A stretch of 64,000 bases of DNA, from positions 365,357 through 429,356 of the forward strand of contig NZ_LACC01000002.1 in the NCBI RefSeq assembly GCF_000967965.1, read 5' to 3'. The translations under genes were made by a program, and so were the position numbers. Under the pieces are notes generated by a model. It was not told the origin of the DNA. It made no database searches and worked only from the letters and a program-made list of their open reading frames with translations. This document shows, piece by piece, positions 1 through 64,000 of this stretch (its first letter is position 1; every line of letters starts with the position of its first letter). Source of the DNA: Pseudomonas fluorescens (GTDB lineage Bacteria > Pseudomonadota > Gammaproteobacteria > Pseudomonadales > Pseudomonadaceae).

Positions 1-1
1 G

Positions 2-79
2 ATGTATGAGGCCAAACGCAGCGGGAACAATCAGTATCGGCTGGGCACCGAGAGCGTTGCGCGGGCGCATAGCGAATAG
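2..79 (+). CDS. C-terminal end of a GGDEF-domain protein (partial)
   Basis: Only the last 25 codons lie in the window, ending at TAG 77-79; the gene continues off the left edge. The peptide starts MYEAKRSGNNQYRLG, which matches the final helix of diguanylate cyclase GGDEF domains (family pattern ALYxAKRxGRN). The catalytic GGDEF motif itself is outside the window, so activity cannot be judged. It is inferred to make or sense cyclic di-GMP. Confidence 0.72.
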   Translation: MYEAKRSGNNQYRLGTESVARAHSE

Positions 80-129
80 CGCTTCGTCGACGGGAGCCTG
101 TACCGGTAACTGCACGAGCAAGGCCACGA

Positions 130-160
130 ATGCATTGATCCGCTTCACGCATCAATGCAT
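130..160. repeat. Inverted repeat upstream of MFS gene
   Basis: ATGCATTGAT (130-139) and ATCAATGCAT (151-160) form a perfect 10-bp inverted repeat with an 11-nt spacer. It lies between the GGDEF tail and the MFS start at 271. No T-run follows, so an operator is as likely as a terminator. The rest of 80-270 shows no gene. Confidence 0.5.
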
Positions 161-270
161 GCCAACAATGCAATTAACATATCGATGCCCCTGCTCCACT
201 ATCCGCCCCAATAAGAACCGTGCGCCGCGTCCAGCCGGCGCACGTCATAAAAGCGGTGGAGTATTTATCG

Positions 271-1563
271 ATGACAGCCTCAATCCCGCGCGGACGCTCT
301 CGCGCCAGTGCCATTTTCCGGGTCACCTCGGGCAACTTCCTCGAACAGTTCGACTTCTTCCTTTTCGGTTTCTATGCCACGCAGATCGCTGCCGTGTTCT
401 TTCCGGCCAGCAGCGAATTCGCCTCGCTGATGATGACCTTCGCCGTGTTCGGTGCAGGCTTTTTGATGCGTCCGTTGGGCGCCGTGGTGCTGGGTGCCTA
501 TATCGATGATGTGGGTCGACGCAAAGGGTTGATCGTGACCCTGTCGATCATGGCCAGCGGCACCATCCTGATTGTGCTGGTGCCCGGTTACGAAACCATC
601 GGTCTGTTCGCCCCGGCCCTGGTGCTGATCGGGCGGCTGCTGCAGGGCTTTTCCGCCGGTGCGGAACTGGGCGGCGTGTCGGTGTATCTCGCCGAGATCG
701 CCACACCCGGCCACAAGGGCTTTTTCACCAGTTGGCAGTCGGGCAGCCAGCAAGTGGCGATCATCGTCGCCGCCGCGCTGGGTTACGCCTTGAACCAGTG
801 GATGGCGCCGAGCGTGATTGCCGATTGGGGCTGGCGGATTCCGTTCTTCGTCGGCTGCATGATCGTGCCGTTCATCTTCCTGCTGCGCCGCAACCTGGAG
901 GAAACCGAAGAGTTCGCCACCCGCAAACACCGCCCGAGCATGGGTGAGGTGTTCCGCACCCTGGGGCAAAACTGGCTGACCGTGTTCGCGGGCATGATGA
1001 TGGTCGCCCTGACCACCACCGCGTTCTACCTGATCACGGTGTACGCGCCGACCTTCGGTAAAACCGTGCTGCACCTGAGCACGTCCGATGCGCTGCTGGT
1101 GACATTGCTGGTGGGCGTTTCGAATTTCATCTGGCTGCCGATCGGTGGCGCCCTCTCGGACCGCATCGGTCGACGTCCGGTGTTGATCGCCATGGCCTTG
1201 TTGGCCATCGCCACCACTTACCCGGTGCTGACCTATCTGGTGAATGCACCCAGCTTCATCCACATGCTGCTGGTGCTGTTGTGGCTGTCGTTCATCTACG
1301 GCCTGTACAACGGCGCGATGATTCCGGCGCTGACGGAGATCATGCCCGTGGAAGTCCGGGTGGCCGGTTTCTCCCTCGCCTATAGCCTGGCCACGGCCGT
1401 GTTCGGCGGGTTCACCCCGGCGATGTCGACCTTGCTGATCCAGTACACCGGCGACAAGGCGGCGCCGGGTTACTGGATGAGCTTTGCAGCACTGTGCGCG
1501 CTGTGCGCCACGCTCATGCTCTATCGCCGCGCCTCGAATCATCTGCAACCGGTGGCGTCGTGA
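271..1563 (+). CDS. MFS transporter, metabolite:H+ symporter type
   Basis: A 430-residue inner-membrane carrier with about 12 hydrophobic segments. The N-terminus ([16 protein letters not shown]) and the loop 2-3 signature DDVGRRKG near residue 80 fit the MHS/citrate-tricarballylate branch of the MFS. The second-half signature SDRIGRRP is also present. The ATG at 271 follows GGTGGAG. Two in-frame earlier codons lack a good ribosome site. It is followed 20-26 nt later by a periplasmic binding protein gene, so the two are probably co-transcribed. A small carboxylate is the likely substrate, inferred from family only. Confidence 0.85.
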
Positions 1564-1589
1564 ACCGGCCCTTCATCGAGAACATGACC

Positions 1590-2366
1590 ATGAAAAAAAC
1601 CTTCAATCTTGCCGCCCTCGCGTTGCTGGTCAGCCTGGGCTTGAGCAGCATTGCCCAGGCTGAAGAGATCCGCGTGATGACCTCCGGCGGCTTCACGGCA
1701 GCCTACAAGATCCTCGGCCCGAAGTTCGCCGCTTCCACCGGCAACACCCTCGACACCGCGCTCGGTCCCTCCATGGGCAAGGCCCCCGAAGCGATTCCCA
1801 ATCGCCTGGCCCGGGGTGAGCAAGCCGACGTGGTGATCATGGTCGGTTACGCTCTGGACGATTTGATCAAGCAGGGCAAGGTCGACCCGGCTTCCCGTGT
1901 CGAACTGGCGGATTCGCGCATTGGCCTGGTGGTGCGTGAAGGTGCGCCGAAACCGGATATCAGCAACGTCGAGGGCCTGAAAAAGACCCTGCTCGACGCC
2001 AAATCAGTGGCCTACTCCGACAGCGCCAGCGGCGTGTACATCGAGCAGCAACTGTTCAAGCGCCTGGGGATCGAAGACCAGCTCAAGCCCAAGTCGACCA
2101 TGGTGGCGAAAATCCCCGTGGGTTCGGTGGTTGCCACTGGCGACTATCAACTTGGCTTCCAGCAGGTCAGCGAATTGTTGCCGGTGCCGGGGGTCAGTTT
2201 CGTGGCGAAGATTCCGGAGTCTGTGCAGTCGGTCACCCGGTTTGCCGCCGGCATCCCGGTAGGTGCCCGGCACCCGGCCGAAGCCAAGGCCTTACTGGAC
2301 TACATGGCCTCGGCCCAGGCTCAACCGGACGTGAAAGCAACCGGACTGGACTCGGTCAGTCGCTGA
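1590..2366 (+). CDS. Periplasmic substrate-binding protein, ModA-like
   Basis: The 258-residue product starts with a clear signal peptide (MKKTFNLAALALLVSLGL, cleavage near AQA-EE). The mature part has the type-2 periplasmic binding fold of the ModA/extracellular solute-binding group: VMTSGGFTAAYK near the start, then DVVIMVGYALDDL and a conserved SASGVYIEQQL segment. No ABC permease or ATPase lies nearby; its immediate neighbour is an MFS carrier. ATG 1584 is an alternative start, but GAG at 1578-1580 is better spaced for 1590. Ligand unknown; an organic acid is as plausible as molybdate. Confidence 0.78.
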   Translation: MKKTFNLAALALLVSLGLSSIAQAEEIRVMTSGGFTAAYKILGPKFAASTGNTLDTALGPSMGKAPEAIPNRLARGEQADVVIMVGYALDDLIKQGKVDPASRVELADSRIGLVVREGAPKPDISNVEGLKKTLLDAKSVAYSDSASGVYIEQQLFKRLGIEDQLKPKSTMVAKIPVGSVVATGDYQLGFQQVSELLPVPGVSFVAKIPESVQSVTRFAAGIPVGARHPAEAKALLDYMASAQAQPDVKATGLDSVSR

Positions 2367-2373
2367 CCGACGG

Positions 2374-3270
2374 CTACAGGACTTTCATCTCCACCACCAG
2401 CCGTTCCAGCTCCAATGCCGCCGGGGTCAGGGTTCGCCCCCGGCGCTTGATCAGACCGACGCTGCGCATCACCTGCGGATCGGTCAACGGCACCCGCGTC
2501 AGGATCGGATGGTCCGCCGCCGGCATCGCCATCAGCGGCACCGCCGCCACGCCCAACCCGGCCTCCACCAGCCCGATCATGGTGGTCACGTGACGGGTTT
2601 CGCAGATGCTCGGCCGCTGCGGCACCACGCCGGTCAGTGCCTGATCCAGCAGAAAACGGTTGCCCGAGGTTTTATCCAGCGAGATGTAGTCCTGCTGATA
2701 GAACTCGTCCCAAGTGACACTGCTTCGCCCCGCCAGCGGATGATCGCGCCGGCACGCCACTACATACCCCTCTTGCACCAAGGGCTCGAAATCCACTTCG
2801 GCTTCCAGCGTGCCCATGAAGCTCAGGCCGAAATCCGCTTCGCCATTGACCACCGCACTCAATACGTCGTGGGCGCTGGAGTCCAGCACCTTGACCTTGA
2901 TCCGTGGAAACTGCCGGTGATAGTGCGCGATCACTCGCGGCATGAAGTAGTAAGCCGCCGAGGGTACACAGGCGACCGTGACATGGCCGAGTCGGGTCGA
3001 AGCGACTTCGCTGATGCCCAGCAATGCCACGTCCAGATCATCCAGCAGGCGCTCGACGCTGGGCATGAAACCCCGTCCAGCCTGGGTCAGGCTGACCTTG
3101 CGCGTGGTGCGTTCGAACAGCCGCACGCCGAGGGCGTCTTCGAGCTTTTCGATGCGCCGGCTCAAGGCTGGCTGGGATATCCGTACCGTATCGGCGGCCT
3201 TGCGGAAGCTGCCCTGCTCGACCACGGCGCGGAAGGCCTGCAGATCGTTGAGGTCGAAGTTGATCGCCAT
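2374..3270 (-). CDS. LysR-family transcriptional regulator
   Basis: A 298-residue LysR regulator with an N-terminal winged HTH (LNDLQAFRAVVEQGSFRKAA, then SQPALSRRIEKLE) and a C-terminal effector-binding domain starting near residue 90. It is convergent with the MFS/binding-protein pair, whose stop is only 7 nt away, and probably regulates that pair or itself. The start at 3270 was chosen because MAINFDLNDLQ begins exactly where LysR proteins normally begin; upstream in-frame residues look non-coding. Confidence 0.88.
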   Translation of the reverse strand: MAINFDLNDLQAFRAVVEQGSFRKAADTVRISQPALSRRIEKLEDALGVRLFERTTRKVSLTQAGRGFMPSVERLLDDLDVALLGISEVASTRLGHVTVACVPSAAYYFMPRVIAHYHRQFPRIKVKVLDSSAHDVLSAVVNGEADFGLSFMGTLEAEVDFEPLVQEGYVVACRRDHPLAGRSSVTWDEFYQQDYISLDKTSGNRFLLDQALTGVVPQRPSICETRHVTTMIGLVEAGLGVAAVPLMAMPAADHPILTRVPLTDPQVMRSVGLIKRRGRTLTPAALELERLVVEMKVL

Positions 3271-3428
3271 GGGGTCTACTCGAGAGGGACAGTTTGATTG
3301 ATCAGCTAATTCTATAAATGTAACCAATTAATGCAAATTGTAACATCTGAGCCCGAGCGTTTTGCTGACGCCGAAGGGCCCAGCCTTTATTCTTGTCACC
3401 CCCGCTGTACCGAGTCCGGAGTTTTCTC

Positions 3429-5237
3429 ATGCCCCATGAAGGCAACCTGCTACAAACCGCTGTCGTGTTTCTGATGGCGGCCGTTCTCATCGTTCCCTTG
3501 GCCAAGCGCCTGCAACTGGGGGCGGTTCTGGGCTATCTGTTTGCCGGGGTGATCATCGGCCCGTCGGTGCTGGGCCTGATCGACAATCCGCAAAGCGTCG
3601 CGAACATTTCCGAACTCGGCGTGGTGTTGCTGCTGTTCATCATCGGTCTGGAACTGTCGCCGCGACGCTTGTGGGTGATGCGCAAGTCAGTGTTCGGCGT
3701 GGGCCTGGCGCAAGTGCTGCTCACTGGCACGGTGATTGGCGTGGTAGCGCTTTGGCTGTTTGGCCAGCCGTTGAACACCGCGATCGTCCTGGGCCTGGGC
3801 CTGGCGTTGTCGTCCACGGCGTTCGGCCTGCAAAGCCTGGCTGAGCGCAAGGAACTGACAAGCCCCCACGGGCGGCTGGCGTTCGCGATCCTGTTGTTTC
3901 AGGACATCGCCGCGATCCCCTTGATCGCCATGGTGCCGTTGCTTGCCGGTGGCGATCACAGCACGACCGCCAGCGAAAACCTGAACCACGGCCTGCAAGT
4001 GCTGGCCAGCATCGCCGTGGTGGTGATCGGCGGGCGTTATCTGCTGCGGCCGGTGTTTCGCGTGGTGACCAAGACCGCGCTGCCAGAGGTCTCCACCGCC
4101 ACGGCGTTGCTGGTAGTGATTGGCACGGCATGGCTGATGGAGCTGGTCGGAATATCCATGGCCCTGGGCGCCTTCCTCGCCGGCCTGCTGCTGGCGGACT
4201 CCGAGTATCGCCATGAACTGGAAGCCCAGATCGAGCCGTTCAAGGGTCTGTTGCTCGGGCTGTTTTTCATCAGCGTCGGCATGGGCGCGAACCTGAGCCT
4301 GTTGCTGAGCATGCCGATGGCGGTGCTGGGCCTGACCCTGCTGCTGATCGCGATCAAACTGCCGCTGCTGTTCCTGGTCGGTCGCCTGGCCGGGGGCTTG
4401 AAAAAGGTCAGTGCGATCCGCCTGGGCATCGTGTTGGCGGCCGGTGGTGAATTTGCCTTTGTGGTGTTCAAGATTGGTCGCGACCACGGGCTGTTCGCCA
4501 CGGAGCTGTATGACTTGCTGGTGCTGACCATCACCCTGTCCATGGCCGTGACGCCACTGTTGCTGCTGCTTTGCGCACGCCTGGTCAGCCCGAAAGTGCA
4601 ACCGGTGGACGTACCGGAGAAGTTCCGCGAAATCGACGCCGACGCGCCACGGGTGGTGATCGCCGGCATGGGTCGCATGGGGCAGATCGTTGCGCGGATA
4701 TTGCGCGCGCAGAACATCAAGTTCGTGGCCCTCGACACCTCGGTGGAAACCATCGAACTGTCCCGCAGCTTCGGTGGCGTGCCGGTGTTCTACGGCGACC
4801 CGATGCGCCCGGAAATCCTCAACGCGGCCAAGGTCGGGGAAGCCGAGTATTTCGTGATCGCCACCGACGACCCGGACACCAACATCAAGACCGCCGAACT
4901 GGTGCGCAAGCTCTACCCGCACATGAAAATCATCGCCCGAGCCCGTAACCGCCAGCATGTACACCGGTTGATGGACGTCGGCGCCCACGCCGTGCGCGAA
5001 ACCTTTTATTCGAGCCTGGAAATGAGCCGGCAAACCCTGATCGGCCTGGGATTGACCCAGGCCCAGGCGGATGCGCGGATCAAACGCTTCAAGCAGCACG
5101 ACGAAGAGGTGCTTGAAGCCCAGCATGCGGTGTATGACGACGCCGTGAAAGTGATGCAGACGGCGCAGGAAGCGCGGGTCGAACTGGGCAGGTTGTTCGA
5201 GTCGGATCAACTGCAGGAGCAGGCGGGCACCAAATGA
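3429..5237 (+). CDS. Kef-type monovalent cation:proton antiporter (CPA2)
   Basis: The 602-residue protein has an N-terminal Na+/H+ exchanger-type membrane domain of about 12 segments (residues 5-385) and a cytoplasmic RCK/TrkA-N domain from about 405 (VVIAGMGRMGQIVARIL, a Rossmann GxGxxG). This is the architecture of glutathione-gated KefB/KefC potassium efflux systems, which acidify the cytoplasm during electrophile stress. The length (about 600) is normal. The ATG at 3429 is preceded by GGAG at 3418-3421. No KefF/KefG ancillary subunit gene is adjacent, so gating may differ from the E. coli system. Confidence 0.88.
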   Translation: MPHEGNLLQTAVVFLMAAVLIVPLAKRLQLGAVLGYLFAGVIIGPSVLGLIDNPQSVANISELGVVLLLFIIGLELSPRRLWVMRKSVFGVGLAQVLLTGTVIGVVALWLFGQPLNTAIVLGLGLALSSTAFGLQSLAERKELTSPHGRLAFAILLFQDIAAIPLIAMVPLLAGGDHSTTASENLNHGLQVLASIAVVVIGGRYLLRPVFRVVTKTALPEVSTATALLVVIGTAWLMELVGISMALGAFLAGLLLADSEYRHELEAQIEPFKGLLLGLFFISVGMGANLSLLLSMPMAVLGLTLLLIAIKLPLLFLVGRLAGGLKKVSAIRLGIVLAAGGEFAFVVFKIGRDHGLFATELYDLLVLTITLSMAVTPLLLLLCARLVSPKVQPVDVPEKFREIDADAPRVVIAGMGRMGQIVARILRAQNIKFVALDTSVETIELSRSFGGVPVFYGDPMRPEILNAAKVGEAEYFVIATDDPDTNIKTAELVRKLYPHMKIIARARNRQHVHRLMDVGAHAVRETFYSSLEMSRQTLIGLGLTQAQADARIKRFKQHDEEVLEAQHAVYDDAVKVMQTAQEARVELGRLFESDQLQEQAGTK

Positions 5238-5312
5238 GGTGAATATGAGGGCCTGCTCGCGATGAACGATAACGCGGTGTGATGGATCAACAACAATTGC
5301 CAGGGAAACACC

Positions 5313-6410
5313 ATGACTGACCAACAATCTCCGGCCCTCAAGGAAATCTTCAACGCCGAGCGCCTCCAGCACATCGCCAGCGAAATGACCGCTGTCTATC
5401 CGCCATTCGAAGCCTGGCGCTTCCTGAAGCTCGCCCAAGCCGGCCTGGCAGACCTCAGCGTCATGCAGCGCATGGCCCGGGTCAGCGAGTGCCTGCACGC
5501 CGTGCTGCCCCTGGACTACGAGGCATCGCTGCAGGTGCTGCGCGCCCTTGCCCCGCGCCTGAACAGCGGCTTTGTCCGCATGTGCCTGCCGCACTACGTC
5601 GCCAGCTACGGCGCCCATGCGTTCGATCAGTCGATGGACGCGCTGAAGTACTTCACCGCATTTGGCTCTTCGGAATTCGCAATCCGTCACTTTCTGCGCA
5701 GTGACCTCGATCGCTCGCTCAAGCTGATGCATGCCTGGTCGCTGGACGACAACGAGCATGTACGGCGCCTGGCCAGCGAAGGATGCCGGCCACGCCTGCC
5801 CTGGTCATTCCGGCTGGAGCCCATCCAGGCCGATCCGACACTGGCCGCGAACATCCTCGACAACCTCAAGGCCGACACCAGCCTGTACGTGCGCAAATCT
5901 GTGGCCAACCACCTCAACGACATCACCAAGGATCATCCCGACTGGGTGCTGGATCTGATTGAAGGCTGGTCGCTGGACAACCGGCACACCGCATGGATCG
6001 CCAAGCACGCCCTGCGCAGCCTGATCAAACAGGGCAACCAGCGGGCACTGGCGATCATCGGTGCGGGCGGCAAGCCCGAAGTCGAGATCGTCGATGTGAA
6101 AGTCGAACCGCCGGTGATTGGCCTGGGAGAAAAAATCACCCTGTCGTTTGCCGTCAGGTCCACGGTAGAAAACAGTCAGCGCCTGGTGATCGACTACGCC
6201 ATCGATTACGTCAAGGCCAATGGCAGCACCTCGGCGAAGGTGTTCAAACTCAAGGCGCTGACGCTGCCGGGCAACGCCGTCGAAGCCGTCAGCCGTGGCC
6301 AGCAGATCAAGGAACTCACCACCCGCCGGCATTATGCGGGGCGCCATGCGGTGCATGTCCTGGTCAATGGTGAACGGCTGGCCAGTACGGCGTTCGAGAT
6401 TGTTGGTTAA
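5313..6410 (+). CDS. alkC: AlkC-type DNA alkylation repair glycosylase with Ig-like domain
   Basis: A 365-residue HEAT-like repeat DNA glycosylase. The first 20 residues (ALKEIFNAERLQHIASEM) and the motif HVRRLASEGCRPRLPW near residue 150 are characteristic of AlkC, which excises N-alkylated adenines such as 3-methyladenine without base flipping. From about residue 255 (VEIVDVKVEPPVIGLGEK) the sequence turns into beta-strand-rich Ig-like repeats, as known for a subset of AlkC proteins including one from P. fluorescens. It starts 75 nt after the Kef gene and may be read from it or from its own promoter. Confidence 0.88.
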   Translation: MTDQQSPALKEIFNAERLQHIASEMTAVYPPFEAWRFLKLAQAGLADLSVMQRMARVSECLHAVLPLDYEASLQVLRALAPRLNSGFVRMCLPHYVASYGAHAFDQSMDALKYFTAFGSSEFAIRHFLRSDLDRSLKLMHAWSLDDNEHVRRLASEGCRPRLPWSFRLEPIQADPTLAANILDNLKADTSLYVRKSVANHLNDITKDHPDWVLDLIEGWSLDNRHTAWIAKHALRSLIKQGNQRALAIIGAGGKPEVEIVDVKVEPPVIGLGEKITLSFAVRSTVENSQRLVIDYAIDYVKANGSTSAKVFKLKALTLPGNAVEAVSRGQQIKELTTRRHYAGRHAVHVLVNGERLASTAFEIVG

Positions 6411-6434
6411 GCCGTAGGATCAATTCTGGATGGA

Positions 6435-6540
6435 CCGCCGCCATCGCGGGCAAGCCCGCTCCCACAGGGATCTGCTGTGCTACACAGTTGGTGTGAACAG
6501 CACAAAAACCTGTGGGAGCGGGCTTGCCCGCGATAGCGTC
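6435..6540. repeat. REP pair (inverted, BIME-like)
   Basis: Two inverted REP units: CGCGGGCAAGCCCGCTCCCA (in 6440-6465) and GTGGGAGCGGGCTTGCCCGCG (in 6511-6531), separated by about 45 nt. Both units carry the same CCCGCG variant. It sits between convergent alkC and LysR genes, where it may also act as a transcription stop. Confidence 0.9.
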
Positions 6541-6543
6541 AGC

Positions 6544-7446
6544 TCAGGCACCGAGGGAAACTGCCCCCTGCAACAACCCCTGCTCCCGCTCACACAACTC
6601 CACCACATAATCCCACAACACCCGCAACCGCACCGACTTGTGCAGCTCCCGGCGGGTGCTGATCCAGTAGCTACGCTGGATGCTTTCGTCCGGCAGCAAT
6701 GGCACCAGACCGGGATCGGCACTGGCCATGTAGCACGGCAGCACGGCAATCCCCAGACCTGAGCGCGCTGCCTGTTGCTGGGCGATCACGCTGGTACTGT
6801 GAAACACCACCCGCGGGTTGCGGCAGAAGCTGTTGAGGAACATCAGTTCCTGACTGAACAGCAAATCATCGACATAGCCAATCCACGCATGGCGCCCGAG
6901 GTCCTCGCGACTGCGCAACGGCGGTGAACGGTCGAGGTAGTCCTGGCTGGCATAGAGCGCCAGGCGATAGTCGGTGAGTTTACGAGTGACCAGCATGTCG
7001 GCGGCCGGGCGTTCGAGGTGGATGCTGATTTCCGCCTCGCGGTTGAGGATGCTGACAAACCGCGGCACCGCCACCAGTTCCACCTCCAGCCCCGGATAGC
7101 GCTCGAACAAGCCGCTCATGCGACTGGCCAGGAACATGATGCCCAGCCCTTCCGTCACCCCAACGCGGATCTTGCCCAGCGGCGCGGTGGACTGGGTGAT
7201 TTCCTCCTGGGCCAGCAGCGCCACGTTCTCCATCGCCTCGGCGTGTTTAAGCAACGCCTCGCCTGCCGGGGTCATCTCATACCCCTGGGCATGCTGGACG
7301 AACAACGCCGTACCGAGGCTCTTTTCGATGGCCTCGATGTGCCGCGCCACGGTGGCATGGGTGGTGTTCAAGCGCCGGGCAGCCGTGAGCAAACGCCCGC
7401 TGCGCTGCAATTCGAGAAAAAACCGCAGGTCATTCCAGTCGAACAT
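6544..7446 (-). CDS. LysR-family transcriptional regulator
   Basis: A 300-residue LysR protein starting MFDWNDLRFFLELQRSGRL; this lineage (WNDLRFFL, TTHATVARHIEAIE) is typical of GcvA/PA-type regulators. The effector-binding domain follows from residue 90. The start at 7446 is preceded on the minus strand by AAGGACG. It is divergent from the GMC oxidoreductase at 7579, with about 130 nt between the starts, so it is probably the regulator of the oxidoreductase/MFS pair. Confidence 0.88.
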   Translation of the reverse strand: MFDWNDLRFFLELQRSGRLLTAARRLNTTHATVARHIEAIEKSLGTALFVQHAQGYEMTPAGEALLKHAEAMENVALLAQEEITQSTAPLGKIRVGVTEGLGIMFLASRMSGLFERYPGLEVELVAVPRFVSILNREAEISIHLERPAADMLVTRKLTDYRLALYASQDYLDRSPPLRSREDLGRHAWIGYVDDLLFSQELMFLNSFCRNPRVVFHSTSVIAQQQAARSGLGIAVLPCYMASADPGLVPLLPDESIQRSYWISTRRELHKSVRLRVLWDYVVELCEREQGLLQGAVSLGA

Positions 7447-7578
7447 GAAGCGTCCTTGTTCTTTGCCGTTCGGGATGCTGTTTAAAAACGCACAGCGGCT
7501 GCGCAAAAACTAACATTCTTTTGACGAAAGCTAACAACTAGGATGACAGACAACAAGAACAACAACGCGAGGTCAGGG

Positions 7579-9240
7579 ATGCAGACTTCCCTTGATGAAT
7601 ACGATTACATCGTGGTCGGGGCCGGGCCGGCCGGATGTCTGCTGGCCAATCGTTTGTCGGCCAATGCGCAACATCGCGTGTTGCTGCTCGAGGCCGGTGG
7701 TCGCGACAACTACGCGTGGATTCACATCCCCGTGGGCTACCTGTTTTGCATCGGCAACCCGCGCACCGACTGGTGCTTCAAGACCGAAGCGCAACCGGGC
7801 CTGCAAGGCCGCGCCCTGAGCTACCCGCGCGGCAAGGTACTGGGTGGCTGCTCCTCGATCAACGGCATGATCTACATGCGCGGCCAGGCCGGCGACTACG
7901 ACCGCTGGGCCGCCGACGGCAACCCTGGCTGGAGCTGGCAAGAGGTGTTGCCGCTGTTCAAGCAGAGTGAAAACCACTTTGCCGGTGCCGCCGAATTTCA
8001 TGGCGTCGCGGGCGAATGGCGAGTTGAACGCCAGCGCCTGTCATGGCCGATTCTCGACGCTTTCCGCAGTGCCGCCGAACAAAGCGGCATCGCCAGCATC
8101 GATGACTTCAACCAGGGCGACAACGAAGGTTGCGGCTATTTCCAAGTCAATCAGAAGGCCGGCATCCGCTGGAACGCGTCCAAGGCCTTTCTCAAACCCA
8201 TTCGCCAGCGTCCCAATCTCACCGTGCTGACCGGTGTCGAAGTCGACCGCGTGCTGCTGGACAATGGCCGCGCCTCGGCGGTCAGTGCCCGCTGGCAAGG
8301 CCAGGCGAAAACCTTCAAGGCGCGCAAGGAGATCGTCCTGTGTGCCGGCTCGGTCGGTTCGCCCAGCATCCTGCAACGCTCCGGCATCGGCCCGCGCCCA
8401 CTGCTGGAGCGGCTGGGCATTGGGGTCGCCCATGAGCTACCCGGCGTCGGTGGCAACCTGCAGGATCACCTGCAACTGCGGCTGATCTACAAGTTGGAAA
8501 ATGCCCGCACCCTGAACCAGATTGCCGGCAGCCTGTGGGGCAAGATGGGCATGGGCCTGCGCTACCTGTATGACCGCAGTGGCCCGCTGTCCATGGCGCC
8601 GAGCCAGTTGGGCGCCTTTGCCCGCTCGGGGCCGGAGCAGACGTCAGCCAACCTCGAATATCACGTGCAACCGCTGTCGCTGGAGCGCTTTGGCGAACCG
8701 CTGCATGCCTTCCCGGCGTTCACCGCATCGGTCTGCGATCTGCGCCCGCAAAGCCGTGGCCGGGTGGAAATCCGCTCCGCCGATCCGCAAGAAGCCCCGC
8801 TGATCCAACCCAATTACCTGAGCCACCCGGAGGACCTGCGGGTCGCCGCCGACGCCATCCGCCTGACCCGGCGCATCGTCGCCGCCCCGGCACTGCGCGC
8901 CTTCAATCCGGTGGAATACCTGCCCGGTGACAGCCTGCAAAGCGAAGAACAACTGCACGAAGCCGCCGCACGGATCGGCACCACGATTTTCCATCCGGTG
9001 GGCACCTGCCGCATGGGCAATGACGCCGACGCCGTGGTCGATGCGCAACTCAAGGTCCACGGCATCCCCGGCCTGCGCATTGCCGATGCGTCGATCATGC
9101 CGCGCATCACCTCGGGCAACACCTGCTCGCCGACGCTGATGATTGCCGAGAAGGCTGCGCAGATGATCCTCAACCCTTCTGTAAACACATCACCTGTGGG
9201 AGCGGGCTTGCTCGCGAAGGCGGTGGATCATTCACATTGA
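7579..9240 (+). CDS. GMC family FAD-dependent oxidoreductase
   Basis: A 553-residue flavoprotein of the glucose-methanol-choline family. The dinucleotide site [19 protein letters not shown] is at residues 9-27; the GMC signatures [18 protein letters not shown] and [15 protein letters not shown] follow, and the catalytic His region HPVGTCRMG is near residue 475. It oxidises alcohols; the substrate is unknown. ATG 7579 has GAGG at good spacing; ATG 7543 is possible. The last ~16 codons ([12 protein letters not shown]...) are not family sequence but the translation of an inserted REP element. An MFS gene follows 136 nt downstream. Confidence 0.9.
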
Positions 9241-9282
9241 TGTTGAATGACACGACGCTTTCGCGAGCAAGCCCGCTCCCGG
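9193..9282. repeat. REP pair overlapping the end of the GMC gene
   Basis: GTGGGAGCGGGCTTGCTCGCG (9197-9217) and its inverted partner TCGCGAGCAAGCCCGCTCC (9261-9279). The first unit is translated as the C-terminus of the GMC oxidoreductase. Both units share the CTCGCG variant. Confidence 0.88.
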
Positions 9283-9376
9283 ACCGCATCAGATTCACGG
9301 ACATCGAGCATCACCCCTGCAAGGAACACGCAACACCAGTGGAACAACAAAAACAATCACTGTGAGGGATACCGGT

Positions 9377-10999
9377 ATGTCAGAGAACGTTCAAACCCTG
9401 GAAGCCGTGCGCAGCGCGGGCACCAGCCAGGAAACCCAGAAAGTCATCTTCGCCTCGTCCCTCGGGACGGTCTTCGAGTGGTACGACTTTTTCCTCTATG
9501 GCGCCCTCGCGGCGGTGATCAGCAAGCAGTTCTTCGCCGGGGTCAACGACACCACGGCGTTTATCTTTGCCCTGATGGCCTTCGCCGCCGGCTTCATCGT
9601 CCGGCCGTTCGGCGCGCTGGTGTTCGGGCGGTTGGGGGACATGATCGGGCGCAAGTACACCTTCCTCGCCACCATCATCCTCATGGGCCTGGCGACGTTC
9701 TGCGTTGGGCTGCTGCCGACCTACGCCAGCATCGGCATCGCCGCGCCGATCATCCTGGTGATGCTGCGCATGCTCCAGGGCCTGGCCCTGGGCGGTGAAT
9801 ACGGCGGCGCCGCGACCTATGTCGCCGAGCACGCGCCCGTCGGCAAGCGGGGCTTCCACACCAGCTGGATTCAGTCCACCGCGACTCTGGGCCTACTGCT
9901 GTCGCTGCTGGTGGTGTTGGGCTGCCGCTACTTCACCGGTGACCAGTTCGAAGTCTGGGGCTGGCGCATTCCGTTCCTGTTTTCCATCGTGCTGCTGGGC
10001 ATCTCGACCTGGATTCGCATGAGCCTGCATGAGTCGCCGGCCTTCGTGAAAATGAAAGAAGAAGGCAAGCTGTGCAAACAACCGATTCGCGACTCCTTCG
10101 GCAAATGGGAAAACCTCAAGGTGGTGCTGATCGCGCTGTTCAGCATCAATGCCGGGCAAGCGGTGACCTTCTACGCCGCGCAATTCTATGTGCTGTTCTT
10201 CCTCACCCAGTTCCTGAAAATGGACCCGGCGGTGGCCAACGGCTTGCTGATTGTCAGCGTGACCATTGGCGCGCCTTTCTTCATTTTCTTTGGCTGGCTG
10301 TCGGACAAGGTCGGGCGTAAACCGGTGCTGATGATCGGCCTGCTGCTGGCCACCGCGCTGTACTTCCCGATCTTCAAGACCCTGGCCCACTACGCCAACC
10401 CGGCCATCGACCAGGCCAGTCGCCAGGCACCGATCACCGTGATGGCCGACCCGGCCACCTGCACCTTCCAGTTCGACCCGGTGGGCAAGGCGAAATTCGA
10501 CAGCCCGTGCGACAAGGTCAAGACCTTCCTGGTCAAGCAGGGCCTGCCGTACCAGAGCGCAGCGGCCCCGGCCGGCAGCGGCGTGCAGGTCAGCGTCGGT
10601 GACGTGAAGATCGATGGTTTCGACGAAGCCGCCCTGCGCGGTGCCGTGACCCTCGCCGGTTACCCGCAACAGGCTGACATGCAGCAGATCAACAAACCGA
10701 TGATCGTGGCGCTGATCGTCGCGCTGATCATCATCTCCGCGATGTGCTACGGCCCGCTGGCGGCGTTGATGGTCGAACTGTTCCCGACCCGCATCCGCTA
10801 CACCTCGATGTCCCTGCCCTACCACATCGGCAACGGCTGGTTCGGCGGTTTCCTGCCGACCGTATCGTTCGCGTTGGTGGTGTACACCGGGGACATCTTC
10901 TACGGGCTGTGGTACCCGGTGGTGATCACCGGGGTGAGCCTGGTGGTGGGGATGATTTGTCTGCGCGAAACGCGCAACGTGGATCTCGACAAGAACTGA
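9377..10999 (+). CDS. MFS transporter (MHS type) with a periplasmic insert
   Basis: A 540-residue carrier of the metabolite:H+ symporter group: VFEWYDFFLYGALAAV in segment 1, RLGDMIGRK after segment 2 and SDKVGRKPVLM in the second half. It is about 100 residues longer than usual because a hydrophilic stretch with two cysteines (about residues 343-440, including TCTFQFDPVG and SPCDKVKTFL) separates predicted segments 9 and 10, which should face the periplasm. ATG 9377 follows GAGGGAT. Its position after the GMC oxidoreductase suggests uptake of that enzyme's substrate. Confidence 0.86.
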   Translation: MSENVQTLEAVRSAGTSQETQKVIFASSLGTVFEWYDFFLYGALAAVISKQFFAGVNDTTAFIFALMAFAAGFIVRPFGALVFGRLGDMIGRKYTFLATIILMGLATFCVGLLPTYASIGIAAPIILVMLRMLQGLALGGEYGGAATYVAEHAPVGKRGFHTSWIQSTATLGLLLSLLVVLGCRYFTGDQFEVWGWRIPFLFSIVLLGISTWIRMSLHESPAFVKMKEEGKLCKQPIRDSFGKWENLKVVLIALFSINAGQAVTFYAAQFYVLFFLTQFLKMDPAVANGLLIVSVTIGAPFFIFFGWLSDKVGRKPVLMIGLLLATALYFPIFKTLAHYANPAIDQASRQAPITVMADPATCTFQFDPVGKAKFDSPCDKVKTFLVKQGLPYQSAAAPAGSGVQVSVGDVKIDGFDEAALRGAVTLAGYPQQADMQQINKPMIVALIVALIIISAMCYGPLAALMVELFPTRIRYTSMSLPYHIGNGWFGGFLPTVSFALVVYTGDIFYGLWYPVVITGVSLVVGMICLRETRNVDLDKN

Positions 11000-11011
11000 G
11001 GCAATGCCTGT

Positions 11012-11037
11012 CGACGAGGGAGCTGGCTCCCTCGTCG
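11012..11037. terminator. Hairpin between convergent genes
   Basis: A perfect 12-bp inverted repeat, CGACGAGGGAGC (11012-11023) and GCTCCCTCGTCG (11026-11037), with a 2-nt centre. It lies 13 nt after the MFS stop and 17 nt after the end of the convergent DUF427 gene. No U-tract follows, so a terminator role is inferred. Confidence 0.5.
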
Positions 11038-11053
11038 CGGCGATCAACCCCGA

Positions 11054-11422
11054 TCAGACCTCGGCATCAAGCAACTCGAACTTCACTTGATCCGGATAGA
11101 ACGCCAGGTATCCGCGGATTTGCTCCACCGACACCTTGGGATCCTCGTAACTCCACACTGCGTTGGCACTTTCATGCCCCGGCACCTGCAGGCTGAAATA
11201 GCTGGCATCGCCCTTGTACGGGCAATAACTGGTGTGGTCGGTGCGGGCGAAGTACTTCTCGTCGATGTCCTCTCGCGGCACGTAGTACACCGGCGGGTAG
11301 TTGGCCTCCAGCAACACCAGTGCTCGCGCCGAGGCGGCCACTTGAATGCCGTGAAATCTCACCAGCAGACAGCCAGGCTGCTCGGCGATGGTGATGACAG
11401 GACTAGGACCGGAGCTTTTCAT
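11054..11422 (-). CDS. DUF427 domain-containing protein
   Basis: A 122-residue protein covering a single DUF427 domain: PVYYVPREDIDEKYFARTDH and TSYCPYKGDASYFSL are hallmark stretches of the family. There is no signal peptide, so it is probably cytoplasmic. The biochemical role of DUF427 is not established. It stands alone, divergent from topoisomerase III. Confidence 0.87.
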   Translation of the reverse strand: MKSSGPSPVITIAEQPGCLLVRFHGIQVAASARALVLLEANYPPVYYVPREDIDEKYFARTDHTSYCPYKGDASYFSLQVPGHESANAVWSYEDPKVSVEQIRGYLAFYPDQVKFELLDAEV

Positions 11423-11460
11423 GGAAAACGTTCCTCATGACGGTGATGGACCTGCAAATC

Positions 11461-11490
11461 GATGTGGGAGCGTGGCTTGCCCGCGATGGG
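11461..11490. repeat. Single REP unit
   Basis: A single degenerate unit, GTGGGAGCGTGGCTTGCCCGCGA, without an obvious inverted partner. The remaining intergenic region 11423-11677 holds a LexA-like palindrome and no convincing gene. Confidence 0.7.
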
Positions 11491-11590
11491 CTACGCAGCA
11501 GCCCCAAAACCTGAAACCTCGATTTATCAGGTATAACCCAAGTTTTACCCTCGCGACTGCTTCGCAGCCGAACGGGAGCGACATACAAAG

Positions 11591-11606
11591 CTGTACATCC
11601 ATACAG
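11591..11606. promoter_or_regulatory. Putative LexA (SOS) box
   Basis: CTGTACATCCATACAG has the CTG-N10-CAG form of the gammaproteobacterial LexA operator, with CTGTA and ATACAG half-sites. It lies 71 nt upstream of the topoisomerase III start and about 170 nt upstream of the divergent DUF427 gene. Binding is inferred from the match alone. Confidence 0.5.
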
Positions 11607-11677
11607 ATAAAGATTGCTCCATCGCTCATCAAGCGCCATTCTGTGCACCCCTGACACATAGATCGACGATGGTGGTT

Positions 11678-13624
11678 ATGCGGCTGTACCTCTGTGAAAA
11701 ACCTTCCCAGGCCAAAGACATTGCGGCAGTCCTAGGCGCCCGGCGCCGGGGCGATGGCTGCTGGCTGGGAACAGACATCACGGTGACCTGGTGCATCGGC
11801 CACCTGCTGGAAACAGCACCGCCGGATGCCTACGACGCGCGCTACAAGCGCTGGGTGCTGGCCGACCTGCCGATCATTCCCGAAAAATGGAAAATGACCG
11901 TCAAGCCGCGTACCGCCAGCCAGTACAAGGCGGTCAAACGCCTGCTCGGCGAAGCCTCCGAACTGATCATTGCCACGGACGCCGACCGCGAGGGCGAGAT
12001 GATCGCCCGGGAACTGGTGGAGCATTGCCGCTATCGCGGACCGATCCGCCGCCTCTGGCTGTCGGCGCTGGACGATGCGTCCATCCGCAAGGCCCTCGCG
12101 GCCCTCAAACCGGGGAACGAAACCTTCAGCCTCTATCACTCGGCCCTCGGGCGTTCCCGGGCCGACTGGCTGATCGGCATGAACATGAGCCGGCTGTTCA
12201 CCCTGCTGGGGCGCCAGTCCGGCTATCAAGGCGTGTTGCCGGTGGGCCGGGTGCAAACGCCTACCTTGCGCCTGGTGGTGGATCGCGATCGCAGCATCGC
12301 CGACTTTGTGCCCGTCCCCTATTGGGCCATCGACGTGCAACTGCTGCACAACGGCACCGCATTCACCGCTCAATGGCGCGCGGCATCGGAGCTTTGCGAC
12401 GATCAGGACCGCTGCCTGAACCAGGCGCTGGCACAACAAGCGGCGGCCGCCATGAGCGGCGCGGCCAGTGCGCGGGTGATCAAGCTGCGCACCGAACGAA
12501 TGCGCGAAGTGGCCCCGCTGCCGTTCGATCTGGGCACCCTGCAGGAGGTCTGCTCGAAGAAGCTCGGCCTCGGCGCCCAGGAAACCCTCGACATCGCCCA
12601 GGCGCTCTACGAAACCCACAAAGTCATTACTTATCCGCGCAGTGATTGCGGCTACTTGCCCCTCAGCCAGCACAGCGAGGCACCGGCCATTCTGGCGGCA
12701 TTGCGCCAGGCCGATCCGGCGTTGAACGCCTTGCACGATCACCTTGATCCGCAACGGCGCTCACGGGCCTGGAACGATGCCAAGGTCAGCGCGCACCACG
12801 GCATCATCCCCACGGCTGCGGCAAAAAATCTCGAACGCCTGGCGGGCAAACAGCGTGCGGTCTACACACTGATCCGCGCCCGATACCTGGCGCAGTTCCT
12901 GCCCAATCACGAATACGATCGCACCCAGGCCGACTTCGACTGTGCTGGAGAGGGCCTGCGCGCTGTCGGCAAGCAGATCATCGAGCCGGGCTGGAAACGC
13001 GCCCTGCCCGAAGCACTGGCTCCGGCCAAGGGGCGCGAAGCCCCGGCGCCACAGACTCTGCCCAACCTGGCCGAAGGCATCGATTGCGCAGTGGCCGGCG
13101 TGCAATTCAAGGACCTGTGGACGCAACCGCCAAAGCCGTTCACGGAAGGCGACCTGATCAAGGCCATGAAGAATGTCGCCAAACTGGTGCAAGACCCGCT
13201 GCTCAAGCAAAAGCTCAAGGACACTACCGGCATCGGCACCGAAGCGACTCGCGCGTCGATCATTCAGGGCCTGCTCGACCGTGGTTATCTGGTCAAGAAC
13301 GGTAAGGCCCTGGCCGCCACGCCGGCCGCGTTCAGCCTGATCGACGCCGTACCGCGGGCCATCGCCGATCCGGGCACTACGGCGATCTGGGAGCAAGCCC
13401 TGGACATGGTGCAAAGCGGCGAAATGAGCCTGGAAGAGTTCGTCACCAAACAGGCGGCGTGGATGAGCAAGCAGGTCAGTCGCTGTTCCGGCCTGAGCCT
13501 GACCATCAGCGGCCCACCGCCCGGCGGCTCCGCCGCAGCCCCATGGAAGAAAAAACGAAAAGGCCCCCCGCGCAAAGCAGCGAGCGGCACCAAGCGTCGT
13601 GCAAATCCGGCAAGCAAGACTTAA
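11678..13624 (+). CDS. topB: DNA topoisomerase III
   Basis: A 648-residue type IA topoisomerase that relaxes and decatenates DNA. The TOPRIM domain opens with MRLYLCEKPSQAKDIAAVLG and contains ATDADREGEMIARE (acidic metal site); the active-site tyrosine is Y319 in VITYPRSDCGYLP. A lysine/arginine-rich tail (KKKRKGPPRKAAS) ends the protein, as in E. coli TopB (about 650 residues). MRLYLCEKPSQA is the canonical N-terminus, so 11678 is preferred over ATG 11669. A possible LexA box lies just upstream. Confidence 0.92.
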   Translation: MRLYLCEKPSQAKDIAAVLGARRRGDGCWLGTDITVTWCIGHLLETAPPDAYDARYKRWVLADLPIIPEKWKMTVKPRTASQYKAVKRLLGEASELIIATDADREGEMIARELVEHCRYRGPIRRLWLSALDDASIRKALAALKPGNETFSLYHSALGRSRADWLIGMNMSRLFTLLGRQSGYQGVLPVGRVQTPTLRLVVDRDRSIADFVPVPYWAIDVQLLHNGTAFTAQWRAASELCDDQDRCLNQALAQQAAAAMSGAASARVIKLRTERMREVAPLPFDLGTLQEVCSKKLGLGAQETLDIAQALYETHKVITYPRSDCGYLPLSQHSEAPAILAALRQADPALNALHDHLDPQRRSRAWNDAKVSAHHGIIPTAAAKNLERLAGKQRAVYTLIRARYLAQFLPNHEYDRTQADFDCAGEGLRAVGKQIIEPGWKRALPEALAPAKGREAPAPQTLPNLAEGIDCAVAGVQFKDLWTQPPKPFTEGDLIKAMKNVAKLVQDPLLKQKLKDTTGIGTEATRASIIQGLLDRGYLVKNGKALAATPAAFSLIDAVPRAIADPGTTAIWEQALDMVQSGEMSLEEFVTKQAAWMSKQVSRCSGLSLTISGPPPGGSAAAPWKKKRKGPPRKAASGTKRRANPASKT

Positions 13625-13688
13625 CCCTCGCCACAGTATGCTCATCGCACGATCTATCCTTGTCTGACCGAGACAGGAGCCAACCCGT

Positions 13689-14192
13689 ATGCCTTCGATA
13701 GAACTGCACGCCGCCCAACGCGATGAACTGGAAACCATCGAGAACCTGATGCAGTTCTACACCTACGACTTCAGCGAATGGTTGCCGCTGAAACTGGGCG
13801 AATACGGTTTGTTCAACATCCTGCCCATGCCCGACTACTGGCGAAACCCGGCCACCCGGCCATTCCTGATCAAGGTCGACAGTGAACTGGCCGGCTTCGT
13901 GAGCGTGGATAACCAGGTCCATTTACCCGGTGCCGACTACAACATCGGCTATCTGTTTGTCAGTCGACGCTTCCGTGGCCGGGGTGTCGCGCGATTTGTC
14001 GTTTCCACCCTCTTGAGCCGATTCCCCGGTCAATGGCAGATTTTCCACATCGAGGCGAACCAGCCGGCACGCCTGTTCTGGGCCGCCGTAATGCCGGGGC
14101 TCAACGTTGACGGTTTCACCTTGCATCAGCAGGTGGTTGACCGTTATCCCTGCACTTTTTACCGCTTTGAGTGTCCGTCCTTGTCGTCCTGA
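13689..14192 (+). CDS. GNAT family N-acetyltransferase
   Basis: A 167-residue GNAT fold. The acetyl-CoA pyrophosphate loop (motif A, V/IxxRxxGxG/A) is visible as VSRRFRGRGVARFVV near residue 97, after the beta-strand YNIGYLFV. AGGAG precedes the ATG at a spacing of 9 nt. The substrate is unknown. The gene is monocistronic, 64 nt after topB. Confidence 0.85.
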   Translation: MPSIELHAAQRDELETIENLMQFYTYDFSEWLPLKLGEYGLFNILPMPDYWRNPATRPFLIKVDSELAGFVSVDNQVHLPGADYNIGYLFVSRRFRGRGVARFVVSTLLSRFPGQWQIFHIEANQPARLFWAAVMPGLNVDGFTLHQQVVDRYPCTFYRFECPSLSS

Positions 14193-14711
14193 CCGACACA
14201 CCTTCGACTCCGCCTGCTAATTCCCAACAGCTTTGTCCGACAATATGTAGTGACTGAAAATATTCACTACAAAACCGTTGACGCCTCCGATTTGCCCTTG
14301 CATGATGCAGACGTCTCCCCGATCGGGAGTACAGGCAACACGTTTGAGCAAGCTCGTCTGACCGCCGAGCTGTTTTTCCCGGATACACGCTGCCCACAAG
14401 GCAGATTGAAGAAGCTGACCTGGCCTGAACGTCCAGTACAAGGGCGAGAAGACTTGGCGAGCAATCCTCATGAAGCTTGTGGCCGACCCTGAAAACGTCG
14501 GCAGTGGCCTTAAGGTTTTCGCCGCTTCTCTTCGTTGTGACGCTATTGCGTAGCAGTTATTCAACACGACTACATGCAACAGACGCAGGACCCCGCCCAA
14601 TAAGGCGGTCGAACGCTGACGTCCTGGTTTCGGTGCCAGGGATCAACTAACCGATGGGCTACCTGTATTAGCGAATCAACTTTGAAAGATCACCAATTGG
14701 TCAAGGGGTTT
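14193..14711. other. Long intergenic region with hairpins, no convincing gene
   Basis: A 519-nt stretch with weaker codon bias than its surroundings. Visible structure: GTAGTGA/TCACTAC around 14250-14270, and at 14587-14640 a nested set (AGGAC/GTCCT enclosing CCGCC/GGCGG, then CCTGG/CCAGG). Short frames on both strands have no ribosome site and no third-position G+C bias. A small RNA or a long leader of the gene at 14715 is possible. Confidence 0.45.
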
Positions 14712-14714
14712 ATG

Positions 14715-15044
14715 ATGAATCTGAACAATCAACCAACTATCGATGAACTGGCTCGTATCTTCGCTGCAAAGAAAGACAGCCACGACAACCATATTCTCTG
14801 GATCAGCAAGTGTGGCCAGGTTCATATCGACTGCCTGTCGCCGCACGCCCATGAAGCAGAGTTCGACCAGAACAACCAGAACCTGCTGGCCCGACTGAAG
14901 ATGTACCGTCGCGGCCAGGGCTATGTCGGCAAAAAAGCCGCAGCCGACAAGGACTTCATCGGTAATGTTCTGCAAACCCTGAAACAGGCCTGGGCCTCGA
15001 TGCAGAACCAGAACGAAGTTCGGGTGATTGACCGGTTCTACTAA
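14715..15044 (+). CDS. Conserved hypothetical protein
   Basis: A 109-residue soluble protein with no domain I can name. It begins MNLNNQPTIDELARIFAAKKD and has a central ILWISKCGQVHIDCL strand region and a basic middle (KMYRRGQGYVGKKAAADK). AAGGGG at 14703-14708 is spaced 6 nt from ATG 14715, better than ATG 14712. A strong terminator follows, so it is a separate transcript. It seems a genuine Pseudomonas gene by codon use; function unknown. Confidence 0.75.
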   Translation: MNLNNQPTIDELARIFAAKKDSHDNHILWISKCGQVHIDCLSPHAHEAEFDQNNQNLLARLKMYRRGQGYVGKKAAADKDFIGNVLQTLKQAWASMQNQNEVRVIDRFY

Positions 15045-15077
15045 TTGAAATGAGTCATTACTGACTTATTGATAAAC

Positions 15078-15113
15078 AAGGCCTGCTCCCGATAAGGAGC
15101 AGGCCTTTTTTAT
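15078..15113 (+). terminator. Rho-independent terminator
   Basis: A perfect 12-bp stem AAGGCCTGCTCC / GGAGCAGGCCTT (15078-15089 and 15097-15108) runs into a T-tract. It ends the gene at 14715. Confidence 0.9.
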
Positions 15114-15129
15114 GTTGGAGCGAAAACCA

Positions 15130-15158
15130 GATGTGGGAGCGAGCCAGCTCCCGCAGGG
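15130..15158. repeat. Degenerate REP-like hairpin
   Basis: TGTGGGAGCGAGCCAGCTCCCGCAGG keeps the REP left half, but the rest is reduced to a GGGAGC/GCTCCC hairpin. It lies just after the stop of the minus-strand aldehyde dehydrogenase and may serve as its terminator. Confidence 0.6.
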
Positions 15159-15159
15159 T

Positions 15160-16662
15160 TCAGCGTTTGACGCCCAGATCGACCTGGGTCATGCGGCTAC
15201 GGATGGTGAACACGCCATCACCGGAGAGAATCGCACTGCGAGCAAACAGGCGCCCGCTCTCCCAGTTCGAAAGCCCCAGTTCCGGCTTGTTCAACGCGTA
15301 CTGGCCGTCGACCCAACGGGTGATGCCATTGCCGACAAAAGGCGCGTTGACCGCGTTGTAGAAACGCTCCTGAGCCTCGGCACTTTCACTGATCAAGGAC
15401 ACCGTGAATTGCGGGCTGTAGCGATTGAACAAGGCAATGGCATCGTCCAGGTCGTCGACGATCTTCAGGCTGACTTCCGGGGTTTCTTCCCACTCCCATT
15501 CACGGCCCAATTGGTCTTCCGGCAACGGCTCGGCCTGCGCCTCGCTCTGATAGCCTTCGGCGCGGTACACCTGGACCGTTGCAGCCAGCCAGTCTTGCGG
15601 CAGGTGCGGCTCGCTGCCTTCGACGATGTGCAGCTTGCAACCCTGCCCCCGTGCGGTACCGGCCTGTTTGAGTGCGTCGAGGAACAGCGGCACCAGTTCA
15701 GCGGCACGGTCGCGGTGAATCAGGCAGACGTTCAGTGTGTTGCAGACCTTGCGGTCCAGGGAGTTGCGCACCACGGCGGCAAAACGCTTGGCGTCGGCAT
15801 CGGCGTTAGCGATCAGCCACGCGCCACCGGTGCCGTGCAGGCTGACCGCCGTGCCGGCCTGCTGGGCGATGCTGCCCAACTGGCTGACGGCGCGACCCGA
15901 ACCACGGGCCACCGCCAATGACAGGCGCCGGTCAGCGAACATCGCCCAACCGGCGGCGTGGTTGACACTTTCCACCAGCGACACGGCACCGGCCGGCAAG
16001 CCGGCGTCGCTCAGTGCAGGGTTCAGTGCATGGGTGACGATCGCCTGGGCCGTGCCCAACGCATCACTGCCGATGCGCAGCACGGCGGTGTTGCCGGTGC
16101 GCAATACACCGGCCGCGTCGGCAAACACATTCGGCCGGCCTTCGAAGACGAACGCGACGATGCCCAGCGGCGAGACCACTTGCTCGACTTTCCAGCCATC
16201 GTGCTCGACGCAACTGATCACTTTGCCACGGCTGGCCGCTGCATCACGCCACGCGCGCAGGCCGGCGATCATGTCGCGACGCATGCGCTCATCGGCCAGC
16301 AACCGGGTGGTCGAGCGACCGCGCGCCTTGGCCCGTTCGATGTCGGCCAGGTTGGCGGCTTCGATCAAGGCCCAGCATTCCGGGGTTTCCAGGCGTTGGG
16401 CGAACAGGTCGAAGAAGGCGCTGATGGCTTGATCGGACACCGCCGACAGCGCGGTGAATGCCGCCTGGGCGCGCTCGATCGCGACGTTGGCCGCTTGCTG
16501 GTCCGCCACGGGGATCAGCAGCAACTCACCACTGACCTGCTCCACCAGCAGGTGGTCACCGGGCTGGAAGCGTTGCGCCAGTTCGGGGCTGACGACAGTG
16601 ACACGATTACCGGCGAAAGGGATTGGCGTGCCAGCGACTAGACGTTCGAGCGCGAGGGACAT
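15160..16662 (-). CDS. ProA-like (glutamate-5-semialdehyde dehydrogenase-like) aldehyde dehydrogenase
   Basis: A 500-residue member of the ALDH superfamily closest to ProA. VVSPLGIVAFVFEGRPNV near residue 163 is the ProA nucleotide-binding/substrate stretch, and C307 in LDRKVCNTLNVCL is the likely catalytic cysteine. It is about 80 residues longer than housekeeping ProA (about 420), with an extra N-terminal segment, and no proB or nadD neighbours are present, so it is probably a paralogue with a different substrate. The final segment (ELGLSNWESGRLFARSA) is unusual for ProA. Monocistronic. Confidence 0.78.
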   Translation of the reverse strand: MSLALERLVAGTPIPFAGNRVTVVSPELAQRFQPGDHLLVEQVSGELLLIPVADQQAANVAIERAQAAFTALSAVSDQAISAFFDLFAQRLETPECWALIEAANLADIERAKARGRSTTRLLADERMRRDMIAGLRAWRDAAASRGKVISCVEHDGWKVEQVVSPLGIVAFVFEGRPNVFADAAGVLRTGNTAVLRIGSDALGTAQAIVTHALNPALSDAGLPAGAVSLVESVNHAAGWAMFADRRLSLAVARGSGRAVSQLGSIAQQAGTAVSLHGTGGAWLIANADADAKRFAAVVRNSLDRKVCNTLNVCLIHRDRAAELVPLFLDALKQAGTARGQGCKLHIVEGSEPHLPQDWLAATVQVYRAEGYQSEAQAEPLPEDQLGREWEWEETPEVSLKIVDDLDDAIALFNRYSPQFTVSLISESAEAQERFYNAVNAPFVGNGITRWVDGQYALNKPELGLSNWESGRLFARSAILSGDGVFTIRSRMTQVDLGVKR

Positions 16663-16710
16663 GAAGCGGTATCACCATGCTGTGGGCGGTCGGAAAATGT
16701 ATAGCAATTT

Positions 16711-16821
16711 CCCTGTGGGAGCGAGCCTGCTCGCGAAGAGGCCATTCCATCCAACATCAATAGCGTCTGACACTCCACCATCGTCGAATCGCCGCCCGGA
16801 GCAGGCTCGCTCCCACAGGGG
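16711..16821. repeat. REP pair
   Basis: GTGGGAGCGAGCCTGCTCGCG (16714-16734) and, inverted, CCGGAGCAGGCTCGCTCCCAC (16797-16817). Both share the CCTGCTC variant; the second unit replaces TCGCGAGCA by CCGGAGCA. The rest of 16663-17013 shows no gene. Confidence 0.88.
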
Positions 16822-17013
16822 TACCGGTTACGTATCTCAATGTATACAGCCCCGCCCCAGACACACCCCGCACTCAAAACCCCGCCACAACGACACACCG
16901 CAGATACACCCCATTGATGAAATACGCCTGTCGATTGGCCACGCCGATCAAAGCGCTCAACTCACGGGGCATGCCGTTGCCCCGCCTCCCTGACCTGAAA
17001 GAGAGCAACGTCC

Positions 17014-17520
17014 ATGAGCACCTCCATTTCTTCGGCCGTCAAAGGCCTGCACCTGAACCTCGACCGTGCCGGCGACTGGGTTGCCCCCCTGGCGCTGCGG
17101 GTGTTCCTCTCCTGGGAATTCCTCGAATCCGGCCTGGAGAAATTCAACGGCCAGAACTGGTTCACCGATATCCAGGCGCGCTTCCCGTTTCCGTTCGACC
17201 ACCTTCCAGCGACGCTGAATTGGGAGCTGTCGATGTGGGCCGAACTGATCTTCGCCGTGACCTTGCTGGTGGGCCTGGGCACACGTTTTTCGGCGTTGAG
17301 CCTGATGGTGGTGACCCTCGTCGCAACCGCCGCCGTGCATTGGCCCGCCGACTGGCACAGCCTCAGTGAACTCGCCCAAGGCTATGCCATCAGCAACAAG
17401 GGTTACGGCAACTTCAAGCTGCCTTTGATCTACCTTGTGGCCCTCACGCCGCTGCTACTGTCGGGTGCCGGTAAGTTCAGCATCGATGCGTTGCTGGCGC
17501 GTTTCATCTGGCGGCGCTGA
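17014..17520 (+). CDS. DoxX family membrane protein
   Basis: A 168-residue integral membrane protein with about four hydrophobic segments. [24 protein letters not shown] in the first segment and the following [25 protein letters not shown] match the DoxX family, small quinone/redox-related membrane subunits. AGAGAG precedes the start. It has no DUF692/DUF2063 partner, unlike many DoxX genes in metal-responsive operons. It ends at a strong terminator. Confidence 0.85.
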
Positions 17521-17549
17521 AACGAAAGTTGCAACGCAGACAAACAAAA

Positions 17550-17580
17550 AGGGGACTTCCATAAAGTCCCCTGTTTTTTT
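17550..17580 (+). terminator. Rho-independent terminator
   Basis: AGGGGACTT (17550-17558) and AAGTCCCCT (17564-17572) form a 9-bp stem followed by GTTTTTTT. It terminates the DoxX gene; the A-run on the left side could also stop the convergent nitrilase transcript. Confidence 0.9.
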
Positions 17581-17588
17581 GCCCGGAA

Positions 17589-18563
17589 CTAACCCATCAC
17601 TTCTTCCAGCCCGATCTGTACGGCCAGTTTCGGATGCGCGCTGCGTTCATGCACTTGGGATTGCGGGGTGCGGTCGATCAGCAGGCTCAGCAGTTCCGGG
17701 CGGCTGTAGTGGCCGCGGGAATCCATCATGCGCTTGCGCTTGTCGATCAGGCCCATGTCGAGGTCGGCGATCACCTCGCCCTCACCTTCCTGCAACGAAC
17801 CCAGGACCGTGCCATCCGGGCTGATGATCGCGGTATAGCAACCGCCGGAGATCGGGCCGATGGCGCAACCGGTGTCGGCCATGATCTGCGCCTGTTGTTC
17901 GGGGTACAGCCACGCCGTCGAGTTGACCACAAAGCACGCGGCCTCCAGGGCATGCTGGCGAATGCTGACTTCCATTTGCGCGGCGAACTGGGGACCGGCA
18001 AACGACCCCGGGTACATCGCCGCATGGATCTGTTCGCCATCGGCCATCAAGGCATAACGGGCCAGCGGGTTGAAATGCTCCCAGCAGGCCAGTTGCCCGA
18101 TGCGCCCGACCGCGCTGTCGACGGCCCGCAGGCCGGAGCCGTCGCCCATGCCCCAGATCATGCGCTCGTGGTAGGTCGGGGAAATCTTGCGGCGACGCTG
18201 GATCAGCGAGCCGTCGGCATCGAACAGCAACTGCGTGTTGTACAGCGTGCCGCCATCGCGCTCGTTGACGCCGATGGACACGACCATGCCCGCTTGCCTG
18301 GCCGCAGCGCCGATGGCATCGGTGGCGGCCGAAGGCACGGTGACCGCCTGGTCCAGCAGCTTGAGGTGTTCGGCGGCCATTTCGAACGGTGACTGCACGT
18401 AGGAAAAGTACGGGTAGTACGGCACGACGGTTTCCGGGAACACGGCGAATTGCACACCCTGTTCGCCGAGTTCGAGAATCTTCTGCACCACTTTGTCGAC
18501 GGTGCCTTCACGGCTGTAAAGAACAGGGCTGATTTGTACGGCGGCGGCTTTGACGAGGGTCAT
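17589..18563 (-). CDS. Carbon-nitrogen hydrolase, Nit6803-like nitrilase
   Basis: A 324-residue nitrilase-superfamily enzyme hydrolysing nitriles to acids and ammonia. The catalytic triad is visible: E44 ([13 protein letters not shown]), K126 ([16 protein letters not shown]) and C160 ([17 protein letters not shown]). The ACWEHF and YPYFS motifs put it with the cyanobacterial Nit6803/Nit1 aliphatic group. That group often sits in a conserved seven-gene Nit1C cluster, but none of those partners is here. The neighbour upstream on the same strand is a GlxA-type regulator. Confidence 0.88.
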
Positions 18564-18664
18564 GGCGGTGATCTCATTGAGGGATACGTTTCAACAAGAT
18601 CAAGATTACGCATATAATAAAAAGGCTTGAATGTCGTATACACCACCTTTCAGGACATCATGAT

Positions 18665-19597
18665 TCAGCCCCGATTGGCACGCTGGATCACCTGCGGCGG
18701 CTGCCCGAACGCCCGAATAAATGCGCGGCGCATACGTTCCCGGTCACCAAAGCCGGTGTCCGTCGCCACCACATCGATGGAGTGCCGCCCGGTTTCCATC
18801 ATCAACCGCGCCGACTCGACCCGCAGGCTTTCGATGGCCTTGGCCGGAGACTGGCCGGTTTCGGCATGAAACACCCGGCTGAATTGCCGAGGGCTGAGAT
18901 TGGCCGCGCTGGCCAGTTCTTCGACTGACAGCGCGGACTTGAGATTCTGCTTGGCGTAGTTCAGCGCGGCCTGTATGCGATCGGTCTTGGGGGCCAGTTC
19001 CAGCATCACCGAAAACTGCGACTGCCCGCCCGAACGCCGGTGATACACCACCAATTGCCGCGCTACCTTGCGTGCCACGTCGGCGCCCAGATCGTTCTCC
19101 ACCAGCGCCAAAGCCAGATCCACGCATGCGCTCATGCCGGCAGCCGTCCACAGGTGGCCGTCATTGATGAAGATCCGGTCTTCCTCGACCTTCACGTTCG
19201 GGTACGCCTTGCGAAAGGCCGGCACATGCGCCCAATGGGTGGTCGCCCGCCGACCATCGAGCAACCCCGCCTCCGCCAAGGCAATCGCCCCCGTGCAAAT
19301 CGAACCCAGACGCCGGGTGCCATGACTGGCACGGCGCAAAAACTCCAGCATGCCTGGCGTGGTCGGGCGGATCAGGTTGTCGCCCAGCACCAGCAGCGTA
19401 TCGAACCCGCGCTGGTCGAACGCTTCGGTCTGCACAGCAAAACCGGCGGACGTTTGCACCAGGCCGCCCGGCTCGGACAGCAAGGCAATGCGGTACAACG
19501 GCTCGTCACCGGCACTGTTGGCCAACTCGAAGGCGGCACACATGGCCAGGCCCAGAACCTGGAAACCGGGGTAAACAATGAGTCCGATCTGGTGCAT
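18665..19597 (-). CDS. GlxA family transcriptional regulator (DJ-1/PfpI + AraC HTH)
   Basis: A 310-residue fusion of a DJ-1/PfpI-like class I glutamine amidotransferase domain (residues 1-170, nucleophile-elbow region GSICTGAIALAEAGLLDG) and a C-terminal AraC-type double HTH (from about 215: SVEELASAANLSPRQFSRVFHAETG, then GFGDRERMRRAF). Such regulators sense small nitrogenous metabolites. It lies 101 nt upstream of the nitrilase on the same strand, so it is a candidate regulator of that gene. A palindrome sits just upstream of its start. Confidence 0.9.
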   Translation of the reverse strand: MHQIGLIVYPGFQVLGLAMCAAFELANSAGDEPLYRIALLSEPGGLVQTSAGFAVQTEAFDQRGFDTLLVLGDNLIRPTTPGMLEFLRRASHGTRRLGSICTGAIALAEAGLLDGRRATTHWAHVPAFRKAYPNVKVEEDRIFINDGHLWTAAGMSACVDLALALVENDLGADVARKVARQLVVYHRRSGGQSQFSVMLELAPKTDRIQAALNYAKQNLKSALSVEELASAANLSPRQFSRVFHAETGQSPAKAIESLRVESARLMMETGRHSIDVVATDTGFGDRERMRRAFIRAFGQPPQVIQRANRG

Positions 19598-19622
19598 GGC
19601 AATATGACCATAAACGTGGCAT

Positions 19623-19637
19623 GCCTGAAGTTCAGGC
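19623..19637. promoter_or_regulatory. Palindrome upstream of glxA-like gene
   Basis: GCCTGAAGTTCAGGC is a perfect 7+1+7 palindrome 26 nt upstream of the regulator's ATG and 118 nt before the divergent GST gene. A dimeric regulator operator is plausible; no experimental basis. Confidence 0.4.
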
Positions 19638-19754
19638 CAGAGACTTGTACTCTAACCCGAACAGCAGGCGCCGGACATCAGGCTGGAGCACCTCGCGCAT
19701 TGGCGGATGGCGACGGATAATCAACTGGTTTCCATCCCACCGAGGAATTGAAGG

Positions 19755-20417
19755 ATGTCACTGACTCTTTATTTCCATCCGCTCTCGTCGTTCTGCCACA
19801 AAGCGCTGATCGCTCTGTATGAACTGGAAATCGAGTTTGAAAAAAGGATCATCGACCTGGGCAACGAGGCTGACCGGGCCGAGCTACAAGCACTTTGGCC
19901 ACTCTGCAAATTCCCGGTGATCCGCGATCACGACCGCCAACGGGACGTACCCGAGTCGAGCGTGATCATTGAGTACCTGGACCGGCTTCATCCCGGCCAG
20001 GCACGCCTGATTCCGGATGATTGGCAAGCCGCGTTGGAGGTGCGCCTGTGGGACCGTTTTTTCGACCTGCATGTCCAGGTGCCGATGCAGAAGATCGTCG
20101 CTGACCGAATCTATGCCGCAAACGGCGACCTGACCCGCGAACGTGCTGCGCTGATGACGGCGTACGGCATGCTTGAACGCCAGTTGGCCGCAAACACCTG
20201 GGCAGCCAGCCCCGCCTTCAGCATGGCTGATTGCGCCGCTGCTCCGGCGCTGTTCTACGCCAGCACCCTCGTACCCTTTCCTGACGATCATCGCCACTTG
20301 AGTGCTTATTTCGACAGGTTGATCCAAAGGCCCTCGGTCAAGCGGGTGATCGACGAGGCAAGACCGTATTTTTCCTTGTATCCGTTTGCCGAGGCTATCC
20401 CGGAGCGCTTTCGGTAG
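19755..20417 (+). CDS. Glutathione S-transferase family protein
   Basis: A 220-residue protein with a thioredoxin-like N-terminal domain (residues 1-80: SLTLYFHPLSSFCHKALIAL, with cis-proline in CKFPVIRD and ESSVIIEYL for glutathione contact) and an all-helical C-terminal domain (SMADCAAAPALFYA). ATG 19755 follows GAAGG. The substrate is unknown. It is divergent from the GlxA-type regulator. Confidence 0.87.
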   Translation: MSLTLYFHPLSSFCHKALIALYELEIEFEKRIIDLGNEADRAELQALWPLCKFPVIRDHDRQRDVPESSVIIEYLDRLHPGQARLIPDDWQAALEVRLWDRFFDLHVQVPMQKIVADRIYAANGDLTRERAALMTAYGMLERQLAANTWAASPAFSMADCAAAPALFYASTLVPFPDDHRHLSAYFDRLIQRPSVKRVIDEARPYFSLYPFAEAIPERFR

Positions 20418-20508
20418 CGGTAGATGGGCGAACGGGAGGCAAAAAAACAACGAATCGACGAATAATAACCGTCGGTCGAGTGTTATCTGATTATGTGGGA
20501 ATAAAAAA

Positions 20509-20583
20509 TGGCAGGGGCGGCTGGATTCGAACCAACGCATGGCAGGATCAAAACCTGCTGCCTTACCGCTTGGCGACGCCCCT
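20509..20583 (-). tRNA. tRNA-Gln (anticodon TTG)
   Basis: Minus-strand cloverleaf of 75 nt with encoded CCA: acceptor AGGGGCG/CGCCCCT, anticodon arm GCAGG-TTTTGAT-CCTGC (anticodon TTG), and T-arm GTTGG-TTCGAAT-CCAGC. It closely follows the bacterial tRNA-Gln layout. The flanks show no integrase or attachment-site duplication. Confidence 0.95.
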
Positions 20584-20889
20584 GTATCTGTTGCGATGAG
20601 TGCCTGGCACTCGCTTTCTTGAGTGGCAACAAGACCTGTTGCCTGCTCTCGCGACTGGCTCCCTGAGGGCCGCTGCAAGAGTGGGCGCAAATTTACCAAC
20701 ATTTTCCTCATATGGGAAGCCCAAACAAAAAAAATTGTTCATTAAAACAGACGCTTAGTGTCGAGCCGAATCTCGGGGTGCTATCGGCGCACTTTCACCC
20801 CGAACAGCTCTGCTACGCTTTTCCTAACTCGAATTGAATCGGGAATCGTTTACGCAACACCCTTCCCTTGCCATTTGAGGGCGCCAAAA

Positions 20890-21333
20890 GTGAAAGGCAA
20901 ATTAATGGGGGCCGCTGCAACCCTTCTGGTTCTCGGGACCGCGATTTATGGGTTGAACACTTGGGAACACATCCAGGACCAGCGGCAGGAAGCGGTCTGC
21001 AAGGCCGCCCGGGAGCATCTCAATGGACTGGAAACCCAGGCACGAGCCTTTGCCTCCGGGTTGACGGTCGAAGCCTATGCCGAAGCCGAAAAAGCCGAGG
21101 CCGGCCAGTTGGTTCTGGCGCTCGATACCGCCAAGAATGAAGCCGAAGTCGATGCCGTCATCGACAGGCACGCCGCTGCCATCGAGGCGCAGATATCCGC
21201 CGAGAACGCTGAGGTTCAATCCCGAGGCGAACAACCCTTCCTCGGTCAGGAAATGAAAAAGCAACGCATCCCCACCGACGTCAAACAGGAATTCAAACGA
21301 GCTGAGAAAGCCGTCGCCGACACCTGCGGATAG
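20890..21333 (+). CDS. Hypothetical membrane-anchored protein
   Basis: A 147-residue protein with one N-terminal transmembrane helix (GAAATLLVLGTAIYGL, residues 6-22) followed by an acidic, helix-rich domain with probable coiled coil (EAYAEAEKAEAGQLVLALDTAKNEAEVD). Two cysteines (one after the helix, one two residues from the end) could form a disulfide. GTG 20890 is chosen because GAGG at 20877-20880 is spaced 9 nt; the earlier reading frame up to 20758 lacks a ribosome site. Function unknown. Confidence 0.65.
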   Translation: MKGKLMGAAATLLVLGTAIYGLNTWEHIQDQRQEAVCKAAREHLNGLETQARAFASGLTVEAYAEAEKAEAGQLVLALDTAKNEAEVDAVIDRHAAAIEAQISAENAEVQSRGEQPFLGQEMKKQRIPTDVKQEFKRAEKAVADTCG

Positions 21334-21437
21334 TGTCGCCCGCCAGCTCCAGGCTTGTCGCCAGCGTCCAGACTTCAGCAAAAGCGGTTTCAAGCTGGAA
21401 CAGGCGAGTGCGCCGTTGCGACGCACTCGCCGGTCAC

Positions 21438-23426
21438 TCAGTGCGGCGCGCGCGGGATGGTCTTGAGCAGGTCTTCGGGGCTGATGTGACCGACCACGCT
21501 GCCCGGTTGCGGCAGGTTGAGGATGTGGCCTTTCATCTTGCCGATGATGTGCATCTCGCAAGGCTTGCAGTCGAACTTCAACGTCAGCACTTCATCGCCG
21601 TGGATCAGTTGCATCGGCGCAACCTTGGTGCGCACGCCAGTTACACCTTTGGCCTGTTTCGGGCACAGGTTGAAGGAGAAACGCAGGCAGTGCTTGGTGA
21701 TCATCACCGGCACCTCGCCGGTTTCCTCGTGGGCCTCGTAGGCCGCGTCGATCAGCTTGACGCCATGGCGGTGATAGAAGTCCCGGGCCTTCTGGTTGTA
21801 GACGTTGGCCAGGAACGACAGGTGCGAATCCGGGTACACCGGCGGCGGCGTGGTTTCGGCCTTGCGGCTGCCCCGCGGGTGAGCCGCGATCCGCGCCTCG
21901 GTCAAGGCTTCAATCACTTCGCGGCGCAATGCCTTGAGCTGCGAGTTCGGGATGAAGTACGCCTGCGGCGCGTCCAGCTTGATGTCGATGGCGTGGTACT
22001 GCGTGGTACCCAGTTGGCCGAGCAAATCCTGCAATTGCTCCAGCGCCTGTTCCGGCTTGTTGGCTGCGCCGAACGGGCCAGCCAGGGTGACGCTGGCGCT
22101 GATGCCCTCTTCGCTGGTAGCGGTCAGTTCCAGCTGGTCTTCACGCAGGCGAGCGACCCAGTTCAGGGCAATGCGACGCTCGGCGGAGGTCTTTTGCAGC
22201 GCCTGTTGCCAGTTGTGATCGAGGTTGCGATTCAGCGGGTGGTTGGGGCGCAGCTTGTACATCCCCTCCGGCATCTCGTTGGGCTCGACGCGATAGCGAT
22301 AACGCTTCTCGCCGTCCTCCTCGAATTCGCCTTTGGGTTCGGCGATGTTGGCGCGAAAACCCACCACTTCACGCTTGACCAGCACGTTGAGGCCGTCGCC
22401 GTTGGACAGTGGCTCGTGCGTCACGACCTGCATGTCACGCTTGGCGACTTTCTCGACTATACCCACCGGAAGACCGGTGAAGGTCGGCGAGTCAAAGGCG
22501 CCGATATCGATCTTGCGGTCAGTGACGAAGTAATCGGTGCTGCCACGGTGGAAGGTTTTTTCCGGGTCGGGCAGGAAGAAGTGCGCGGTGCGGCCGCTGG
22601 AGGCGCGGGCCAGGTCCGGGCGGTCTTCGAGCACGGCGTCGAGGCGCTGGCGGTAGTAGGCGGTGATGTTTTTCACATAGCCCATGTCCTTGTAGCGGCC
22701 TTCGATCTTGAACGAGCGCACGCCGGCCTCGACCAGGGCGCGGATGTTGGCGCTCTGGTTGTTGTCCTTCATCGACAGCAGGTGCTTTTCGTAAGCGATC
22801 ACCCCACCCTTCTCGTCCTTGAGGGTGTACGGCAGACGGCAGGCCTGGGAGCAGTCGCCACGGTTGGCGCTGCGCCCGGTTTGCGCGTGGGAAATGTTGC
22901 ACTGACCGGAAAACGCCACGCACAACGCGCCATGGATAAAGAACTCGATGGCCGCGTCGGTTTCATCGGCGATGGCGCGGATCTCCTGGAGATTCAGCTC
23001 GCGGGCCAGCACCAGTTGCGAGAAACCGGCCTGATCGAGGAACTTCGCCCGTTCCAGGGTGCGGATGTCGGTCTGGGTACTGGCATGCAGCTCGATCGGC
23101 GGAATGTCCAGCTCCATCACCCCCAGGTCCTGGACGATCAGCGCATCGACGCCGGCGTCGTACAACTGGTGGATCAGCTTGCGGGCCGGCTCCAGTTCGT
23201 TGTCGTGCAGGATGGTATTGATGGTGGTGAACACCCGGGCGTGGTAGCGACGGGCGAACTCCACCAGTTCGGCGATATCGCTCACTTCGTTGCAGGCGTT
23301 GTGGCGGGCGCCGAAGCTCGGGCCACCGATGTAGATGGCATCGGCGCCATGCAGAATGGCCTCGCGGGCGATGGCCACATCGCGGGCAGGGCTGAGCAAT
23401 TCCAGGTGATGTTTGGGCAAAGACAT
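21438..23426 (-). CDS. rlhA: U32 peptidase-family 23S rRNA C2501 hydroxylase
   Basis: A 662-residue protein of the U32 family with a C-terminal collagenase-like DUF3656 region, the size and layout of E. coli RlhA (YdcP), which makes 5-hydroxycytidine at 23S C2501. Cysteines of the presumed Fe-S site are visible in HGALCVAFSGQC and NRGDCSQACRLPY. The U32 core starts ELLSPARDVAIAREAILHGADA. The shorter tRNA enzyme TrhP (YegQ) lacks this C-terminal part. The start at 23426 gives MSLPKHHLELL, matching the family's N-terminus. Confidence 0.85.
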   Translation of the reverse strand: MSLPKHHLELLSPARDVAIAREAILHGADAIYIGGPSFGARHNACNEVSDIAELVEFARRYHARVFTTINTILHDNELEPARKLIHQLYDAGVDALIVQDLGVMELDIPPIELHASTQTDIRTLERAKFLDQAGFSQLVLARELNLQEIRAIADETDAAIEFFIHGALCVAFSGQCNISHAQTGRSANRGDCSQACRLPYTLKDEKGGVIAYEKHLLSMKDNNQSANIRALVEAGVRSFKIEGRYKDMGYVKNITAYYRQRLDAVLEDRPDLARASSGRTAHFFLPDPEKTFHRGSTDYFVTDRKIDIGAFDSPTFTGLPVGIVEKVAKRDMQVVTHEPLSNGDGLNVLVKREVVGFRANIAEPKGEFEEDGEKRYRYRVEPNEMPEGMYKLRPNHPLNRNLDHNWQQALQKTSAERRIALNWVARLREDQLELTATSEEGISASVTLAGPFGAANKPEQALEQLQDLLGQLGTTQYHAIDIKLDAPQAYFIPNSQLKALRREVIEALTEARIAAHPRGSRKAETTPPPVYPDSHLSFLANVYNQKARDFYHRHGVKLIDAAYEAHEETGEVPVMITKHCLRFSFNLCPKQAKGVTGVRTKVAPMQLIHGDEVLTLKFDCKPCEMHIIGKMKGHILNLPQPGSVVGHISPEDLLKTIPRAPH

Positions 23427-23540
23427 AGTTTTTTTAGTCAGGCTTGTCACGGTCGAGGCGTGCATTGTAGCGGCGAAACGCCTGACCGGCACCCGTATGC
23501 TGCCAGGTGGTGGCCTTGGGCAGATCTGCCCTGCCTGAAT

Positions 23541-23658
23541 CCTTGTAGGAGCGAGCTTGCTCGCGATGGACGTTAACGATGACGCGGGCATTCTGTATGC
23601 ACGCGTCGCCCTTATGTTCATCGTCGGAACGCCGCCCGGAGCAAGCTCGCTCCTACAG
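23541..23658. repeat. REP pair, TAGGAG variant
   Basis: GTAGGAGCGAGCTTGCTCGCGA (23545-23566) and, inverted, CCGGAGCAAGCTCGCTCCTAC (23637-23657). Both arms carry the unusual TAGGAG/CTCCTA ending. It fills most of the 254-nt gap between the rlhA and RidA genes. Confidence 0.88.
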
Positions 23659-23680
23659 TATTGTGTGTGTGTTGCTTCGA

Positions 23681-24061
23681 TCAGGCCTTGGCCGCCATCG
23701 CGGTCACTTCCACGCGCATGCCTTCAACCGCCAACGAGGCAACCCCGACAGCGGCGCGCACTGGCCATGGCTTGGCGAAGTAGCGCTTGTAGACTTCGTT
23801 GAACGCGGCGCGGTCGGCCATGTCGGTGAGGTAGATGGTCAGGTGCATCACGCGATCCATGGAGCTGCCGGCACGCTCCAGCGCGACCTTCAGCGCTTGC
23901 AGGGTGCATTCGCTTTGCAGGGTGATGTCGCCCAGTTCCAGGCTGCCGTCGGCGCGAGTGGGGATCTGGGTGGAGACCAGCACGCCACCGAAACCGACGA
24001 CGTCGGAGGAAATCGAATCCGCATCGGGATCGGGGGTAAAGGTCAGGTCGTGGTTTGCCAT
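23681..24061 (-). CDS. RidA family protein
   Basis: A 126-residue single-domain YjgF/YER057c/UK114 protein, likely a trimeric enamine/imine deaminase. The pattern GGVLVSTQIPTRADGS, LQALKVALERAGSSMDRVMHLTIYLTDM and FAKPWPVRAAVGVASL fits the RidA core with its conserved arginine near the C-terminus. The ATG at 24061 is preceded on the minus strand by AGAGAG. RidA removes reactive 2-aminoacrylate; this copy may be a paralogue. Confidence 0.88.
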   Translation of the reverse strand: MANHDLTFTPDPDADSISSDVVGFGGVLVSTQIPTRADGSLELGDITLQSECTLQALKVALERAGSSMDRVMHLTIYLTDMADRAAFNEVYKRYFAKPWPVRAAVGVASLAVEGMRVEVTAMAAKA

Positions 24062-24184
24062 GGGGACTCTCTTGTTGGATGGGGGTGAGGCAGGTGCCTT
24101 TTGGCCCACCAGTTTACAGGGCCATGCCCGGGTGTGCGACGGCAGGCCCTGGCAGATCAACAAGCAATCAACACCGAGCCCTGA

Positions 24185-24925
24185 TCAGAAGGTCTTGCTG
24201 GCGCTGACCACGACGGTTGCGGTGCACACGTCGCCATAGCCGTAGTAGCTCGTGCACTCATGCGTGGACAGGTCGGTGTCGACGTAGGCCAGCGCCCAGT
24301 CGACGCCCACGGAGCTGTGGGTCAGCCGGGCTTCCCACTCGTGATAGTCGCCACGGGTAGCGCCGTCGCCGGCAATGAACACGTCATCCTTGAAATCGAA
24401 TCGGCCATAGCGCACCTCCAGCCCCGTGTCCGCTGGTAGCGCGTAGCTGTAGCCCAGATAGGTGTAGAGCGTGTCCTGGTCCTTGCCCACATAAGTCTGC
24501 AAATCGTTGGAATAGTAAGTGGCGAACTTGAAGCCATAGGCTTTGACGATGGCGTAGACCTCGCTCTGGTTGAAGTCCGATTGCCTGGCGTAGGTGTACT
24601 TGAGGTAGCCAACGTCGAGGCTGACGTCATCGGTGATCTGCTTGTAGAAGCCCGCGTAGAAATCCTGCTCCAAGCGGGTTTTATAGTTCAGGCCGAAATC
24701 GACATTGGAGGTCCAGACCCCGGCGTAGGCGCCGCTGCTGTGCAGCAATGTGGCGTCCAGTTGCGCCGCAGGGTCGCCCAGGGTCAGTGACAAGCCACGG
24801 CTGCGGTAGTCGCTGACCACCGCCGGCTTGAGCATCAGTTGAAAGTCATCGTTCAGCGTAATGGCGTGGGCGGCCAGCGGCAAAAAAGTGCAGGCGACAA
24901 ACAGGGTCAATGCAGGGCGATGCAT
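24185..24925 (-). CDS. TorF-family putative outer-membrane porin
   Basis: A 246-residue protein with an N-terminal signal peptide (HRPALTLFVACTFLPLAAHA) and a mature part of alternating aromatic beta-strands ending in a C-terminal Phe (SASKTF), the outer-membrane barrel signature. The start VVSDYRSRGLSLTLGDPAAQLD and FYAGFYKQ fit the TIGR02001/TorF group. The substrate is unknown. Its neighbour upstream is a secreted amidohydrolase, which may act on the material the porin admits. Confidence 0.82.
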   Translation of the reverse strand: MHRPALTLFVACTFLPLAAHAITLNDDFQLMLKPAVVSDYRSRGLSLTLGDPAAQLDATLLHSSGAYAGVWTSNVDFGLNYKTRLEQDFYAGFYKQITDDVSLDVGYLKYTYARQSDFNQSEVYAIVKAYGFKFATYYSNDLQTYVGKDQDTLYTYLGYSYALPADTGLEVRYGRFDFKDDVFIAGDGATRGDYHEWEARLTHSSVGVDWALAYVDTDLSTHECTSYYGYGDVCTATVVVSASKTF

Positions 24926-25010
24926 GTTTCAGGTCCTTTCTTATTATTGAGTCGGCAAGGCTTCGCCCTCCCCTTGCCGGCAGGGCAAAGGGTGGGCGAA
25001 CAGGGGGGAG

Positions 25011-26750
25011 TTACGGGCGGCTGTAGACTTCGCGGCCGGCGAAGTAAGTCTTCAACACTTGGGTGTCGGCCAGTTGCGTTTCAGGCGCGCTGAACACATC
25101 GCGGTCGACAACGATCATGTCGGCCTGCTTGCCTGGGGTCAGCGAGCCGATCTGCTGTTCCAGGCCAATGGTTTTCGCGGCGTTGCGGGTGTAGGCGTAG
25201 AACATGGTTTCGCGGTCGATGGCTTCTGCCTGGTTCAGCACACCCTTGGGGCCTTTACGGCTGATGGCTTGCCCGATCGCTTTCCACGGATCCGGTGTCG
25301 ACACCGGCCAGTCGCTGGCCCCGGAGATCGTCGCGCCGTTCTTGAGCAACGAACGCGCCGGGTACATGAACTGGAACTGCATGGCATTGATGTAAGGCTG
25401 CAGCAGATCGATGCTCAGCTCGTCTGCCGAGGCCCAGTAAAGCTGCATCGATGCGATGACGTTGAGCGGCTTGAACCGGGTGAATTCCTTGGGGTTGACC
25501 ATCTGCAAGTGGGTGATGGAGTGGGCCACGTTGTTGTGCCCTTCGCGACGCGCCTGCTCGATGCCATTGAGGCTTTCACGCACCGCTCGATCACCGATGG
25601 CATGCACATGCACCAGCCAGCCGCGGGCATCGGCGGCCCCCACCAGTTCACCGAAGTGCGCCGGGTCGATCAGCAGTTCGCCGCCCTTGAGCGAGTTCTT
25701 GTAGGGCGACAGCAACGATGCGGTTTGTGCCGGAAATTCGGCGACGCCATCGGCGAACACCTTGATGCCCGGCAGGCTCAGATTGTCGACACCAGCGAAT
25801 TGCTCGCGCACCTGCTCCACCACCTCAAGGTCGGCGGGTTTGCTCTTGGGGTTGACGACCATCAGGGCGGCCACGTGCAGGCGCAGTTCACCCTTGTCCG
25901 CCAATGCCTTGTAGGCCGGCAGCACCCCGACGTTTTTCACCGTGGGCTTGAAGTCGAACAACGCATCCCCGGGCACCGCGTTGGCCGCCGGGTCCATCAG
26001 CGCCGTCACGCCCAGGCTGTGATAAAGGTCGCGGGCCGCTTCGGCGGCGCTGATCAATTGCTCAAGACTGGCCGGCGGCAGCTGCGACATCACCGCCGAC
26101 AAGCCGGCATCGGCGACGAAACCGTTGGGGGTGTTGTCGTCATGGTGGCCGATGGTCGCCACCGCTTCGCCCGTGAGTGCCTTGACCCGCTCGGCATCGA
26201 TACCGGCGCGCTTGAGCAGGGTCTTGTTGGCCCAACCGGTGTGGTAATCCCACCCGACGAACAGGATCGGCGTGTCCGTCCATTCACCCTGGTTGAAGCG
26301 CTTTTCAAACTCCGCCACCTGGCTCCAGTAGGTCGAGGGCGTTCCACCGACGACCAGAATGTCGCCATGCCGGGCCTTGCCGTTGTCGCGCCACTCGCGC
26401 AAGCGCTGCTCCAGTTCGTCGAACGGCAGCATTTGCGTCTCAAGGTCCGCGGACTTGAGCTTCACCCCGCCAAACACCGCGTGGCTGTGGGTGTCGATGA
26501 AACCGGGCATCAACACCTTGCCCTGCAAGTCAATGACCTGCGTGCCGGGGTCCTTGAGGGCCAGCACCTCGGCGTCGCTGCCGACCTTGACGACTTTCCC
26601 GTCCTCCACGGCCACGGCCTGTTGCAGCGCCTTGCCCTGCTCGGCGGTAAAGACTTTGCCGTTATGCAAAATCAGATCGGCGGCCGCCATGCTTTCCATA
26701 GAGGAAAGACCAATAGCCATGGCCAATGCCGACTGGATAATCCGCTTCAT
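25011..26750 (-). CDS. Secreted amidohydrolase family protein (YtcJ-like)
   Basis: A 579-residue metal-dependent hydrolase with a signal peptide (KRIIQSALAMAIGLSSMESMAAA). The amidohydrolase N-terminal metal pair is in GFIDTHSHAVFGG, further ligands in HVHAIGDRAV, and the C-terminal GASDWPVSTPDPW is typical of the YtcJ/amidohydrolase 3 group. Probably periplasmic. The start at 26750 puts the signal peptide at the N-terminus; the extension to 26843 has none. Divergent from a LysR gene 107 nt away. Confidence 0.88.
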   Translation of the reverse strand: MKRIIQSALAMAIGLSSMESMAAADLILHNGKVFTAEQGKALQQAVAVEDGKVVKVGSDAEVLALKDPGTQVIDLQGKVLMPGFIDTHSHAVFGGVKLKSADLETQMLPFDELEQRLREWRDNGKARHGDILVVGGTPSTYWSQVAEFEKRFNQGEWTDTPILFVGWDYHTGWANKTLLKRAGIDAERVKALTGEAVATIGHHDDNTPNGFVADAGLSAVMSQLPPASLEQLISAAEAARDLYHSLGVTALMDPAANAVPGDALFDFKPTVKNVGVLPAYKALADKGELRLHVAALMVVNPKSKPADLEVVEQVREQFAGVDNLSLPGIKVFADGVAEFPAQTASLLSPYKNSLKGGELLIDPAHFGELVGAADARGWLVHVHAIGDRAVRESLNGIEQARREGHNNVAHSITHLQMVNPKEFTRFKPLNVIASMQLYWASADELSIDLLQPYINAMQFQFMYPARSLLKNGATISGASDWPVSTPDPWKAIGQAISRKGPKGVLNQAEAIDRETMFYAYTRNAAKTIGLEQQIGSLTPGKQADMIVVDRDVFSAPETQLADTQVLKTYFAGREVYSRP

Positions 26751-26857
26751 CGTCCCGCACCTTTTTTCTTGTAGGAATGCCGTGAGACTAGCGAACCGGG
26801 CGGCGGTAAAGAATACTCGGCCCACGTAACACATACTTTCCAAACAGGAAACACTGA

Positions 26858-27772
26858 ATGGACCAGCTCAGCGCCATCGCGATGTTTGTCGAAACCGCCG
26901 ACCAGGGCAGTTTCACCCGTGCCGCTTCGCAATTGGGCAAAACCACCTCGGCCCTGACACGGGCCATCACCCACCTGGAAGAGGAATTGGGCACGCGCCT
27001 GTTCGAGCGTTCCACGCGACGCATCGCGCTGACCGAGGCCGGGGAAATTTTCCTCGCCAGTTCGCGACAAGTGCTCACGCAACTGGAGCAAGCCCGGGAA
27101 GACATCGGCCAGTTGCAGCGGGAAATGTATGGCCTGCTGCGCGTGACCGCCCCGCCCTCGTTCGCGCCGGCCTTTTTCAATGAGGTGTGCTGTCGTTTTC
27201 TCGAGCGCTACCCGCAGATGCGCCTGGACGTGGTGCTCACCGATGAGTTCGTCGACCTGGTCGAAGGCCGGTTCGACCTCGCGGTGCGGGACGGCCCGGT
27301 GGAATTGCCCGACCTGATCACCCGCCCGCTGACCGCCAACCGCATCCTCTTGTGCGCCAGCCCCCGCTACTTGCAACGCAACCCGCTCGAGGTGCAACCG
27401 CACACGTTCAATCAACACGATTGGCTGCTGTTTCGTCACCCGGCCCTGAACCCGCATTACTGGTGGCTCGAACAGGAGGGTGAACGCAAACGAATCACCC
27501 AGCCGATACCGCGGCTGAGCAGCGACAACTATGACTTCCTGTTCGGCGCCCTGCTGGCCGGCCGGGGTTTGCAGTTCTGCCCGCAGTGGAGCGCCGCCCC
27601 GTACATCCGGCGCGGTGAACTGGTGCAACTGCTGCCGGACGCCGACCTCGACCCCGAGCAGTTCGGCCGGAAAATCCACGTGATTTACCCGGCGCACCGC
27701 CGCCATACCCGCAAGCATCAGGCGTTTATCGAGTGCCTGACCGAGTACCTGGACGAGCAGGCGTTGCATTGA
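26858..27772 (+). CDS. LysR-family transcriptional regulator
   Basis: A 304-residue LysR protein: HTH in MDQLSAIAMFVETADQGSFTRAASQLGKTTSALTRAI, effector domain from about residue 92. The group with LFERSTRRIALTEAGE is common in Pseudomonas (AaeR/DmlR-like). It is divergent from the secreted amidohydrolase and likely controls it through the 107-nt shared region. Confidence 0.88.
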   Translation: MDQLSAIAMFVETADQGSFTRAASQLGKTTSALTRAITHLEEELGTRLFERSTRRIALTEAGEIFLASSRQVLTQLEQAREDIGQLQREMYGLLRVTAPPSFAPAFFNEVCCRFLERYPQMRLDVVLTDEFVDLVEGRFDLAVRDGPVELPDLITRPLTANRILLCASPRYLQRNPLEVQPHTFNQHDWLLFRHPALNPHYWWLEQEGERKRITQPIPRLSSDNYDFLFGALLAGRGLQFCPQWSAAPYIRRGELVQLLPDADLDPEQFGRKIHVIYPAHRRHTRKHQAFIECLTEYLDEQALH

Positions 27773-27826
27773 GGCAGGCATCCGCTGCCCTTGAAATCAC
27801 ACCCGGTCAGCCGAACTGCGCCCGGG

Positions 27827-28450
27827 TCATTGCAAGGGCGAGAACTTCGCGGGCAGGTAGATGGTCGAGCGCATGTCGCGCAGTTGCGGGCCGGAGTTTT
27901 CCGGCGGCCAGACGCCGTCGGCGACCGCTTGGGTGCGCACTTGCAGACGTTGCTCCAAAGTGGTCCAGGGCCAGATGTGCAGATAGCGCGGCAGCGCGCC
28001 GTCGGTGGCGTAGAACGCTGCGTACACCGGCGAATACTGTTCGGCGGTTCGCGCTTCGATGGCATTGCTCCAGCCGTCGAGGGTGGGCTGCAACCCGCTG
28101 CTGACCAGGTCGTAGACGCGCAGTTCGTAGAATGGACCGTGCGACCCCGCGCTCAAGGGTTCGAGGAAGGGAAACAGCGTGTAGTTTTCGACGCGCAGAT
28201 CGGTGATGAACTCGTTGACGCCAAACGCCCCGCCCCCCAGCAGGAAACGCTCGCGCTCCACTTGTCTTGAGTGCTCGTCGGCGTAACCGCGCAGCACGGC
28301 GATCTGGTTCAACTGGCCGATTTCCGAGGCCCAGCAGCCCATCAACACCCCGCCGACTTCCGGCTTCGCCAACTCAGCCTCGATGCTTACCAGCGCATCG
28401 GCCACTGTGCGCACGCGCACGGTAAAAGTGATCAGTTCAAATAAACGCAT
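27827..28450 (-). CDS. NIPSNAP family protein
   Basis: A 207-residue protein of the dimeric alpha/beta-barrel NIPSNAP group: paired ferredoxin-like repeats with YELRVYDLVSSGLQPTLDGW, LPRYLHIWPWTTLEQRLQVRT and the family end LRDMRSTIYLPAKFSPLQ. GGAG precedes the ATG at 28450 with spacing 5. Function is poorly defined; it is convergent with the LysR gene. Confidence 0.82.
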   Translation of the reverse strand: MRLFELITFTVRVRTVADALVSIEAELAKPEVGGVLMGCWASEIGQLNQIAVLRGYADEHSRQVERERFLLGGGAFGVNEFITDLRVENYTLFPFLEPLSAGSHGPFYELRVYDLVSSGLQPTLDGWSNAIEARTAEQYSPVYAAFYATDGALPRYLHIWPWTTLEQRLQVRTQAVADGVWPPENSGPQLRDMRSTIYLPAKFSPLQ

Positions 28451-28717
28451 AGCGACTCCGCCCACCGGTTTGCCAAAAGCACACAGCCTATGACAGCCCC
28501 CGTTGGCGGGATATTGAGACGAACCCCATCGGCAACGGCATTTGCCGCAGTGTTCTAGGTAGTTTCTTTATTGGGATGAAGGCGAAGCATCAGCCACGTC
28601 CTTCCAATCGGCCGTTATCGGCCCAGCCGATTCAAACCTGTGAATTATCGATTTGTGCAGCAGTCCGTGGACCGCGAGCATGGCGTCACTTCCAACAACA
28701 AAAACCAAGGACCCGCC

Positions 28718-29809
28718 ATGACCGCCCGATTTCACAATCCAGTGGATACCCGCTTCGGCTGGGGGAGCTTGCAAGAGCTTGCCGCCATCACCGAACATCA
28801 GAACGTTGCCGTCGTGACCTTTCCCGAAGCCCGTGGCCTGGGGCTGGTGGATCGCCTTCAAGCGTTGCTGGGCGAACGCTTGGTCTACGTGATCGAGGAT
28901 GTCCAGCCCAATCCCGATGTCGCGCAACTTCGCGCAACCTATGAACGCTTCTGGCAAGAGGCCGGCGATTGCCATGCGGTGATTGCCGTCGGCGGCGGCA
29001 GTGCCATCGACACCGCCAAGGCGCTGATTGTCGGCACCGAGTCCGGCCGCTTCGATGAGCTGCTGGCATTGCTGGCAAGCGGCAAACCCTTCGTTCCGGT
29101 TCGCAGTAAACAGCTGATCGCGGCCCCGACTACGGCAGGCACCGGCAGTGAGGTCACGCCCTGGGCGACGATCTGGGACGCAGCCAACCACAAGAAGTAC
29201 TCCCTGCACCTGGACTGTACCTGGCCAAAGGTTGCGATCATCGATCCGCAACTGATGCTCACGGTGCCGGCCAGCGTCACCGTTTCCACCGGGCTGGATG
29301 CACTGTCCCACGCGCTGGAGTCGATCTGGAACATCAACGCCAACCCGCTTTCCGACACCTTCGCCATCTCTGCCATCGAGGACATCCTCGAATGCCTGCC
29401 CTTGCTGCGGCGTGACCTGTCCAACCAGGAACTGCGCTCACGGATGGCCCTCGCCGCACTCAAGGCCGGCATGGCGTTCTCCAACACCAAGACCGCACTG
29501 GCCCACTCCATTTCCTATGAGATGACCTTGCACTACGGCTTGCCCCACGGCATTGCCTGCTCCTTCACCCTGCCACTGGTGTTGGGCCTTGCCTGGGGCC
29601 ACGACGAGACGCGCGACAAGACCCTGCAACGGGTTTTCGGGCCAGACCTGGATAAAGCCCAGGCCCGATTGCGCGCCTTCCTGCACAGCCTGGATGTGAA
29701 AACCGAGTTCGCCGACTACGGCGTGACGGCCGAAGAGGCCCAAACCATGATCGATTTCGCCCTGCAAGGCGCACGCGGCAAGAACTTCATCGGCTCACGA
29801 GCGGCCTAG
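28718..29809 (+). CDS. Iron-containing alcohol dehydrogenase in phosphonate operon
   Basis: A 363-residue group III (Fe-type) alcohol dehydrogenase. NAD-binding GGGSAIDTAKAL near residue 90, APTTAGTGSEVTPW, and metal ligands D/H in TGLDALSHALE plus H in ALAHSISYE and GLPHGIACS are all present. It resembles phosphonoacetaldehyde reductases of the PhpC/FomC kind. Located first in an operon with phnX, it could convert 2-hydroxyethylphosphonate to phosphonoacetaldehyde, the PhnX substrate; the direction is inferred. AAGGA precedes ATG 28718 at spacing 6. No phnW transaminase is present. Confidence 0.82.
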   Translation: MTARFHNPVDTRFGWGSLQELAAITEHQNVAVVTFPEARGLGLVDRLQALLGERLVYVIEDVQPNPDVAQLRATYERFWQEAGDCHAVIAVGGGSAIDTAKALIVGTESGRFDELLALLASGKPFVPVRSKQLIAAPTTAGTGSEVTPWATIWDAANHKKYSLHLDCTWPKVAIIDPQLMLTVPASVTVSTGLDALSHALESIWNINANPLSDTFAISAIEDILECLPLLRRDLSNQELRSRMALAALKAGMAFSNTKTALAHSISYEMTLHYGLPHGIACSFTLPLVLGLAWGHDETRDKTLQRVFGPDLDKAQARLRAFLHSLDVKTEFADYGVTAEEAQTMIDFALQGARGKNFIGSRAA

Positions 29810-29939
29810 GGCTCGCCAGCCCCCAAAGACACTACACTGCCAGCGGCGTAACGAGCCGCGACGATTTCCTGCCGCACCTGAAAAAGAGTGCACCCTGCGA
29901 TGCAACTCGCAGGGAACGAACAAGAATAAGGAAAAGATC

Positions 29940-31235
29940 ATGAATCGTGCCCAAACCATGCCAGGTCTCGCCGTACACACCGCATCGTTTCGCGTCGCCC
30001 AGTGGCGCATGCTGCTGGCAGCCATGTTTTGCTATCTGTTTTTCTATACCGGGCGACAAACGTTCGGTTTCGCCATTCCCGGTATCCAGGCCGAGTTCGG
30101 CTTTACCAAAGAGCACCTTGGCTGGGCATCGGCCGCCATGCTCTGGGCCTACGCCATTGGCCAGGCCATCAACGGCAACCTCGCCGACAAATTCGGTGGC
30201 CGACGCATCATGACCATGGGCGCCGTGCTGTCCTGCGGCGCCAACTGGGTGACCAGTTTCGCCAGCGGTTTTGCCGGGCTGATCCTGCCCTGGGGCATCA
30301 ATGGCTACTTCCAGGCATTGGGCTGGGCACCGGGCAGTCGGCTGATCTCCAACTGGTGGAGCGCGGGCGAACGCGGCAAGGTCTACGGCTTCTATGTGTT
30401 CGCGGCCGGCTGCGCGTCGGTGCTTTCCTACGTGACTTCGATCGTCGTGCTGGAAGTGATGCATCTGGAGTGGCGCTGGATCTTCCGCCTGCCGGTATTG
30501 CTCATGCTGGCGGGCGGCATCATCTTCTATCTGGTGGCCCGCGAGCGTCCGCAAGACCTGGGTTTCGAACCGCCTGCCGACACCGGTGTGGCCAACGCCG
30601 AGGACAAAAGCCATGAAGTGGCCCATGGCGAAGTCGAAACTTCCGCGCAGCGTTACAAGGCGGTTCTGAAAAACGTTCGCCTGATCATCGCCGCCGTGTC
30701 CCTGGGGTTCCAGAACGCCGCCCGCTACGGTTTGATCGTCTGGGTGCCGGTGCACTTCCTGGGTGCCAACTGGAAGACCGGCGACAGCATGATCGATCCG
30801 AAATGGATCACCGTGGCCCTTCCGGTCGGCATGGCCATCGGCGCGCTGAGCAACGGCTGGATCTCGGACAAGCTGTTCGGCTCCAAACGATACCTGGCGA
30901 TCATGCTCTACATGTTCCTCGGCGCGGCGACCAGTTTGTGGATGTGGACCCTTGCCCCCCACAGCGCAACCGGCCTTGTGGCGTTGTTCCTCTGCGGTTT
31001 CTTCGTGTACGGCCCCGCTTCCAGCTTCTGGGCGCTGTGCCCGGACCTGGTGGGCGCCAAGCGCGCCGGCACCGCGACCGGGGTGATGAACTTCTCGTCC
31101 TACCTGTTCGCTGGCCTGGCGGAACCGCTGATCGGCAGTATGCTCGACAGTACCGGCAACACCTCGCTGATCTTCATCGTGGTCACCGCTGCCTGTCTCT
31201 GCAGCGCGTCGGTGGCGCTGTTCATCAGGCGTTGA
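29940..31235 (+). CDS. MFS transporter, OPA (GlpT/UhpT-like) family
   Basis: A 431-residue 12-segment carrier. YTGRQTFGFAIPGIQAEFGFTKEHLGWASAA matches the organophosphate:phosphate antiporter branch of the MFS, where paired arginines contact phosphate. AAGGA sits ahead of ATG 29940. Located between the alcohol dehydrogenase and phnX with small gaps, it probably imports the phosphonate that the operon degrades. Confidence 0.85.
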   Translation: MNRAQTMPGLAVHTASFRVAQWRMLLAAMFCYLFFYTGRQTFGFAIPGIQAEFGFTKEHLGWASAAMLWAYAIGQAINGNLADKFGGRRIMTMGAVLSCGANWVTSFASGFAGLILPWGINGYFQALGWAPGSRLISNWWSAGERGKVYGFYVFAAGCASVLSYVTSIVVLEVMHLEWRWIFRLPVLLMLAGGIIFYLVARERPQDLGFEPPADTGVANAEDKSHEVAHGEVETSAQRYKAVLKNVRLIIAAVSLGFQNAARYGLIVWVPVHFLGANWKTGDSMIDPKWITVALPVGMAIGALSNGWISDKLFGSKRYLAIMLYMFLGAATSLWMWTLAPHSATGLVALFLCGFFVYGPASSFWALCPDLVGAKRAGTATGVMNFSSYLFAGLAEPLIGSMLDSTGNTSLIFIVVTAACLCSASVALFIRR

Positions 31236-31289
31236 TGGCCCGGCTGGACAGATTGAATCAATGGCAGCGGCTCAGGAACAGGATCGTCT

Positions 31290-32162
31290 ATGTACCAGTA
31301 CCACAAGTGGCTACGTTCATTTCATGCGGTGGCCAAGACCGGCAGCTTCACCCTCGCCGCCGAGTATTTGAGCGTCGGCCAGCCCACGGTCAGTGAGCAG
31401 GTCAATGCCCTGGAGAAGAAGTTTTCCGTGGAACTGTTCCATCGCCGCGGCCGCTTTATCGAAATGAGTGCCGCCGGGCACCAGCTCTATGCGATTACCC
31501 AGGGCCTGTTCGGCCAGGAGGATGAAGCCGTGCAATTGCTGCAAAGTTTCAAGCAACGCAAGACCGGCATGCTGCGCCTGGGCGCGGTGTCGCCGCCGAT
31601 TGCGATGAACCTGACCTACGAACTGATGCAAAGGCACCCGGACATCGAGCTGGAAACCTCGTTCTCCCCGGAAAAAGAGACCCTGGATCGCCTGTTCAAC
31701 TTCGATATCGATGTGGCGATCCTGGCCCTGTCCGAATTCGACCAGCGTTTTGACACGCAGCTTTACCGGCGCTACCCGATCATTGCCGTGGTGCGTGACG
31801 ACCATCCCTGGGCCCGGCAGAAAGAAGTACATGTCGAGCAGATCAGCGAGGAGAAATGGGTGCTGCGGGAAAAAAGCTCCCGTACTCGTCAACTGGTGGA
31901 GGAAAGCTGCAAGCGCCTGGGCGTTGAGCTGAATTGCGTCATGCAGTTGAACAGCCGCGAGGCCATCGTGCATGCCATTGCCAAGGGCATCGGCATCGGT
32001 TTCGTCTCGGCGGTCGAGTACGCCGAAACCCCGGGCACCAAACCGATCACCTTCGTCAACCACCCGTTTTCCATCGACTACCACCTGTGCTGCCTGGGCA
32101 TTCGCCGAAACCGGCCAATGATCGCGGAGCTGTTCGACTCGAGCCCAACGCCGGCCATCTGA
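31290..32162 (+). CDS. LysR-family regulator of the phosphonate operon
   Basis: A 290-residue LysR protein with HTH YHKWLRSFHAVAKTGSFTLAAEYLSVGQPTVSEQVNAL. It resembles CysB/AepR-like regulators seen with 2-aminoethylphosphonate genes. Encoded inside the operon, 54 nt after the transporter and 86 nt before phnX; it likely responds to the phosphonate substrate. Confidence 0.85.
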   Translation: MYQYHKWLRSFHAVAKTGSFTLAAEYLSVGQPTVSEQVNALEKKFSVELFHRRGRFIEMSAAGHQLYAITQGLFGQEDEAVQLLQSFKQRKTGMLRLGAVSPPIAMNLTYELMQRHPDIELETSFSPEKETLDRLFNFDIDVAILALSEFDQRFDTQLYRRYPIIAVVRDDHPWARQKEVHVEQISEEKWVLREKSSRTRQLVEESCKRLGVELNCVMQLNSREAIVHAIAKGIGIGFVSAVEYAETPGTKPITFVNHPFSIDYHLCCLGIRRNRPMIAELFDSSPTPAI

Positions 32163-32248
32163 TTTCGCCTCACCCTTGAGCAATCCATAGGCCTACTTCC
32201 TGGCAACAGGAGGGACGGCCTGCCCACAACAAAAAATGGAGAAATACC

Positions 32249-33076
32249 ATGAACTACCAACAACCGACCCAACTGCAAGCCGTGGTCCTGGACTGGGCCG
32301 GCACCGTCGTCGATTTCGGCTCCTTCGCCCCTACGCAGATTTTCGTCGAAGCCTTCGCCGAGTTCGGCGTCGCCGTTTCGCTGGAAGAGGCGCGGGGCCC
32401 GATGGGCATGGGCAAGTGGGATCACATCCGCACCCTGTGCAATCAACCGCAGATCGCCGAACGCTACCGTGCAGTGTTTGACCGCCTGCCGACCGATGAC
32501 GATGTCACCGCATTGTACGAACGGTTCATGCCATTGCAGATCGAGAAAATCGCCCTGCACTCAGCCCTGATTCCCGGCGCACTGAACACCATCGATGCCT
32601 TGCGCGACAAGGGCCTGAAAATCGGCTCCTGCTCCGGTTACCCGGCCGTGGTCATGGAAAAAGTGGTCGAGCTGGCGCGGCACAATGGCTACGTGGCGGA
32701 CCATGTGGTGGCCACCGACGAGGTGCCGAACGGCCGCCCCTACCCGGCCCAGGCCTTGGCCAACGTGATTGCCCTGGGGATCAGCGACGTCGCCGCCTGC
32801 GTCAAGGTCGACGACACCTGGCCCGGCATTCTCGAAGGCCGTGCCGCCGGGATGTGGACGGTCGCGCTGACCTGTTCGGGCAATGCCCTGGGCTTGACCT
32901 ACGAGCAATACAAGGCCCTGCCCTCCGACAGGCTGGACAGTGAGCGGGCCCGTATCGTCAAGATGTTCGAAGGCTCGCGCCCGCACTACCTGATCGACAC
33001 CATCGTCGATCTGCCGGCGGTCATCGAAGACATCAATGCGCGACTGGCGCGAGGTGAAACGCCGCAAGGATCCTGA
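32249..33076 (+). CDS. phnX: Phosphonoacetaldehyde hydrolase (phosphonatase)
   Basis: A 275-residue HAD-superfamily enzyme that cleaves phosphonoacetaldehyde to acetaldehyde and phosphate. The nucleophile D15 lies in [14 protein letters not shown]; the Schiff-base lysine is K56 in [23 protein letters not shown] and [20 protein letters not shown] complete the HAD/PhnX core. GGAG precedes the ATG at spacing 7. The usual phnW partner is absent here. Confidence 0.93.
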
Positions 33077-33093
33077 CCTGATTCAGGCGTCAA

Positions 33094-33116
33094 GCGGCCG
33101 TCCCACGGGCGGCCGC
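33094..33116. terminator. Hairpin between convergent phnX and AraC genes
   Basis: GCGGCCG (33094-33100) and CGGCCGC (33110-33116) form a 7-bp G+C stem with a 9-nt loop exactly between two convergent stops. It lacks a U-tract, so termination is only likely. Confidence 0.45.
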
Positions 33117-33117
33117 C

Positions 33118-33891
33118 TCACTTGAAAAAATCACTCGGCGTCTTGCCGAACTGTTTCTTGAACATCGTCGTGAACGCACTCGGGCTGTCGTACCCCAGCT
33201 CCCCGGCGATGTCGATGATCTTCTCCCCGACGGCTATTCGTTCCAGTGCCAGCAGCAATCGTGCTTGCTGGCGCCATTGGCCGAAGGTCATGCCGGTTTC
33301 CTTGCGGAACCTGCGCTGGATGGTTTTGGCGTCGAGGCTCAAGCGGGCGCTCCAGTCCGACAGTGTCGAGCCATCCCCCGGATCACGTTGCAACGCGGTG
33401 CAAATCAGGTTGATACGTTGATCGGCGGGCTGCGGCAGGTTCAACGGCAAGGTCGGCAGGATCGTCAGTTCGTCCAGAATCAGCCGCAGCACCCGGGCTT
33501 CCCGCGAGTCCGGCTCACAGGCAAAGTCGAAATCGACCGAGACCTTGATCAGCTCACTCAGCAACGCGGAAACACTCACTGCCCGGGTTTCGGCGGGCAG
33601 GTCCAGGCTCGGGTCAGGGCGCACGAAAACGCTGCGCATCTTGATCGCCCCCACACAGCGAATCGAGTGTACTTCTCCACTGGGCATCCAGATGCCCCGG
33701 CTCGGCGGCACCGTCCATTGGCTGATGGCGGTGTGCACCACCATCACGCCTTCGATGGCATAGATCAGTTGATGCTTTTCATGGGAGTGCGGCGCGATGA
33801 TCCAGTTTTCCGGGTAGTCGGTCGCACTGCTGCGCACGCTCCAGCCGCCCTGGTCGATCTCCGCAAGAAATGCCTGCAATGGTTTGATCAT
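33118..33891 (-). CDS. AraC-family transcriptional regulator
   Basis: A 257-residue regulator with an N-terminal cupin-type sensor (HSHEKHQLIYAIEGVMVV, residues 35-55) and a C-terminal AraC HTH (LSLDAKTIQRRFRKETGMTFGQWRQQARLLLAL; DSPSAFTTMFKKQFGKTP). The overall layout fits NimR-like regulators. It is divergent from an Fsr-type exporter, with 134 nt between starts, and probably controls it. Confidence 0.88.
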   Translation of the reverse strand: MIKPLQAFLAEIDQGGWSVRSSATDYPENWIIAPHSHEKHQLIYAIEGVMVVHTAISQWTVPPSRGIWMPSGEVHSIRCVGAIKMRSVFVRPDPSLDLPAETRAVSVSALLSELIKVSVDFDFACEPDSREARVLRLILDELTILPTLPLNLPQPADQRINLICTALQRDPGDGSTLSDWSARLSLDAKTIQRRFRKETGMTFGQWRQQARLLLALERIAVGEKIIDIAGELGYDSPSAFTTMFKKQFGKTPSDFFK

Positions 33892-34025
33892 GGCGCCCTT
33901 TTTGCGATGGTCCATGCCCGAGTTGCGCGAGACGGGCGTCTTTGAGGCCCCTAGGATAACGCCGAACCCTGAAATTGGCTGCGCCTTGCGTTCGCAGTTC
34001 GCGTTATTTATCCGGAAGATCGCCC

Positions 34026-35246
34026 ATGTCGACCACCACCCTCAGTTCACCCTCACCCACCGCTTCGGTGGCCAGCCAGGCCAGCCCTCTGGTCATGCGC
34101 GTCATCGGCGCCTGCGCGCTGGCGCACCTGATCAACGACCTGATCCAGGCCGTGCTGCCGTCGATCTACCCGATGCTCAAGGCCAGTTATGGCCTGAGCT
34201 TCACCCAGGTCGGGCTGATCACCCTGACCTTCCAGCTCACGGCTTCATTGCTGCAACCGTGGATCGGTTTCTACACCGACCGTCATCCCAAACCGTGGCT
34301 GTTACCGGCCGGCATGGTCTGCACCCTCATCGGTATTCTGATGCTGTCGATGGTCGGCAGCTTCCCGGCGATTCTCGTGGCCTCGGCACTGGTGGGCGTC
34401 GGTTCGTCGACCTTTCACCCGGAGACCTCGCGGGTGGCGCGGCTGGCCTCGGGCGGTCGCTACGGCCTGGCGCAGTCGACCTTTCAGGTCGGTGGCAATG
34501 CAGGTAGTGCCTTCGGCCCTTTGCTGGCCGCCGCGATCATCATTCCCTATGGCCAGGGCAACGTCGCCTGGTTCGGCCTGTTCGCGGTGTTCGCCATCCT
34601 CGTGCAATACGGCCTGAGCCGCTGGTACCGCAATCACCTGAACCTGTTCAAGCTCAAGCAAGGCAGCAAGGCCACCCACGGCCTGTCGAAACGGCGGGTG
34701 ACCTTCGCCCTGGTGGTGCTGGCGTTGCTGGTGTTCTCCAAATACTTCTACATGGCCAGCTTCACCAGTTACTTCACCTTCTACCTGATCGAGAAGTTCG
34801 ACCTGTCGGTGGCCAGTTCGCAGCTGTACCTGTTCCTGTTTCTTGGCGCCGTCGCGGCGGGCACGTTCTTTGGCGGTCCGATCGGCGACCGGATCGGCCG
34901 CAAGCAGGTGATCTGGTTCTCGATCCTCGGCGCCGCACCCTTCACCCTCGCCCTGCCCTACGTCGACCTGTTCTGGACAGGCGTGCTGAGCATGATCATC
35001 GGCTTCATCCTCGCCTCGGCGTTCTCGGCCATCGTGGTCTTCGCCCAGGAACTGGTGCCCGGTAACGTCGGCATGATCGCCGGGGTGTTCTTCGGGTTGA
35101 TGTTCGGTTTCGGCGGGATTGGTGCCGCGCTGCTGGGGCACCTGGCGGATATCCATGGCATCGAATACGTGTACACCTTGTGCTCGTACCTGCCGCTGCT
35201 GGGAGTTTTGACGATCCTGTTGCCTTCGACCCGGAGTGCTCGCTGA
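34026..35246 (+). CDS. fsr: MFS exporter, fosmidomycin-resistance (Fsr) type
   Basis: A 406-residue 12-segment carrier. AHLINDLIQAVLPSIYPMLKASYGLSFTQVGLITLTFQ is the Fsr signature start, followed by GSSTFHPETSRVARLASGGRYGLAQSTFQVGGN, the loop that defines this group. Such pumps export fosmidomycin and other small acids. The ATG at 34026 is the first methionine with family-like sequence after it. The divergent AraC gene is its likely regulator. Confidence 0.86.
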   Translation: MSTTTLSSPSPTASVASQASPLVMRVIGACALAHLINDLIQAVLPSIYPMLKASYGLSFTQVGLITLTFQLTASLLQPWIGFYTDRHPKPWLLPAGMVCTLIGILMLSMVGSFPAILVASALVGVGSSTFHPETSRVARLASGGRYGLAQSTFQVGGNAGSAFGPLLAAAIIIPYGQGNVAWFGLFAVFAILVQYGLSRWYRNHLNLFKLKQGSKATHGLSKRRVTFALVVLALLVFSKYFYMASFTSYFTFYLIEKFDLSVASSQLYLFLFLGAVAAGTFFGGPIGDRIGRKQVIWFSILGAAPFTLALPYVDLFWTGVLSMIIGFILASAFSAIVVFAQELVPGNVGMIAGVFFGLMFGFGGIGAALLGHLADIHGIEYVYTLCSYLPLLGVLTILLPSTRSAR

Positions 35247-35417
35247 AGGACTCAGCCGATCACTTTTGCTACCAGCCTTGTAGCACTCGGTAACACCCGG
35301 CCCTGTTGCGGTGCGTCTTGTTGGCGACGCACCGCCACCCCGCCCGCTCCACACGGGCAAAACCGCCATGGCGTACTTTGTGCATCCAATGGCCATCCTC
35401 TTCTGCCTGTAGCCGCC

Positions 35418-36242
35418 ATGCGCCCCAAGGAACTGAAAGTCTGGACCACCGGTGTCGCCCACCTGCTCGACCTGCCTGCCGGGCATGGGCGGCTGTCGGG
35501 GTTGAGCCATTGGCTTCGGCAAATCTGCCCGGTCGATCATTTCGTGTTGTTTGTCTACGAAGGCAATCACCGGCCACTGGCGTTGTTCGATACCTTCTCG
35601 GCGGACAAGCGGGCGGTGTATGTCGACGACTATCAGTGCGGGCCTTACCTGCTCGACCCGTTCTACCTGGCGTGCACACGCGGGCAGGCGCCGGGGCTGT
35701 GGCGTCTGCGCCAGTTCGCCCCCGACCACTTCTACCTCGGCGAGTACTTCCTGACCTATTACCAGCAGACCGGACTGGCCGAGGAAGTGGCGTTCTTCGT
35801 CGACCTCGGCGGTGGTGCCATGGCGGTGTTGTCGTTGATGCGATCGAGCGCCAGCTGTGCGTTCAGCCGGGATGAAATGCAATTGGTCGAGTGCGCGCAA
35901 GCGGTGGTCGAGCAGGTCATCAATGAGGCCTGGCGTTTGCGTCAGGCTCAGGAGCCGCGACCGGCGAAAGACCTGGACTTCAAGATCCGCGAAGCCTTCG
36001 ACCATTTCGGCGCGCACATCCTCACCGGCCGCGAGCAGGAAATCGTTCAACTGTTACTGCGCGGCCACTCCAGCGCCTCGGTGGCCGAACAACTGAACAT
36101 CAGCCCCGGCACGGTGAAGATTCACCGCAAGAACATCTACGCCAAGCTGGGGATTGGGAGCCAGTCGGAGTTGCTGGGGTTGTTTATTCGGGAGTTGACG
36201 GAAGATCCGTTGCAGGCTTCCGGCCTCAAGCTGCAAGCCTGA
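35418..36242 (+). CDS. LuxR-family transcriptional regulator
   Basis: A 274-residue protein with a GAF-like/PAS-like sensor part (residues 20-175) and a C-terminal LuxR HTH (LTGREQEIVQLLLRGHSSASVAEQLNISPGTVKIHRKNIYAKLGIGSQSEL, residues 200-250). No receiver domain or autoinducer synthase is present, so this is a LuxR solo. Neighbours at both sides are set off by gaps; the polyamine-type ABC operon begins about 1.4 kb downstream and is a possible target. Confidence 0.88.
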   Translation: MRPKELKVWTTGVAHLLDLPAGHGRLSGLSHWLRQICPVDHFVLFVYEGNHRPLALFDTFSADKRAVYVDDYQCGPYLLDPFYLACTRGQAPGLWRLRQFAPDHFYLGEYFLTYYQQTGLAEEVAFFVDLGGGAMAVLSLMRSSASCAFSRDEMQLVECAQAVVEQVINEAWRLRQAQEPRPAKDLDFKIREAFDHFGAHILTGREQEIVQLLLRGHSSASVAEQLNISPGTVKIHRKNIYAKLGIGSQSELLGLFIRELTEDPLQASGLKLQA

Positions 36243-36263
36243 GGCCTGTCGGTATACGCAAAT

Positions 36264-36358
36264 CCCTGTGGGAGCGGACTTGCCCGCGATAGCGGCAACC
36301 CATTCAACATTGATGTGTCTGACATACCGCCATCGCGGGCAAGCCCGCTCCCACAGGT
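36264..36358. repeat. REP pair
   Basis: GTGGGAGCGGACTTGCCCGCGA (36269-36290) and, inverted, TCGCGGGCAAGCCCGCTCCCAC (36332-36353). The two differ at one core base (GGACTT versus GGGCTT). Confidence 0.9.
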
Positions 36359-36382
36359 CTACTGGTGATCTGAAGATTGTGG

Positions 36383-36742
36383 TCAGGGCGGATCAAGCTG
36401 ATCCAGCGCCCGGTTCACCGCCAGTTCACCCAGCATGATCACCTGCGCAATCCCCAACAGCGCATTGCGGCTCGTCCCCTCCAGATGATCCACCAGATCG
36501 TTGGCCATGACATTGGCCGACGCCAGCGACTCACACGCGTGCACCAGCAAGGTTTCGGCACTGAGTTCGGGATTGACGATGAACATCGTGCCGGGTTTGC
36601 GCGGGGTGGCCATGATTGCAGGGCCGGGGTTTAGGTAATGATCGAGGGCGCGCTCGGCGGCTTCGTGGAGCTTGTTTGAATCGAGGCTTTCGTACGGGGA
36701 TGCGGGATCGGTTTCCGGCGGGTTGGGTGTGACTTTGAACAT
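36383..36742 (-). CDS. DUF6124 family protein
   Basis: A 119-residue protein with the DUF6124 (formerly DUF3077) core: LLVHACESLASANVMANDLVDHLEGTSRNALLGIAQVIMLGELAVNRALD. It has no signal peptide and its role is unknown; the family occurs in several copies in Pseudomonas. The ribosome site AAGGAG (36755-36750 on the minus strand) is spaced 7 nt from the ATG but is paired with an upstream CTCCTT, suggesting translational control by its leader. Confidence 0.85.
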   Translation of the reverse strand: MFKVTPNPPETDPASPYESLDSNKLHEAAERALDHYLNPGPAIMATPRKPGTMFIVNPELSAETLLVHACESLASANVMANDLVDHLEGTSRNALLGIAQVIMLGELAVNRALDQLDPP

Positions 36743-36945
36743 AGTGAAACTCCTTACATCGTAAAAGGAGCCATCACTCTCACGCTACCAAACGAAGGGT
36801 GGTGGCCATACGCAGGTTGGTAGACCGGGATGCAAGGAGACCGGCGCGCCCAAAGGCGCCCTGTGCATGGCCACCATAAAGCAGAGTAAAAAAACGCTGC
36901 AGATGATGACGCTTTGCACCTCACATAGCCGGGCTACCAAACCCG
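36743..36945 (-). promoter_or_regulatory. Highly structured leader of the DUF6124 gene
   Basis: On the minus strand this 200-nt leader has a 9-bp stem (GGTGGCCAT 36875-36867 with ATGGCCACC 36809-36801), an inner GGCGC/GCGCC hairpin, two identical GTTTGGTAGC copies (36942-36933 and 36793-36784) that compete for one CTACCAA (36823-36817), and a final hairpin that hides AAGGAG. Competing pairings plus a hidden ribosome site are the architecture of a regulatory RNA. The direction and function are inferred. Confidence 0.5.
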
Positions 36946-37232
36946 ATCACTGTTGTTATTCAGCGACCGACAAACGATAAAACCCAGCCCCAAGGCGCAC
37001 AAGCCGGCGGATTCTGGCGTACCTGTAGGCAACGACGCAAGGCGTTGTAGCTTTCATGAAGTAACGCTTACAGCTATTAAACACGCATGTTTAAACCATG
37101 CTGAATGACTGGATTCAATCGACCTGCCAGCGTTGAAATCTTTCTATAGATTCAGGAAATATCCCACGCGCTTTTAGGGTTGGCCGTCGGAAGTGCGAGG
37201 TTTAATTTGGCAGCTCCAGGCAAATACAAGAG
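36946..37232. other. Intergenic region upstream of antitoxin remnant
   Basis: About 290 nt, more A+T-rich than its surroundings, with no gene I can support. It should contain the promoter for the DUF6124 leader (minus) and for the gene at 37233 (plus), but I could not assign -35/-10 boxes. Confidence 0.4.
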
Positions 37233-37469
37233 ATGGCGAAGGAGACTAAATTGGCACCTCTAAACCAGCAAAAAAATACAGTCCGGTATGTAAAAATCCT
37301 GAAATACGCCATCAATGTGCTTGGCAATCAGCGGTTGGCTAAGGACTGGCTAAAGAGACCTTGCAAGGGTCTGGAAGGCAACATCCCGCTGGAACTGATC
37401 CGCAACTCGCATGGCTTCCAGAAGGTTGAGAATTATCTGGCCCGGATTGAACACGGGGTTTATCAATGA
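37233..37469 (+). CDS. Truncated Xre/MbcA/ParS-type antitoxin
   Basis: A 78-residue protein whose residues 25-78 (NVLGNQRLAKDWLKRP, then IPLELIRNSHGFQKVENYLARIEHG) are the C-terminal toxin-binding domain (DUF2384) of MbcA/ParS/Xre antitoxins that partner RES toxins. The N-terminal HTH usually found in this family (total about 130-150 residues) is missing. The expected toxin start, an ATGA overlap with the stop, exists but opens a frame of only eight codons. It is probably an orphan remnant; expression is uncertain because the GAG upstream is too close to the ATG. Confidence 0.65.
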   Translation: MAKETKLAPLNQQKNTVRYVKILKYAINVLGNQRLAKDWLKRPCKGLEGNIPLELIRNSHGFQKVENYLARIEHGVYQ

Positions 37470-37602
37470 TCGTTACGCCATACGTCTACTGAAAAACTTT
37501 CTCCACCCCCTCCTATCCCCCAAGGGATATATACACCGCAAAACCCCGATTGCTAGTTTGGCCCCCGACGCACTGATTCATCACTGCAAGGGAGCCCGTC
37601 TC

Positions 37603-38718
37603 GTGAACAACACCCCGCCAAGCGATATCGAATTCTGCAATGTGGTCAAACGCTATGGCGAGGTGCAGGCCGTCAGCGGTCTGGATTTCGCGGTGCGGCG
37701 TGGCTCGTTTCATTCCTTTCTCGGCGGCTCGGGCTGTGGCAAGACCACCACCCTGCGCATGATCGCCGGCTTCGAACAGCCCACCAGCGGCGAGGTTCGT
37801 CTGGCCGGCAAGAGCGTGGCCGGTGTGCCGGCTTTCGAGCGGCCGGTGAACATGGTGTTCCAGCATTACGCGTTGTTCCCGCATTTGACCGTGGCGCAGA
37901 ACATTGCCTACGGCCTGCGCTATCGCACCCCGCGCCCGGACAAAAAGCAGCAACTGCGCATGGCCGATGAGGCGCTGGAGATGGTGCGCCTGAGCGGCTT
38001 TGGCCAACGCAAGCCGAGTGAATTGTCCGGCGGCCAGCAACAGCGTGTCGCCCTCGCCCGCGCCTTGGTCAACAAGCCGACCGTGTTGCTGCTCGACGAA
38101 CCGCTGGCGGCGCTGGACCGCAAGCTGCGCAAGGAGATGCAGTCGGAACTGCTGCGTTTGCAACGGGAGGTCGGTATCACCTTCGTACTGGTCACCCATG
38201 ACCAGGAAGAAGCCCTGTCGATGAGCGACAGCATCAGCGTGATGCACAACGGTTCGATCATCCAGACCGCCACCCCGGAACAACTCTACGAAGCCCCGGC
38301 CAGCCGTTACGTGGCTGACTTTATCGGCGAGTCCAACCTGTTCGACGGCACCGTGCGCCAGCTCACCGGCAACTCGGTGGTGCTGCGTACCGAGCAAGGG
38401 CTGGAGCTGACCAGCCCGCTGACACCGACCGGCAAAGGCCTGAGTGCCAACGCCGCTGGTTGCATTGCGGTGCGGCCGGAGCTGATCAGCATCGCCAGCG
38501 CCAACGCCGAGATGACCCGGGAAGTGAAGCTGCAAGGCTGCGTCGAGGACCGCATCTACCTGGGCAATTCCACCGAGTACCGCGTGCGCACCCAGGCCTT
38601 CGGCGTGGTCTGCGTGCGGGTGCCGCGCCAGCAGGATCACGGCGCCAATGCATTCGAACACGGCGCGCCAGTGCGCGTCGGCTGGGATCACGCCAATGGC
38701 CTGGCCATGGCGTTGTAA
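37603..38718 (+). CDS. ABC transporter ATP-binding protein, PotA-like
   Basis: A 371-residue ATPase: Walker A GGSGCGKTT (residues 41-49), Q-loop FQHYALFPHLT, signature LSGGQQQRVALARAL, Walker B VLLLDEPLAALD and H-loop VLVTHDQEEAL. The C-terminal third is a TOBE regulatory domain (IAVRPELISI). It fits the spermidine/putrescine importer group. GTG 37603 follows AAGGGAG at spacing 7. It heads a five-gene operon with binding protein, two permeases and an aldehyde dehydrogenase. Confidence 0.9.
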   Translation: MNNTPPSDIEFCNVVKRYGEVQAVSGLDFAVRRGSFHSFLGGSGCGKTTTLRMIAGFEQPTSGEVRLAGKSVAGVPAFERPVNMVFQHYALFPHLTVAQNIAYGLRYRTPRPDKKQQLRMADEALEMVRLSGFGQRKPSELSGGQQQRVALARALVNKPTVLLLDEPLAALDRKLRKEMQSELLRLQREVGITFVLVTHDQEEALSMSDSISVMHNGSIIQTATPEQLYEAPASRYVADFIGESNLFDGTVRQLTGNSVVLRTEQGLELTSPLTPTGKGLSANAAGCIAVRPELISIASANAEMTREVKLQGCVEDRIYLGNSTEYRVRTQAFGVVCVRVPRQQDHGANAFEHGAPVRVGWDHANGLAMAL

Positions 38719-38757
38719 ATCATCGATTCGTTTCATCAACCGGATGTGGAGCGTGCT

Positions 38758-39900
38758 ATGGACCAGAAGACTTTTATAAAAACCCTGCGCAGCTGGCAGA
38801 ACGGCTCGATCAGCCGCCGCGAGTTCCTTGGCCGCACGGGCCTTGGGATCGCTGCCGCCGTGGTCGCGACCAACATGCCCGGCCTGCTGACCTCCTCCGC
38901 CGAGGCCGCCGAACAGGCCAAGCTGGGTGATCGCCTGTCGCTGGCGACCTGGCCCAACTACCACAGCCAGGAAAACCTCGACACCTTCGGCAAGACCACC
39001 GGCGCCCGGGTGTCGATGAGCGTGTTCGGTTCCAACGAAGAAATGCTCGCCAAATTGCAGGCCGGCGGCAGTGGCTGGGACGTGCTGGTGCCGACCAACT
39101 ACACCATCAGCACCTACGTCGGCCTGGGGCTGATCGAGCCGCTGGACCTGTCGCGCATCCCCAACTTCGATGCCTCGGCGTTCCAGCAGAAGTTCATGGC
39201 CCAGGGCACAGTGGACGGCAAGGTCTACGCGGTGCCGAAAAACTGGGGCACCACCGGCATGCTCTACGACGCCGGCAAGCTGAAGAACGGCCCCGCCAGC
39301 TGGAAGGAATTCTGGGCCGCCGCCCAAGGCCCGGCCAGCGGCCGCACGATGGTTCACGACTACCAGTTGACCGCCATCGGCAACGCGCTGAAAAGCTTCG
39401 GCTACAGCTTCAACTCCCTGGACCCGAAAGAACTGGCCGACGCGGAAAAGCTGCTGATCGAGGTCAAGCCGCACCTGTTCGCGATCAACTCCGACATTCA
39501 GCCGTCGATGCGCAGCGGCGATGCCTGGCTGGCGATGTCCTGGACCGGCGACGCCTCGCAACTGCACCGCGACAACGCGCAAATGCAGTTCGAACTGGGC
39601 AAGGAAGGTGGCGAACTGTGGAGCGACTTCTTCGCGATTCCCAAAAGCTCGGAGCACAAGGACGCCGCCTACGCCTTCATCAACTACCTGCTCGACCCGC
39701 AGCACAACAAGCTGGAAGTGCTGAGCCACGGCTACCCGAGCGGCGACAAGCGTGTCGACGCGCTGCTGCCGGTGGCGATGCTCGACGATCCGATCATGTA
39801 CCCCGCCGCCGAGGCCCTGAGCCCGCTGGAGTTCGGTGCCGCCGCGACGCTGACCAGCCCGGCGCGCGCCGAACTGATGGCGCGTTTCAAGTCCGCCTGA
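38758..39900 (+). CDS. ABC transporter substrate-binding protein, PotD-like, Tat-exported
   Basis: A 380-residue periplasmic binding protein (bacterial extracellular solute-binding family 1). The N-terminus has a twin-arginine signal, SRREFLGRTGLGIAAAVVAT, so it is exported folded, unusual for PotD. The mature domain shows WPNYHSQENLDTFGKTTG and GWDVLVPTNYTISTYV, the PotD/PotF polyamine-binding arrangement. It directly follows the ATPase (39 nt). Confidence 0.87.
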   Translation: MDQKTFIKTLRSWQNGSISRREFLGRTGLGIAAAVVATNMPGLLTSSAEAAEQAKLGDRLSLATWPNYHSQENLDTFGKTTGARVSMSVFGSNEEMLAKLQAGGSGWDVLVPTNYTISTYVGLGLIEPLDLSRIPNFDASAFQQKFMAQGTVDGKVYAVPKNWGTTGMLYDAGKLKNGPASWKEFWAAAQGPASGRTMVHDYQLTAIGNALKSFGYSFNSLDPKELADAEKLLIEVKPHLFAINSDIQPSMRSGDAWLAMSWTGDASQLHRDNAQMQFELGKEGGELWSDFFAIPKSSEHKDAAYAFINYLLDPQHNKLEVLSHGYPSGDKRVDALLPVAMLDDPIMYPAAEALSPLEFGAAATLTSPARAELMARFKSA

Positions 39901-39931
39901 TCGCTTGACCATGGCCAATGAGGAGTCACCC

Positions 39932-40849
39932 ATGAATGCCGCCGCCCACCCGCAAACGGTGCAGCCGGGCCATGCCCTGTCGGTCGAGGTTCGCCAACGG
40001 CGCAGCCTCGGCCGGCGCATCACCCTGCTGATGCTCTTGCCTTCGACCCTGTGGTTCCTGCTGCTGTTGTTGATGCCGCTGGTGATCATCCTGGTCTTCA
40101 GTTTCGGCGAGCGCAGCGCCGTGGGCGGTTACGCCGGTGGCTTCACCCTGGCCAACTACCTGAACCTCGGTTCTCGCGGCGCGGCGTTCAGCAATACGCT
40201 GATGCTGGCGCCGCTGGGCACCCTGGTGTGCCTGGTGGCGGCTTATCCGCTGGCGTATTTCCTCGCGGTCAAGGTCAGCAGGAACCGCTCGCTGTTGCTG
40301 ACCCTGGTGATCGTGCCGTTCTGGACCAGTTTCCTGATCCGCACCTACGCCTGGATCTTCATCCTCAGCGGCAAGGGTATTCCGGCGCTGCTGGCCAGCC
40401 TCGGTCTTGAAGATGTGCGGCTGATCAACACGCCGTGGGCGGTGCTGATCGGCATTGTCTACGGCTACCTGCCGCTGATGGTGTTCCCGATCTACGTCAG
40501 CCTGGAAAAACTCGACAAGCGCCTGCTCGAAGCCTCGGCGGACCTGGGCGCCAGTGCCTTCGAAAGCTTTCGCCGGATCACCCTGCCACTGTCCGCGCCG
40601 GGGATCATCACCGGGGTGATGCTGGTGTTCATCCTGTTGATGGGCGAGTTCCTGATCCCGGCCATTCTCGGCGGCGGCAAGGTGTTCTTTGTCGGCAACG
40701 CGCTGGTCGACCTGTTCCTGCAATCGCGCAACTGGCCGTTCGGCAGTGCGCTGGCCATGACGTTGGTGGCGATGATGCTGCTGATCATCGGCGTGTACTT
40801 GAAACTGGTGGCGCGCTACGGCGGCCGCCCTGCCGACGGAGGCCTGTGA
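39932..40849 (+). CDS. ABC transporter permease, PotB-like
   Basis: A 305-residue inner-membrane permease with six hydrophobic segments and the EAA-type loop (LLEASADLGASAFESFRRITLPLSAPGI) that docks on the ATPase. GAGGAG precedes ATG 39932 at spacing 5; ATG 39911 is less likely. It ends 1 nt before the second permease, showing translational coupling. Confidence 0.9.
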   Translation: MNAAAHPQTVQPGHALSVEVRQRRSLGRRITLLMLLPSTLWFLLLLLMPLVIILVFSFGERSAVGGYAGGFTLANYLNLGSRGAAFSNTLMLAPLGTLVCLVAAYPLAYFLAVKVSRNRSLLLTLVIVPFWTSFLIRTYAWIFILSGKGIPALLASLGLEDVRLINTPWAVLIGIVYGYLPLMVFPIYVSLEKLDKRLLEASADLGASAFESFRRITLPLSAPGIITGVMLVFILLMGEFLIPAILGGGKVFFVGNALVDLFLQSRNWPFGSALAMTLVAMMLLIIGVYLKLVARYGGRPADGGL

Positions 40850-40850
40850 C

Positions 40851-41678
40851 ATGTGGCTGCGCAGCTATTCAACCTCGCTGTACCTGTTTCTCTACGCGCC
40901 GATTGCCTTGATCGTGCTGTTCAGCTTCAACGCCGGGCGCAGTGGCCTTACGTTCCAGTGCTGCTCGGTGCAGTGGTTCGGCACCGCGTTCGGTAACCCG
41001 TTCATCATGGAAGCCCTGGGCAACAGCGCGCTGATCGCTTTCAGTTCGGCAGTGATTGCCACGCTGTTCGGCACCCTGGCGGTGTTCGGCTTGCAGCGCT
41101 GCGGCGCCAAAGTGCGCCTGCTGTTCGATGCCCTGACCTATTGCGCGATCATCGTGCCGGGCATCGTCATCGGCATCTCGACGCTGATTGCGTTCATCAG
41201 CCTGTTCGACCTGATCAACCCGCTGCTGGCGAGTTGGTTGCCGACAGTGCCGAAGTTGAACATGGGCTTCTTTACGGTTATCGCCGCGCATTCGTTGTTC
41301 ACCATGGCCCTGGTGATGGTGATCGTGCGCAGCCGTGTCGACTCGCTGGACAAGGCCTTGCTCGAAGCCTCGGCGGACCTGTACGCGCCACCGATGGACA
41401 CCTTCTGGCGGGTAACCCTGCCGCAGATCAGCCCGGCAATCATGGCCGGGTTCCTGCTGGCGTTCACCTTCAGCTTCGACGATTTCATCATCGCGTTCTT
41501 CGTCGCCGGTTCCGAAACGACGCTGCCAATCTACATCTTTTCCTCCATCCGCCGCGGCGTGACGCCAGAGATCAACGCGATTTCCACGGTGATCATCTGC
41601 GTGTCGCTGGCCCTGCTGTTCACTTCCCGCCATCTGCAAAACCGCCGTACCGGCGTCCAGGAGTCGCACCATGCGTGA
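40851..41678 (+). CDS. ABC transporter permease, PotC-like
   Basis: A 275-residue permease with six segments and the coupling loop LLEASADLYAPPMDTFWRVTLPQISPAIMAG. FSFDDFIIAFFVAGSETTLPIYIFSSIRRGVTPEINAIST is the typical PotC ending. It overlaps the aldehyde dehydrogenase gene by 8 nt, so transport and oxidation are expressed together. Confidence 0.9.
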   Translation: MWLRSYSTSLYLFLYAPIALIVLFSFNAGRSGLTFQCCSVQWFGTAFGNPFIMEALGNSALIAFSSAVIATLFGTLAVFGLQRCGAKVRLLFDALTYCAIIVPGIVIGISTLIAFISLFDLINPLLASWLPTVPKLNMGFFTVIAAHSLFTMALVMVIVRSRVDSLDKALLEASADLYAPPMDTFWRVTLPQISPAIMAGFLLAFTFSFDDFIIAFFVAGSETTLPIYIFSSIRRGVTPEINAISTVIICVSLALLFTSRHLQNRRTGVQESHHA

Positions 41679-43143
41679 TCAGCTCTACATCAACGGCGAA
41701 TGGGTCAGCCCGGACCTGGGCGGCTATCTGGACGTGATCGACCCTGCCACCGAGCAAGTCTTCCACCGGGTCGCGGCAGGCACTGAAGAGGATGTCGACC
41801 ATGCCGTGCGTGCGGCCCGTCGCGCCTTCGACAATGGCTGGGGCCAGACCAGCGGCGCCGAGCGCGGGCAATGGCTGGAGGCGCTGGCCGATGAACTGGA
41901 AAGTGGCCAGCAGGCGCTGGCGGAACTGGAAGTGCGCGACAACGGCAAACCCTTGCCCGAAGCGCAGTGGGACATTGGCGATGCGATTGGTTGCTTCCGT
42001 TACTACGCCGGTTTGGCCCGTGAACTGGACCAGCAACAGGATCAGCCTCTGGCCTTGCCGGACGCGCGTTTCCGCTGCCGCATCCGCCACGAACCGATTG
42101 GCGTGGCCGGGCAGATCATCCCCTGGAACTACCCGCTGCTGATGGCCGCGTGGAAGGTCGCGCCAGCCTTGGCCGCCGGGGCCACGGTGGTGTTGAAACC
42201 GTCCGAATTGACGCCGCTGACCGCCCTGGAACTGGCGGCCGCCGCGGATCGTATCGGTTTGCCCGCCGGGGTGTTGAACCTGGTCACCGGCCTCGGCGCC
42301 GACGCCGGCAGCCCCCTCACCGAACACCCGGGCGTGGACAAACTGGCCTTCACCGGCAGCGTGCCCACCGGCGCAAAAATCATGTCGGCGGCGGCGCGGG
42401 ACATCAAGAACATCAGCCTGGAACTGGGCGGCAAGTCTGCGCTCATCGTGTTCGACGACGCCGATGTCGACGCCGCCGTGGAGTGGATTCTGTTCGGGAT
42501 TTTCTGGAACCAGGGTCAGGTGTGCAGCGCGACTTCACGCCTGCTGGTGCAGGAAACCATCGCTCCGCGCCTGATCGAACGACTGGTGGAAGAAACCCGC
42601 AAGATCAGCATCGGCCCCGGTATGCAGCCCGGCGTTCTGCTCGGGCCGCTGGTCAGCCAGGGCCAATACGACAAGGTGCTCGGTTTCATCGACCAGGGCC
42701 TGGCCAGCGGCGCCCGTTTGCTCACCGGCGGACGGCGACCGGCGCACTTGCGCGAAGGTTACTTCGTCGAGCCGGCGATTTTCGACGAGCCCGGTCATAG
42801 CAGCATTCTGTGGCGTGAAGAAGTGTTCGGCCCGGTGCTGTGCATCAAGCGCTTCAAGACCGAAGAGCAAGCAGTACAAATGGCCAACGCCAGCCGCTTC
42901 GGCCTGGCTGCCGCCGTGATGAGCGCTGACTTGCAACGCACCGCCCGGGTCGCCAACCAGCTGCGCGCCGGCATCGTCTGGGTCAACTGCTCGCAACCGA
43001 CCTTCGTCGAAGCACCCTGGGGCGGGATGAAACACAGCGGCATTGGCCGGGAGCTGGGGCAATGGGGGTTGCACAATTATCTTGAGGTCAAGCAGGTGAC
43101 CGAGTACGTCAGCGACCAGCCGTGGGGGTGGTATTTGAAGTAA
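41671..43143 (+). CDS. Aldehyde dehydrogenase, aminoaldehyde/betaine-aldehyde type
   Basis: A 490-residue NAD(P)+-dependent enzyme. PWNYP, the general base Glu in LELGGKSALIVF and catalytic C285 in NQGQVCSATSRLL are present, as is the C-terminal PWGGMKHSGIGRELG. The family covers 4-aminobutyraldehyde, 3-aminopropionaldehyde and betaine-aldehyde dehydrogenases. The overlap with a polyamine-type ABC operon suggests that it oxidises aminoaldehydes made from the imported amine. Confidence 0.9.
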   Translation: MRDQLYINGEWVSPDLGGYLDVIDPATEQVFHRVAAGTEEDVDHAVRAARRAFDNGWGQTSGAERGQWLEALADELESGQQALAELEVRDNGKPLPEAQWDIGDAIGCFRYYAGLARELDQQQDQPLALPDARFRCRIRHEPIGVAGQIIPWNYPLLMAAWKVAPALAAGATVVLKPSELTPLTALELAAAADRIGLPAGVLNLVTGLGADAGSPLTEHPGVDKLAFTGSVPTGAKIMSAAARDIKNISLELGGKSALIVFDDADVDAAVEWILFGIFWNQGQVCSATSRLLVQETIAPRLIERLVEETRKISIGPGMQPGVLLGPLVSQGQYDKVLGFIDQGLASGARLLTGGRRPAHLREGYFVEPAIFDEPGHSSILWREEVFGPVLCIKRFKTEEQAVQMANASRFGLAAAVMSADLQRTARVANQLRAGIVWVNCSQPTFVEAPWGGMKHSGIGRELGQWGLHNYLEVKQVTEYVSDQPWGWYLK

Positions 43144-43241
43144 ACAGCTCCCACAGGGATTGTGGCCGGCCGTGGGATTGGCGGTCACTGAAGCTCCCAC
43201 AATGTTTTCTGCCATGCACCATCTCTGTGTGCACTGCAATT

Positions 43242-43333
43242 CCCTGTGGGAGCGAGCTTGCTCGCGATGACGGCATGACAGACACCCACAAAGTGACTGC
43301 CAGACCGCCATCGCGAGCAAGCTCGCTCCCACA
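43242..43333. repeat. REP pair
   Basis: GTGGGAGCGAGCTTGCTCGCGA (43246-43267) and, inverted, TCGCGAGCAAGCTCGCTCCCAC (43310-43331). The left flank 43144-43200 also holds two REP-like fragments with CTCCCACA. No gene is seen in 43144-43453. Confidence 0.9.
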
Positions 43334-43453
43334 ATTGTACTGCGGCGTGGCGTAACTATTTGTGCGCCACCCGGTGCCCAGCAGGCTTGTGGCAACGGGT
43401 TATCAACGCGTAACTTGAATGACTTGCCCTTCAACACACGCCGGAGTTGATCC

Positions 43454-44221
43454 ATGCGCATCGCCTTGCTGTCCGACATGCACCTGTCCGTCAACGCGAT
43501 CCCCTTTCCCGTCGTGGATGCCGATATTGTGGTGCTCGCCGGGGACATCGCCCGGCCGCCCAAGGCCATCGAGTGGGCCAGTGCGTGCCCGGTTCCGTTG
43601 TTGTACGTGGCGGGTAATCACGAGTTTTATGGCAGTGACCTGGTCTCCACCTACGAGCAATTGAACAGTCTGGCGCAAGGTACGCAGATCCACATTCTGG
43701 AACGTTCGGAGTACGTCCACGACGGCGTGCGTTTTCTCGGCTGCACCTTGTGGTCTGACTATCGCCTTCTCGACAGCCCCGCGGATCGGGCGCTGGGCAT
43801 CGATCTGGCGACCCAGCTGATCCGTGACTTCAGCCACATCAAAGTCGCCCCCGATTTCCCAGACCTGTTCACACCGGCCATTTCCCAGCTGGTGTTTCTG
43901 CAGACGGTCGCCTGGCTGCAAGACTGCTTCACCCGCGACAGCAGCACGCCTACGGTGGTGGTCTCCCATTTCGCCCCGACGCGGTCGAGCATCAGCCCGA
44001 CCTTTGCCGGTTCGCCAATCAACTCAAGTTTTGTCTCGGACCTCGAAGCGCGGATCAAAGACTGGCAGCCGGCACTGTGGCTGCATGGCCACACCCATGG
44101 CAGCTTTGATTATCGGGTGGGCAACACCCGCGTGGTCTGCAACCCACGGGGCTATGCCAAGAATGGCATCAATGAAAATCCTGATTTCGATGATGCCTTC
44201 GTGATCGATCTGCAGATCTGA
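43454..44221 (+). CDS. Metallophosphoesterase family protein
   Basis: A 255-residue calcineurin-like phosphoesterase. The five metal-binding blocks are all visible: SDMHLSVNAIP (DxH), LAGDIARPP (GD), VAGNHEFYGS (GNHE), VVSHFAPTRSS (H) and LHGHTHGSFDYRVG (GHxH). It has no signal peptide, so the enzyme is cytoplasmic. The substrate is unknown; the closest reading is the cyclic-nucleotide/general phosphatase branch. Confidence 0.9.
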   Translation: MRIALLSDMHLSVNAIPFPVVDADIVVLAGDIARPPKAIEWASACPVPLLYVAGNHEFYGSDLVSTYEQLNSLAQGTQIHILERSEYVHDGVRFLGCTLWSDYRLLDSPADRALGIDLATQLIRDFSHIKVAPDFPDLFTPAISQLVFLQTVAWLQDCFTRDSSTPTVVVSHFAPTRSSISPTFAGSPINSSFVSDLEARIKDWQPALWLHGHTHGSFDYRVGNTRVVCNPRGYAKNGINENPDFDDAFVIDLQI

Positions 44222-44348
44222 GGTAACACCGAAACCAACAGTCTCCAGGCGCGCACCCAATGGAACGCCCATGACCCGCTACACTTTCCTCGCTCCGCCG
44301 CTGCACCAAAGCGGCCAAGACCCCTGACTTCTGATCTGGAGGTATCCC

Positions 44349-45380
44349 ATGAGCGACAGCAGCGAACTCACCACCTTTACCGGCTGGGCCGCCACCGCAG
44401 CGGGCGCACCACTGGAACCCTTTAGCTACGATCCCGGCCCGTTGGGAAGCGATGAGGTGGAAGTCGCCGTGGAATATTGCGGCGTCTGCCACTCCGACCA
44501 GTCGCTGATCGACAACGACTGGGGCATCAGCCACTACCCGTTCATTCCCGGCCACGAGGTGGTCGGCCGTATCGTGCGGTTGGGCGACCAGGTTCGCGGC
44601 CTGGAAATGGGGCAACGGGTGGGCATCGGTTGGTACAAGGGCAGCTGCATGCATTGCACATCGTGCATCGAAGGCTCGCATAACCTGTGTCGCACCGTGC
44701 AACCGACCATCATCGGCAGCAACGGAGGTTTTGCCGACCGCATTCGTTCGCACTGGGCCTGGGCCCTGCCGATCCCGACCGGGCTCGATCCGGCGATGGC
44801 CGGGCCGTTGTTCTGTGCCGGTTCGACCGTGTTCAACCCGCTGGTGGAATTCGGCATCAAGCCCACCGACCGGGTCGGCGTGGTGGGTATCGGCGGCCTC
44901 GGTCACCTGGCGCTACGCTTCCTCAACGCCTGGGGCTGCGAAGTCACGGCGTTCACCTCATCGCTGAGCAAGCAGGACGAAGCCAAGCGCCTGGGCGCGC
45001 ACAAGGTGGTCGCCTCGACCGATACCGATGCGCTCAATGCCATTGCCGGCACCCTGGACTTTCTCCTGGTCACCGCCAACGCCAACCTCGACTGGACCGC
45101 CATGCTCGCCACCCTGCGCGGCAAGGGTCGCCTGCACTTTGTCGGCGTCGTGCCCGATGCCATACCGGTGCACGTATTCAACCTGATTCCCCAGCAAAAA
45201 GTCTTGTCCGCCTCGCCGGTCGGCTCACCGGCCAACACCGCGATGATGCTGGAGTTCTGCGCCCGCCATCAGATCCTGCCGCAGGTCGAGATGTTTCCCA
45301 TGAGCCGGATCAATGAAGCCATCGATCATTTGCGCAGCGGCAAGGCACGCTACCGCGTGGTGCTGGATGCCAGTCAGTGA
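44349..45380 (+). CDS. Zinc-dependent alcohol dehydrogenase (NAD(P)+)
   Basis: A 343-residue medium-chain dehydrogenase. Catalytic zinc ligands are in YCGVCHSDQSLIDND and PGHEVVGRI; structural zinc cysteines in CMHCTSCIEGSHNLC; the Rossmann site is GVVGIGGLGHLALRFLNAWG. It fits the YahK/AdhC cinnamyl-alcohol group, aldehyde reductases that usually prefer NADPH. GGAGG precedes the ATG. It ends at a strong terminator and is monocistronic. Confidence 0.9.
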   Translation: MSDSSELTTFTGWAATAAGAPLEPFSYDPGPLGSDEVEVAVEYCGVCHSDQSLIDNDWGISHYPFIPGHEVVGRIVRLGDQVRGLEMGQRVGIGWYKGSCMHCTSCIEGSHNLCRTVQPTIIGSNGGFADRIRSHWAWALPIPTGLDPAMAGPLFCAGSTVFNPLVEFGIKPTDRVGVVGIGGLGHLALRFLNAWGCEVTAFTSSLSKQDEAKRLGAHKVVASTDTDALNAIAGTLDFLLVTANANLDWTAMLATLRGKGRLHFVGVVPDAIPVHVFNLIPQQKVLSASPVGSPANTAMMLEFCARHQILPQVEMFPMSRINEAIDHLRSGKARYRVVLDASQ

Positions 45381-45399
45381 CAGGCGACGAACGAAGAGA

Positions 45400-45430
45400 A
45401 AGGGCCGCTTGTTCAAGCGGCCCTTTTTTT
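45400..45430 (+). terminator. Rho-independent terminator
   Basis: AAGGGCCGCTT (45400-45410) and AAGCGGCCCTT (45415-45425) form an 11-bp stem followed by TTTTT, between the convergent alcohol dehydrogenase and ArnT-like genes. Confidence 0.92.
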
Positions 45431-45434
45431 GCCC

Positions 45435-46985
45435 TCAGGGATTAGCCACCTGCGCCGGCGGTGCTGGCATATGCGGGTCATTCCAGGTGAACCGATAGGC
45501 TTTGCCGGCCTCTTGCGGCAGGCATTTGCCGTTGTCGGCATCCGCGCCCACGATCGACCAGTTCGCCCGGGAGTTTTCCCCCAGTTCACGGGCCGTTTCG
45601 GGTTTGAAGCACTGGTTCAGTACGTCATCCGGCACCAAAGCGTAGGCCTTGGGGTGTTCGCGCAGATACTGCGCAGCCTTCTCGATGGAGGAGTAATCCA
45701 TGCCGAAATGCACGATCGGTTGACGGGCAAACAACCAGTGCCCTTCCTCCCAATTGACCAGCACCAGATCGGCGCCTTGGGTCATGGTCGCAGCCTGCGC
45801 CATGAGCACCTGATCAATGTTGGTGCCTTCCTTGAGCGGTTCGATGAAACCACGGGCGAACCACAGCGCGAACCAGGTCGCTACCAGTGCCGGGAACACC
45901 CGGCGCAAACGCGGGTGGCGTTTGAACCAGCGCTTGAGCAGCCACGGGATCAACGGCGCGGCGACCAGCACCAGACCAGGCAGCGCCGGGTAGATGTACA
46001 ACTTGCGCTTGCCCGTGCTGATGCAGAAAAACAGCACCACCAGCACCACCCAACCGAGCAAGACCAACACCCGGCCATCTCGTTTTTGCAACTGCCGGCG
46101 CCAGGCCGGCACCAGCCATGGCAGCACCAGCACCAACGGCAGCCAGTACTGCGGAATCACGTTGGTGAAGAAATACCAGAACGGTTCGCGGTGATGCCAC
46201 GCAGCGGCATAGCGGCCTGCGGTCTGGTGCAGGAGGATCTCCCGCGCATAAGCCACTTCGTCGGCGCTGCCATTGACGATGATGGACAAGGCCAGGGGCA
46301 ACAGCCAGATCGCGATGGCGCCAAGCATCAGCGCAAACCCGAGCAACCACTTGCGCGCCTCGCCGGGCATGGCCACCACGCCGGGCCAGCCTTTGCGCAC
46401 CGCATAGGCGTAAGGAATCAGCAACAGCGCCGGCAGGAAACCCACGCCTTTGGTGATCACGCCAATGCCCATGGCCGCACAACCCGCGTAAAACCAGCGC
46501 CACGCAGGTCCCAGCAGCAGGTGCCGCGCCAGACCGTACAGGCCCAGGGAGGTGAACAGAATCAAAAGGCTGTCGATCTGCCCGGTGCGCAAAATGCTGT
46601 AGGTCTGGTAGGTCGCCAGGTACAACAACGCGGCGTTGCGCCCGGTACGCTGGGTCCACAGGCGACGGCCCAGGTCATAGACCATCGCCGTGACCGTCAC
46701 CGCCGAAAACAGCCCCGGGATATACAGGGCGATGTTGGGCTTGCCGGTCAACCAGGTGAAGAACGCCACCGTCCACATGAAAATCGGCGGCTTGTCGCCA
46801 TAGATTTCGGCGGCCCGGTGCGGGATCAGCCACGAGCCGTTCTGCAGCATCTCCAGTGCGACGCCGAGGAAACGCTCTTCGTCCACATTCTGTGCCTGGC
46901 GCAGGCCCATGCCCGCGCCGATCAGCAACAGGGCAAGCAGCATCAGGCCCAGGCACTCGACCCTGGGCGACAACGATCTACGCAT
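45435..46985 (-). CDS. ArnT-like lipid-linked sugar transferase (GT83/PMT type)
   Basis: A 516-residue membrane glycosyltransferase with about 12 hydrophobic segments and the N-terminal acidic loop (NVDEERFLGVALEMLQNGSWLIPHRAAEIYGDKPPIFMW) that is diagnostic of ArnT and protein O-mannosyltransferase relatives. These use an undecaprenyl-phosphate sugar to decorate lipid A or protein. It starts 3 nt after the stop of the upstream LAB_N gene on the minus strand. Because a uronate epimerase and GT2 are in the same operon, galacturonate rather than aminoarabinose is the more likely donor sugar (inferred). Confidence 0.85.
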   Translation of the reverse strand: MRRSLSPRVECLGLMLLALLLIGAGMGLRQAQNVDEERFLGVALEMLQNGSWLIPHRAAEIYGDKPPIFMWTVAFFTWLTGKPNIALYIPGLFSAVTVTAMVYDLGRRLWTQRTGRNAALLYLATYQTYSILRTGQIDSLLILFTSLGLYGLARHLLLGPAWRWFYAGCAAMGIGVITKGVGFLPALLLIPYAYAVRKGWPGVVAMPGEARKWLLGFALMLGAIAIWLLPLALSIIVNGSADEVAYAREILLHQTAGRYAAAWHHREPFWYFFTNVIPQYWLPLVLVLPWLVPAWRRQLQKRDGRVLVLLGWVVLVVLFFCISTGKRKLYIYPALPGLVLVAAPLIPWLLKRWFKRHPRLRRVFPALVATWFALWFARGFIEPLKEGTNIDQVLMAQAATMTQGADLVLVNWEEGHWLFARQPIVHFGMDYSSIEKAAQYLREHPKAYALVPDDVLNQCFKPETARELGENSRANWSIVGADADNGKCLPQEAGKAYRFTWNDPHMPAPPAQVANP

Positions 46986-46988
46986 TAC

Positions 46989-47267
46989 TTATTCCTTTAC
47001 GCTTCTGCTTTTGGCAATCAATTGCAGGTTGCGGAAATAGACGATGGAGCCAAAGGCCTGCCCGGCGATGAACACCGGGTCCTGGCGGTAGATGGCGTAG
47101 GCAAGCAACAAGGTGCTGCCGACGATGCTCAGGTACCAGAAGTTGGTCGGGATCACGCTGCGTTTCTTGTACTAGCTGTACAACCACTGCAAGACAAACC
47201 GCCCGGTAAAGGCAACCTGCCCGGCAAAGCCGACCAGCAGCCACAGGGTTTCACGAGACAACATCAT
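46989..47267 (-). pseudogene. LAB_N small membrane protein gene with in-frame amber codon
   Basis: Reading on the minus strand from ATG at 47267 gives MMLSRETLWLLVGFAGQVAF and then, after TAG at 47174-47172 (codon 32), YKKRSVIPTNFWYLS and VFIAGQAFGSIVYFRN up to TAA at 46991-46989. This is the lipid-A-disaccharide synthase N-terminal-like (LAB_N) family of about 90 residues. Relatives have Glu at the stop position (SEYKKRS), so a GAG-to-TAG change is likely. Both flanks keep operon spacing: its ATGA overlaps the upstream stop, and the next gene starts 3 nt after it. Confidence 0.82.
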
Positions 47268-48004
47268 CCTTCGAGCTCCTGGGCGTGAGTATTCAGGCGC
47301 GTGCGCTTGATCAGCCACCAGACACCGATCAAATCGAGAATGCCGACCAGCGCGCGGTCGATGTTGCCGTATTTCGAGACCCCGGCCGTGCGCGGCCGGT
47401 GGTTGACCGGGTGCACGATCATGCGCCCGTTATGGCGCTGGATCAGCGCCGGAATGTAGCGATGCATGTGGTCGAAGTACGGCAGGCGCAAGAACGCCGC
47501 GCGCTCGATCAGCTTCAGGCCGCAACCGGTGTCCGGGGTGGCGTCCTTGAGCAGGCGGCGGCGCAGGTTGTTGGCGAACCGCGAGGCGTAGCGTTTGCTT
47601 GCGGTGTCGCGGCGATTGACCCGATGCCCGGCGACCAGTTGCACATCGACCTTGCCCGGTTCGCCGCGCACCAGCGCCAGCATGCCGGGAATGTCCGCCG
47701 GGTCGTTCTGGCCGTCGCCATCGAGGGTCGCCAGCCACTGCCCGCGAGCCTCACGGGCCGCGTGGTACAGCGAGGTGCTCTGCCCCAGCGATCGCTCGTG
47801 ATGCAGGATACGCAAGGTGTTCAAGCCGTTTTGGCGAATCTGCCGCAGTTCCTGCAGGGTCGAATCAGTGCTGCCATCGTCGACCACGATGATTTCGTAC
47901 GATTCAGCGGCCAATGCGACGCGGATTTCCTCAAGCAACGGCTTGAGGTTGTTCGCTTCGTTTTTGGCGGGAATCAGTACGGATACAAAAATGTCTTGGC
48001 TCAT
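47264..48004 (-). CDS. GT2 glycosyltransferase (ArnC/DPM1-like)
   Basis: A 246-residue family 2 glycosyltransferase that should move a sugar from a nucleotide donor onto undecaprenyl phosphate. VSVLIPAKNEANNLKPLLEEI and VVDDGSTDSTLQEL form the nucleotide-binding core, with the DxD-like motif LDGDGQNDP. It lacks the two C-terminal membrane helices of ArnC and so may rely on the LAB_N protein for membrane contact. It overlaps the LAB_N gene by 4 nt (ATGA). GAGAGAG precedes ATG 48004. Confidence 0.88.
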   Translation of the reverse strand: MSQDIFVSVLIPAKNEANNLKPLLEEIRVALAAESYEIIVVDDGSTDSTLQELRQIRQNGLNTLRILHHERSLGQSTSLYHAAREARGQWLATLDGDGQNDPADIPGMLALVRGEPGKVDVQLVAGHRVNRRDTASKRYASRFANNLRRRLLKDATPDTGCGLKLIERAAFLRLPYFDHMHRYIPALIQRHNGRMIVHPVNHRPRTAGVSKYGNIDRALVGILDLIGVWWLIKRTRLNTHAQELEG

Positions 48005-48051
48005 GGGTCTCTCTCGCCCTTTTTGATTTTTCGAGATCAGAGGCGAACGCT

Positions 48052-49029
48052 TCAAATCTGATAGAACTGCCGATACCACTTCACAAATTCTCTTACACCA
48101 GTTTCGAGCGTCACCTGCGGGCTGAAGCCCACCCACTCGGCCAGTGCCGAGACATCGGCCCAGGTCTTGACCACGTCACCGGCCTGCATCGGCAGATAAT
48201 TGCGCCTGGCTTGCAGATCCAGGGCTGATTCCAGGCACTCGACGAAATCCAGCAACGCCACCGGCATGCCACGCCCGATGTTGAAGAGCCTGTTTACACC
48301 GGCGGCGGAGCCTTCCGGCACCGGTGGCTTTGGGCGTAGTCGTGCGATACCTTCGACAATGTCGTCGACGTAGGTAAAGTCGCGGGACATCTGCCCCTGG
48401 TTGTAAATATCGATGGGCAGGTCTTTGAGGATGGCGTCGGTGAACTTGAACAGCGCCATGTCCGGGCGGCCCCACGGACCGTAGACGGTAAAAAAGCGCA
48501 GGCCACTGGCTTTCAAGCCATACAAATGGCAATAACTTTCGGCCAGCAGTTCATTGGAGCGCTTGGTGGCGGCGTACAACGAAACGGGATGTTCGACAGG
48601 ATCCTCGACACTGAACGGCATCTTGCTGTTGGTACCGTACACCGAGCTGCTCGAGGCGTAGATCAGGTGCTCGGGGCGATGGTGTCGACAGGCTTCGAGC
48701 ACATTGAGGAAACCCACCAGGTTCGATTGCCCATAGACATCCGGGTTGTCCAGCGAGTAACGCACCCCGGCCTGAGCAGCCAGGTGCACCACCTCGGTAA
48801 AAGCGTGTTCTCGAAACAGGCTCATCAGGGCCGGTTTATCGACGATGTCCATTTTCCGGAAGCGAAAACCCGGCAAAGTCTCCAGCACCTTGAGGCGTGC
48901 CTGCTTGAGTTCCACGTCGTAGTAGTCGTTGAGGTTGTCGATACCGACGACCTCCTGCCCCTCGCGGCACAAGCGCTGGACCGTATGAAAACCGATGAAA
49001 CCGGCCGCACCGGTGACCAGGACGGTCAT
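48052..49029 (-). CDS. NAD-dependent epimerase, UDP-glucuronate 4-epimerase family
   Basis: A 325-residue SDR epimerase. Rossmann TGAAGFIGFHTVQRL, then GIDNLNDYYDVELKQARL, SSSSVYG, catalytic LYAATKRSNEL (YxxxK) and TVYGPWGRPDMALFKF match UDP-glucuronate 4-epimerases (LpsL/CapI), which make UDP-galacturonate. It heads the operon epimerase-GT2-LAB_N-ArnT-like. A short upstream ORF ends in the same ATGA that starts this gene. Confidence 0.88.
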   Translation of the reverse strand: MTVLVTGAAGFIGFHTVQRLCREGQEVVGIDNLNDYYDVELKQARLKVLETLPGFRFRKMDIVDKPALMSLFREHAFTEVVHLAAQAGVRYSLDNPDVYGQSNLVGFLNVLEACRHHRPEHLIYASSSSVYGTNSKMPFSVEDPVEHPVSLYAATKRSNELLAESYCHLYGLKASGLRFFTVYGPWGRPDMALFKFTDAILKDLPIDIYNQGQMSRDFTYVDDIVEGIARLRPKPPVPEGSAAGVNRLFNIGRGMPVALLDFVECLESALDLQARRNYLPMQAGDVVKTWADVSALAEWVGFSPQVTLETGVREFVKWYRQFYQI

Positions 49030-49097
49030 AGAGCGTACGCCAGCGAATGCGCCGTGATCGGCGCGAGATTACTGATCCAGACCCTCGTCAGCTTCAT
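49026..49097 (-). CDS. Short upstream ORF overlapping the epimerase start
   Basis: A 23-codon frame beginning MKLTRVWISNLAPI and ending in TGA that overlaps the epimerase ATG (ATGA). It has its own ribosome site (AGGA, 8 nt before the ATG), so ribosomes finishing it would be placed on the epimerase start. It could be a translated leader controlling the glycan operon, or chance; the peptide matches nothing I recognise. Confidence 0.4.
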   Translation of the reverse strand: MKLTRVWISNLAPITAHSLAYAL

Positions 49098-49228
49098 GTG
49101 TAGTTCCTGCTTATCGCGTCATTCGCGCACGGTTTCGTTATGAAGCTTATAAAACAGAAACATTTCAGTTTCGATAACACCTCGCACAACCACAGCAAAA
49201 AAAAAATATTTGGCCGAAAAAGCCGCTA

Positions 49229-49849
49229 TTACCTGGCCGATCCGTCATGAGGTTTGTAAAAACGGAACAAGCCGATATCCACGGTCCTGATGTATTCCCT
49301 GGCCCAATCCGGCTTGACGGTACGATCATGGAAATAAAGGGCACCCTGGGTGCGGTCCGGCAGTTCCTTGTTCAGGGCCTTGCGCGCGATTTCCTTGGCC
49401 ATCGCGTAAGGCACCTCTTCCTGGACCGAATCGGATTTGCCGTCGCACCACCAGGAAAACTGGCAACTCCTGGTCTCCGAACCCTGCTTGACCACTTTGC
49501 ACACCGTGTCCGGAAAGCCTTCGTGGCCCAGGCGATTCATGACCACATTGGCCACCGCTTCCATGTCAGCGGCGTCCTTGCCCTTGGCTTCCCAGTAAAT
49601 GGACCGGGCCAGGCACGTGATCGCATCGTCCAGCGGCGCGGCACCCGCCGGGTCGACGGCCTGGACTTCGGACGGGGTAATGGCTTCGGCCTTGGGCGCC
49701 GCTGCGGGGCTTTTATTCTCGGCGGCTTTCTGTTCCAGCACCTCGGCCTTGTTCTCGGCCGCTTGCTGCTTTTGCGCTTGATCCGTAGCGGACACCGGGC
49801 CGGCAAGCAACGTGAGAGCGAGGCAGGTGGCGATCCAGTCGAGGCGCAT
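49229..49849 (-). CDS. Cell wall hydrolase, SleB family
   Basis: A 206-residue secreted protein: signal peptide (WIATCLALTLLAGPVSA), an Ala/Lys/Glu-rich linker of about 60 residues, then a hydrolase_2 (SleB) domain (TCLARSIYWEAKGKDAADMEAVANVVMNRL, CQFSWWCDGKSD and ALYFHDRTVKPDW). SleB domains cleave peptidoglycan glycosidic bonds; here a housekeeping wall-remodelling role is likely. The start at 49849 was preferred over 49861 because the signal peptide then begins at the N-terminus. Confidence 0.85.
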   Translation of the reverse strand: MRLDWIATCLALTLLAGPVSATDQAQKQQAAENKAEVLEQKAAENKSPAAAPKAEAITPSEVQAVDPAGAAPLDDAITCLARSIYWEAKGKDAADMEAVANVVMNRLGHEGFPDTVCKVVKQGSETRSCQFSWWCDGKSDSVQEEVPYAMAKEIARKALNKELPDRTQGALYFHDRTVKPDWAREYIRTVDIGLFRFYKPHDGSAR

Positions 49850-49991
49850 GGTCGGTGTCACTCGGTGAGTGGTTCGATTCAGTCTAGTAGTGAAATGATT
49901 TCGCCCACCCCACTACACTCTGGATAAATCCGTTGTCTTAGATCGGCCAACTTCGCGCATCATGGGCGCAATCTGCTCAAGGGGGATTTTC

Positions 49992-50843
49992 ATGGGTTTC
50001 ATTTCATCCGCAATGCGTTTGGTCGGTGTGTCACTGGGCCTGGTATTCGCCGCCAACGCCTTGGCGGCCGACGAAGCGCAATTGATCGAATCGATCAACG
50101 TCTACCGCAGCCAACTGCAGCGCTGCGCCGGCCAGGTTTCATCGGAGCTTCCGCCGCTGTCGGCCGACCCACGCCTGGTGCTGACCGCCTCGAGCATCGG
50201 TAATCTGCAGCAGGCCATGGCCACTGCGGGTTATCCCATGAAGAATGTGCAAGCCATCAGCCTGTCCGGGCCTCGCGATGCCGCCTCGGCGATGAAGGCG
50301 ATCCAGGAGAGTTTTTGCCAGATCGTCCTCGACCCGCAATTCGTCGATGTCGGCGTCAGCCGCCAGGACAATCAGTGGCGCATCGTCGTGGCGCGGCCAC
50401 TGCTGAGTTCACACTTGGGCGACTGGCAGACCGAGGGCCAGAAGCTGCTCATCGAACTCAACGCCGCACGGGCCAAGCCGCGTCAATGCGGCACCCAGTC
50501 TTTCAATGCGACCGCGCCGCTGGCCTGGAACGCCACGCTGGCCACCGCCGCCGAAGGCAACTCGCGCTCCATGGCCAACAACAACTACTTCGATCACAAG
50601 GACCGCGATGGCCGCACCCCGGGCGACCGCGCAGAACTGGCCGGCTACAACTTCCAGCAGATCGGCGAAAACATCGCCGCCGGGCAGGACAGCGTCCGCA
50701 AGGTGGTCGAAGGCTGGCTGGTCAGCCCTGGCCACTGCGCCAACCTGATGAACCCGCAGTTCCGCGAACTGGGCGCGGCGTATGCGACCGATCCGAAGAG
50801 CGATGCGGGGATTTACTGGACGGCGATGTTTGGGGCTCAGTGA
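49992..50843 (+). CDS. CAP/SCP domain-containing secreted protein
   Basis: A 283-residue protein with a signal peptide (RLVGVSLGLVFAANALA-AD) and a C-terminal CAP domain (LNAARAKPRQCG, LAWNATLATAAEGNSRSMANNNYFDHKDRDGRTPGDRAELAGYNFQQIGENIAAGQ and WLVSPGHCANLMNPQFRELGAAY). The CAP signatures and cysteines are all present. GGGGG precedes ATG 49992 at good spacing. Function in bacteria is not established. Confidence 0.88.
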   Translation: MGFISSAMRLVGVSLGLVFAANALAADEAQLIESINVYRSQLQRCAGQVSSELPPLSADPRLVLTASSIGNLQQAMATAGYPMKNVQAISLSGPRDAASAMKAIQESFCQIVLDPQFVDVGVSRQDNQWRIVVARPLLSSHLGDWQTEGQKLLIELNAARAKPRQCGTQSFNATAPLAWNATLATAAEGNSRSMANNNYFDHKDRDGRTPGDRAELAGYNFQQIGENIAAGQDSVRKVVEGWLVSPGHCANLMNPQFRELGAAYATDPKSDAGIYWTAMFGAQ

Positions 50844-50848
50844 GTGCC

Positions 50849-50880
50849 ATAGCCCCCGAAGCGATTGCATTGGGGGCTAT
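50849..50880 (+). terminator. Stem-loop after CAP gene
   Basis: ATAGCCCCC (50849-50857) and GGGGGCTAT (50872-50880) form a 9-bp stem with a 14-nt loop just after the stop, followed by TTGTGG. The U-tract is weak, but it marks the left edge of the A+T-rich island. Confidence 0.6.
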
Positions 50881-51061
50881 TTGTGGTCGACGAACACGTC
50901 GAAGAGCGGAGTAACTTTACAAAAAGAAAGATCCTTCTGAAGGAAATTTCTGAAATATGAAAAACCACACATGAAGTCTTGAAATTTCAAAGCTCAATAA
51001 ATATACCTACCCCTTACGACACCATTTCGAATAACAATTTCGACTTCAAAGCAAGGGTCCT

Positions 51062-52552
51062 ATGAAAAACGCAATATCACCTACAAGAAATGAAAACTTT
51101 TCTGACTGGTATCAACAAGTGATTACCCAGTCGGAAATGGCTGAGAACTCTCCAGTTCGAGGTTGCATGGTTATCCGTCCTTGGGGGTATGGCATATGGG
51201 AGCAAATTCAACGAGAACTTGATAAGAAAATCAAAGACACAGGACATTCAAACGCATATTTTCCACTTTTGATTCCATTATCCTTTCTTCAAAAAGAAGC
51301 CGAGCATGTTGAAGGCTTTGCCAAAGAGTGCGCAGTTGTAACTCATCACCGCCTCGAAAAATCAACGGATGGAGCGCTTACTCCCGCTGGAACACTAGAA
51401 GAACCGTTGATCATCAGGCCCACCAGTGAAACGGTCATCGGTGCATCCTTTTCACGATGGGTACAAAGCTATCGGGATCTGCCTTTGCTTATCAATCAAT
51501 GGGCGAACGTACTGCGCTGGGAAATGCGTCCCCGGATTTTCCTGCGCTCATCGGAGTTCCTATGGCAGGAAGGTCACACCGTTCACGCAACTCATGATGA
51601 GGCCTTGGTCGAAACGCTAAAGATGTTGGATATCTATGAGCGCTTTACTACCGAGCACCTGGCCATACCAGTAATCAAGGGCGAAAAGTGCTCTTGGGAA
51701 CGTTTTCCGGGCGCCGTCAGCACCTACACCATTGAAGCGATGATGCAAGACGGCAAGGCCCTGCAAGCAGGTACTTCTCATTTTTTAGGCCAGAACTTCG
51801 CACAGAGTTCAGACATCCGCTTCGTGAACAAAGAAGGGATAAAAGAACTGGCATGGACCACGTCTTGGGGAGTATCCACGCGACTGATCGGCGCGATGAT
51901 CATGGCCCATGGTGACGATGATGGACTAGTACTCCCGCCCCTCGTGGCACCGACGCAGGTCGTCATTATCCCGATCGTGCGCAACGAACAGAATGCAGAT
52001 GCCATTCATGACTACTGCAAAAAACTGCAAAAGCAAATTTGTCGGAAAAAACTGAAAGGGCAAAACCTTCGGGCCAGTGTTGATTGGCGGGACATGAACA
52101 GTGGCGAAAAAAAGTGGTACCACATCAAGCGTGGCGTCCCTGTCCGGATCGAGATTGGCATAAAGGAACTGGAGCAAAATGTGGTGTCCTATTCCTGTCG
52201 AAACAACTGCAAAATCCTCCTGAAACTTGACACTGAAGATTTAGTTAATAACATCTCGAAAACACTGGCAACCCTTCAAAAAGACATGTTAGAGGCGGCA
52301 CAGAAGAGATTGTCCGACAACACCACAACGGTCACTACTCTGGACGAATTCAAAAAGCACTTCAAACAGAACGCAAAACTTAGCGCCTTTGTTCTCGCCC
52401 CCTTCAGCGAAGACAAAAAAGTTGAAAAAGCCATCGGAGAACTTGGAGTAACTGTTCGCTGTATTCCGCTAAAACAACCTGAAATCTCCGCAACCTGTTT
52501 ATTCACCGGCCGAAAAACGAACATGTGGGCACTTTATGCAAAGTCATATTGA
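51062..52552 (+). CDS. proS: Second prolyl-tRNA synthetase, archaeal/eukaryotic type
   Basis: A 496-residue class II synthetase charging tRNA-Pro. Motifs: RPTSETVIG (proline pocket), motif 2 VLRWEMRPRIFLRSSEFLWQEGHT, motif 3 GVSTRLIGAMIMAHGDDDGLVLPP, then an anticodon-binding domain (RGVPVRIEIG). It lacks the editing insertion of typical bacterial ProRS and ends in tyrosine (YAKSY), as archaeal-type enzymes do. Codon use is much more A+T-rich than neighbours, indicating transfer. It stands alone, with AAGGG before the ATG. A role as a spare or inhibitor-resistant ProRS is plausible but inferred. Confidence 0.92.
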   Translation: MKNAISPTRNENFSDWYQQVITQSEMAENSPVRGCMVIRPWGYGIWEQIQRELDKKIKDTGHSNAYFPLLIPLSFLQKEAEHVEGFAKECAVVTHHRLEKSTDGALTPAGTLEEPLIIRPTSETVIGASFSRWVQSYRDLPLLINQWANVLRWEMRPRIFLRSSEFLWQEGHTVHATHDEALVETLKMLDIYERFTTEHLAIPVIKGEKCSWERFPGAVSTYTIEAMMQDGKALQAGTSHFLGQNFAQSSDIRFVNKEGIKELAWTTSWGVSTRLIGAMIMAHGDDDGLVLPPLVAPTQVVIIPIVRNEQNADAIHDYCKKLQKQICRKKLKGQNLRASVDWRDMNSGEKKWYHIKRGVPVRIEIGIKELEQNVVSYSCRNNCKILLKLDTEDLVNNISKTLATLQKDMLEAAQKRLSDNTTTVTTLDEFKKHFKQNAKLSAFVLAPFSEDKKVEKAIGELGVTVRCIPLKQPEISATCLFTGRKTNMWALYAKSY

Positions 52553-52801
52553 TCCCTGGCCACCTACAGCCCCGCTATTGCGGAGTTTTCAAATTGTACG
52601 GTATCGGGCGTGAACTCGAGGAGGGCGATGATGAGCAGCGCTTTATCGGCCCTCAGGAAAAGAACGTACCTGGACCGGATCATCTGATGCGGTTAGTAGG
52701 TTTGATCCCTACTTCCCACCCTGCGGAACCGTCACAAAAAATAGCTGTCATATCCGCTCATCGTCAGATTTTTCATCTGTACGACTGACTACCAAGGAGA
52801 G
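52553..52801. other. Gap between ProRS and hcp
   Basis: About 250 nt. A frame ending at 52788 reads through it, but it overlaps the ProRS end and has no ribosome site. The stretch should carry the hcp promoter; no clear sigma-54 site (GG-N10-GC) was seen. Confidence 0.4.
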
Positions 52802-52807
52802 GTACAC

Positions 52808-53296
52808 ATGGCTTTTGACGGTTATATTCAGATCGCTGAGATTCCTGGTGAAGCGCTGGATGAGAAATACAGCAAGTGGATTGAAATCATCGGCTATAAC
52901 TTCGGCGTCAATCAAAGCACCTCCGCAACCGCCAGCTCATCAGGCGGCGCGTCATCCGGTCGCACTACCTTGACCAATTTCACCTTCACAAAATACCTGG
53001 ACAGCGCCAGTTGCAAACTGATGGAAGCCAGTTGTGCAGGCCAGCATCTCAAAGAAGTGAAGCTCGTGCTCTGCCGGGCAGGCACAGACAAAATCAAGTA
53101 TTACGAAGTTGTGCTGGAAGAAGTCATCATCGCTGACTACGCCCAAAGTGCGAGCTCCGGGGTGCCCATTGAAATAGTACAGCTCAACTACGGCCGCATA
53201 AAAACCACGTACATTCAGCAGAAACGCAGCGATGGCGCAGCTGGCGGCAACGTGACCGGAGGATGGGACCGAATCGGCAATAAGAAATATTCGTGA
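52808..53296 (+). CDS. hcp: Hcp family type VI secretion system tube protein
   Basis: A 162-residue Hcp1-family protein: MAFDGYIQIAEIPGEALDEKYSKWIEIIGYNFG, the TNFTFTKYLDSASCKLMEASC block, and the end YGRIKTTYIQQ...VTGGWDRIGNKK are typical of polar Pseudomonas Hcp. It forms hexameric rings of the T6SS tube and can carry small effectors in its lumen. No other T6SS structural gene is in the window, so it is an orphan hcp serving a T6SS elsewhere. GGAGAG precedes the ATG. The next gene begins 9 nt later. Confidence 0.92.
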   Translation: MAFDGYIQIAEIPGEALDEKYSKWIEIIGYNFGVNQSTSATASSSGGASSGRTTLTNFTFTKYLDSASCKLMEASCAGQHLKEVKLVLCRAGTDKIKYYEVVLEEVIIADYAQSASSGVPIEIVQLNYGRIKTTYIQQKRSDGAAGGNVTGGWDRIGNKKYS

Positions 53297-53305
53297 GGCA
53301 AGGAC

Positions 53306-54280
53306 ATGGCCGAAGCTCGATCGTTCATCAATTCCAGAACACAGACTTTTGACTCCCTTAAAGCGAATACTGCGCTTTCTGGAAACTCAAAGGCCAAGTT
53401 CAATATCCTCAACGCCCATATCGCAGGCAGCATTGTCCTCGCGGGTGAGCTTGTCATCGTTGGCGACTCCTCCACCCCATCCTGTACCAGCCAGGAAGCC
53501 TACCTGATGGCCAAAGCCAGCGAGGTGCACACTGCTTTACTGGCCAACGGCGCGGGGGCTGACGACTTTTTCCTGGAAAATTTCGAACTCCTGCAACAAA
53601 TGATCTCCTTTACATCTATGGGGATTGGCGCCACGAGTGATGGCTGGAGCAAACATCTCGAATCCGTTAAAGCTACGCTTCAGGACATTGAAAAGCTTTA
53701 TCGGGAACATGCGGGCTCTGGCACGATGACAAACCGTGACGCCTTCTATACAAAAAGAACAACGCTATTCATGAAGCTTGAGAAGCAGCTTGGCAACATA
53801 GCGTCATTCGGATCAGGTCTGCGCAATGAAGGCTCAATCAAAAGACTTCTCGGTCTTTCAACGAACAGCTATATACATAACGGAGAAATCGCGGGTTACG
53901 CTGACAAGGTGTCTGGTGTCGCAAACGCGGCCAAATGGATCAAAAGAGGAACCTATATTGGTACTGCGCTTGAAGTAGGCTCTACCGGGCTGTCGATTCA
54001 TAAAGCTTGTACGGTGGGCCGCGAAGAACAGTGCAGGAAAGCAAAGTATGTTGAAGGAAGCTCGTTAGTGGGCAGTTTGGGTGGAGCGAGTGCTGGCGGG
54101 TATCTCGGTGGCATTGCGGTCACTGGCGGTTGCGTATTGGTATTAGGCATTACAACAGGCCCTGGTGCGCTGGTCTGTGGTGTGGTTGGAGGTGCCGCTG
54201 GTGGATGGGCAGGAGGGGAAACAGGAAAATGGGCCGGTGAGCAATTTGGCGAGTTTCTTTACGGCGAGGTGACAAAATGA
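53306..54280 (+). CDS. Putative Hcp-linked T6SS effector with glycine-zipper C-terminus
   Basis: A 324-residue protein with no signal peptide. The first ~190 residues are helical and soluble; the last ~90 have long glycine-zipper segments (GSLGGASAGGYLGG and LVCGVVGGAAGGWAGGETG) able to insert into membranes. Following hcp by 9 nt and overlapping a small membrane-protein gene by 4 nt, it fits a pore-forming effector carried by Hcp and neutralised by its neighbour. I recognise no enzyme motif. Codon use is A+T-rich. The function is inferred from context and composition. Confidence 0.62.
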   Translation: MAEARSFINSRTQTFDSLKANTALSGNSKAKFNILNAHIAGSIVLAGELVIVGDSSTPSCTSQEAYLMAKASEVHTALLANGAGADDFFLENFELLQQMISFTSMGIGATSDGWSKHLESVKATLQDIEKLYREHAGSGTMTNRDAFYTKRTTLFMKLEKQLGNIASFGSGLRNEGSIKRLLGLSTNSYIHNGEIAGYADKVSGVANAAKWIKRGTYIGTALEVGSTGLSIHKACTVGREEQCRKAKYVEGSSLVGSLGGASAGGYLGGIAVTGGCVLVLGITTGPGALVCGVVGGAAGGWAGGETGKWAGEQFGEFLYGEVTK

Positions 54281-54657
54281 CAAGCATCCCAATAGGTTTG
54301 ATTGCCGGATTGATACTGGTGCCGATGATACTGACTTGTTTCGCTGTCGCCTTCATCGCACACAAATACGTTGACGCAATCGAAGAACGTCTACCCAATT
54401 GCTCTTTTGTAAAAACCACCAAAGACGCATTTTCGGCTGGCGGCCTGGTCGGCAAGGTCATGCGCGGTGGCGCTATTGCCATGGTATTGATGATGCCCGC
54501 GCTCAGCGCTCGAAGGGGCGTTATTGATGCCAGCGAAGTGAAAGGCCTTCCAAGGCACTACAAGAACCTTTTGATAATTCCGGTGATTATTTTGTTCGTT
54601 TTGTTTTTTTCCCTGATCGCACTCAGGGTTTCAGCCTACTTCATAGAGAGCCATTGA
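54277..54657 (+). CDS. Small membrane protein, putative effector immunity protein
   Basis: A 126-residue protein with two strong hydrophobic segments (residues 5-27, PIGLIAGLILVPMILTCFAV; residues 99-121, LLIIPVIILFVLFFSLIAL) and a weaker one near 65-75. Its ATGA overlaps the effector stop. Inner-membrane immunity proteins with this layout are typical partners of pore-forming T6SS effectors. It has no family I can name. Confidence 0.6.
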   Translation: MTSIPIGLIAGLILVPMILTCFAVAFIAHKYVDAIEERLPNCSFVKTTKDAFSAGGLVGKVMRGGAIAMVLMMPALSARRGVIDASEVKGLPRHYKNLLIIPVIILFVLFFSLIALRVSAYFIESH

Positions 54658-54713
54658 AAAAGACTAAAGAATCAAGTCCGTTTTGGAGAAAATCACACCG
54701 CTTATCCAACAAA

Positions 54714-54752
54714 GAACCCGAAGCCCTGTCATGGGCTCCGGGTTTCATTTTT
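54714..54752 (+). terminator. Terminator after the hcp operon
   Basis: AACCCG-AA-GCCC (54715-54726) pairs with GGGC-TC-CGGGTT (54733-54744), followed by a T-rich tail (TCATTTTTC). It separates the island from the convergent cioB transcript and could act in both directions. Confidence 0.75.
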
Positions 54753-54763
54753 CGCAGTGAGCC

Positions 54764-54919
54764 TCAGTGGCTACTCATCCCGGCCGCATGCATCAACATC
54801 CGCAATGCCCCCGCCGCCACACCCAAGGCAACCACGCTGCCCAGCCAGATTACCACCAGCCATCCCAGGCGCTTGTACCAGCGCGCGGGTGCCGTTTGAT
54901 TCGTATCAATGGTAGCCAT
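54764..54919 (-). CDS. DUF2474 small membrane protein (oxidase accessory peptide)
   Basis: A 51-residue peptide starting MATIDTNQTAPARWYKRLGW, with one transmembrane helix (LVVIWLGSVVALGVAAGAL). DUF2474 peptides lie directly after cydB/cioB in many Proteobacteria and are thought to act like CydX in stabilising the bd-type oxidase. Its start overlaps the end of cioB by 14 nt. Too short for standard gene finders. Confidence 0.82.
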   Translation of the reverse strand: MATIDTNQTAPARWYKRLGWLVVIWLGSVVALGVAAGALRMLMHAAGMSSH

Positions 54920-55922
54920 CGCCAATCCTCACTTTGCCGCGGAACACGTAGTAGCTCCAGACCGTGTACATCAGAATGATCGGCAGAATGAACAGCGCCC
55001 CGATCAGGATGAACAGCTGGCTGGTCGGCGGTGACGCCGCTGCCCACAGGCTGATCGACGGCGGCACGATGTTCGGCCAGATGCTGAATGCCAGGCCGAT
55101 GTAGCCCAGGAACACCAGCATCAGGGTGAAGGCGAACGGCCAATGGGTGTGGCGTTGGCGCAGGGTCTTGAGCAAGCCGAACATCGCCAGCAAGGCCAGT
55201 ATCGCCAGGCCACCGAACACCGCCAGGTGCGCATGGGCGAACCAGCGGGTGGCGATTTCCGGATGCAGGATCGGCGTCCACACGCAGATCACGCCGATTA
55301 CCGCCAACAGCAGCCAGGCCAGGGGCCGGGTGAACAGGCGCATGCGCGATTCGAGCATGCCTTCGGTCTTGACCAGCAACCAGGTGCTGCCGAGCAGCGC
55401 ATAAGCGACGATCAGACCGACTCCGCAGAACAACGGAAACGGTGCCAGCCAGTCCAGCGAACCACCGGCGAACTGGCGGTCGACCACCGGGATGCCGGCA
55501 ATGTAAGTACCAATCACCACGCCCTGGGAGAAGGTCGCCAGCAGCGAACCGCCGATGAACGCCATGTCCCAGACATGCCGCTTTTCAGGGCTGGCCTTGA
55601 AACGGAACTCGAACGCCACACCGCGGAAGATCAAGCCGCACAACATCAGGATCAGCGGCAGGTACAACGCCTCCAGAATCACCGAATAGGCCAGCGGGAA
55701 TGCGCCATACAACGCCGCGCCGCCCAGCACCAGCCAGGTCTCGTTACCGTCCCAGACCGGTGCCACGGTGTTCATCATCACATCGCGCTCCTTCGCATCC
55801 GGGATCAGCGGAAACAGAATGCCCAACCCCAGGTCGAAGCCGTCCATGATCACGTACATCATCACGCCGAAGGCGATGATCACGCCCCAGATCAGCGATA
55901 AATCGATACCTTGAATACCCAT
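54906..55922 (-). CDS. cioB: Cyanide-insensitive bd-type oxidase subunit II
   Basis: A 338-residue CydB-family subunit with about eight membrane segments. WGVIIAFGVMMYVIMDGFDLGLGILFPLIPD and APVWDGNETWLVLGGAALYGAFPLAYS are the conserved CydB N-terminal helices. With subunit I it forms the quinol oxidase that reduces O2 without haem copper. It directly follows the cioA gene (17 nt) on the minus strand. Confidence 0.93.
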   Translation of the reverse strand: MGIQGIDLSLIWGVIIAFGVMMYVIMDGFDLGLGILFPLIPDAKERDVMMNTVAPVWDGNETWLVLGGAALYGAFPLAYSVILEALYLPLILMLCGLIFRGVAFEFRFKASPEKRHVWDMAFIGGSLLATFSQGVVIGTYIAGIPVVDRQFAGGSLDWLAPFPLFCGVGLIVAYALLGSTWLLVKTEGMLESRMRLFTRPLAWLLLAVIGVICVWTPILHPEIATRWFAHAHLAVFGGLAILALLAMFGLLKTLRQRHTHWPFAFTLMLVFLGYIGLAFSIWPNIVPPSISLWAAASPPTSQLFILIGALFILPIILMYTVWSYYVFRGKVRIGDGYH

Positions 55923-55939
55923 GACTCAACTCCCTTCCT

Positions 55940-57361
55940 TCAATTGACGCGGGCGTCGGTTTCGAGGATTTCAGCGTCGGCGGACAGCGGCCGGCGCGGT
56001 GTGATGACCTGATCGGAATGCCCGTCGACGGCATGCCCGTGATGCGGCTGCGGCCCTTTGCCGACCAGTTTCATCATGTAGCCGATGCCCACCGTGAACA
56101 CCGAGAAATAGATCACCACGAACAGCGCCAGCGAGATGCTCAACTGCGCGACACTGTGATTCGACGCGGCATCGGTGGTGCGCAGCAGGCCATACACCAC
56201 CCACGGCTGGCGCCCGACTTCGGTGGTGATCCACCCGGCCAGCATGGCGATCAGGCCACTTGGCCCCATCCACAACATCAGGCGCAGGAACCAGCGATTG
56301 CGGTAGATGGCGCCGCTGCGGCGCAGGGCAAGGCCGAGCACGCCAGCCAGCACCATCAACATGCCCAGCCCGGCCATGACGCGGAAACTCCAGAAGACCA
56401 CTGTCGCATTCGGCCGGTCCTCTTTCGGGAAGCTTTTGAGCGCCGGGATCTGCTTGTCGAGGCTGTGGGTCAGGATCAGGCTGCCGAGGTACGGAATCTC
56501 GATGGCATATTTGGTCTTCTCGGCCCGCATGTCGGGGATGCCGAACAGCACCAGCGGCGTGGCTTCATTGCCGTTGTTTTCCCAGTGCCCTTCGATAGCC
56601 GCGATCTTCGCCGGTTGATGTTCCAGGGTGTTCAAGCCGTGGGCGTCACCGACCACCGCCTGGATCGGCGCGACGATCAAGGCCATCCACAACGCCATCG
56701 ACAGCATCTTGCGCACCTGTTTGGTGTCGTTGCCGCGCAGCAGGTGCCACGCCGCCGACGAGCCGACAAAGAAGGCGGTGGCCACGAACGCGGCAATCGC
56801 CATGTGCGCAAGGCGGTACGGGAACGACGGGTTGAACACGATGGCCAGCCAGTCCAGCGGCATCACCCGACCGTCGACGATCTCGAAGCCCTGGGGCGTT
56901 TGCATCCAGCTGTTGGAGGCGAGAATCCAGAAGGTCGAAATAAGCGTGCCGATAGCGACCATGACCGTCGAGAAGAAGTGCAAGCCGCGCCCTACCCGGT
57001 TCCAGCCGAACAGCATGACCCCGAGGAAACCGGCCTCGAGGAAGAACGCCGTGAGCACTTCATAGGTCAGCAAGGGCCCGGTGATGCTGCCGGCGAAATT
57101 GGAGAAGCGGCTCCAGTTGGTGCCGAACTCATAGGCCATGACCAGCCCCGAGACCACGCCCATGCCGAAGTTGACGGCGAAGATCTTCGACCAGAAATGG
57201 TAGAGATCGCGGTAGGTGTCGTTGTGGGTCTTCAGCCAAAGCCCTTCGAGCACCGCCAGGAAACTGGCCAGTCCGATGGTGATGGCAGGGAAGATGATGT
57301 GGAACGAAACCGTGAACGCGAATTGCATGCGCGCCAGGTCCAGTGCCTCCAGGTTAAACAT
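55940..57361 (-). CDS. cioA: Cyanide-insensitive bd-type oxidase subunit I
   Basis: A 473-residue CydA-family subunit. ALDLARMQFAFTVSFHIIFPAITIGLASF contains the haem b595-ligand His of helix 1, and GRQPWVVYGLLRTTDAAS follows. The Q-loop between helices 6 and 7 is short (GIPDMRAEKTKYAIEIPYLGS), which marks the CIO type rather than the long-loop E. coli CydA. GAGGAT precedes ATG 57361. Likely expressed under low oxygen or cyanide stress. Confidence 0.92.
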   Translation of the reverse strand: MFNLEALDLARMQFAFTVSFHIIFPAITIGLASFLAVLEGLWLKTHNDTYRDLYHFWSKIFAVNFGMGVVSGLVMAYEFGTNWSRFSNFAGSITGPLLTYEVLTAFFLEAGFLGVMLFGWNRVGRGLHFFSTVMVAIGTLISTFWILASNSWMQTPQGFEIVDGRVMPLDWLAIVFNPSFPYRLAHMAIAAFVATAFFVGSSAAWHLLRGNDTKQVRKMLSMALWMALIVAPIQAVVGDAHGLNTLEHQPAKIAAIEGHWENNGNEATPLVLFGIPDMRAEKTKYAIEIPYLGSLILTHSLDKQIPALKSFPKEDRPNATVVFWSFRVMAGLGMLMVLAGVLGLALRRSGAIYRNRWFLRLMLWMGPSGLIAMLAGWITTEVGRQPWVVYGLLRTTDAASNHSVAQLSISLALFVVIYFSVFTVGIGYMMKLVGKGPQPHHGHAVDGHSDQVITPRRPLSADAEILETDARVN

Positions 57362-57482
57362 GTCGATATCCTCATTGCGGCTGAAAAACGGCGGCACACG
57401 GCCGGGCCACCGTCAGGCCGGGGGGCCTGCAGCCAACACAAGTCGAAAGGGTTACGCGAGCGGCATCGGGCCGCCCCCGGTG

Positions 57483-59807
57483 TCAGGCGGCGGAAGTCGA
57501 AATCAGGTTGCTGGCCTTCGCCTGTTCCAGCCGGATGGCGATGAACTTGGAAGTCGGGGTGAAGGTGCGGTCACCGTAACTTTCCAGCGGCACCAGCGGG
57601 TTGGTCTCGGGGTAGTACGCCGCCGCCTGACCGGCAGGAATGTCGTAGGCGATCAGGGTGAAACCGCTGACCCGACGCTCGCGTTCGTCGTCCCACAGTG
57701 CCACCAGGTCGACCTTCTGCCCAGGTTCAAAGCCCAGCCGGCGAATGTCCTGCTCGTTGGCGAACACTACGTCGCGCATGCCGTACACCCCGCGATAGCG
57801 GTCATCCAGGCCGTACAGCGTGGTGTTGTACTGATCGTGGGAGCGCATGGTCTGCAGGATCAGGTGCGGCTTGACCGCCAGGTTGCGCACGCCCTCGCTG
57901 ATCAGGTGCTCCGGCAACACGCTCGGGGTGAACTGAGCCTTGCCGCTGGCGGTTTTCCAGATGCGCTTGGCCGCATCATTGGGCATGTGGAAACCGCCCG
58001 GATGCAGCAAGCGCCGGTTGAAATCCTCGAAGCCGGGAATGGTGTCGGCAATCATGTTGCGGATGCGGCCGTAGTCGCCGATGGCCCAGTTCCAGTCGAT
58101 CGGGTGCTTGCCCAGGGTCGCGGCGGCGATGCCGGCAATGATCGCAGGCTCCGAGCGCAGGTGTTTTGACTTCGGCTTCAGTTGCCCGTGGGAGATATGG
58201 ATCATGCTGAAGGTGTCTTCCACGGTCACGCCTTGCGGCCCTTCGGCCTGAATGTCGATGTCGGTGCGACCCAGGCACGGCAGGATCAGCGCTTCACGGC
58301 CGGTGACCAGATGGCTGCGGTTGAGCTTGGTGGCGATGTGCACGGTGAGGTCGCATTTGCGCAACGCGGCGTGGGTGCGCGGCGTGTCGGGGGTGGCCTG
58401 GGCGAAGTTGCCGCCCAGGGCGATAAACACTTTCGAACGTCCCTGCTCCATCGCGCCGATCGCCATCACGGTGTTGTGACCATGCTCGCGCGGCGGCTTG
58501 AAGGAGAAGCGTTTTTCCAGGGCATCGAGCAAATCCGCAGGCGCCAGTTCGTTGATGCCCATGGTGCGGTCGCCCTGCACGTTACTGTGACCGCGCACCG
58601 GCGACAGCCCCGCGCCGGGACGGCCAACGTTGCCGCGCAGCAGCATCAGGTTGATGACTTCCTGCAGCGTCGGCACCGAATGCGTGTGCTGGGTCAGGCC
58701 CATCGCCCAGCACATGATCACCCGCTTGGACCGGGCGTACATGCGGGCGGCGAGTTCGATGTCAGCCAGAGTCATCCCCGACTGCTGCTCGATGTGCTCC
58801 CAACTGGTGGCGTCGACTTCGCCCAGGTAGGTACCCATTCCCGAGGTGTGTTCGGCGATGAACGCATGGTCGAACACCGGCTCGCCGCCGCTGACCTGAG
58901 CTTCGCGCTCCCACTGCAACAGGAACTTGACCATGCCGCGCATGACCGCCATGTCACCACCCAGTGCCGGGCGGAAGTACGCGGTGTTGGTGGGCTCGGA
59001 GCCGTTCAGCAGCATTTCGATCGGGTGCTGTGGATGCTGGAAGCGCTCCAGACCACGCTCCTTGAGCGGGTTGATGCAGATCACCTGCGCACCGCGCTTG
59101 ACCGCTTCGCGCAAGGGTTCAAGCATCCGCGGGTGGTTGGTGCCGGGGTTCTGGCCGATGACGAAGATCGCGTCGGCATGTTCCAGGTCGTCAAACACCA
59201 CGGTGCCTTTGCCCACGCCAAGGCTTTCGATCATGCTCACCGCGCTGGCTTCGTGGCACATGTTCGAGCAGTCCGGGAAGTTGTTGGTGCCGTAGGCCCG
59301 GACGAACAGTTGATAGAGATAGGCGGCCTCGTTGCTGGCCCGGCCCGAGGTGTAGAACTCGGCCTGATCCGGCGATTCCAGCGCATTGAGGTGCCGGGCA
59401 ATCGTCGCGAACGCTTCGTCCCAGGTGGTTTCCACGTAACGGTCGGTGGCCGCGTCATAACGCATCGGGTGGGTCAGGCGGCCCTGATACTCCAGCCAGT
59501 AATCGCTCTGCTCGGCCAGCGCCGAGACGCTGTATTTGTTGAAGAAGGCCGGGTCGACCAAACGCCCCGTGGCTTCCCAGTTAACCGCCTTGGCGCCGTT
59601 CTCGCAGAACTTGACCATGCCGTTTTCCGGCGACTCGCCCCAGGCGCAACCGGGGCAGTCGAACCCGCCATTCTGGTTGGTCTTGAGCATGGCGCGAATG
59701 TTCTTCAGCGCGTTTTCACTGCCCAGCCAGTTTTTGGTAACAGCGATCAGCGCACCCCAACCAGCGGCGGCACCTTTATAGGGTTTGTAGCGGTCGACTT
59801 GAGACAT
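57483..59807 (-). CDS. FdhF/YdeP-like molybdopterin oxidoreductase
   Basis: A 774-residue molybdoenzyme. The N-terminus has cysteines in GGFDCPGCAWGESPENG and FCENGAKA, which could hold an Fe-S cluster, followed by MGD-binding motifs (YTSGRASNEAAYLYQLF, NPGTNHPRM and GLSPVRGHSNVQGDRTMG). It resembles YdeP, linked to acid resistance, and formate-dehydrogenase alpha subunits. No beta or gamma subunits follow. The cofactor genes moaA, moeA and moaB are close by, and the shared 333-nt region to moaA may hold both promoters. Confidence 0.9.
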   Translation of the reverse strand: MSQVDRYKPYKGAAAGWGALIAVTKNWLGSENALKNIRAMLKTNQNGGFDCPGCAWGESPENGMVKFCENGAKAVNWEATGRLVDPAFFNKYSVSALAEQSDYWLEYQGRLTHPMRYDAATDRYVETTWDEAFATIARHLNALESPDQAEFYTSGRASNEAAYLYQLFVRAYGTNNFPDCSNMCHEASAVSMIESLGVGKGTVVFDDLEHADAIFVIGQNPGTNHPRMLEPLREAVKRGAQVICINPLKERGLERFQHPQHPIEMLLNGSEPTNTAYFRPALGGDMAVMRGMVKFLLQWEREAQVSGGEPVFDHAFIAEHTSGMGTYLGEVDATSWEHIEQQSGMTLADIELAARMYARSKRVIMCWAMGLTQHTHSVPTLQEVINLMLLRGNVGRPGAGLSPVRGHSNVQGDRTMGINELAPADLLDALEKRFSFKPPREHGHNTVMAIGAMEQGRSKVFIALGGNFAQATPDTPRTHAALRKCDLTVHIATKLNRSHLVTGREALILPCLGRTDIDIQAEGPQGVTVEDTFSMIHISHGQLKPKSKHLRSEPAIIAGIAAATLGKHPIDWNWAIGDYGRIRNMIADTIPGFEDFNRRLLHPGGFHMPNDAAKRIWKTASGKAQFTPSVLPEHLISEGVRNLAVKPHLILQTMRSHDQYNTTLYGLDDRYRGVYGMRDVVFANEQDIRRLGFEPGQKVDLVALWDDERERRVSGFTLIAYDIPAGQAAAYYPETNPLVPLESYGDRTFTPTSKFIAIRLEQAKASNLISTSAA

Positions 59808-60140
59808 GGTACTTCTCCGTGACAATGCACACAGGCTTCGACCTGATTCAGGTCATTGTTCGATTTGCGGAGAAAGCATATGAATGTCGTTTAATTATTG
59901 TCTAATCGCTATTTATGACCACATTATCGAAACGCTCTATCACGGATTTTTTACCTTTATTTTCAATGACTTAAAATCAATCAAAGTTCTTTTAATCACG
60001 AAAAAAAGTTCATCATAGATCCGCTCGATCAGCCGGTCATCAATAGTGATTGGACGCCCGTTGAAGTTGCTCTTAGCCTGCGCTCAACAAGTCCGTCAGT
60101 GACGGAAACCTCATACAAAAAAGCGCCAAGCGAGGGTGTC
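59808..60140. promoter_or_regulatory. Divergent A+T-rich regulatory region
   Basis: 333 nt between the divergent molybdoenzyme and moaA starts, markedly A+T-rich compared with its surroundings. Several ATCAA/TTGAT-like half-sites occur, but no full TTGAT-N4-ATCAA (ANR/FNR) box was found. It should hold both promoters. Confidence 0.5.
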
Positions 60141-61139
60141 ATGTCAGAACGAGTCTTGATCGATGGCTTCTCCCGGCGCGTGGACTATCTGCGGATGTCG
60201 GTCACCGACCGCTGCGATTTCCGTTGCGTATATTGCATGGCCGAGGACATGCAGTTTCTGCCGCGCCAACGGGTGCTGACTCTGGAAGAGATTTACCAGA
60301 TTGCCGAAAGCTTCGTGGCGCTGGGCACCCGCAAGATCCGCCTGACCGGGGGCGAGCCGTTGATCCGTCCGGGCGTGGTGCAACTGTGCGAGAAGATCGC
60401 CGCCCTGCCCGGCCTGCGTGAACTGTGCATGACCACCAACGGTTCGCAGCTGGCCAGACTGGCCGAGCCGTTGTTCGATGCCGGGGTCAAGCGCCTCAAC
60501 ATCAGCCTCGATTGCCTGGACCCGCAACGTTTTCGCGAACTGACCCGCACCGGTGACCTGGCGCAGGTGATCAAGGGCATCGACGCCGCCAACCAGGCCG
60601 GATTTCGCAACACCAAGCTCAATTGCGTGGTGATGAAGGGCCGCAACGACCATGAGATCAATGATCTGGTGAGCTTCGCCATCGACCGTAACCTCGACAT
60701 CTCCTTCATCGAAGAAATGCCGTTGGGCACCATCGATGAACACAGCCGCGCCGAATCGTTTTTCGCAAGCAGCCAGGTCCGCGAACGCATCGCCGAACGC
60801 TACACTTTGATTGATTCCGCCGAGTCGACCCAGGGTCCGTCGCGCTACTGGCGCCTGGCCGAGGCGCCGCAGATTCGCCTGGGGTTCATCTCGCCCCACA
60901 GCCACAACTTTTGCGGCACCTGCAATCGGGTGCGGCTGACCGTGGAAGGACGTCTGCTGCTGTGCCTGGGCAATGAGCACTCAGTGGATCTCAAGGCTGT
61001 CTTGCGCAGCCATCCCGGACAGCCCGAACGCCTGGAAAAAGCCATTATCGAGGCGATGAAACTCAAGCCTTATCGACACAACTTCGAAGTGAACGACGAT
61101 GTTCAGGTTGTTCGCTTCATGAACATGACGGGCGGCTGA
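60141..61139 (+). CDS. moaA: GTP 3',8-cyclase (molybdenum cofactor synthesis)
   Basis: A 332-residue radical SAM enzyme that rearranges GTP for Moco. The N-terminal cluster cysteines are C25, C29 and C32 ([12 protein letters not shown]); the C-terminal cluster is in [20 protein letters not shown]; and the C-terminal Gly-Gly (NMTGG) needed for catalysis is intact. GAGGG precedes ATG 60141. Probably a paralogue or the main moaA, serving the divergent molybdoenzyme. Confidence 0.95.
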
Positions 61140-61144
61140 AACCC

Positions 61145-62044
61145 ATGATCGTGAGACCCAAACCCAACCTGATCGGCGTGCTGACGTCCCTCAAGGGTTC
61201 GATTGCCAAACGCATCGCCTGGCGCAGCCTGATGGTGACGCTGCTCGCCTCGGCCATCGTACTCATCGAAACCCTGCACCCCAGTTACTTTTCCAAGGTC
61301 AGTGCCACGCCCTTCACGCTGCTGGGTTTGTCGTTGTCGATCTTCATGAGCTTTCGCAACAACGCCTGCTACGACCGCTGGTATGAAGCGCGCAAGGCCT
61401 GGGGCGATGTGATTGTGGAAGTCCGCTCGATGATTCGTGAAACCCTGGTGATCAAGGACACGGCTGAACGCCACACGATCCTCAGCAACCTCTGCGGCTT
61501 CGCCCATGCCCTCAACGCGCGCCTGCGCCAGGAAAACGAAATGGCCGCCAGTGGCGACTGGCTGCACCCGATGCCCAAGGGCAACTCCACGGACATCAGC
61601 GGGCAGATCCTGATGCAGGTCGGTCAGCAGTGCTCGACACTCAACGAGTCCGGGGCGATCAACGACTGGCGCTACACGCTCATGGCCAACCATCTCGCCA
61701 GCCTGACCCATGCCCAGGCCGTCTGTGAACGGATCAAGAACACCCCGCTCCCCTTCCCCTACACCCTGTTGCTGCACCGCACCATCTACCTGTTCTGCAT
61801 CCTCTTGCCGTTTGCCATGGCCGAACCCCTGGGCTGGCTGACACCGATTTTCACCGCGATTGTCAGCTACACCTTTTTCGGCCTGGATGCGATTGCCGAC
61901 GAACTGGAAGACCCGTTCGGCCGCGACGAAAACGACCTGCCCACCGACGCCATCGTGCGCAACATCGAGCGCGATGTGCTGGCGGCGCTGGGCGTGACGG
62001 AGTTGCCGCCACAGCTGGAGCCGGTGGATTTTGTGTTGAACTGA
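61145..62044 (+). CDS. Bestrophin-like ion channel family protein
   Basis: A 299-residue membrane protein of the bestrophin/UPF0187 (YneE) family. FTLLGLSLSIFMSFRNNACYDRWYEARKAWGDVI and TFFGLDAIADELEDPFGRDENDLP are the family landmarks; the latter is the acidic stretch at the pore. It probably forms a pentameric channel. It starts 5 nt after moaA, so the two are likely co-transcribed. Confidence 0.9.
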   Translation: MIVRPKPNLIGVLTSLKGSIAKRIAWRSLMVTLLASAIVLIETLHPSYFSKVSATPFTLLGLSLSIFMSFRNNACYDRWYEARKAWGDVIVEVRSMIRETLVIKDTAERHTILSNLCGFAHALNARLRQENEMAASGDWLHPMPKGNSTDISGQILMQVGQQCSTLNESGAINDWRYTLMANHLASLTHAQAVCERIKNTPLPFPYTLLLHRTIYLFCILLPFAMAEPLGWLTPIFTAIVSYTFFGLDAIADELEDPFGRDENDLPTDAIVRNIERDVLAALGVTELPPQLEPVDFVLN

Positions 62045-62063
62045 TATTCAGGACAAACGCAAA

Positions 62064-62158
62064 ACCTGTAGGAGCGAGCCTGCTCGCGATAGCGGTCTGT
62101 CTGCCAACATCTCTGTTGAATGTGCCGGCTTTTCGCGAGCAGGCTCGCTCCCACAGGG
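62064..62158. repeat. REP pair
   Basis: GTAGGAGCGAGCCTGCTCGCGA (62068-62089) and, inverted, TTCGCGAGCAGGCTCGCTCCCAC (62132-62154). Both share CCTGCTCGCGA. It lies between the convergent bestrophin-like and moeA genes. Confidence 0.9.
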
Positions 62159-62164
62159 GCGGTG

Positions 62165-63370
62165 TCAGAACAGCTCGCTGAAGGGTATGAACCGCGCCAT
62201 GTCGCCCATTTCCAGGGTGCAGCCTTCCGGCACCTCAACCAGCCCATCGGCCCAGGATACCCCCAACAAAACGCCTGAGCTCTGGTTCGGATAGAGCACC
62301 GCGTGACCGGCTTCGAGTTTCACCCGCAGGTACTCGCGGCGGCTTCCGGGTTTGGGCCAGGTAAAACCGACACTCACCGGAAAGCTCAAAGGCTCGACGT
62401 CTTCGACACCCTGAATCCGCAACAGGTAAACCCGCGCCAACAGGCCGAAAGTGACCAGCGCCGATGTCGGATTGCCCGGCAGGCCAATCACCGGCACGCG
62501 GCCGAAGTGGCCCACGGTCAATGGCTTGCCGGGTTTGATCGAGAGTTTCCACAGCAACGGCTTGCCGCACTCGCGCAGCACCTGGCCGAGGCAGTCGGCG
62601 TCACCGGCGGACACGCCGCCCGTGCTGAGCATCAGGTCCGCCGTGTGTTGCAGCTGTTCGAGCTTGAGCCGAGTCTGCCGTGGCTCATCGGGGAGAATGC
62701 CGGCATCGATGACCTCGCAACCCAACGCACTCAACCAATGGCTCAACAAGGTTCGGTTGCTGTTGTAGATGCTGCCGGGCTTGAGTGGCGTGCCCGGCTC
62801 GACCAGTTCATCGCCGGTGGACAACAACGCCACCCGTGGTCGCCGCACGACCTGCACATGGGTGCAGCCCTGCGCCGCCGCGACCGCCAATTCGAACGGG
62901 CCGAGGCGCTTGCCGGCGCGCAGCAGCACATCGCCGACGCGGTTCTCCTGGCCTTGCGGTCGGATGTTGCTGCCCGCGCTCAGGGGCTGTATGAAGCGGA
63001 TACGTCCGTCATCCAGCACCTCGGTGTTCTCCTGCATCTCCACGCAGTTGGCACCCTGCGGAACCGGTGCGCCGGTGAAAATCCGCGCGCAGGTTCCGGG
63101 TGCCAGGGCTTCGGGGGCGTGACCGGCAAATACCTGCTGCGACACGCTCAGCGGTACCCCGCCCCAACCGTCGACATTCAGGGCATAGCCGTCCATGGCG
63201 CTGTTCGGCCACGGCGGCAGATCGAGGCTCGCCACCAGGTCAGTGGCCATCACCCGTTGCCTGGCGGCACTCAGAGGCACCGCTTCACTGTCTTCAATCC
63301 ACTGCGCCTCGGCCATGGTCAGCAGCCGGTCGATGGCTTGCTCTACCGACATCAGCGGTGAAGTGCTCAT
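62165..63370 (-). CDS. moeA: Molybdopterin molybdotransferase
   Basis: A 401-residue MoeA that inserts molybdate into adenylated molybdopterin. LPPWPNSAMDGYALN, ARIFTGAPVPQGANCVEMQE, PRVALLSTGDELV and GGVSAGDADCLGQVL are all conserved. It overlaps moaB by 4 nt (ATGA) on the minus strand, so the two are translationally coupled. Confidence 0.95.
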   Translation of the reverse strand: MSTSPLMSVEQAIDRLLTMAEAQWIEDSEAVPLSAARQRVMATDLVASLDLPPWPNSAMDGYALNVDGWGGVPLSVSQQVFAGHAPEALAPGTCARIFTGAPVPQGANCVEMQENTEVLDDGRIRFIQPLSAGSNIRPQGQENRVGDVLLRAGKRLGPFELAVAAAQGCTHVQVVRRPRVALLSTGDELVEPGTPLKPGSIYNSNRTLLSHWLSALGCEVIDAGILPDEPRQTRLKLEQLQHTADLMLSTGGVSAGDADCLGQVLRECGKPLLWKLSIKPGKPLTVGHFGRVPVIGLPGNPTSALVTFGLLARVYLLRIQGVEDVEPLSFPVSVGFTWPKPGSRREYLRVKLEAGHAVLYPNQSSGVLLGVSWADGLVEVPEGCTLEMGDMARFIPFSELF

Positions 63371-63906
63371 CCCCGCGTCCCGCAGGCTTGCACCGGCTTG
63401 AGGTGCGGTACGAAATTGCACGGCCGGTGGCGCGCGTCGAGTTGCTCGGCAAGGATGCCTTCCCAGGCGGTGCGGCAGGCACCCGTGGAGCCCGGCAGGC
63501 AGCAGACCAGCGTGCCATTGGCCAGCCCGGCCAGTGCCCGGCTCTGCACCGTGGAGGTGCCGATGTCGAGGATCGAAATCGCCCGGAACAGCTCACCGAA
63601 GCCATCGATCTGCTTATCCAGCAAACAGGCCACTGCCTCGGGTGTGCTGTCGCGGCCGGTGAAGCCGGTGCCGCCGGTGATCAGCACCACCTGGATGCCG
63701 TCGTCGGCAATCCAGTTCGCCACCTGCGCGCGGATCTTGTACAGGTCGTCCTTGAGCAGGTTGCGCTCGCTGAGGGTGTGGCCGGCTTCCAGCAAACGGC
63801 TGACGAGTAATTGGCCGGAGGTGTCATTGGCATATTCACGGGTATCGCTAACGGTCAGCACGGCAATATTCAGGGGTATAAACAATGCATCCGGTTTGAC
63901 GCTCAT
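63367..63906 (-). CDS. moaB: Molybdenum cofactor biosynthesis protein B
   Basis: A 179-residue MoaB/MogA-fold protein that adenylates molybdopterin. LNIAVLTVSDTREYANDTSGQLL and QVVLITGGTGFTGRDSTPEAV form the MPT-binding loops; GSTGACRTAWEGIL closes the domain. GGAG precedes ATG 63906 on the minus strand. The stretch 63907-64000 is its A+T-rich upstream region and holds no other gene. Confidence 0.94.
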   Translation of the reverse strand: MSVKPDALFIPLNIAVLTVSDTREYANDTSGQLLVSRLLEAGHTLSERNLLKDDLYKIRAQVANWIADDGIQVVLITGGTGFTGRDSTPEAVACLLDKQIDGFGELFRAISILDIGTSTVQSRALAGLANGTLVCCLPGSTGACRTAWEGILAEQLDARHRPCNFVPHLKPVQACGTRG

Positions 63907-64000
63907 GGAGTTCTCCGGCAGATATAATTTAAATGACTTCCGAAGACTAATTCGATAAATAAAGCCGTGTCTAATCACTCTAAGGAAACTCTGAAAAAGA

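Follow-up and report, generated by a model that had tools for sequence, protein, structure and literature searches.

According to a 2010 survey, c4 antisense RNA is listed for Proteobacteria and phages (PMC2864571), and a report on Acinetobacter baumannii states that it has been predicted in Pseudomonadales, among others (PMC5320573). The account of P1 in the latter has C4 processed from a longer transcript, with the b' loop covering the ribosome site of the target and the a' loop giving specificity, and it describes the Group 1 C4-like sRNAs of A. baumannii as 21 chromosomal members that vary in the a' loop (PMC5320573). The C4 system of phages P1 and P7 (immI) is organized as a three-stem RNA with a' and b' loops, flanked upstream by a1 and b1 sites and downstream by a2 and b2 sites, the latter pair where the next gene has its ribosome site. 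The DUF6124 leader analysed here has the same organization, with b1 as a candidate site.

This leader lies in a 64-kb stretch of Pseudomonas fluorescens DNA, hereafter the window, and had originally been predicted to hold a regulatory RNA controlling DUF6124, with the design of a riboswitch or thermosensor. The comparison with Rfam proposed along with that prediction returned C4 antisense RNA. When the window was scanned with the Rfam covariance models, RF01695 was matched over its full length (1-87) at 85.2 bits (cut-off 45), and the only other match over its cut-off was a tRNA; no riboswitch or thermometer family exceeded its cut-off in the 64-kb window. A permissive scan of 751 bases of leader gave a match to c4-a1b1 (RF03163) of 43.1 bits, below the cut-off of 46.7 (E 1.7e-9), and a weak match to isrK (RF01394) in the same stretch, of 28.1 bits, below the cut-off of 50. 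The predicted fold of the 261-nt leader had an energy of -100.2 kcal/mol (z -3.62), equalled by 1 of 200 shuffles, and that of the 87-nt C4 core an energy of -45.7 kcal/mol (z -5.73), equalled by none of 200. Both the fold energies and the RF01695 score show that the leader signal exceeds chance. Judged by its sequence, the element is a member of the C4 antisense RNA family and not a riboswitch, and DUF6124 comes next here instead of icd/ant, the C4 target in the P1/P7 immI operon. The features of the unit are listed in Table 1. An open reading frame running through the C4 RNA (36785-36940, minus strand) gave a weak match to Phage_ASH (21 bits, cut-off 26), and this family may in part be translated C4-like RNA.

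Table 1. Observed and predicted features of the C4 unit in the window.
Feature	Position	Strand	Basis or remark
Predicted -35 box TTGTGC	36997..37002	-	Box and spacing as in 61/75 anchored units
Predicted -10 box TATCGT	36974..36979	-	17 nt spacer; start predicted near 36967
a1b1-like region	36926..36980	-	RF03163 match below cut-off
a1 site TTGGTAG, hairpin loop	36934..36940	-	Exact 7-nt complement of a'; copy 1 of the GTTTGGTAGC repeat
Candidate b1 site GGTGCAAAG	36912..36920	-	Partial complement of b', 5 nt exact; weakest of the four pairings
C4 antisense RNA	36795..36881	-	RF01695 match and fold z -5.73
C4 b' loop CTCCTTGCATC	36829..36839	-	Complements the DUF6124 ribosome site, 11/11 pairs, one G-U
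C4 a' loop CTACCAA	36817..36823	-	Exact complement of a1 and a2, 7/7 each
a2 target site TTGGTAG	36785..36791	-	Copy 2 of the GTTTGGTAGC repeat
CTCCTT, local partner hiding the ribosome site	36765..36770	-	SD pairing probability
b2 target site GATGTAAGGAG, includes the ribosome site	36750..36760	-	Pairs with b'
DUF6124 gene, 119 aa, predicted C4 target	36383..36742	-	PF19619, 90.5 bits, cut-off 27

The elements on which the original prediction was built were all found in the letters, i.e., AAGGAG (36755-36750), CTCCTT (36770-36765), CTACCAA (36823-36817), two GTTTGGTAGC copies (36942-36933 and 36793-36784), whose cores are the C4 a1 and a2 sites, and a 9-bp GGTGGCCAT/ATGGCCACC stem, which encloses a G+C hairpin and forms part of the outer C4 helix. 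The doubled GTTTGGTAG with its single CTACCAA corresponds to the a1/a2/a' layout of C4 systems, in which a single RNA has its target in two copies, and not to an aptamer. These elements had been taken to give mutually exclusive folds, and both a1 and a2 are indeed complementary to CTACCAA; however, when the whole leader was folded, the predicted structure of minimum energy had the a' loop unpaired and C4 folded alone, so that a single RNA is not predicted to form long-range a1-a' or a2-a' helices by itself. The ribosome site is hidden, as had been proposed, with an SD pairing probability of 1.00 versus a mean of 0.56 when the upstream part was shuffled. A pairing that had been overlooked, longer than CTCCTT/AAGGAG, is the one between the C4 b' loop and the ribosome site. 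Collectively, the claim of a candidate regulatory RNA that would control DUF6124 gained support from these comparisons.

We consider it probable that this C4-family RNA, with one loop complementary to the ribosome site of the DUF6124 message and the other to a stretch just before it, is cut from the leader and represses DUF6124 translation in trans. The proposal draws on the family match, the complementarity among a', a1 and a2 and between b' and b2, the co-variation across units, and the conserved promoter-like box, all present in the sequences. Transcription of the leader would begin near 36967, and C4 would then be processed out of the transcript; in P1, this step is carried out by RNase P. 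By analogy with P1, the released RNA would repress translation through pairing of a' with a2 and of b' with b2; the upstream a1b1 copy would compete for C4 and, by binding it, relieve the repression. Since a local hairpin already hides the ribosome site, C4 is perhaps dispensable for repression.

To assess loop-target pairing beyond the window, we compared the loops of each C4 unit with its own flanks and with the flanks of all other units, in the window's own genome (G000; 26 C4 matches, 25 over cut-off) and in the richest sampled genome (G049; 55 matches, 52 over cut-off). An exact complement of at least 7 nt at the unit's own site was found for a'-a1 in 26/26 units of G000 and 48/55 of G049, for a'-a2 in 22/26 and 47/55, for b'-b2 in 17/26 and 35/55, and for b'-b1 in 8/26 and 24/55. 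Random partners were expected to give 0.7 to 3.3 units, and the observed counts were reached in none of 10000 permutations. The duplex-energy z values of own versus other partners ranged from -7.3 to -16.0. Within the window unit, the exact run was 5 nt for b'-b1 and 6 nt for b'-b2, the latter because a G-U pair interrupts the 11. We counted 17 distinct a' 7-mers among the 26 units and 31 among the 55, while the b' loops were all different among units. When the energies of a2 and b2 were combined, the own target was ranked first in only 15/26 and 17/55 units. This low rate speaks against exclusive specificity and makes cross-talk likely between C4 units of one genome, as far as predicted duplexes indicate. 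Each C4 stands beside its own matched target, so both loop and target sequences can be read directly, and the evolution of C4 specificity and cross-talk becomes testable within one cell.

The absence of compensatory changes had been named as an outcome that would speak against the original prediction, but such changes were present, and both the stems and the loop-target pairs co-vary. In the outer helix (helix P1 of the RNA), 94.1% of the cells of the alignment were paired, versus 83.8% after column shuffling (maximum 85.3), and 123 of 1258 cells had a two-sided change (74 distinct rows from 81 units). Only this helix was used, as the counts for the other two (P3, 55.5% paired versus 57.6% shuffled; P2, 81.4% versus 56.0%) are unreliable, with length variants out of register and identical rows merged. 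The single other genome with a C4 unit at the orthologous site (locus L187) has a sites identical to those of the window. Its b' and b2 differ from the window at 9/11 and 8/11 bases, respectively, yet 11/11 b'-b2 pairs are retained; when the partners were swapped between window and L187, 3 and 4 of 11 pairs formed in the same register, and 6 and 7 in the best register. Between these two loci, the outer helix has one two-sided and three one-sided changes. No ATG was found at the expected gene start in L187, and this counts against present function there.

The units were also compared for a promoter-like motif, TTGnnn-15..19-TAnnnT, whose second box begins 11 to 13 nt ahead of the first hairpin. 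Anchoring succeeded for 75 of the 81 units (6 failed), and 61 of the 75 had this motif, versus 0.9% of random flank positions and 1.4% of shuffles. A transcription start downstream of 36784 had been named as an outcome that would refute the original prediction. Such a start is not indicated, as the box of the window unit places the predicted start near 36967, but a generic sigma-70 scan of the window unit reported no promoter. In G049, the predicted hiding of the ribosome site was somewhat stronger than in the control. For the 51 of 55 units scored (4 were unscored), the mean SD pairing probability was 0.67 versus 0.54 in the control, with 41/51 units above their own control. In G000, 20/26 units were likewise above their own control, and no mean is given, since L021, a broken unit, lacks a ribosome site at that place.

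The unit stands beside a luxR gene, and orthologs of the latter were found in 21 other genomes of 199 searched; one (L206, 51% identity) was left out of the site comparison, and 20 were examined. At 17 of these 20 sites, luxR adjoins the ABC-transporter gene with no C4 between them, and the gap between aligned blocks measures 40 to 189 bp in these 17 genomes versus 1,325 in the window. The remaining three are L187, with C4, L186, cut by a contig end, and L188, which is divergent; one of the 17 (L189) carries a C4 unit on the opposite side of luxR. Gene order thus indicates that the window unit is an accessory insertion in its lineage. The LuxR-type neighbour (35418-36242) was considered as a functional partner, and this is unsupported, because the C4 unit was inserted beside luxR in the window lineage. 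Broken units were also found, L021 lacking target and start and L024 having half a domain.

Side features of the accessory stretch and links to phages were recorded as well. Downstream of the DUF6124 gene (36265-36357) there is a REP-like repeat in inverted arrangement, GTGGGAGCGGGCTTGCCCGCGAT with its reverse, and similar repeats occur near units L004, L010 and others. In the accessory stretch of the C4 unit, a 78-aa open reading frame (37233-37469, plus strand) scored 54.1 bits, over a cut-off of 24.5, for the C-terminal toxin-binding domain of Xre/MbcA/ParS antitoxins; it may be left over from an antitoxin. A protein search for a phage origin, run on 50,697 phage records, gave a single match, next to prtR in a tailocin record, and no plasmid record was matched. 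In this record (L207, EU982300.1), C4 (452-538, minus strand) separates prtR from a DUF6124-like gene, where a tailocin cluster of P. fluorescens has its edge. In IMG/VR, 55 loci were found, 12 of which were scanned, and C4 was found in 12/12; some of these loci may be host flanks of prophages.

Other readings of the leader were weighed against repression in trans by C4. The one closest to the mutually exclusive folds of the original prediction is a cis switch of the IsrK type, where the readthrough message would fold into active and inactive forms, a1 and a2 would compete for a', and a short a1b1 RNA would activate; we regard it as unlikely. The Salmonella system is described as a short IsrK that activates the readthrough message, with a processed RNA downstream (PMC4825925), and both the weak isrK match and the hidden ribosome site of the window are in line with this. 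So is the terminator-like stem with a T-run found between b1 and C4 in 7/26 and 11/55 units, versus about 6.5% of shuffles. However, no such stem was scored between b1 and C4 in the window unit, the isrK score of 28.1 is below the 50 bits of the cut-off, and the predicted leader fold has a' unpaired with C4 self-folded. The antisense RNA could also stop transcription before DUF6124 instead of blocking translation, in the manner of P4 CI, and the CI RNA is likewise described as processed, between the complementary copies seqA and seqC (PMC4825925). This is very unlikely in our judgement, as b' pairs on the ribosome site itself, which fits a translation block; early termination could still follow from such a block.

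That the unit is a decaying phage-derived relic without present function is quite unlikely. The accessory insertion, broken units such as L021 and L024, and the missing start ATG in L187 fit this idea, but the window unit is intact in its stems and loops, in its target sites and promoter-like box, and in its reading frame, and b' and b2 have changed together with respect to the sole ortholog at the site. Least likely of all, and hardly credible, is the ligand-sensing riboswitch or RNA thermometer that had been read from the competing helices and the hidden ribosome site. Both of these exist, but the Rfam match is an antisense RNA, none of the riboswitch or thermometer families reaches its cut-off anywhere in the window, and the loops vary strongly among units, together with their targets, unlike a constant ligand pocket.

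Next, the distribution of C4 units and of the genes behind them was analyzed. C4, a phage immunity RNA, was detected in 54 of 59 sampled Pseudomonas genomes, own genome included (53 over cut-off), with up to 55 matches in one. Across the class, where at most 15 candidates were scored per genome, it was detected in 18/274 genomes, own included, with at most 6 matches per genome outside Pseudomonas. DUF6124 was present in 47/59 Pseudomonas genomes and, class-wide (369 genomes, 272 genera sampled), in the own genome only. Of the DUF6124 matches, 18/20 in G000 and 35/41 in G049 had a C4 within 700 nt upstream (a single G000 match is below cut-off), and in these two tabulated genomes C4 mostly precedes DUF6124. 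The other eight units of G000 precede DUF3077 (three), QslA-family (one) and Bro-N (one) genes, and small genes with no Pfam match (three).

Bro-N antirepressor-like genes were found 3' of C4 in L026 (G000) and in L061 and L090 (G049). The L090 protein has antirepressor family matches in PHROGs, and it starts with MxKxTPNPPE, common to many DUF6124 proteins, which suggests that the leader was recombined together with the first codons. QslA-family genes (PF18226) lay about 400 nt 3' of C4 in 8 of the 12 matches in the 59 genomes (L117, L121, L122, L123 and L125-L128). In a second set of 31 loci, 20 were scanned and 19 of these had C4 about 400 nt upstream (L208-L224, L226 and L227); one genome probably belongs to both sets. 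The family is named for a quorum-sensing anti-activator, and the C4 unit ahead of its genes provides a link to it. An 89-aa open reading frame overlaps the start of the QslA-family gene in L117, and a radC RNA (RF01754) was observed downstream of the C4-QslA units L121, L122 and L127, the own genome's unit among them. In five DUF3077 units (L003, L004, L058, L060, L101) and one QslA unit (L006), a short leader reading frame has its end on the start of the main gene or beside it, and none was found in the DUF3077 unit L001. By analogy, these frames recall the coupled phage operons icd-ant and orf45-anrP.

Since Bro-N antirepressor-like and QslA-family genes occupy the same place, the C4-controlled proteins are likely small regulators, and a hint that DUF6124 may be one as well comes from the genes beside its homologues, such as an HTH/S24 repressor gene (L056) and prtR (L207). 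In the AlphaFold2 model of DUF6124 (pLDDT 77.1, pTM 0.49), the N-terminus is of low confidence and a helical hairpin is predicted. No structural match to it was found in the PDB at E <= 0.001, and no function is claimed from the structure. The comparison of DUF6124 and DUF3077 with hhalign (E 1.8e-4, probability 48%), together with one protein over both Pfam cut-offs, is only suggestive of homology between these sequence families; the small cargo of the L008/L025 type had no convincing profile match to either. One DUF6124 homologue of G000 has no C4 (L056) and is divergent to an HTH/S24 repressor gene. A PrrF sRNA (157.9 bits; L056, 115-262, minus strand) lies directly downstream of it.

A broader proposal, which we offer tentatively and hold to be possible rather than probable, is that Pseudomonas chromosomes carry dispersed phage-derived C4 cassettes, dozens per genome. 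Each would encode an antisense RNA with a distinct pairing sequence and control one of several exchangeable small regulators (DUF6124, DUF3077, QslA-family anti-activators and Bro-N antirepressors). Such cassettes would silence incoming phage messages with the same sequence, and a rival a1b1 RNA that titrates C4 would free the anti-repressor or anti-activator of the cell itself.

A search of the open-licence literature found no paper on DUF6124, and for DUF3077 it found a mutation list; no description of a link between C4 and DUF6124 was found in the open-licence literature on C4, DUF6124 or DUF3077. The expectation that a switch controlling DUF6124 would be new thus stands, by the literature found, for the gene link; the RNA family itself and its expansion in Acinetobacter were already known. 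The analysis supplies a likely mode of control for DUF6124, a family for which no paper was found.

The window unit, while sharing the immI organization described above, differs from P1/P7 C4 in that the next gene is DUF6124 rather than icd/ant, that it is chromosomal and one of 26 units, and that processing and repression are predicted here. It is like IsrK/orf45-anrP of the Salmonella prophage Gifsy-1 in having one promoter (predicted here), a short a1b1-like RNA region and then a target region before the regulated gene, as that system is described (PMC4825925), and unlike it in reaching 28.1 of 50 bits with the isrK model and in lacking the terminator-like stem. The P4 phage CI RNA is similarly one processed antisense RNA (processing is predicted here) between two complementary target copies (PMC4825925), and it acts by transcription termination on replication genes. 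The likeness to A. baumannii Group 1 lies in the many chromosomal C4-like RNAs per genome and the variable a' loop. There, expression and processing are backed by RNA-seq and the targets are left open in the account given (PMC5320573), whereas the Pseudomonas units, as predicted from sequence, each have a matched target ahead of their own gene.
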